A stretch of 22,130 nucleotides of DNA. Source: Oscillospiraceae bacterium (GTDB taxonomy: Bacteria; Bacillota_A; Clostridia; Oscillospirales; Ruminococcaceae). The notes under the pieces are model-generated. The model worked only from the letters and a program-made list of their open reading frames with translations, was not told where the DNA came from and searched no databases. The stretch spans positions 1 through 22,130 of the forward strand of contig JAFWUX010000179.1 of assembly GCA_017523995.1 (NCBI GenBank), in the 5' to 3' direction. Positions 1-22,130 of this stretch are shown here, one piece after another. The translations under genes were made by a program, and so were the position numbers. Numbering within the stretch: the stretch's first letter is position 1; each line of letters opens with the position of its first letter.

Positions 1-32
1 CCGAAAAACGATCCACCGGATCGTTTTATCGG
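1..32 (-). terminator. Intrinsic (probably bidirectional) terminator
   Basis: A 10-bp perfect stem, AAAACGATCC (5-14) and GGATCGTTTT (18-27), closes on a 3-base loop. The flanking CCGA/TCGG extends the pairing. Read on the minus strand the stem ends in a run of five T, as expected for a rho-independent terminator. It lies downstream of the minus-strand lipoprotein genes and could also stop a plus-strand gene entering from outside the window. Confidence 0.7.
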
Positions 33-337
33 ATTCACCCCCGCGGAGCTCCTTCGCCGGGGAATTCCGCACTCTGCGGAGTGCGGCGAGGGCTCTGCCC
101 CTCGACCCCGCAAACTTTTGAAAAAGTTTGATCAAAACTTTAATATTGGCGCTCCTGCGGCGTGTTATGCTCCGGCAGCACAGCGCGTGACCGGAATGCT
201 TTAGCAATACGGAGCCGCGCACGGCGCGGTGAAAAAGTTTGATCAAAACTTTTATTTCGGCTTCGCCGTGTATTCCTTAAGTTGTTAGCGTTGTTGGGGG
301 CGAGCCCCCATTTCAGACCCGCCGGAGGCACCGCAGC
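33..337. repeat. Non-coding repeat-rich intergenic region
   Basis: No credible gene lies in this stretch. It holds several structured pieces. One is an 8-bp hairpin, CCGCACTC-TGCG-GAGTGCGG, at 67-86. Another is a GC-rich imperfect inverted repeat around 87-105. A direct repeat containing the near-palindrome AAGTTTGATCAAAACTT occurs twice (about 119-140 and 230-251, identical over 22 bases, 111 bp apart). A 7-bp hairpin, TGGGGGC-GA-GCCCCCA, lies at 295-310. The last could act as a transcript-end hairpin for the minus-strand lipoprotein genes, but there is no T-run beside it. The density of small repeats suggests dispersed intergenic repeat elements rather than regulation of one gene; this is inference. 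Confidence 0.6.
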
Positions 338-931
338 TTACCCGAAAAGATATGTGCCGTCCGTTGTTTTGACCATCATGATTTCGTTGCCGCTGACCAC
401 CGTCACCGGCTCCGCATCGCCCGCATAGAGCGCCTGCAGCGAAAACTGCACATCGCGGATTTCCTCCGCCTCCTTCTTGCAGTTCTCGATCAGCGTATCA
501 TCGAGGATGCCTGCATCCTTGAACGCAGAGAAAAAGTCATCGAGATCAACCTGATCCTCCGGATAATAGGCGATGTTCAGATTGGTCAGCCGCCAGCTCT
601 CATAGCCGTCCTCATCGAAGCGCGTGCAGAGCTTTTCAAAGTTCTCCTCCGGCGTGATCTCATTTTTGGTCAGATAGGCATTATAGGATTCGAGATAGGG
701 CGGGTACATCACCGATTTGAACGCCGCATAATCCTTCTCCTCGATCGCCTTGAAATAGGTTGTCAGCGTATCGACGTAGGCGCTGTCCACGCCTTCCTCC
801 GCCTGAACATTCAGCCCTTCGCTGACAGATTCCTCCGCGGTTTCCGCGCCGGAGGACTGCTGTGCGGTGCCGCTGCATGCCGTCAGACCGAGCATTGCTG
901 CAAGCACGCCTGCAATCAGAATCCGTTTCAT
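338..931 (-). CDS. Putative lipoprotein, paralogue of its upstream neighbour
   Basis: A 197-residue secreted lipoprotein of unknown function. A type II signal peptide is visible: MKR, a hydrophobic stretch, then lipobox L-T-A-C with the lipidated Cys at residue 19. A Ser/Glu/Ala-rich linker follows to about residue 50. The mature domain starts with a helix-like segment around residues 51-83 (YFKAIEEKDYAAFKSV, then PPYLESY). The reading frame is open for 12 more codons upstream, but the ATG at 931 has a GGAGG site at the right distance and starts the signal peptide, so I chose it. The gene sits 14 bp after a similar lipoprotein gene and shares its segment order and several motifs, so the two look like a tandem duplication. 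The domain resembles small NTF2-like or DUF4878-type extracellular domains in size, but I cannot assign it to a family. Confidence 0.85.
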   Translation of the reverse strand: MKRILIAGVLAAMLGLTACSGTAQQSSGAETAEESVSEGLNVQAEEGVDSAYVDTLTTYFKAIEEKDYAAFKSVMYPPYLESYNAYLTKNEITPEENFEKLCTRFDEDGYESWRLTNLNIAYYPEDQVDLDDFFSAFKDAGILDDTLIENCKKEAEEIRDVQFSLQALYAGDAEPVTVVSGNEIMMVKTTDGTYLFG

Positions 932-945
932 TGCTGCACCTCCGT

Positions 946-1593
946 TCACGAATACATGATATACCATTCATTCTGATACTGAATGGCATAGAGTCTTTCT
1001 GCTTCGAGTTTATCGGGCGTTTCCGTGCGGTCGCCGGAGCCCTGCTTTGCCGTGTGGCGCGTGACCGAAAGCTCATAGAGCTTCTGGGTATCCTCCGAGA
1101 TTTTTTTGCCGCCGTTCTGCTCGGAGAGATCATCGAGAAACTGCTTCAGCGTATCCCGTTCGCCGGAGATGCCGTCCTGATAGACACACTCGTCGATGTT
1201 GAGATAGGAGAATTCAAAATCATAGCCGAAATACTCCTTGATGGTGTCATAGGTTGTCTCCATGAGCTGCTGCTCGGTGATCTTGTCCTCATAGACCGTC
1301 TTCATCTGATAATCGTGATAAAGCGGGAAAACAACCGATTTGAACAACTCGCCGTCCTTTTTCTGGATTGCATCATAGTAGCCGATGACCTTGTTTGCGA
1401 GGTCATCATCGAAAAAGCGCTTGTCATAGGCAGCGGTGATATCGTGTGCGGAATCCTCGGTCAGTGTCGAGCCGTAGGGGAGATCCTGCATGCTCAGTGT
1501 CTCCGGCTCTGCGGAGCTTTCCGCGCCGCAGCCTGCCAGCGGACAGACCGTCAGCACGGCGGCACAGACCGCTGCAAAAAACTTCTGCTTCAT
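946..1593 (-). CDS. Putative lipoprotein, paralogue of its downstream neighbour
   Basis: A 215-residue predicted lipoprotein. The signal peptide MKQKFFAAVCAAVLTVCPLAGC ends in lipobox L-A-G-C with the lipidated Cys at residue 22. The mature part contains YYDAIQKKDGELFKSVVFPLYHDY (about residues 72-95, described here as one segment), matching the equivalent segment of the downstream lipoprotein. The segments YDFEFSYLNID (residues 124-134) and the aromatic C-terminus also correspond, so the two genes probably arose by duplication. The start has an AAGGAAG site upstream. The gene follows the ABC-F gene by 26 bp and is probably co-transcribed with it. Function is unknown; it acts at the outer face of the membrane if the signal is genuine. 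Confidence 0.85.
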   Translation of the reverse strand: MKQKFFAAVCAAVLTVCPLAGCGAESSAEPETLSMQDLPYGSTLTEDSAHDITAAYDKRFFDDDLANKVIGYYDAIQKKDGELFKSVVFPLYHDYQMKTVYEDKITEQQLMETTYDTIKEYFGYDFEFSYLNIDECVYQDGISGERDTLKQFLDDLSEQNGGKKISEDTQKLYELSVTRHTAKQGSGDRTETPDKLEAERLYAIQYQNEWYIMYS

Positions 1594-1619
1594 TTGATTC
1601 TTCCTTTCCGGTTAAACGG

Positions 1620-3539
1620 TTAAGCCTCCTCAAGCAGAATCATCTGCTCGAGCAGTTCATCCTGCCGCAGCCGGATCTCCTCCAGTCTGCTGCAGAGCTG
1701 CTGCATCTTTTCGTAGTCGCCCGTGACGGATTCATCCGAGAGCGATTTCTGCAGCGTATCCTGTTCCTCCTGCAGTGCGTCGATCTCCTGTTCAAGCCGC
1801 TTGATCTCCGCGCGGCGCTTTGCCTCGAGGCTGCGCTGCTCCTTTGAGCGGTAGCCAGCCTTCTGCGCCTCGGCGGCTTTGCGCTGCTTTTCTTCGGCAG
1901 CGGCAGCCTGCTCTGCCTCGGTGCGGCGGCGAATCTGCTCCTGATAGGCGGAGAACTTTCCCTTATAGGGCGTCAGGGTGCCGTTTTCAAGCACAAAGAG
2001 CTGATCGGCAAGCCGCTCCAGCAGATAGCGGTCATGGCTGACAAACAGGATGGTTCCGTCAAATTCGCTGAGTGCCTGTTCTAAGATTTCTTTCGTTGTC
2101 AGATCGAGATGGTTTGTCGGTTCGTCAAGCAGCAGGACATTGCCGTGCTCGAGCATGAGGATCGCAAAACAGAGCTTTGCGCGCTCGCCGCCGGAGATCA
2201 CGCCCGTTTCCTTAAAGACGTTTTCGCCCGTCAGGCGCACCTGCCCGAGCAGACTGCGCACCTCAAAATCGCTGAGCGCCGGATAGCGGTCATGCAGCTC
2301 ATCGAATACGGTCGCATAGGGGTTGAGGCTCTCGCTCTCCTGCTCAAAGCAGCCGAGCCGCGTGCCGGATGCCCAGCGGACAACGCCCTTGTGCGGCAGA
2401 ATATTCCGCAGCACCTTGAGCAATGTCGATTTGCCCGCGCCGTTCTCGCCGATGATACCGATCTTATCGCCGCGGCGCACCGTAAAGGAGAGATTCTCCA
2501 TCAGCGTTTTCTGCATTGTGCCCGTCCCGACGGTCAGGTCGATATTCCGGACCTCGAGCAGGTCAATCGGCGGCACCACGCTGTATGTAAACGAAAGCTT
2601 CGCCGATTTTGCCGCTGCATAGGGCTTTTCGATGCGCTCCATTCTCTCGAGCTGTTTCTCGCGCGATTTCGCGGATTTTGCAGTCGAGGCGCGCACCTTG
2701 TTCCGTGCAACATAATCCTCGAGCTTTGCGATCTCGCGCTGCTGTGCTTCATATTCCTTCTGCTGCCGCTCACGGGATTCGGCGCGCAGCTTGGTAAAGG
2801 CAGTATAATTGCCCTTGTAGCGCGTCAGTTCGCCGTGCTCGAGCTCGCAGATGCTCGTGCAGAGCCGGTCAAGGAAAAAGCGGTCATGGCTGACGATCAG
2901 CAGCGCGCCGCGCCATGTTTTGAGATAATCCTCAAGCCAGCCGACGGTCTGGAAATCCAGATGGTTCGTCGGCTCGTCCAGAATCAGCAGATCGGGCGCT
3001 TCGAGCAGCAGCTTGCAGAGTGCAAGGCGTGTCTTTTCGCCGCCGGAAAAACCGGAGATCTGCCGCGGCAATGTGTCCTCGCCGAAGCCCATGCCGTAGA
3101 GCACCGTCCGGATGCGGACATCTGTCGTATAGCCGTCATTGATCTCGAAAAATGCGGAAAGCCGCGCATATTCATCGAGCTCCTCCGCGGAGAGACCTGC
3201 CTCCATTTTCGATTCCAGCGCCTGCATGATCTCTTTCGCCTCGTGCAGATGCGAGAAGGCATCGTTCATCTCCTCGAGGACGGTTTTGCTGCCGTCGAGC
3301 CCTGCATTCTGCGCAAGATAGCCGATCCGGAGATTGGCGGCTTTTGCAATCGCAGGCTCATCGTGCTCAAAGGCATCGGGCAGCTCCTGCTCTGTCAGGA
3401 TGCGCAGAAAGGTACTCTTTCCGCAGCCGTTGTCGCCCACAAGACCGATCCGGTCCTGATTCTCAACGGTCAGGCTGACCGAGCGCAGCACATGATGATC
3501 CTGATAAAATTTGTGTATTCCGGTGCATGATATCAGCAT
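1620..3539 (-). CDS. ABC-F family ATPase (YdiF/Uup-like ribosome-associated protein)
   Basis: A 639-residue protein with two ABC ATPase domains and no membrane domain, the ABC-F layout. Domain 1 has Walker A GDNGCGKST (residues 35-43), signature FSGGE (164-168), Walker B LLILDEP (184-190) and a switch His in SHD (218). A charged linker occupies about 248-320. Domain 2 has GENGAGKST (364-372), ISGGE (448-452), LLLDEP (469-474) and SHD (His 502). A long charged coiled coil (about 540-639) follows, as in YdiF and Uup types. ABC-F proteins bind the ribosomal E site and act in translation; some protect against antibiotics. The linker shows nothing that marks this as a resistance factor. The ATG at 3539 has GAGGT upstream. 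It follows the ADP-ribosylglycohydrolase gene by 61 bp, a gap containing a small hairpin (3569-3583). Confidence 0.93.
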   Translation of the reverse strand: MLISCTGIHKFYQDHHVLRSVSLTVENQDRIGLVGDNGCGKSTFLRILTEQELPDAFEHDEPAIAKAANLRIGYLAQNAGLDGSKTVLEEMNDAFSHLHEAKEIMQALESKMEAGLSAEELDEYARLSAFFEINDGYTTDVRIRTVLYGMGFGEDTLPRQISGFSGGEKTRLALCKLLLEAPDLLILDEPTNHLDFQTVGWLEDYLKTWRGALLIVSHDRFFLDRLCTSICELEHGELTRYKGNYTAFTKLRAESRERQQKEYEAQQREIAKLEDYVARNKVRASTAKSAKSREKQLERMERIEKPYAAAKSAKLSFTYSVVPPIDLLEVRNIDLTVGTGTMQKTLMENLSFTVRRGDKIGIIGENGAGKSTLLKVLRNILPHKGVVRWASGTRLGCFEQESESLNPYATVFDELHDRYPALSDFEVRSLLGQVRLTGENVFKETGVISGGERAKLCFAILMLEHGNVLLLDEPTNHLDLTTKEILEQALSEFDGTILFVSHDRYLLERLADQLFVLENGTLTPYKGKFSAYQEQIRRRTEAEQAAAAEEKQRKAAEAQKAGYRSKEQRSLEAKRRAEIKRLEQEIDALQEEQDTLQKSLSDESVTGDYEKMQQLCSRLEEIRLRQDELLEQMILLEEA

Positions 3540-3600
3540 ACGGTCAACCTCATTCGTAATGTATTGCTGCGGGCGGTGCCCGCTGTTTCTATGGTCTCAT

Positions 3601-4683
3601 TCAAAGGGCAAGGAGCGCATCCGCGGTCTCGCAGAGCAGCGGCACGCCCTCCAGCGAAGCGGTAAACGCCGCCGGAATGCCGGAAAGTCCCAGCCTTGCG
3701 CCGAGGATATTGCCCGCGATCGCGCCGGTCGAATCGCTGTCGCCGTCATGATTGACCGCAGCGATCAGGCAGCCGTCAAAATCATCCTGATAGCGCAGTG
3801 CGCAGTACAGCGCGACGGCAAGCGCCTCCTCGCCGACCCAGCCTTCGCCGAGCGCAGCGATCGCCTCGTGATCGGTGCAGGTATCGTCCGCAGCAAAGCG
3901 GAGCGCCCGCTCCGTCAGGTTCCGGAGTGCCGGCAGATACGGCTTTGCAGCGGGAATTTTCTCAAACATGCGGTCTGCGGCATCCAGCGCGTGCGCCGTG
4001 ACAGTTTCCAGCGGCTGATCGGTTTTCGCCGCGCCGTAAACCAGATACGAGAGCACACCTGCCGGCATATATCCGAGCGGATGCCCGTGTGTCAGGACGG
4101 CAGCCTCCGCACCCAGAAGCATCGCTTCTTCGGGGGATGCCGCATAGAGCCCTGCCGGTGCCGTGCGCATGATGCCGCCGCAGCCCTTGCTGTTGTTGAG
4201 CGGCGCGGAAAAGCTGCCCTGTCCGCCCGATTCCAGCGCTGTCAGGCAGGTGTTGCCCGGCGCACGGCGCGCGTAGAGCCAGCGCTCCTCCATCAGGCGC
4301 GGGACAAAATGCCCATCGCGTTCCGGCAGATCGCCGCCCTGCACCTTGCGGAACGGGTGCGGCGCAAATTCGTTTTGCTGCGTAAAGAGCCAGTCGAGAT
4401 AGGCTCTCCGGATGCATTCCTGCTCCGGCAGCGGTTCGCCGCTCTGACGCAGCGCCGCACACCGCAGCAGACCGCCCGCCGTAAAGAGCGTCATCTGCGT
4501 ATCATCGGTGACGAGCGCTTTATCAAAGCCCTTGAACAGATCATATCCGGTGATGCCGAATGTGCCGTAGCGGCTGCGGATTTCAGTCTCATGCTGAAAC
4601 TCGACCGGATAGCCGAGTGCATCGCCTGCCGCGCCGCCGACCAGACAGCCGCGGAAGCGGTCGCGCAATAATCGTTTGTTCAT
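3601..4683 (-). CDS. ADP-ribosylglycohydrolase family protein (DraG/ARH-like)
   Basis: A 360-residue cytosolic protein of the ADP-ribosylglycohydrolase fold. Visible motifs are GAAGDALGYPVEF (17-29), the metal-binding TDDTQM (59-64), NNSKGCGGIMR (163-173) and NHDGDSDSTGAIAGNILGA (311-329), which supplies the second set of metal ligands. Members hydrolyse ADP-ribose linked to proteins, nucleic acids or small molecules, using two Mg or Mn ions. The substrate here cannot be read from sequence. Its ribosome binding site, AGGTGG, is formed by the last codons (K-V-E) of a duplicated GH13 tail that ends 3 bases before this ATG. Before the array expanded, the GH13 stop codon would therefore have lain almost against this start. 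It is probably translated from the same message as the GH13 gene. Confidence 0.92.
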   Translation of the reverse strand: MNKRLLRDRFRGCLVGGAAGDALGYPVEFQHETEIRSRYGTFGITGYDLFKGFDKALVTDDTQMTLFTAGGLLRCAALRQSGEPLPEQECIRRAYLDWLFTQQNEFAPHPFRKVQGGDLPERDGHFVPRLMEERWLYARRAPGNTCLTALESGGQGSFSAPLNNSKGCGGIMRTAPAGLYAASPEEAMLLGAEAAVLTHGHPLGYMPAGVLSYLVYGAAKTDQPLETVTAHALDAADRMFEKIPAAKPYLPALRNLTERALRFAADDTCTDHEAIAALGEGWVGEEALAVALYCALRYQDDFDGCLIAAVNHDGDSDSTGAIAGNILGARLGLSGIPAAFTASLEGVPLLCETADALLAL

Positions 4684-4686
4684 GAT

Positions 4687-4962
4687 TTACATTTCCACCT
4701 TGACTCCTGCGAACCCATACGGCGGGCAGGCAGTGCCTGCATCCATTTTGATGGTCCTCATCATCACGCAGCTACAGTTTACATCTCTACCTTCACTGCC
4801 GCGAACCCATACGGCGGGCAGGCAGTGCCTGCATCCATTTTGATGTCCCTCATCATCACGCAGCCACAGTTCACATCTCTACCTTCACTGCTGCAAAACC
4901 ATACGGCGGGCAGGCAGTGCCTGCATCCATTTTGATGTCCCTCATCATCACGCAGCTACAGT
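4687..4962. repeat. Array A: three 92-bp tandem units carrying copies of the GH13 gene tail
   Basis: Exactly three 92-bp units (276 bp) fill the gap between the GH13 stop and the next gene. In GH13 sense each unit holds a spacer, the palindromic core and a copy of the last 12 codons and stop of the GH13 gene. Cores (GCAGGCAGTGCCTGC on the plus strand) are at 4726-4740, 4818-4832 and 4910-4924. Each unit also has a 19-residue minus-strand ORF, MDAGTACPPYGFAAVKVEM, preceded by GAGGG at about 8 bases: 4871-4930, 4779-4838 and 4687-4746 (the last with A to G at one residue). The four gene tails, including the native one, differ at nine base positions. Eight of these keep the amino acid or the stop. 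The first copy also supplies the ribosome binding site of the next gene. Confidence 0.95.
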
Positions 4963-6837
4963 TTACATCTCCACCTTAACTGCCGCGAAACCATAGGGCG
5001 GGAGGATGACATCATTGCCGTTGATTTCGCCGTGCAGAACCTTGAACATCTTGTAGCGGTCATTGAACGGCGTTTTGTCCACGCCGAACACAACCTTGTG
5101 ATCCGAACGGTTCAGCGCAATGACCATTGCCTTGCGCCGCTGATCGCGATACCGCGCAAACACGATGTAATCATCGTCGAGCGTCAGGAATTTCAGCGCG
5201 CCGTCCACAAAAACCTTGGAGCTGTGGCGGATGCGCGAAAGCTCCTTTGTGAATTCAATCAGATCCCAGTCCTCATGTCCCCACGGGAAGCAGCGGCGGT
5301 TGAACGGGTCGCCGTAGCCGTCCAGACCCGCCTCATCGCCGTAATAGATGCTCGGCACGCCGGGCAGGAAGAACTGCAGCACCATCGCGGCTTTCAGCTT
5401 CTTCTTGCCGATGTCATACTGCTGCGGATTGAGCCGGCGCTCCGCCTGCCAGTCCTTGTTTCTGCCGTTTGCGGGCTCGCCGCCGAACACGGTAATCGCG
5501 CGCTCGATATCATGTGTCGAGACAAAGTTCATCAGCACATCCGAGACGCACTTCGGATAGTTTTCGAGGATTGTCATGATGCTGTTGCGGAAATCATAGG
5601 GGCTGCAGCCGCCGAGATACTGCATGATCGCGCTGTGGAACGGATAGTTCATGACGGAATCAAGCTGATTGCCCAGCAGATAGCGCCGCCGGACGCCGTA
5701 AGCCTCTTTTGTCGAAGCATCCTCCCAGACCTCGCCGATGATGATATGATCGCCGTCCGCCGCCTTGACGCAGTCATGCAGATGATCGAGGAAGGCATCC
5801 GGCAGCTCGTCGGCAACATCCAGACGGAAGCCCGCCGCGCCGAGACTCATCCAGTATTCGAGCACGCCGCCCTTGCCGCAGATGTAGTCGGTGTATTCCG
5901 GCTCGTTTTCGTTGACATTCGGGAGCGTATCAATGCCCCACCACGCCTCGTAGACATCGGGATAGTGGTGGAAGCTGTACCATTTGTAATAGGGGCTCTC
6001 CTTCGAGTTATAGGCACCGAGCGTCTGATAGCGGCAGAACTTGTTGAAGTAGATGCTGTCCGCACCGGTGTGCGAAAAAACGCCGTCGAGAATCACGCTG
6101 ATGCCGTATCTTGCCGCCTCGGTGCAGAGCCGTGCAAAATCCTGATTGGTGCCGAGCAGCGGATCGACCTTGCGGTAGTTTGCGGTGTTGTAGCGGTGGT
6201 TCTCATGCGCTTCAAAGATCGGGTTGAGATAGATGCAGGTGACACCGAGCGATTCCAGATACTCGAGCTTCTGCACAATGCCCTCGAGGTCGCCGCCGAA
6301 GTAATCGTTGTTCCAGACATGCCCGTTCTGATCGGGACGGTACCACGGTGTGCCGCCCCAGTCCTCGCGCAGCACACGGTCATTCGGGACATCCTCATGC
6401 GGCAGACCGCTCCGGCAGAAGCGGTCAGGGAAAATCTGATACATCACGCCGCCCTTGAGGAAATCCGGCGTTTTGAAGGCTTCGTCATAGACCGTGAGCT
6501 GAAAGAGCTCGCCCTCGCCGACAACGCCCTCATGCGCGGCGGCCTTCTTGATATAGAACCACTGACCGCCGGAAATATACGAGAAGTAGTAATAATGCAC
6601 GCCGGGGAATTTTGCGGAGCAGGTCGCCGAATAAAACACCTGCCCGTTGCTTTCGGTGACGGTGTTCATCGGGATAAAGCGTTCCTTCATCCCGGGGCGG
6701 TAGAGCACGAGCATCGGGTTTGTGTCGAGTTTTACCGATTCCGGCAGGCAGATTGTGAACGTACACGGCTCATTCTGCCGCAGTGCGCCGAATACCGATT
6801 TATACGTGCGGTCCCAGCTGTCATATACTTTTCTCAT
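4963..6837 (-). CDS. Cytosolic GH13 alpha-glucan hydrolase (neopullulanase/cyclomaltodextrinase type)
   Basis: A 624-residue GH13 enzyme without signal peptide, expected to cleave alpha-1,4 links in maltodextrins, cyclodextrins or pullulan inside the cell. An N-terminal beta-sandwich domain (about 1-120) precedes the barrel. GH13 regions are visible: DGVFSHTG (251-258), GFRLDVADE (336-344, nucleophile Asp340), GEVWED (368-373, acid/base Glu369) and STHD (440-443, Asp443). The motif YEAWWGIDTLPNVNE (296-310) is typical of neopullulanase and cyclomaltodextrinase types. The C-terminal beta domain ends in ILPPYGFAAVKVEM. GAGGT lies upstream of the ATG at 6837. The gene follows glgP, so the pair fits intracellular glycogen/maltodextrin breakdown. 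The exact substrate cannot be told apart. Its 3' end is the source, or product, of the adjacent tail-copy array. Confidence 0.93.
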   Translation of the reverse strand: MRKVYDSWDRTYKSVFGALRQNEPCTFTICLPESVKLDTNPMLVLYRPGMKERFIPMNTVTESNGQVFYSATCSAKFPGVHYYYFSYISGGQWFYIKKAAAHEGVVGEGELFQLTVYDEAFKTPDFLKGGVMYQIFPDRFCRSGLPHEDVPNDRVLREDWGGTPWYRPDQNGHVWNNDYFGGDLEGIVQKLEYLESLGVTCIYLNPIFEAHENHRYNTANYRKVDPLLGTNQDFARLCTEAARYGISVILDGVFSHTGADSIYFNKFCRYQTLGAYNSKESPYYKWYSFHHYPDVYEAWWGIDTLPNVNENEPEYTDYICGKGGVLEYWMSLGAAGFRLDVADELPDAFLDHLHDCVKAADGDHIIIGEVWEDASTKEAYGVRRRYLLGNQLDSVMNYPFHSAIMQYLGGCSPYDFRNSIMTILENYPKCVSDVLMNFVSTHDIERAITVFGGEPANGRNKDWQAERRLNPQQYDIGKKKLKAAMVLQFFLPGVPSIYYGDEAGLDGYGDPFNRRCFPWGHEDWDLIEFTKELSRIRHSSKVFVDGALKFLTLDDDYIVFARYRDQRRKAMVIALNRSDHKVVFGVDKTPFNDRYKMFKVLHGEINGNDVILPPYGFAAVKVEM

Positions 6838-6865
6838 GGAAAATGCACCTCTTTATCTGCGCTCG

Positions 6866-6938
6866 AAAAATCCCCGATGGGGTCACAGGACATTCCTTGC
6901 AGATTGAACACGATGTCCGGCAGAAGCCATCGGAGATT
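6866..6938 (-). terminator. Long-stem terminator or attenuator between glgP and the GH13 gene
   Basis: Two 12-base arms, 6869-6880 and 6927-6938, pair with one G-U on the minus-strand transcript. They end in a run of U (plus-strand AAAAA at 6866-6870). The 46-base loop holds a second inverted repeat, GGACAT (6888-6893) with ATGTCC (6913-6918). It lies after the glgP stop and only about 30 bases before the GH13 start, leaving no room for a promoter in between. GH13 expression therefore seems to rely on readthrough or on a promoter inside glgP. An attenuator role is inference. Confidence 0.65.
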
Positions 6939-6956
6939 TCTCATTACATTTGAATA

Positions 6957-9341
6957 TTAAAGATGCCAGATGTTCTTTGCATATTCGGTGACAGCGCGGT
7001 CTGCGGAGAACACGCCCGCACCTGCAATATTGTTCAGGCTCATCTTGGCAAAGCGCTGCTTGTCAGCATAGCACTGTGCGGCATATGCCTGTGCAGCACG
7101 GTAGCTGTCGAAGTCCGCCAGCACCATATAAGGATCCTGCGTGCGCAGCGACTGTGCGATATCCGGGAACTTGTCGCCGTTGATGCCGTTGTTGATGCGG
7201 TCCACGCAGGCACGGATCAGACCGTGGTGATCGTAGATCTCCTGCGGACGGTAATGCGGCTTGCGGTTGTTGACCTCCTCGGTCTTCATGCCGAAGATGA
7301 TGATGTTCTCATCGCCCGCAGCGTCCTTGATCTCGATGTTTGCGCCGTCGAGCGTACCGATCGTGACAGCGCCGTTGAGCATCAGCTTCATATTGCCCGT
7401 ACCGGAAGCCTCGGTGCCTGCGAGCGAAATCTGCTCGGAGAAATCGGAAGCCGGCATCAGCAGCTCGGAGAGCGTGACGCAGTAGTTCTCGAGGAAGACA
7501 ACCGTGAGCTTTTCGCTGATCTTCGGGTTCTTGCGGATCTCCTCGGAGAGGCTCCAGATCATCTTGATGATCTGCTTTGCGAGGTAATAGCCCGGTGCAG
7601 CCTTTGCCGCAAAGATATAGGTCTTCGGGGCAAAATCCATATCCGGATTGTCGAGCAGCATCTGATAATCCGCGAGGATGTTCAATGCATTGAGGTGCTG
7701 ACGCTTATACTCGTGCAGACGCTTGACCTGTACATCAAAGACGCTGTCCGGATTCAGGATGATGCCGTTCTTCGACTTGACATACTTTGCAAACTCGACC
7801 TTGTTCTCGCGCTTGACTGCCATCAGCTTCTCGAGCACCTTTGCGTCATCCTGGAAGGCACGGAACTTCTCGAGCTCTGCGCCGTTCTTGAGGAATCCGC
7901 TGCCGATTGCGGATTTGAGCAGCTTTGTCAGCCCCGGATTGGACTGATACAGCCAGCGGCGGTATGCAATGCCGTTTGTGACATTCGTAAACTTCTTCGG
8001 GCAGTAGCGGTATTCGTTGTTGAAGACTGCATCCTTGATGATCTCGGAGTGCAGCTTGGAAACACCGTTGACATTGTGCGAAGCAGCGACGCAAAGCTTT
8101 GCCATGTGGATCAGGTTATCCTGAATAATGGACATCTTTGTGGTGATATCGCTGTTGTTGGTCTTTGCAAAGACCTCTGCGCAGTAGCGGTTGTTGATCT
8201 CGACGATGATCGAGAAGATGCGCGGAATGACTCTGCGGACGAGGTTGACATCCCACTTTTCCAGTGCCTCAGCCATAACAGTGTGGTTCGTATAGGCAAA
8301 GACCTTCGTGGTGATATCCCATGCCTTCTCCCAGCTGTAGCCGCAGTCATCAAGCAGAATGCGCATCAGCTCCGGAATCGCGAGCGTCGGGTGCGTATCA
8401 TTGATATGGATTGCGACCTTATCCGCGAGGTTATCCAGCGTGCCGTAGACGCTCATGTGATTGTTGACAATGTCACCGACTGCTGCGGCACAGAGGAAAT
8501 ACTGCTGACGCAGGCGGAGCGACTTGCCCTCGAGGTGGTTGTCGTTCGGATAGAGCACCTTGGAGATCGCGTTTGCAATGGAATTCTGTGCGAGCGCCTT
8601 GGAATAATCGCCCTGATTGAACATTGCCATATCGAAGCTCGGCGCCTTTGCAGACCACAGTCTCAGGACGGAGACCGCGTTGCTGTTGTAGCCCGAAACA
8701 TACATATCATAGGGGATTGCGGTGACGGTGCTGTAGTTGACATGGGAAATATGGTGATACTGCTGATCCCAGTATTCCTCGAGGTCGCCCTCAAAGTGCA
8801 CCTCGATTGCCTGCTCCGGTCTCGGATCAAGCCAGACCTCGCCGCCCGGCAGCCAGTTATCGGGGAGCTCAGTCTGCCAGCCTTCCTCGAGCTTCTGCTT
8901 GAAAATGCCGTACTCATAGCAGATCGAATGGCCGGTTGCCGGATAGCCCGTTGTTGCAAGGCCGTCCAGATAACATGCAGCCAGTCTGCCGAGGCCGCCG
9001 TTTCCGAGGCCTGCATCCGGCTCGTAATCATAGACTCTGTCAAGGTTGATATCAAACTTTTTGAGGAACTTCTCGACATCATCTGCAAGGTCGAGGTTAT
9101 AAAGAGAGGTCTTGAGCGATCTGCCCATGAGGAACTCCATGGAAAGATAGAAGATCTGCTTCTGACCGGTGGAATTGACATGGTTCATAAACTTCTGGCG
9201 CTTTGCCTTCATCAGCTCTGTGATCACAGAGGAAAGTGCCAGATAGATCTGCTTGTCGCTCGCCTCATCCGGCGAAACATTGAATTGTGTCTGAAGGCGG
9301 TTCAGGAAATCCTGCGTCACCTTTTCCGAAAACTTGGACAT
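6957..9341 (-). CDS. glgP: Glycogen/maltodextrin phosphorylase
   Basis: A 794-residue GT35 enzyme, full length for the family, releasing glucose-1-phosphate from the non-reducing ends of glycogen or maltodextrin. The glycine-rich EPDAGLGNGGLGRLAACYLDGL segment (107-128) is conserved, as are HINDTHPTLAIPELMR (312-327) and the cofactor motif EASGTGNMKLMLNGA (644-658) with the pyridoxal-phosphate Lys at 652. The frame is open a further 60 codons upstream, but that part is GC-rich leader with basic low-complexity translation. The ATG at 9341 has GGAG at 7 bases and begins the family-like N-terminus. A strong promoter lies about 145 bases upstream. It leads a minus-strand cluster with the GH13 hydrolase, its likely partner in making phosphorolysable chains. 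No regulatory phosphorylation site can be inferred. Confidence 0.96.
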   Translation of the reverse strand: MSKFSEKVTQDFLNRLQTQFNVSPDEASDKQIYLALSSVITELMKAKRQKFMNHVNSTGQKQIFYLSMEFLMGRSLKTSLYNLDLADDVEKFLKKFDINLDRVYDYEPDAGLGNGGLGRLAACYLDGLATTGYPATGHSICYEYGIFKQKLEEGWQTELPDNWLPGGEVWLDPRPEQAIEVHFEGDLEEYWDQQYHHISHVNYSTVTAIPYDMYVSGYNSNAVSVLRLWSAKAPSFDMAMFNQGDYSKALAQNSIANAISKVLYPNDNHLEGKSLRLRQQYFLCAAAVGDIVNNHMSVYGTLDNLADKVAIHINDTHPTLAIPELMRILLDDCGYSWEKAWDITTKVFAYTNHTVMAEALEKWDVNLVRRVIPRIFSIIVEINNRYCAEVFAKTNNSDITTKMSIIQDNLIHMAKLCVAASHNVNGVSKLHSEIIKDAVFNNEYRYCPKKFTNVTNGIAYRRWLYQSNPGLTKLLKSAIGSGFLKNGAELEKFRAFQDDAKVLEKLMAVKRENKVEFAKYVKSKNGIILNPDSVFDVQVKRLHEYKRQHLNALNILADYQMLLDNPDMDFAPKTYIFAAKAAPGYYLAKQIIKMIWSLSEEIRKNPKISEKLTVVFLENYCVTLSELLMPASDFSEQISLAGTEASGTGNMKLMLNGAVTIGTLDGANIEIKDAAGDENIIIFGMKTEEVNNRKPHYRPQEIYDHHGLIRACVDRINNGINGDKFPDIAQSLRTQDPYMVLADFDSYRAAQAYAAQCYADKQRFAKMSLNNIAGAGVFSADRAVTEYAKNIWHL

Positions 9342-9486
9342 TTCTAACTCCATTCTCCGTCGTGCTGTGTGCGGTTTGCCGCCCCGCGGTTTCTGCCGCG
9401 GCGGACGCCTCTGCCGGGACGGCGGAACGCCGGCAGAAAGCGGAGATCTCAGGCGCATTTTTTGCGCTGTTATCTGCAAACAATAC
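9342..9486 (-). promoter_or_regulatory. Structured 5' leader of glgP
   Basis: About 145 transcribed but untranslated bases lie between the promoter and the glgP start. They are GC-rich and contain inverted repeats: GCGCA/TGCGC (9453-9457 with 9463-9467) and CTGCCGG/CCGGCAG (9411-9417 with 9430-9436). A GC-rich stretch at 9382-9405 can also fold. No T-run follows these hairpins, so they do not look like terminators. I recognise no known riboswitch. Confidence 0.45.
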
Positions 9487-9492
9487 CATTTT

Positions 9493-9521
9493 ATTATACC
9501 CCATTCATGCTGAAAATGCAA
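9493..9521 (-). promoter_or_regulatory. Vegetative promoter of the glgP cluster
   Basis: On the minus strand TTGCAT (9516-9521) is followed after exactly 17 bases by TATAAT (9493-9498), preceded by GGGG. This matches the sigma-A consensus at 11 of 12 positions apart from the end of the -35 box. Transcription would start near 9486. Confidence 0.8.
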
Positions 9522-9795
9522 TAGCTGAATTCAACAAATTTGACATCTCAATTCCGGAAAATCATCCAAAGTCCCGGGTGTGTCAATGCGCAAATTATAC
9601 GAAATACACAAAGCCGTTCCGGACAATTCACCGAACGAGCCGAAATCCGGCTGCCGTTTTTGGATATAATGCAGAAAACGGGACCGTTCCGGATTTTGGA
9701 TGCATCCGGCAGATTTTCTACATTTTGAACGGCAATCGCGCGCGGGCAGGGCTGATTTTTAGCGCGTTTACGCCGCCGGATACTATCATTATATC
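9522..9795. other. Intergenic stretch between divergent promoters, no gene seen
   Basis: This is about 270 AT-richer bases between the two back-to-back promoters. I find no open frame with a ribosome binding site. The 10-mer CCGTTCCGGA occurs twice (near 9614 and 9685). A short plus-strand hairpin, AGCCG/CGGCT (9638-9652), is followed by a T-run at 9657-9661. A TATAAT at about 9665 lacks a matching -35 box. Operators could be here, but none can be assigned. Confidence 0.5.
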
Positions 9796-9824
9796 TTGAC
9801 TTTCGTGCAAATACATGGTATAAT
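9796..9824 (+). promoter_or_regulatory. Vegetative promoter of the DJ-1/mltG operon
   Basis: TTGACT (9796-9801), a 17-base spacer and TATAAT (9819-9824) make a near-consensus sigma-A promoter. It lies 59 bases before the first plus-strand start codon. It probably drives the genes up to the terminator near 17888. Confidence 0.85.
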
Positions 9825-9882
9825 AACTTGATATAGTATGCATATCTGGCGATTTGAAATATACAGAAACGGAGGCACAGCT

Positions 9883-10428
9883 ATGATATATGTATTTCTC
9901 GCGGAGGGCTTTGAGGAGATCGAAGCGCTGACACCGGTTGACTGCCTGCGCAGAGCCGGAAAGGATGTCTGCACCGTCGGCATCGGCGGGCGAACGGTCA
10001 AAGGCTCGCACGGCATTCCCGTCACGGCGGATATGCCCGACAGCGCCTTCACGCCCGATGATTCGCTCGAAATGATCGTTCTGCCCGGCGGCATGCCCGG
10101 CACCATCCATCTCGGAGAAAGCGAAACCGTGCAGTCTGCACTCACCCACTGCGTTTCCAATGACAAATGGATCGCTGCGATCTGTGCGGCGCCCTCAATC
10201 CTCGGCGCGCGCGGTCTGCTCAGCGACAGAACCGCGACCTGCTATCCCGGATTCGAGGAGAAGCTCATCGGCTGCAATGCAGTCGCTGAGCCGGTCTGTC
10301 AGGACGGCAGATTCATCACCGGCAGAGGGCCGGGCGCGGCAATGGATTTTGCGCTCAGGCTCGTTGAGGTCCTCTGCGGTGCCGATACCGCGCAGAAGCT
10401 CGCGGAAGGAATGGTATACAGCAAATGA
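9883..10428 (+). CDS. DJ-1/PfpI family protein (YajL/ThiJ-like)
   Basis: A 181-residue cytosolic protein of the DJ-1 subfamily. The conserved acidic residue is in EGFEEIEA (Glu at 14). The nucleophile elbow AAICAAPSILG holds Cys101, and GRGPGAAMDFAL is conserved near the C-terminus. Family members act as chaperones, glyoxalases or deglycases, with disputed substrates; the sequence cannot decide. The start at 9883 has GGAGG at 7 bases and matches the family N-terminus, rather than the longer in-frame ATG at 9838. It is the first gene after the promoter, and its stop overlaps the next start (ATGA), so translation of the folate enzyme gene is probably coupled. Confidence 0.92.
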   Translation: MIYVFLAEGFEEIEALTPVDCLRRAGKDVCTVGIGGRTVKGSHGIPVTADMPDSAFTPDDSLEMIVLPGGMPGTIHLGESETVQSALTHCVSNDKWIAAICAAPSILGARGLLSDRTATCYPGFEEKLIGCNAVAEPVCQDGRFITGRGPGAAMDFALRLVEVLCGADTAQKLAEGMVYSK

Positions 10429-11009
10429 GCAAGGAGATCACCGCGGCAAAAAAATCCCTGCGCAGTCAGATCTTCCAGGCGCGGGCGGAGATGTCCTTTG
10501 ACAGCCGCATCGCTGCCGATGAAAAGATCACGGAGACGGTGCTGCAGCATCCCGCCTACAAAAGCGCAAAGCAGGTCTTCTGCTATGTCTCCATGCCGCA
10601 TGAGGTCAGCACCAGAGCACTGCTCGCCGCCATCCTGAAAGACGGCAAAACGCTCGGGCTGCCGGTCTGTGAGCCGGAAAGCTGCACGATGACCTTTTAC
10701 CGGCTCGATGCGCTCTCGGAGCTCAAGGCGGGCGCATTCCGGATTCCGGTGCCGCCGGTTTCCGAAGATCGGGTGCTGCTGCCCGATGCAGAGACTTTGA
10801 TGATCGTTCCGATGCTTGCCTATGACGCGGCAGGCTACCGGCTCGGTGCAGGCGGCGGATACTATGACCGCTACCTCGAAACATATAAAATCAGAACACT
10901 CGGCATCTGCTATGCAGAATGCCGGCAGGCGCAGCTTCCGCATGAAGAAACCGATCAGAAGCTGCAGTGCTGTGTCACGGAACAAAAAACGGAGGATTTT
11001 TATGGCTGA
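10425..11009 (+). CDS. 5-formyltetrahydrofolate cyclo-ligase
   Basis: A 194-residue enzyme that converts 5-formyl-THF to 5,10-methenyl-THF with ATP, returning the stored folate to one-carbon metabolism. The nucleotide and folate binding motif RLGAGGGYYDRYL (139-151) is clear, preceded by VPMLAYDAAG (128-137). The N-terminal K-x(3)-R region KKSLRSQIFQAR (9-20) contributes to the phosphate site. The late motif QLPHEETDQKL (170-180) also fits. Length is normal. It overlaps the DJ-1 gene by 4 bases and ends 8 bases past the mltG start codon's first base, so all three genes are tightly packed. Homologues are named yqgN or fau/ygfA. Confidence 0.93.
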   Translation: MSKEITAAKKSLRSQIFQARAEMSFDSRIAADEKITETVLQHPAYKSAKQVFCYVSMPHEVSTRALLAAILKDGKTLGLPVCEPESCTMTFYRLDALSELKAGAFRIPVPPVSEDRVLLPDAETLMIVPMLAYDAAGYRLGAGGGYYDRYLETYKIRTLGICYAECRQAQLPHEETDQKLQCCVTEQKTEDFYG

Positions 11010-12615
11010 CGAACACATGCCCCAGCAGGACGCAGAAAAAGAAACCCTGAATCCGGCAGAGGAGGCAGCAGAGCTTGCAGATTCCGCTGCCGGTGCCGCA
11101 GAAGCAGCCGCGGAGGATGCAGCAGATGCAGCAGAATCCGTGCTTGATGAAGCTGCCGGATCGGCAGAGGCAGCAGCGGATGAAATCGACACCGCGCTCT
11201 TTGCAGAGATCGACGATGCGCTCGACGTGGACGATGACCTGAAAGACGCTGCGCCTGAGATCACTGCGGAAAAATCCGCATTTTCCGATAAGGCGGATGC
11301 ATTCAAGGAGAAGGCTGCCGGATTTGCCGGAAAGCTCAAGGAGAAAGCCGGTCAGCTTTCCGATGATATCAAAAAATCAAACGAAAAGAAGAAAAAAGCC
11401 AAGGCAAAGGCAAACAAGCGCTCCGTTGAGGAGGAGCTTGCCGACCTCGCTGAGGAGGAAAAGCAGTTCGATGAATGGGGCAGAAGAATCCGCAGAAAGC
11501 GGAAGTTCCGCCGCAAAAAGAGCCGCGGTCTCTCCTGCACGCTCGTCCTGCTGACGCTGATCCTTGCGCTCTCCTCAGTGCTCGCTGCTGCGATCATCGC
11601 GGTCGCAATGGAGATGTACGGCATCAACAAAGATGTCGGCGAGAAGATCGTCACCATTCCGGACGGCTCCGCCACTGCCGATATCGCAAACCAGCTGGTC
11701 GATGAGCGCATCATCACGCTGCCGCAGGTCTTCCGTCTGGTCTCCCGCATGAACGGCAAGGACGGCAGCTACATTGCAGGCGAGCATTACCTCAGCCCGT
11801 CGATGTCCTACGAAGCAATGATCGACGAGCTCTGTAAAAACCACAAGGACGAGCGCGAATCCATGCGCGTTGTCTTCCCCGAAGGCATCAAGCTTGTCGA
11901 TGCTGCAAAGTCGCTGCAGGAAAACCAGATCTGCGATGCAGAGGAATTCCTGTTCTACTTCAACAGCTTCAACGGCGAAGGCTATGACTTCCGCTTCACG
12001 AGCCATCTGCCGGAGAAGAATCCGCAGAAGTGGCAGCAGCGCGAAGGCTACTGCTTCCCCGACACCTACGAATTCTATATTGATGAGGACCCGAACATCG
12101 TTGCGCAGAAGATCTACGCAAACTTCGATTCCAAGATCACCGATCTCGACTATCAGAAGATGGAGGAGCTCGGCATGTCGCTCGATGAACTGCTCACGCT
12201 GGCATCTATGGTGCAGGGTGAGGCTTCCAGAGTGGACTATATGAAGCATATCTCCGCGATCTTCCACAACCGTCTGAACAGCCCGGCAGTCTTCCCGAAG
12301 CTCGAATCTGACCCGACCAGAAAGTATGCGGAGCTGATTGAAAAGAGTCTCGAGATTCCTGACGAAATCATGACCACCGCCTACAACACCTATAAGGGTA
12401 CCGGTCTGCCGCCGGGCCCAATCAACAACCCCGGCAAGGAGGCAATCGAGGCGGTGCTCTATCCGCTTTCGCCGTGCAACGATTTCTTCTTCAACTCGAA
12501 CATCGACACCGGCGAGACCTTCTTTGCAGAAACCTATGACCAGCATCTTGCAAATCTGGATCTGGTCAATGCGCAGTACGCAGCGGCACAGGCGGCAGCA
12601 AATGGCGAAGGTTAA
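11002..12615 (+). CDS. mltG: Endolytic murein transglycosylase MltG (YceG-like) with long cytosolic N-terminus
   Basis: A 537-residue membrane-anchored enzyme that cuts nascent glycan strands and so limits peptidoglycan chain length. The N-terminal 176 residues are cytosolic and charged. Residues 20-80 are Ala/Glu/Asp-rich, 90-140 Lys-rich, and 163-176 a basic RRIRRKRKFRRKKSR patch. One membrane helix (about 178-203) follows, then a LysM-like region (about 215-290). The YceG domain has TLASMVQGEAS (399-409, catalytic Glu407), ESDPTRKYAE (435-444) and TYKGTGLPPGPINNPG (463-478). The start at 11002 has GGAGG at 6 bases. The gene overlaps the previous coding end by 8 bases. The downstream U32 gene starts inside it (14-base overlap), echoing the yrrL to yrrN/yrrO order of Bacillus. 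Confidence 0.94.
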   Translation: MADEHMPQQDAEKETLNPAEEAAELADSAAGAAEAAAEDAADAAESVLDEAAGSAEAAADEIDTALFAEIDDALDVDDDLKDAAPEITAEKSAFSDKADAFKEKAAGFAGKLKEKAGQLSDDIKKSNEKKKKAKAKANKRSVEEELADLAEEEKQFDEWGRRIRRKRKFRRKKSRGLSCTLVLLTLILALSSVLAAAIIAVAMEMYGINKDVGEKIVTIPDGSATADIANQLVDERIITLPQVFRLVSRMNGKDGSYIAGEHYLSPSMSYEAMIDELCKNHKDERESMRVVFPEGIKLVDAAKSLQENQICDAEEFLFYFNSFNGEGYDFRFTSHLPEKNPQKWQQREGYCFPDTYEFYIDEDPNIVAQKIYANFDSKITDLDYQKMEELGMSLDELLTLASMVQGEASRVDYMKHISAIFHNRLNSPAVFPKLESDPTRKYAELIEKSLEIPDEIMTTAYNTYKGTGLPPGPINNPGKEAIEAVLYPLSPCNDFFFNSNIDTGETFFAETYDQHLANLDLVNAQYAAAQAAANGEG

Positions 12616-13837
12616 GCCTGAGCTGCTCGCGCCCGCCGGCGATGCCGAATGCTTTGCAGCCGCGCTGCAGTTCGGCGCAGATGCCGTCTATGTCGGCGCG
12701 AAGGAATACGGCATGCGTGCCGCAGCAAAAAACTTCGATTTTGACGCGCTGCAGAAGGCAGTGCAGCAGGCGCACAAGCAGGGCGTTCTCGTCTACCTGA
12801 CGGCGAATGTCCTGCCGCGCAACAAGGAAATGGATGCATTTCCGGAATTCATCAAACATATCGAATCGTGCGGCGTTGATGCAGTCATCGCCGCCGATCT
12901 CGGTGTCATCACACAGATCCGCGCCCTTGCGCCGAAGCTGACTGTTCACGCTTCCACGCAAACGGGCGTGGTCAATTATCAGACCGCAAACGCGCTTTAT
13001 GCACTCGGCGTGAAGCGTGTTGTCCTGGCGCGCGAGCTTTCGATCGCGGAAATTGCGGAGCTCCGTGCAAAAACGCCTTCCGATCTCGAGATTGAGGTCT
13101 TTGTCCACGGCGCAATGTGCATGAGCATCTCGGGGCGCTGCCTGCTCTCGGAATATCTGACCGGCAGAGACGCAAACCGCGGCGCCTGTGCGCAGTCCTG
13201 CCGCTGGAAATATGCGCTGATGGAGGAAAAACGTCCCGGGCAGTATTTCCCTGTGGACGAGGATTCCGACGGCAGCTATATCCTCAACGCAAAGGATCTC
13301 TGCCTGCTGCCCTATCTGAAGGAGCTTGCAGAGGCAGGCGTCGATTCGGTCAAGATCGAGGGCAGAGCAAAAGCCGCCTATTATGTCGCGGGCGTGACGA
13401 ACGCCTACCGCATGGCGCTCGACTGCCTCTTTGATACACCGCCGCGCCCCGTGCCAGAGTGGGTCATGCAGGAGTTGAACAATGTCAGCCACCGCCCCTA
13501 TACCGTCGGGTTTGCCTTCGGGCAGCGCAAGGATCTCATCTGGCAGGAGGAAAACGGCTACATCCGCGATTTCGAGGTCATCGGCATTGTGCAGAAGCAG
13601 GAGAACGGCAGACTCTATGTCAGCCAGCGCAACCGCTTCTTTGCCGGTGATACGGTTGAAGTCCTCATGCCGCAGCAGAAGCCGCTGACGCTGACCGTCA
13701 CCGACCTCAAAAACGGCGAGGGCGAACCGATTGAAGCCGCCAATCACGCCGTCATGGACTGCTCATTCCTCTGCAGCGAATATGTGCCGGAAGGTGCATT
13801 CGTCCGCAAGCAGGCAGTGCCTGCATCCAATTCCTAA
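12602..13837 (+). CDS. U32 family peptidase / tRNA 5-hydroxyuridine synthesis protein (TrhP-like)
   Basis: A 411-residue U32 protein. The N-terminal ELLAPAGDAECFAAALQFGADAVY (7-30) and the signature EVFVHGAMCMSISGRCLLS (165-183) are clear. Cys173, Cys180, Cys196 and Cys200 form the usual four-Cys set, seen as iron-sulfur ligands in related proteins. Family members TrhP/YegQ and YrrN/YrrO make 5-hydroxyuridine at the tRNA wobble position using prephenate; the collagenase name is historical. The start at 12602 overlaps mltG and has only a weak upstream site, so coupling is likely. The last residues, QAVPASNS, come from the palindromic core of the adjacent array. The original C-terminus may have been altered by it (inference). 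Confidence 0.92.
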   Translation: MAKVKPELLAPAGDAECFAAALQFGADAVYVGAKEYGMRAAAKNFDFDALQKAVQQAHKQGVLVYLTANVLPRNKEMDAFPEFIKHIESCGVDAVIAADLGVITQIRALAPKLTVHASTQTGVVNYQTANALYALGVKRVVLARELSIAEIAELRAKTPSDLEIEVFVHGAMCMSISGRCLLSEYLTGRDANRGACAQSCRWKYALMEEKRPGQYFPVDEDSDGSYILNAKDLCLLPYLKELAEAGVDSVKIEGRAKAAYYVAGVTNAYRMALDCLFDTPPRPVPEWVMQELNNVSHRPYTVGFAFGQRKDLIWQEENGYIRDFEVIGIVQKQENGRLYVSQRNRFFAGDTVEVLMPQQKPLTLTVTDLKNGEGEPIEAANHAVMDCSFLCSEYVPEGAFVRKQAVPASNS

Positions 13838-14073
13838 AGCTTTCCGGCAGCGTCCGGAGTTCACAATTCGTTATTCCTAAAATGGGATTCCAAAGGGACA
13901 GGCAGTGCCTGCATCCAATTCCTAAAGCTTTCCGGCAGTGTCCGGAGTTCACAATTCGTTATTTCTAAAATGGGATTCCAAAGGGGCAGGCAGTGCCTGC
14001 ATCCAATTCCTAAAGCTTTCCGGCTGCGTCCGGAGTTCACAATTCGTTATTTCTAAAATGGGATTCCAAAGGG
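13810..14073. repeat. Array B: three 88-bp tandem units at the 3' end of the U32 gene
   Basis: Three 88-bp units, about 97% identical. Each begins with the core GCAGGCAGTGCCTGC (13810-13824, 13898-13912 with one change, 13986-14000), then ATCCAATTCCTAA and a 60-base AT-richer stretch ending in AAATGGGATTCCAAAGGG. The first unit contains the U32 stop. After the third unit the flank is followed by unrelated CAATGTCCC. Units 2 and 3 are spanned by 28-residue ORFs starting MGFQR and ending TIRYF (13882-13968, 13970-14056), without ribosome sites. The next such ATG (14058) is in frame with the radical SAM gene. The core and its downstream ATCCA are the same as in array A, on the same DNA strand. 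Confidence 0.95.
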
Positions 14074-14111
14074 GCAATGTCCCATTATCAATCCGCCGGA
14101 GGCACCTCTAT

Positions 14112-15980
14112 ATGAACCTCTTTGATCAAATTGAACCGCTGCTGCTCAAGGTGCAGAAGCCTGCGCGATACATCGGCGGCGAGCCGGGCAGCATTATGAA
14201 AGACAAAGCTGACATCAAGGCGCGGTTTGCATTCTGCTTTCCCGACCGCTACGATGTCGGCATGAGCCACCTCGGCATGAAGGTGCTCTATTCCTGCATC
14301 AACAAGCGCCCCGAATACTGGTGTGAGCGCGTCTTTGCGCCGGATACCGACTTTGAAGCGCTGATGCGTGAGCATCATCTGCCGCTCTATGCGCTGGAAA
14401 GTCTCGAGCCGATCAAAGACTTCGATTTCATCGGCTTTACGCTGCAATATGAGCTTTGCTATACCAATATCCTCAATATGCTTGATCTTGCAGGCGTGCC
14501 GGTCTGGCAGCGCGACCGCGGCGAAGCCATTGCGCCGATTGTCTGCGCGGGCGGCTCCTGCGCGTGCAATCCGGAGCCGATTGCCGATTTCTGCGATCTG
14601 TTCTTCCTCGGTGAGGGAGAGGAGGTCGATCTCGAGGTCATGGATCTCTATGTCAAAATGCGCGATGCAGGCGCAACCCGTTCGGAGTTCCTGCGCGCCG
14701 CTGCACAGATTCAGGGCGTCTATGTTCCCTCGCTCTATGATGTCACCTACAACGAGGACGGCACCGTCAAAGCCGTCACCCCGAAGGACGGCGCACCGGC
14801 AACTGTCCGCAAGCGCATCATCGAGAATTTCGATGCATGTCCCTCGCCGGAGGAATTCGTCGTGCCGTTCTCCGAGATTGTCCACGACCGCGCCGTAACG
14901 GAAGTCCTGCGCGGATGTCTGCGCGGATGCAGATTCTGTCAGGCGGGCTTTCTCTATCGCCCGTTCCGCGAAAAATCGCCGGAGACAATCTGCGAGCAAT
15001 CGCGCAATCTCATCAATAACACCGGCTACGAGGAGCTCTCGCTCTGTTCGCTCTCCACATCCGATCACTCGCAGATCGAGGAGATGATGGACGGGCTGCT
15101 GACCTTTACCGATCAGGAGCATATCAACCTGAGCCTGCCCTCGCTGCGTGTCGATAACTTCAGCACGGGGCTCATGAACCGCCTGCGCAGAGTCCGCAGC
15201 AGCGGTCTGACCTTCGCGCCCGAAGCCGGTACACAGCGCATGCGTGACGTCATCAACAAAAACGTCACCGAGGAGGAACTGATGCGCACCTGCAAGATCG
15301 CCTTTGATGCCGGACAGACCTCGGTCAAGTTCTACTTCATGATGGGACTGCCGACCGAAACCGATGACGATATCCGCGGCATCATCGAGCTTGCACAGCG
15401 CGTTGTCGATATGTTCTATGAACAGGAGCGCCGTCCGAAGGGCAAGCCGGTGCAGATTTCCTGCTCCATCGCGACATTCGTCCCGAAGCCATTTACGCCG
15501 TTTGAGTTTCATCCGCAGGATACGCGCGAGATGATCGCGCACAAGCAGAAGGTGCTCGAGGAGGCGCTCGCCGGACACAAACGCATCCGCGCAAGCACGC
15601 ACTTCCCCGAGACGAGCATCCTCGAAGCGGTGCTCGCAAAGGGCGACCGCCGTCTCTGCGCTGTCATCTACGGCGCATGGAAACGCGGCTGCATCTTTGA
15701 TGCGTGGTCGGAGCATTTCCGCTATGATCTCTGGCTGGAGGCGTTTGACGAAGCCGGTCTCAATGTCGAATTCTACGCGAACCGGCCGCGCCCCTATGAC
15801 GAGGTCTTCCCGTGGGATCATCTCGATTATTACGTGGACAAGGCGTTTCTCATCCGCGAGAACGAAAAGGCAAAGCAGGCAAAAACCACACCGCACTGCC
15901 GTCTCAGCTGCGCAGGCTGCGGCGTGACCAAGGTCACCGGACACCCCTGCTTCGACTATAAAAAGGAACAGACAACATGA
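14112..15980 (+). CDS. B12-binding-type radical SAM protein (TIGR03960-like)
   Basis: A 622-residue protein with an N-terminal cobalamin-binding-like domain (about 20-200, including FPDRYDVGMSHLGMKVLY) and a radical SAM core. The cluster motif is CLRGCRFC (Cys269, Cys273, Cys276), a C-x3-C-x2-C pattern. A Cys-rich tail (Cys596, 600, 603, 613) could hold another metal site. The family usually sits beside a DUF2344 radical SAM-linked protein. Here that partner is encoded at 17205, separated by three small membrane-protein genes. The reaction is not established; RNA or ribosome-related modification is often suspected from context. The start at 14112 has GGAGG at 9 bases. An 18-codon in-frame extension (from 14058) reads into array B and lacks a ribosome site. 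The stop overlaps the next start (ATGA). Confidence 0.9.
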   Translation: MNLFDQIEPLLLKVQKPARYIGGEPGSIMKDKADIKARFAFCFPDRYDVGMSHLGMKVLYSCINKRPEYWCERVFAPDTDFEALMREHHLPLYALESLEPIKDFDFIGFTLQYELCYTNILNMLDLAGVPVWQRDRGEAIAPIVCAGGSCACNPEPIADFCDLFFLGEGEEVDLEVMDLYVKMRDAGATRSEFLRAAAQIQGVYVPSLYDVTYNEDGTVKAVTPKDGAPATVRKRIIENFDACPSPEEFVVPFSEIVHDRAVTEVLRGCLRGCRFCQAGFLYRPFREKSPETICEQSRNLINNTGYEELSLCSLSTSDHSQIEEMMDGLLTFTDQEHINLSLPSLRVDNFSTGLMNRLRRVRSSGLTFAPEAGTQRMRDVINKNVTEEELMRTCKIAFDAGQTSVKFYFMMGLPTETDDDIRGIIELAQRVVDMFYEQERRPKGKPVQISCSIATFVPKPFTPFEFHPQDTREMIAHKQKVLEEALAGHKRIRASTHFPETSILEAVLAKGDRRLCAVIYGAWKRGCIFDAWSEHFRYDLWLEAFDEAGLNVEFYANRPRPYDEVFPWDHLDYYVDKAFLIRENEKAKQAKTTPHCRLSCAGCGVTKVTGHPCFDYKKEQTT

Positions 15981-16402
15981 CCACGATCATGATTTATGCG
16001 ATCGGCGCGCTGGTGTTCTCCGGCGTCATCGGCGGTTCGCTGGCGTTTGCCACAAAGCCGAAGCCGGAAAACCAAAACCCGCAGTCTGCACGGAATGCAC
16101 CGCCGCAAACCGCAGGCAGACGCATGCAGATACAGGTTCGCATCGCCGACAAACGCATCGCAACCGAGGATACCTCGTACAAGGCAGAAGCGCAATACAG
16201 CCATGCCGCCGCGCGCACCAACCACTACTTCATGACCTTTGAGACACCCGAGGGCGCGCGCGCTGAGCTGGAGATTCCCGAAGCAGTCTACTGCGGCTGC
16301 CTGACCGGATTCATCGGGACACTGACCTACGAATCCGGCGAAACGGGACTGCGCTTTATTGATTTCACCCGCGATATGAAATACCGCGTCAACGGAATGT
16401 GA
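15977..16402 (+). CDS. Small membrane protein, DUF2500-like (1 of 3)
   Basis: A 141-residue protein with one N-terminal membrane helix (about 4-26), a Pro/Gln-rich linker, then a beta-rich domain (about 48-135). Its features YFMTFETPEGARAELEIPE and then GTLTYES follow the DUF2500 pattern: aromatic-T/F-F, a Gly turn, R-x-EL, V/IP, then GxLTYxG. Its start overlaps the stop of the radical SAM gene (ATGA). AAAGGA lies upstream. It is the first of three tandem genes with the same design. The family has no known function. Orientation would place the beta domain on one side of the membrane, but which side is not decided by the sequence. Confidence 0.8.
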   Translation: MTTIMIYAIGALVFSGVIGGSLAFATKPKPENQNPQSARNAPPQTAGRRMQIQVRIADKRIATEDTSYKAEAQYSHAAARTNHYFMTFETPEGARAELEIPEAVYCGCLTGFIGTLTYESGETGLRFIDFTRDMKYRVNGM

Positions 16403-16423
16403 CTTCAAGCAAAAGGAGGCATT

Positions 16424-16723
16424 ATGAATCTGCAGACAATACTGCCGTTCGTATTTCCGGTGGTGGTCATTATCGCGGTAATCGCAGCTGCGGCTTCCGC
16501 GCACAAACAAGCTGCGGTCAGCGCACCGCCCATGGAGATCTGGGCGCGCGTGGTTCGCATCAGACCGTCAAAATCCGGCGATACGTTCTGCGATGTCACC
16601 TTCGCAGACGCCGCAGAGCAGAAGTTCACGCTGCAGGTTGCCGCCGTTTCCTGCGATTCCCTCCGCGAGGGCGCTGTCGGCTCTCTCTGTTATCAGGGCA
16701 CATGTTTCATCTCTTTCCAATAA
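16424..16723 (+). CDS. Small membrane protein, divergent DUF2500-like (2 of 3)
   Basis: A 99-residue protein, the shortest of the trio: a membrane helix (about 5-26), then a beta-rich domain ending in GSLCYQGTCFISFQ. This mirrors the GTLTYQGSQYIDFI ending of the third copy. The strand DVTFADAAEQKFTLQV also aligns with the neighbouring copies. It is the most diverged, has lost part of the loop before the first strand and has gained two Cys in the domain. AAGGAGG at 7 bases marks the start. Family membership is inferred from pattern similarity and context. Confidence 0.75.
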   Translation: MNLQTILPFVFPVVVIIAVIAAAASAHKQAAVSAPPMEIWARVVRIRPSKSGDTFCDVTFADAAEQKFTLQVAAVSCDSLREGAVGSLCYQGTCFISFQ

Positions 16724-16778
16724 GCACTTATTCGCAAACCCGCCGCATCATTGTTTTGACATGTAAAGGAGTATCATC

Positions 16779-17177
16779 ATGCACACAGGAGAAAACCCGT
16801 TTCAGTTCATCGTACCGCTGCTGAAATATCTGCCGGTACTGCTCATCGTCACCGCACTGGTTGTATTCATCGTCATTGTGATCCGACGCCTCATCAAGGA
16901 TACACCGAAGGACTACGCCGACGGCATCACCGTTGAAGCAAGCGTATTTTCCAAGCGCCAGCGCAAAAAACGCGACCCGAACACGCTGCCCTATGACAAG
17001 GAATACGCCTACGCCGCAACCTCGTTTTACTACATCACATTTGAAACGAATGACTGCCGGCGCATCGAGCTGAGCGTCAACTCCGAGACCTATAAGCGGC
17101 TCACCGAGGGCGATACCGGTACGCTGACCTATCAGGGCTCGCAGTACATCGACTTTATTCAGGGCAATTTCGCCTGA
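16779..17177 (+). CDS. Small membrane protein, DUF2500-like (3 of 3)
   Basis: A 132-residue protein with a longer membrane helix (about 14-37), a basic RRLIK flank suggesting that the start of the soluble part is cytosolic, and a DUF2500-type domain. Visible pieces are ITVEASVFSKRQRKK, FYYITFETNDCRRIELSV and GDTGTLTYQGSQYIDFI. It fits the family pattern best. AAAGGA lies about 8 bases upstream of the ATG. It comes 55 bases after the second copy and 27 bases before the radical SAM partner gene, all on the same strand. Confidence 0.82.
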   Translation: MHTGENPFQFIVPLLKYLPVLLIVTALVVFIVIVIRRLIKDTPKDYADGITVEASVFSKRQRKKRDPNTLPYDKEYAYAATSFYYITFETNDCRRIELSVNSETYKRLTEGDTGTLTYQGSQYIDFIQGNFA

Positions 17178-17204
17178 TCCCGCCGCAGAAAGGAGCATCC
17201 GGCC

Positions 17205-17885
17205 ATGGTTCCGGTCAGAGCAACATTTGAAAAGCGCCGCCGCGCAAAATATATCTCGCATCTCGATCTGATGCGGTGCATGCAGCGCGCATTCCGGCGT
17301 GCCGGTGTCCCGATCTGGTTTACAGAGGGCTTCAATCCGCATGCCTACCTGATGTTCCCGCTTGCGCTTTCGCTCGGATATGAGAGCGGCTGTGAATGCA
17401 TGGATTTCCGCATCGACGGCGAAATGTCCATGCAGGAGGCGATGGAGCGCCTAAACCGCGTTCTGCCGCCCGATCTGCAGATCAAGCGCGTTGCACAGCC
17501 GATCCGCAAGCACACGGACATCGCTTTTGCAGATTACGCCATCGCAATTGACTGCGCTGATGAAACCGTCTCTGCGGAGGCGCTCCGCAATGCATGGGAT
17601 GCATTTATTGCGCAGCCGGAAATCCTCGTCGAAAAGAAAACGAAACGCGGCACCGCCGAGATCGACGTCAAGGCGCAGTCGCAGATTCTCATGACGCAGA
17701 CGCTCGAAGACGGGCTCTGGCTCAAGCTGCGGACGCCTGCCGGTACCTCAGTCAATGTCAATCCCGGACTGCTGATCGACGCATTTCTCGCGTGGCTGCC
17801 CGAACATGCGCCGGAGGTCCGCACAGGCATGATGCACGCCGAACGCCTTGCAATCCTCTGCGCGGACGGCTCTGATTTCGCGTAA
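17205..17885 (+). CDS. Radical SAM-linked protein (TIGR03936/DUF2344-like)
   Basis: A 226-residue protein whose N-terminus carries the family hallmarks FEKRRRAKYISHLDLMRC (7-24) and the stretch RAFRRAGVPIWFTEGFNPHAYLMF. This family nearly always neighbours, or is fused to, a TIGR03960 radical SAM protein and probably helps it bind its substrate. In many Clostridia ribonuclease G and the L21/L27 genes follow; here a terminator follows instead. It starts at 17205 with AAAGGAG at about 9 bases. Its separation from the radical SAM gene by three membrane-protein genes is unusual. The molecular role is not known. Confidence 0.88.
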   Translation: MVPVRATFEKRRRAKYISHLDLMRCMQRAFRRAGVPIWFTEGFNPHAYLMFPLALSLGYESGCECMDFRIDGEMSMQEAMERLNRVLPPDLQIKRVAQPIRKHTDIAFADYAIAIDCADETVSAEALRNAWDAFIAQPEILVEKKTKRGTAEIDVKAQSQILMTQTLEDGLWLKLRTPAGTSVNVNPGLLIDAFLAWLPEHAPEVRTGMMHAERLAILCADGSDFA

Positions 17886-17887
17886 CA

Positions 17888-17910
17888 GCGGCATTTTCGC
17901 CGCAGTTTTT
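17888..17910 (+). terminator. Intrinsic terminator after the radical SAM-linked gene
   Basis: Stem GCGGC (17888-17892) and GCCGC (17899-17903), loop of six bases, then AG and six T. It is 2 bases past the stop codon and probably ends the unit that begins at the promoter near 9800. The short stem may allow readthrough. Confidence 0.7.
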
Positions 17911-18003
17911 TCTGACAACATGTTTTCCACTTTGAGCGGTATGTGCGCGCGCACTGCCGCCGTCTTTTTCCGCAGAGTTTTTCTCCCGCAACGGAGGTGT
18001 GAC

Positions 18004-18984
18004 ATGATCAAACAAAGAAAATCAAAGGGAAACCGCCTTTCCGCCGCGGATTGGTTTGATTTGCTCTTTGTGACCGTCGGCGAAATCACGCTCGATCTGT
18101 TTTTGCAGCACCGGCTGCATGACATCCGCCCGGCAGCGTATGCAGGCTTTGAAGCGCTGCAAAATCTGCGGCACTATCTGATCATGTGGCTCGTGACGCG
18201 GTATCTGCGGATTCTGCTGCCTGCGCTGCTGGTTCTGCTCAGCGGATGCATTCTGCGTCTGGTGCGGCGCAAGCCCTCAGGATCGCCCCGCACGCGGCTG
18301 ATTCTTGCAGGCGGCATGACAGTATGCTGTCTGCTCAGCTTGCTGCGGCAACGGAGCGGCTTTGAGCTGCAGTGCGGTCTCAACGGCTGCCGCGGCACCG
18401 CTGCGATGCAGGTCATTGCGCTGTACAGAGATATCGGCAGAGACCTCGAAGCTGCGCCGGAGGAAGCAGTCACGCATCCGGTCAAAGCCGAAACAGCCGA
18501 CTACGGCTACACCACATTTTCGCGGAAGACATGGCAGCACAGAAGAATCCATGTGCAGGAAGCGGCACTGTGCGATGCGGAGACCGGTGAACAAATCGCT
18601 CAGATTTCGCTGGAGGAATATCAGGCTGCGCAGGAGCTGAACGGACTCGCGCTGACACGGAGCATCACGCTGTATCCGCACAGCGGTCTGATCGCTTCGG
18701 TGGATGGCATGGACGGCGCATCTGCACTTGCAAGCGCTGAAAATCTGTTCACGCTGACCTACTCCGCCGCCGATCAGATGATCCGCCGGACAACGCTCCC
18801 CGATGCACATATGCCGGAGGGGCACCTGACGCTCGTCATTGAGCGGAACGGCGAGCGCGCCGCAGAGATCAGCATGGAGAACAATACATTCATGCCGTGG
18901 CATTCCGGCGATGAAACAATCGCGTGGCTGCAAATCCGCAGGAACGGCAGTACCTACCGCGTCAGCAACATACTGACATTCTGA
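18004..18984 (+). CDS. Unknown membrane protein
   Basis: A 326-residue protein I do not recognise. It has two predicted membrane helices (about 65-87 and 98-115) after a 60-residue N-terminal part. A soluble C-terminal domain (about 120-326) contains four Cys (123, 129, 190 among those easily placed). The frame is open upstream, but the ATG at 18004 has GGAGG at 6 bases, so it is the start. No promoter is obvious in the 118-base gap after the terminator. The gene may depend on readthrough. The following orphan gene begins 13 bases after its stop. Confidence 0.8.
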   Translation: MIKQRKSKGNRLSAADWFDLLFVTVGEITLDLFLQHRLHDIRPAAYAGFEALQNLRHYLIMWLVTRYLRILLPALLVLLSGCILRLVRRKPSGSPRTRLILAGGMTVCCLLSLLRQRSGFELQCGLNGCRGTAAMQVIALYRDIGRDLEAAPEEAVTHPVKAETADYGYTTFSRKTWQHRRIHVQEAALCDAETGEQIAQISLEEYQAAQELNGLALTRSITLYPHSGLIASVDGMDGASALASAENLFTLTYSAADQMIRRTTLPDAHMPEGHLTLVIERNGERAAEISMENNTFMPWHSGDETIAWLQIRRNGSTYRVSNILTF

Positions 18985-18997
18985 GGTGGCATCTCAA

Positions 18998-19276
18998 ATG
19001 GGCAATACCATTTCTTTCAATCATCACGTTACCGCTGATGATGACATTCTTGTGATGTCAAACGGGCTGACCGACGTCCTGCTCAACTATCTGCTGCTGA
19101 GCGGCGCGGATCTTGCGTATACCGATTCCGAAAAGCGCATGATGGTCTTTCTCTCCTGCATCGAGGATGTCGGCAAATATCCGGTCGAGCAGAAAGATCC
19201 GGAGCCACTCAAAAAATTCTGGTACGGCACAGATGCCGCACCGCAAGGAGCAAATACAAATGAACCCAATCAATAA
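18998..19276 (+). CDS. Small hypothetical protein
   Basis: A 92-residue acidic protein without signal or membrane helix; I cannot match it to a family. It has a hydrophobic middle (VLLNYLLLSGADLAY, about 31-45) and a Pro/Asn-rich tail. The ATG at 18998 has GAGGTGG at about 9 bases. A GTG at 18986 lies inside that site and is therefore less likely. Its 3' end overlaps the start of the HAD phosphatase gene by 17 bases, so translational coupling is likely. It sits between an unknown membrane protein and the phosphatase. Confidence 0.75.
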   Translation: MGNTISFNHHVTADDDILVMSNGLTDVLLNYLLLSGADLAYTDSEKRMMVFLSCIEDVGKYPVEQKDPEPLKKFWYGTDAAPQGANTNEPNQ

Positions 19277-20105
19277 ACCCTATGCAAATCTCGCGCTGCT
19301 GACCGACCTCGACGGCACGCTGCTGATGCCCGATAAAACGGTCTCGCCGGAGGACGGCGCCGCGATTGCGGAATTCCGTGAGCAGGGCGGTCTGTTCAGC
19401 ATCGCGACCGGCCGCGGCATTCAGGCGACGCAGCAATATCTGGAGCTGTTTCAGCCGGACTTCGCCTCGGTGATGTATAACGGCGCGCTGCTCTATGACA
19501 ACACCGCAAAGCAGCCCGCACCGTTCGGTACGGCGTATCTGCCGAAGGGCATCCGTGCGCTGCTGGAGGAGCTTGCCGCTGCGTTCCCGCATGTCGGCGC
19601 GGAGGTGCTCAATGCATCCGGCGTCTTTGTCTTTCAGGACGGCGAATATGAACGGCAGCATCTTGAAATCACCAATGTCCCGTTTGTGATGAAAACGCTC
19701 GATGAGGTCAATCCGGAGCAGTGCTTCAAAGCGCTCTTTGCCGGTGCGCCGGAGGAGATTTCCGAGATGCTCGAATATGTGAAGCAGGAGCGCTTTGCCG
19801 CGGTCAACTTTACGCGCTCGCACCGCTGGTTCCTCGAAATGCTGCCCCACAATACGAACAAGGGCACGGCGCTGACCAAAATCCGGAACCTGCTGCCGCC
19901 GGAAACCGTCATCGGTGCGACCGGCGATTTCGACAATGACATTGCAATGCTGCTCGCAGCCGATTTCTGCGGCTGTCCGGCAGATTCGCAGCCCGCGGTC
20001 ATTGAGGCTGTCCGCAGCAAAGGGGGATTTATCTCAAAAAAGACCTGCGCGGACGGATTCTTTGCGGACTGGATCACATATTTCATAAATACAGCCGGAC
20101 GATAA
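19260..20105 (+). CDS. HAD superfamily phosphatase (Cof-type)
   Basis: A 281-residue cytosolic sugar-phosphate or nucleotide-type phosphatase. Motif I is LLTDLDGTLL (13-22; nucleophile Asp16, acid Asp18). Motif II is IATGRG (48-53, Thr50). The Lys of motif III is in NTNKGTAL (198-205, Lys201). Motif IV is GDFDND (222-227, metal ligands). The cap domain occupies about 85-190, placing it in the Cof/IIB group. Substrate cannot be assigned. AAGGAG at 9 bases marks the start at 19260, which overlaps the previous small gene. The next gene starts 10 bases after its stop. Confidence 0.92.
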   Translation: MNPINKPYANLALLTDLDGTLLMPDKTVSPEDGAAIAEFREQGGLFSIATGRGIQATQQYLELFQPDFASVMYNGALLYDNTAKQPAPFGTAYLPKGIRALLEELAAAFPHVGAEVLNASGVFVFQDGEYERQHLEITNVPFVMKTLDEVNPEQCFKALFAGAPEEISEMLEYVKQERFAAVNFTRSHRWFLEMLPHNTNKGTALTKIRNLLPPETVIGATGDFDNDIAMLLAADFCGCPADSQPAVIEAVRSKGGFISKKTCADGFFADWITYFINTAGR

Positions 20106-20115
20106 GGAGGATATC

Positions 20116-20985
20116 ATGAACGAACAGGCGCTTGATCTCGATTACTACCGCGAACAATACAGCGAACTGCTCCGGCACCGCGCGGAAATCACCGATTTTG
20201 CAACCGCCGTTGTGATCAACGGGGAGACATGCGATGAAGTGCCTGTCGGTGCTTCCAAAATGGGCGGTCTGCCCGATCTGCCGGAAGGGATTGACTATCC
20301 GGAATGCGAGCAGTATCTCGATGAACAGGACAAGTATCACAAGGCGCAGAAGCTGCCGCTGATCTGTCAGTTCGATCTGGCAGAGCTCGCGGAATTCGAT
20401 ATCTCCGATGATCTGCCGAAAAGCGGCATGCTCTATATCTTCTGGGACGGCGGCGATCCCGGATATTTCAAAAAGAAATACGGTATCCACACCCTGCGCG
20501 CCTATTACTACCGCGGCGGCCGCAGCACCCTGACACGCCGTGAAGCCGATCCGCGCACCGAAATCCGGCCGGAACAAAAGGTCAGCTTTTCCGAGCAGGA
20601 GGAGCGCTTCGATATGAATGAAGGCGACTGGGAGGAATTGGTCGAGAACCTGTGCGAGGAGCTGAAATCCGAATGCAAGCGCCACGGAATCGACTATGAA
20701 GAACTCGAAATCTACAAGAAAATCGACGACCTTTACCAGATGAAGGACGAAAGCTGCATTTTCAGCGGCGACAAGCTCTCCGGCTTCCGTGCAGGGCTTG
20801 TGCAGGACGGCGGCATCAGCTGGAACGGCTTTTTGCAGCTTGACGAGCATACTGGCAGCCTGTGGTATGCGTATATCGACCTTCGCTTTTCCACGGTGAA
20901 CGGCAAGCAGTATCCGGATCCGGATAAAATCGAATGGCAGGATTGGAATGAAATCGGTGCAGACGTTGATTATGACGCGGACTGA
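20116..20985 (+). CDS. DUF1963 (YwqG-like) protein
   Basis: A 289-residue acidic cytosolic protein. The DUF1963 pattern is visible: VGASKMGGLPDLPEGIDYPE (44-63), then LPLICQFDLAEL (75-86) and LPKSGMLYIFWD (99-110). Members have no known function; some are linked to toxin or immunity loci, but nothing here indicates that. The start at 20116 has GGAGG. It lies 10 bases after the HAD gene and is the last gene before a terminator. Confidence 0.85.
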   Translation: MNEQALDLDYYREQYSELLRHRAEITDFATAVVINGETCDEVPVGASKMGGLPDLPEGIDYPECEQYLDEQDKYHKAQKLPLICQFDLAELAEFDISDDLPKSGMLYIFWDGGDPGYFKKKYGIHTLRAYYYRGGRSTLTRREADPRTEIRPEQKVSFSEQEERFDMNEGDWEELVENLCEELKSECKRHGIDYEELEIYKKIDDLYQMKDESCIFSGDKLSGFRAGLVQDGGISWNGFLQLDEHTGSLWYAYIDLRFSTVNGKQYPDPDKIEWQDWNEIGADVDYDAD

Positions 20986-20993
20986 TCCCTTTC

Positions 20994-21055
20994 CGCAGGC
21001 ACACGCCGAACCGGAAACCTGCGAAATTTTCATGCAGATTTCATGAAGTTTTTTT
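20994..21055 (+). terminator. Transcription terminator after the DUF1963 gene
   Basis: A hairpin CGCAGG/CCTGCG (20994-20999 with 21018-21023) is followed by a second one, TTCATG/CATGAA (21029-21034 with 21042-21047), which runs into G and seven T (21049-21055). The second stem is short and AT-rich but has a strong T-run. Confidence 0.65.
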
Positions 21056-21064
21056 GTCAGCCAC

Positions 21065-21093
21065 TTGATATCTGCCGAAAGATGTGCTATAAT
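21065..21093 (+). promoter_or_regulatory. Vegetative promoter of the small membrane peptide and ilvE
   Basis: TTGATA (21065-21070), a 17-base spacer and TATAAT (21088-21093) give a strong sigma-A promoter. It is 90 bases before the small gene and just past the preceding terminator. Confidence 0.82.
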
Positions 21094-21183
21094 AGAATCG
21101 TATCCCGAACACATACTGTGCTGAAAACAAAATGCACAGCCATGACATAAAACCGCCGACTGCGGCAGAATGGAGCGCTGATT

Positions 21184-21312
21184 ATGAAAAAGTTTCTGCG
21201 GATCATCTTTCTGATCGTCATTATCCTCAGTGCGCTGATCTCTGTGCGGTACGCAATCGACCTCTATCGCACAAAATACACACCGCGCTATCTAAAAGGA
21301 AATGCCTGCTGA
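21184..21312 (+). CDS. 42-residue membrane peptide
   Basis: A small ORF starting MKKFLRIIFLIVIILSALIS, with one membrane helix (about 4-22) followed by a basic tail, RYAIDLYRTKYTPRYLKGN, and ending in Ala-Cys. GGAG lies 8 bases before the ATG and a strong promoter upstream, which makes it credible despite its size. A competing 65-codon frame beginning at 21132 has no ribosome site and a composition unlike the neighbours. The peptide lies 83 bases before ilvE; whether it relates to leucine/valine metabolism is unknown. Confidence 0.7.
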   Translation: MKKFLRIIFLIVIILSALISVRYAIDLYRTKYTPRYLKGNAC

Positions 21313-21346
21313 GCGTTCGCCCGGCATGACATATCATCAAGCCCCG

Positions 21347-21365
21347 TGTTCCCCCTGCGGGAACA
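21347..21365 (+). promoter_or_regulatory. Hairpin in the leader between the small peptide and ilvE
   Basis: TGTTCCC (21347-21353) and GGGAACA (21359-21365) form a perfect 7-bp stem with a 5-base loop. It is not followed by a T-run. It could protect or gate the ilvE message. No T-box sequence was recognised. Confidence 0.4.
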
Positions 21366-21395
21366 GAACAAACTGCTAGAAAAGAGGAAAAGTAA

Positions 21396-22130
21396 ATGGA
21401 CATTCGTTTCGAGAAAGCTGCAAGCCTCAAGGCAAAGCCTGCCGACGAGACAAAGCTCGGCTTCGGCCACATCTTCACCGATTACATGTTCATCATGGAC
21501 TATGAGACCGGTAAGGGCTGGCATGATGCAAGAATCGTACCCTACGGCAACCTGGAGCTCAGCCCGGCTGCTCTCTGCCTGCACTACGGTCAGGAGGTCT
21601 TTGAGGGTCTGAAGGCATATCGCCGCGCTGACGGCGAGATTCAGCTCTTCCGTCCGGAGGAGAACTTCAAGCGTCTGAACAGCTCCAATGACCGTCTGGT
21701 TATTCCGGAGCTGCCGGTTGAGGATGCTATGGAAGCTCTGATGGCTCTGCTGAAGGTCGAGAAGGACTGGGTTCCTTCCGCTGAGGGCGCTTCGCTCTAC
21801 ATCCGTCCGTTCATCATCGCGGTTGACCCGTTCCTCGGCGTCAAGCCCGGCGATATGTATAAGTTCATCATCATCCTGTCCCCGTCCGGCGCATACTATG
21901 CTTCCGGTCTGGATCCGGTCAAGATCTATGTCGAATCCAAGTATGTCCGTGCGGTCCGCGGCGGTATGGGTTACACCAAGACCGGCGGTAACTACGCTGC
22001 ATCCCTGATCGGTCAGGATGAGGCACATAAGGAAGGCTATTCTCAGGTTCTCTGGCTCGACGGCGTTGAGCAGAAGTACATCGAGGAAGTCGGCGCAATG
22101 AACATCATGTTCGTCATCGACGGCGAAATC
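21396..22130 (+). CDS. ilvE: Branched-chain amino acid aminotransferase (3' end outside the window)
   Basis: The first 245 residues of a class IV aminotransferase that exchanges amino groups between glutamate and the keto acids of leucine, isoleucine and valine. Visible pieces are [14 protein letters not shown] (63-76), [12 protein letters not shown] (86-97), [13 protein letters not shown] (136-148) and [15 protein letters not shown] (190-204) with the pyridoxal-phosphate Lys195. The segment [10 protein letters not shown] (230-239) also matches. The gene is cut off by the window edge. AGAGGA lies about 8 bases upstream of the ATG. Codon use is shifted towards GCT, GGT and CGT compared with neighbours, as in highly expressed genes. 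Confidence 0.95.

Follow-up and report, generated by a model that had tools for sequence, protein, structure and literature searches.

A gene of the GH13 alpha-amylase family is followed, in a 22,130-nucleotide stretch of Oscillospiraceae DNA (hereafter the window), by three tandem copies of its own 3' end, and these differ from one another and from the native end almost only at synonymous sites. The reading that we favor, with a probability of roughly 60%, is that a dispersed palindrome seeded a tandem repeat and that unequal recombination between lineages then added units to it and made them diverse, such that the repeated gene ends, or tails, would be former or foreign coding ends of GH13.

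The array was delineated with TRF at positions 4686-5002 (period 92, 3.4 copies, 91% matches), and a separate repeat search placed the starts of the unit copies at 4686, 4778 and 4870. Read on the minus strand, in the orientation of GH13, the order is GH13 body-T0-S0-T1-S1-T2-S2-T3-ATC-ADPRGH, where ADPRGH is the neighboring ADP-ribosylglycohydrolase gene, each tail (T) comprises 39 nt (12 codons and a stop) and each spacer (S) 53 nt (Table 1). T0, T1 and T2 translate to PPYGFAAVKVEM and T3 to PPYGFAGVKVEM, each followed by the stop; T3 includes AAGGTGGA, upstream of the ADPRGH start. An initial annotation, made from the window alone, had proposed that each unit repeats the last 12 codons and stop of GH13, and this was borne out by the 39-nt tails and the 92-bp period; the span that it gave, 4687-5001, runs exactly from T3 to T0. 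The palindromic end of the spacer and the second array built on that palindrome, both described below, are additions to it. Its separation of 276 bp is that between the stops of GH13 and T3; between the GH13 gene and the ADPRGH ATG lie 279 bp (4684-4962). As this equals 3 x 92 + 3, the layout free of the array would be the GH13 stop, 3 nt, and the ATG.

Table 1. Coordinates of the GH13 array, its neighbors and a second core-containing array in the window.
Feature	Positions	Strand	Remarks
ADP-ribosylglycohydrolase (ADPRGH) gene	3601..4683	-	PF03747, E 4.6e-67; segment far nearer to L003/L004 than its flanks
T3, third extra tail	4687..4725	-	One Ala>Gly; 2 nt from second tail of L003
S2 spacer	4726..4778	-	2 differences vs S0
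T2, second extra tail	4779..4817	-	1 nt from G003/G004 coding tail
S1 spacer	4818..4870	-	Identical to L003 spacer
T1, first extra tail	4871..4909	-	Stop TGA; matches none of 20 coding tails compared
S0 spacer	4910..4962	-	Final 20 nt (4910-4929) = dispersed palindromic core TGGATGCAGGCACTGCCTGC
T0, native coding tail	4963..5001	-	12 codons + TAA
GH13 alpha-amylase-family gene, 3' end repeated	4963..6837	-	PF00128, E 1.6e-50; ORF
Second array	13810..14076		88-bp period, 3 copies, same core

Alignment of T0 to T3 revealed nine variable columns, eight of which keep the residue or stop and one of which (GCA/GGA, in T3 only) does not, in agreement with the count made earlier. A random single change in a tail would be synonymous in 23-30% of cases, and the comparison of synonymous with non-synonymous change that had been put forward as a check gave, for the observed 8 of 9, p = 1.9e-4 at an expectation of 0.27, a value that treats the columns as independent and derives from tails only 39 nt long. 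The three spacers vary at 3 of 53 columns. Set against these, 8 of the 13 tail sites capable of synonymous change are variable (Fisher p = 2.9e-5), as are 9 of all 39 tail columns (p = 0.025). The former contrast assumes a spacer without special constraint and would weaken if the spacer is constrained; its last 20 nt are a conserved repeat core.

The tails were compared with the coding ends of relatives. The genus of G003 is represented by 30 genomes, of which 28 matched the query stretch and 27 had a GH13 end that could be viewed; the coding tails of 20 of these were used, the seven more diverged being omitted. The GH13 array was found at two of the 27 ends, those of G003 and G004 (loci L003 and L004), with one unit each versus three in the window, and unit number, which was to be counted across relatives as a check, varies between genomes. 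The array is consequently informed by three genomes; all assemblies are drafts, and since L003 and L004 are titled as metagenome-assembled genomes (MAGs), mixing of strains could have added or altered units. A single base separates T2 from the coding end of GH13 in G003 and G004, and four separate it from the native T0, so that at least one copy looks like the genuine end of the gene in a different lineage; this comparison directly supports T2 as a probable former or foreign coding end. Among the 20 congeneric coding tails, the nearest to T1 has 5 differences and the nearest to T3 has 6; T3 lies two bases from the second tail of G003 and G004. The earlier proposal that each tail was, or can become, the true gene end is hence supported in part, by T2 as a probable former end, and finds no such counterpart for T1 and T3, and it is by extension that we infer former coding status for T0, T1 and T3.

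All four window tails read GFA, as do those of G003 and G004 (also G010 and G020), whereas G001 and G002, which hold the nearest GH13 proteins (98 and 96%) and lack the array, read GFV; for this reason, T0 too may have been imported. Behind the GH13 stop in G002, an apparent copy of the same repeat family was recognized by eye in the opposite orientation. GH13 proteins ending in GFAG were sought as a source of T3, and the 120 proteins listed, out of 597 homologues, included none. The sequence CCGGTATGGTTTTGCGGAG in arrays of G007 and G030 resembles T1 by eye, but its context is different and it was taken as chance. The close GH13 homologues P0002-P0005 (632 residues) end in VKVEQVLNHLNTK and not in VKVEM, and alternation of A and V is seen at the same tail residue.

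An indication of exchange between lineages came from the genes on either side of the array. When the window and L003 were compared block by block at third codon positions, GH13 gave identities of 0.58-0.82 and ADPRGH 0.90-1.00, and in 200-nt blocks the overall identity is 93.5-97.5% in the six blocks covering 3601-4800, 83-91% in GH13, and 88-90% in three blocks of the ABC-F gene (3001-3600). With L001, identity reaches 94-98% in the same ABC-F blocks and 90-97% in GH13, and it falls to 86-93% deeper into the ABC-F gene. An ADPRGH remnant with a deletion persists in G001. That GH13 is strongly and ADPRGH little diverged between the window and G003 implies that recombination broke the sequence in or close to the array. 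The block identities indicate that the ADPRGH segment has a recent history unlike that of its flanks, with one break there and one near 3600. The mosaic thereby supports a breakpoint at or near the GH13 array, in line with one of the two routes given in the initial annotation, the swapping of tails by recombination. The ADPRGH gene of G004 (L208; G004:C47:6455-7532) was matched as two pieces in different frames, which suggests a frameshift or an assembly error.

The final 20 nt of the spacer, TGGATGCAGGCACTGCCTGC, constitute a palindromic core that recurs as a pattern of about 20 nt, TGGATGC(A/G)GGCACTGCC(T/C)GC; in a second form, GGATGCGGGCACTGCCC, the pairing of the stem is kept through changes on both sides. 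With a tolerance of two mismatches over 17 nt, 21, 12, 23 and 15 matches (71 in total) were found in four near genomes, some of them apparently within genes, and none in the control. The exact 15-nt stem is present in 25 of the 30 genus genomes, 14 of which have at least 8 copies (maximum 83, in G005; summed control 3). At the family level it was found in 34 of 297 genomes, and wide dispersal was rejected because no more than one or two copies are present in 28 of the 34; the matches in these 28 number 33, compared with 8 for the control summed over all 297 genomes, and may be partly due to chance. Clearly multi-copy genomes outside the genus list are G097 (33), G206 (12) and G120 (6).

Copies of the core occur far from GH13 genes. 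When the whole stretch was used as query against the 30 genomes, further matches at other places covered the core or the ADPRGH end of the query and left the tail and the remaining spacer uncovered. Occurrence of the spacer and tail block unrelated to GH13 genes had been named beforehand as evidence against the initial proposal; it is true of the palindromic part and, by this one search, not of the remainder. A known RNA family for the repeat was rejected, none being recognized in the window at the Rfam gathering threshold. Over 12 loci at E<=1, Rfam returned 11 matches, of which a 5S rRNA and a tRNA at L184 exceeded their cut-offs and nine did not; the best of the latter was to a microRNA model (E 4.5e-4). 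A phage or plasmid origin was likewise rejected, positions 4600-5100 being without match in the viral or plasmid collection; the 17-nt core pattern occurs once in one viral contig. Spread driven by a RAYT was dismissed as well, as the Y1 transposase (PF01797) is encoded by only three of the 30 genus genomes (G002, G015 and G027); it is absent from G003, G004, G005 and G013. In a limited search of the literature, neither this family of palindromes nor a tail array of this kind was found described.

Tandem arrays linked to the core are not confined to GH13. Cores paired at short spacing, in three ranges, were found in 9, 9 and 7 of the 30 genomes and in none of the controls; such pairs may represent separate insertions and not duplications. 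When the window and 119 further loci or stretches were scanned with the core as anchor, 20 tandem arrays were identified, of which three are truncated at the end of a contig. In the 17 uncut arrays, the start falls no more than 3 nt from the 3' edge of the core in 13 cases and the end does so in 11; six end 11-42 nt past the core, including the GH13 array, which begins at a core edge and runs 40 nt beyond the last core (T3). These 17 are not independent of each other, given that several units open with TTATA or an AGCCGCG-like motif (by eye) and that three represent one locus (L227). A fixed unit length of approximately 90 bp was rejected, since core spacings of 31-38 and 106-181 also occur.

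A U32 peptidase gene stops within the first unit of the second window array, and its repeated end is without synonymous variation; L001 has a related single-copy stretch at this locus (by eye). The palindrome there forms the C-terminus of the peptidase (13790-13837), which reads KQAVPASNS in the window and RQAVPASVDRKPAK in L003; ends that lack the core are KQIT in L001 and KRVME in L002. NadC-like ORFs (by eye) at L180 (1645-1684) and L181 (1502-1526) likewise have their ends within or next to the core, and their C-terminal region includes the residues AVPA or AVPG. At L184 (1354-1683), a core array directly adjoins a tRNA gene, which is followed by the 5S rRNA match. In G004, a core array with a unit of 104 bp (L192, 1409-1641) repeats the final codons of a gene resembling those for methyltransferases. 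Its copies differ from the native tail at four bases in three codons, each of which changes the residue, one to an in-frame stop; hence respect for codons is not general among core arrays. The orthologue in G001 has the same YF codons as the L192 copies, suggesting that the copies have kept the older form.

Taken together, these observations are best explained by a process that began with the dispersed palindrome of approximately 20 nt just behind GH13: the block extending from inside the GH13 3' end to the far edge of the palindrome would have become tandem, as other blocks have at other copies in the genus. Judging by the end points of the arrays, it is most likely the palindrome that favors the duplication, in tandem, of sequence up to its edge. 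With 39 bp of GH13 coding sequence in each unit, homology would then be available for unequal recombination between lineages, an exchange that could have carried the ADPRGH segment in either direction and stacked tails that once were coding in different lineages, which would account for their synonymous differences. Both the mosaic and the T2 match support such an exchange of gene ends and of the downstream gene, and unequal recombination would also have caused the expansion.

Replication slippage within one lineage offers an account that needs no foreign DNA: successive duplications would have frozen the then-current tails as the present tail evolved under codon constraint. The single-base difference between T2 and the L003 coding tail and the 11 of 17 uncut arrays that end at the palindrome edge accord with such a history, and within-lineage slippage is possible if the spacers are constrained. 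We nevertheless regard it as rather unlikely, for spacers would be expected to diverge at least as much as synonymous sites (3 of 53 versus 8 of 13 variable), frozen tails should gain non-synonymous changes and T3 alone has done so, and the ADPRGH mosaic requires recombination regardless. Given an outside chance is a different role for the palindrome, as the fixed end of a one-ended duplication that copies variable flanks up to the edge of the palindrome and, at gene ends, would stack replacement tails. The array would then serve as a landing pad in which incoming DNA recombines in any tail, makes the GH13 terminus whole again and imports the gene that follows in the donor, the displaced tails forming a layered record of former alleles.

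That selection on a translated mini-gene keeps the codons appears improbable. A frame of 19 codons (MDAGTACPPYGFAAVKVEM) starts at an ATG within the core and continues through each tail: ATG GAT GCA GGC ACT GCC TGC is in phase with the tail codons, GAGGG precedes it, and the T3 stop lies 3 nt ahead of the ADPRGH ATG, such that translation of ADPRGH could perhaps be coupled to it. However, the seven core codons are unchanged in all copies compared whereas the tail codons vary, it is T3, adjoining ADPRGH, that carries the amino-acid change, and by our reckoning chance alone would not seldom place an in-frame ATG in a stretch of some 17 codons. An artefact in which a metagenome assembler strung together variants of several strains, to which the MAG titles of L003 and L004 lend some credence, is very improbable in that these two separately titled assemblies have the one-unit form in common, the window units differ from one another at several bases, and tandem arrays of the core exist at other loci.

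Should the tails be former gene ends, as the favored recombination of palindrome-seeded repeats would have it, the 317 bp of the array would hold a legible record of how alleles were replaced and would explain how a short repeat beside a gene can facilitate exchange of the neighboring gene with no harm to the protein. The core loci also provide many sites for the study of tandem duplication provoked by a palindrome.

Among known systems, REP elements and their BIME clusters are described as short palindromes in many copies that are sometimes tandemly reiterated with flanking DNA (PMC3733652). The core resembles that description in being a short palindrome, dispersed in many copies over 25 of 30 genomes and found in tandem with its flanks. 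It differs in that the usual partner of REP, the REP-associated Y1 transposase, is restricted to three genus genomes. Among the sequence contexts listed, GGATGC precedes the stem, and inspection by eye gave no sign of a tag of the GTAG or CGTC type. The small dispersed repeats (SDR) of cyanobacteria are outlined as approximately 20 nt in length, maybe tandem, and perhaps mobile (Elhai et al. 2008 as cited in PMC2884548). The core is likened to that outline by its length of about 20 nt, its dispersal and its tandem repetition, but the cyanobacterial hosts of SDR are unlike its own. As with minisatellites or VNTRs, the number of units differs between genomes; in contrast to these, the GH13 units hold the coding end of a gene and differ mainly at synonymous sites. 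Some integrative elements duplicate the 3' end of a gene as att sites and carry a substitute end with synonymous differences. The GH13 array shares with these elements the substitute 3' end and its synonymous differences and is distinguished from them by spacers of 53 nt, too short for a recombinase, and by the tandem arrangement of its units.
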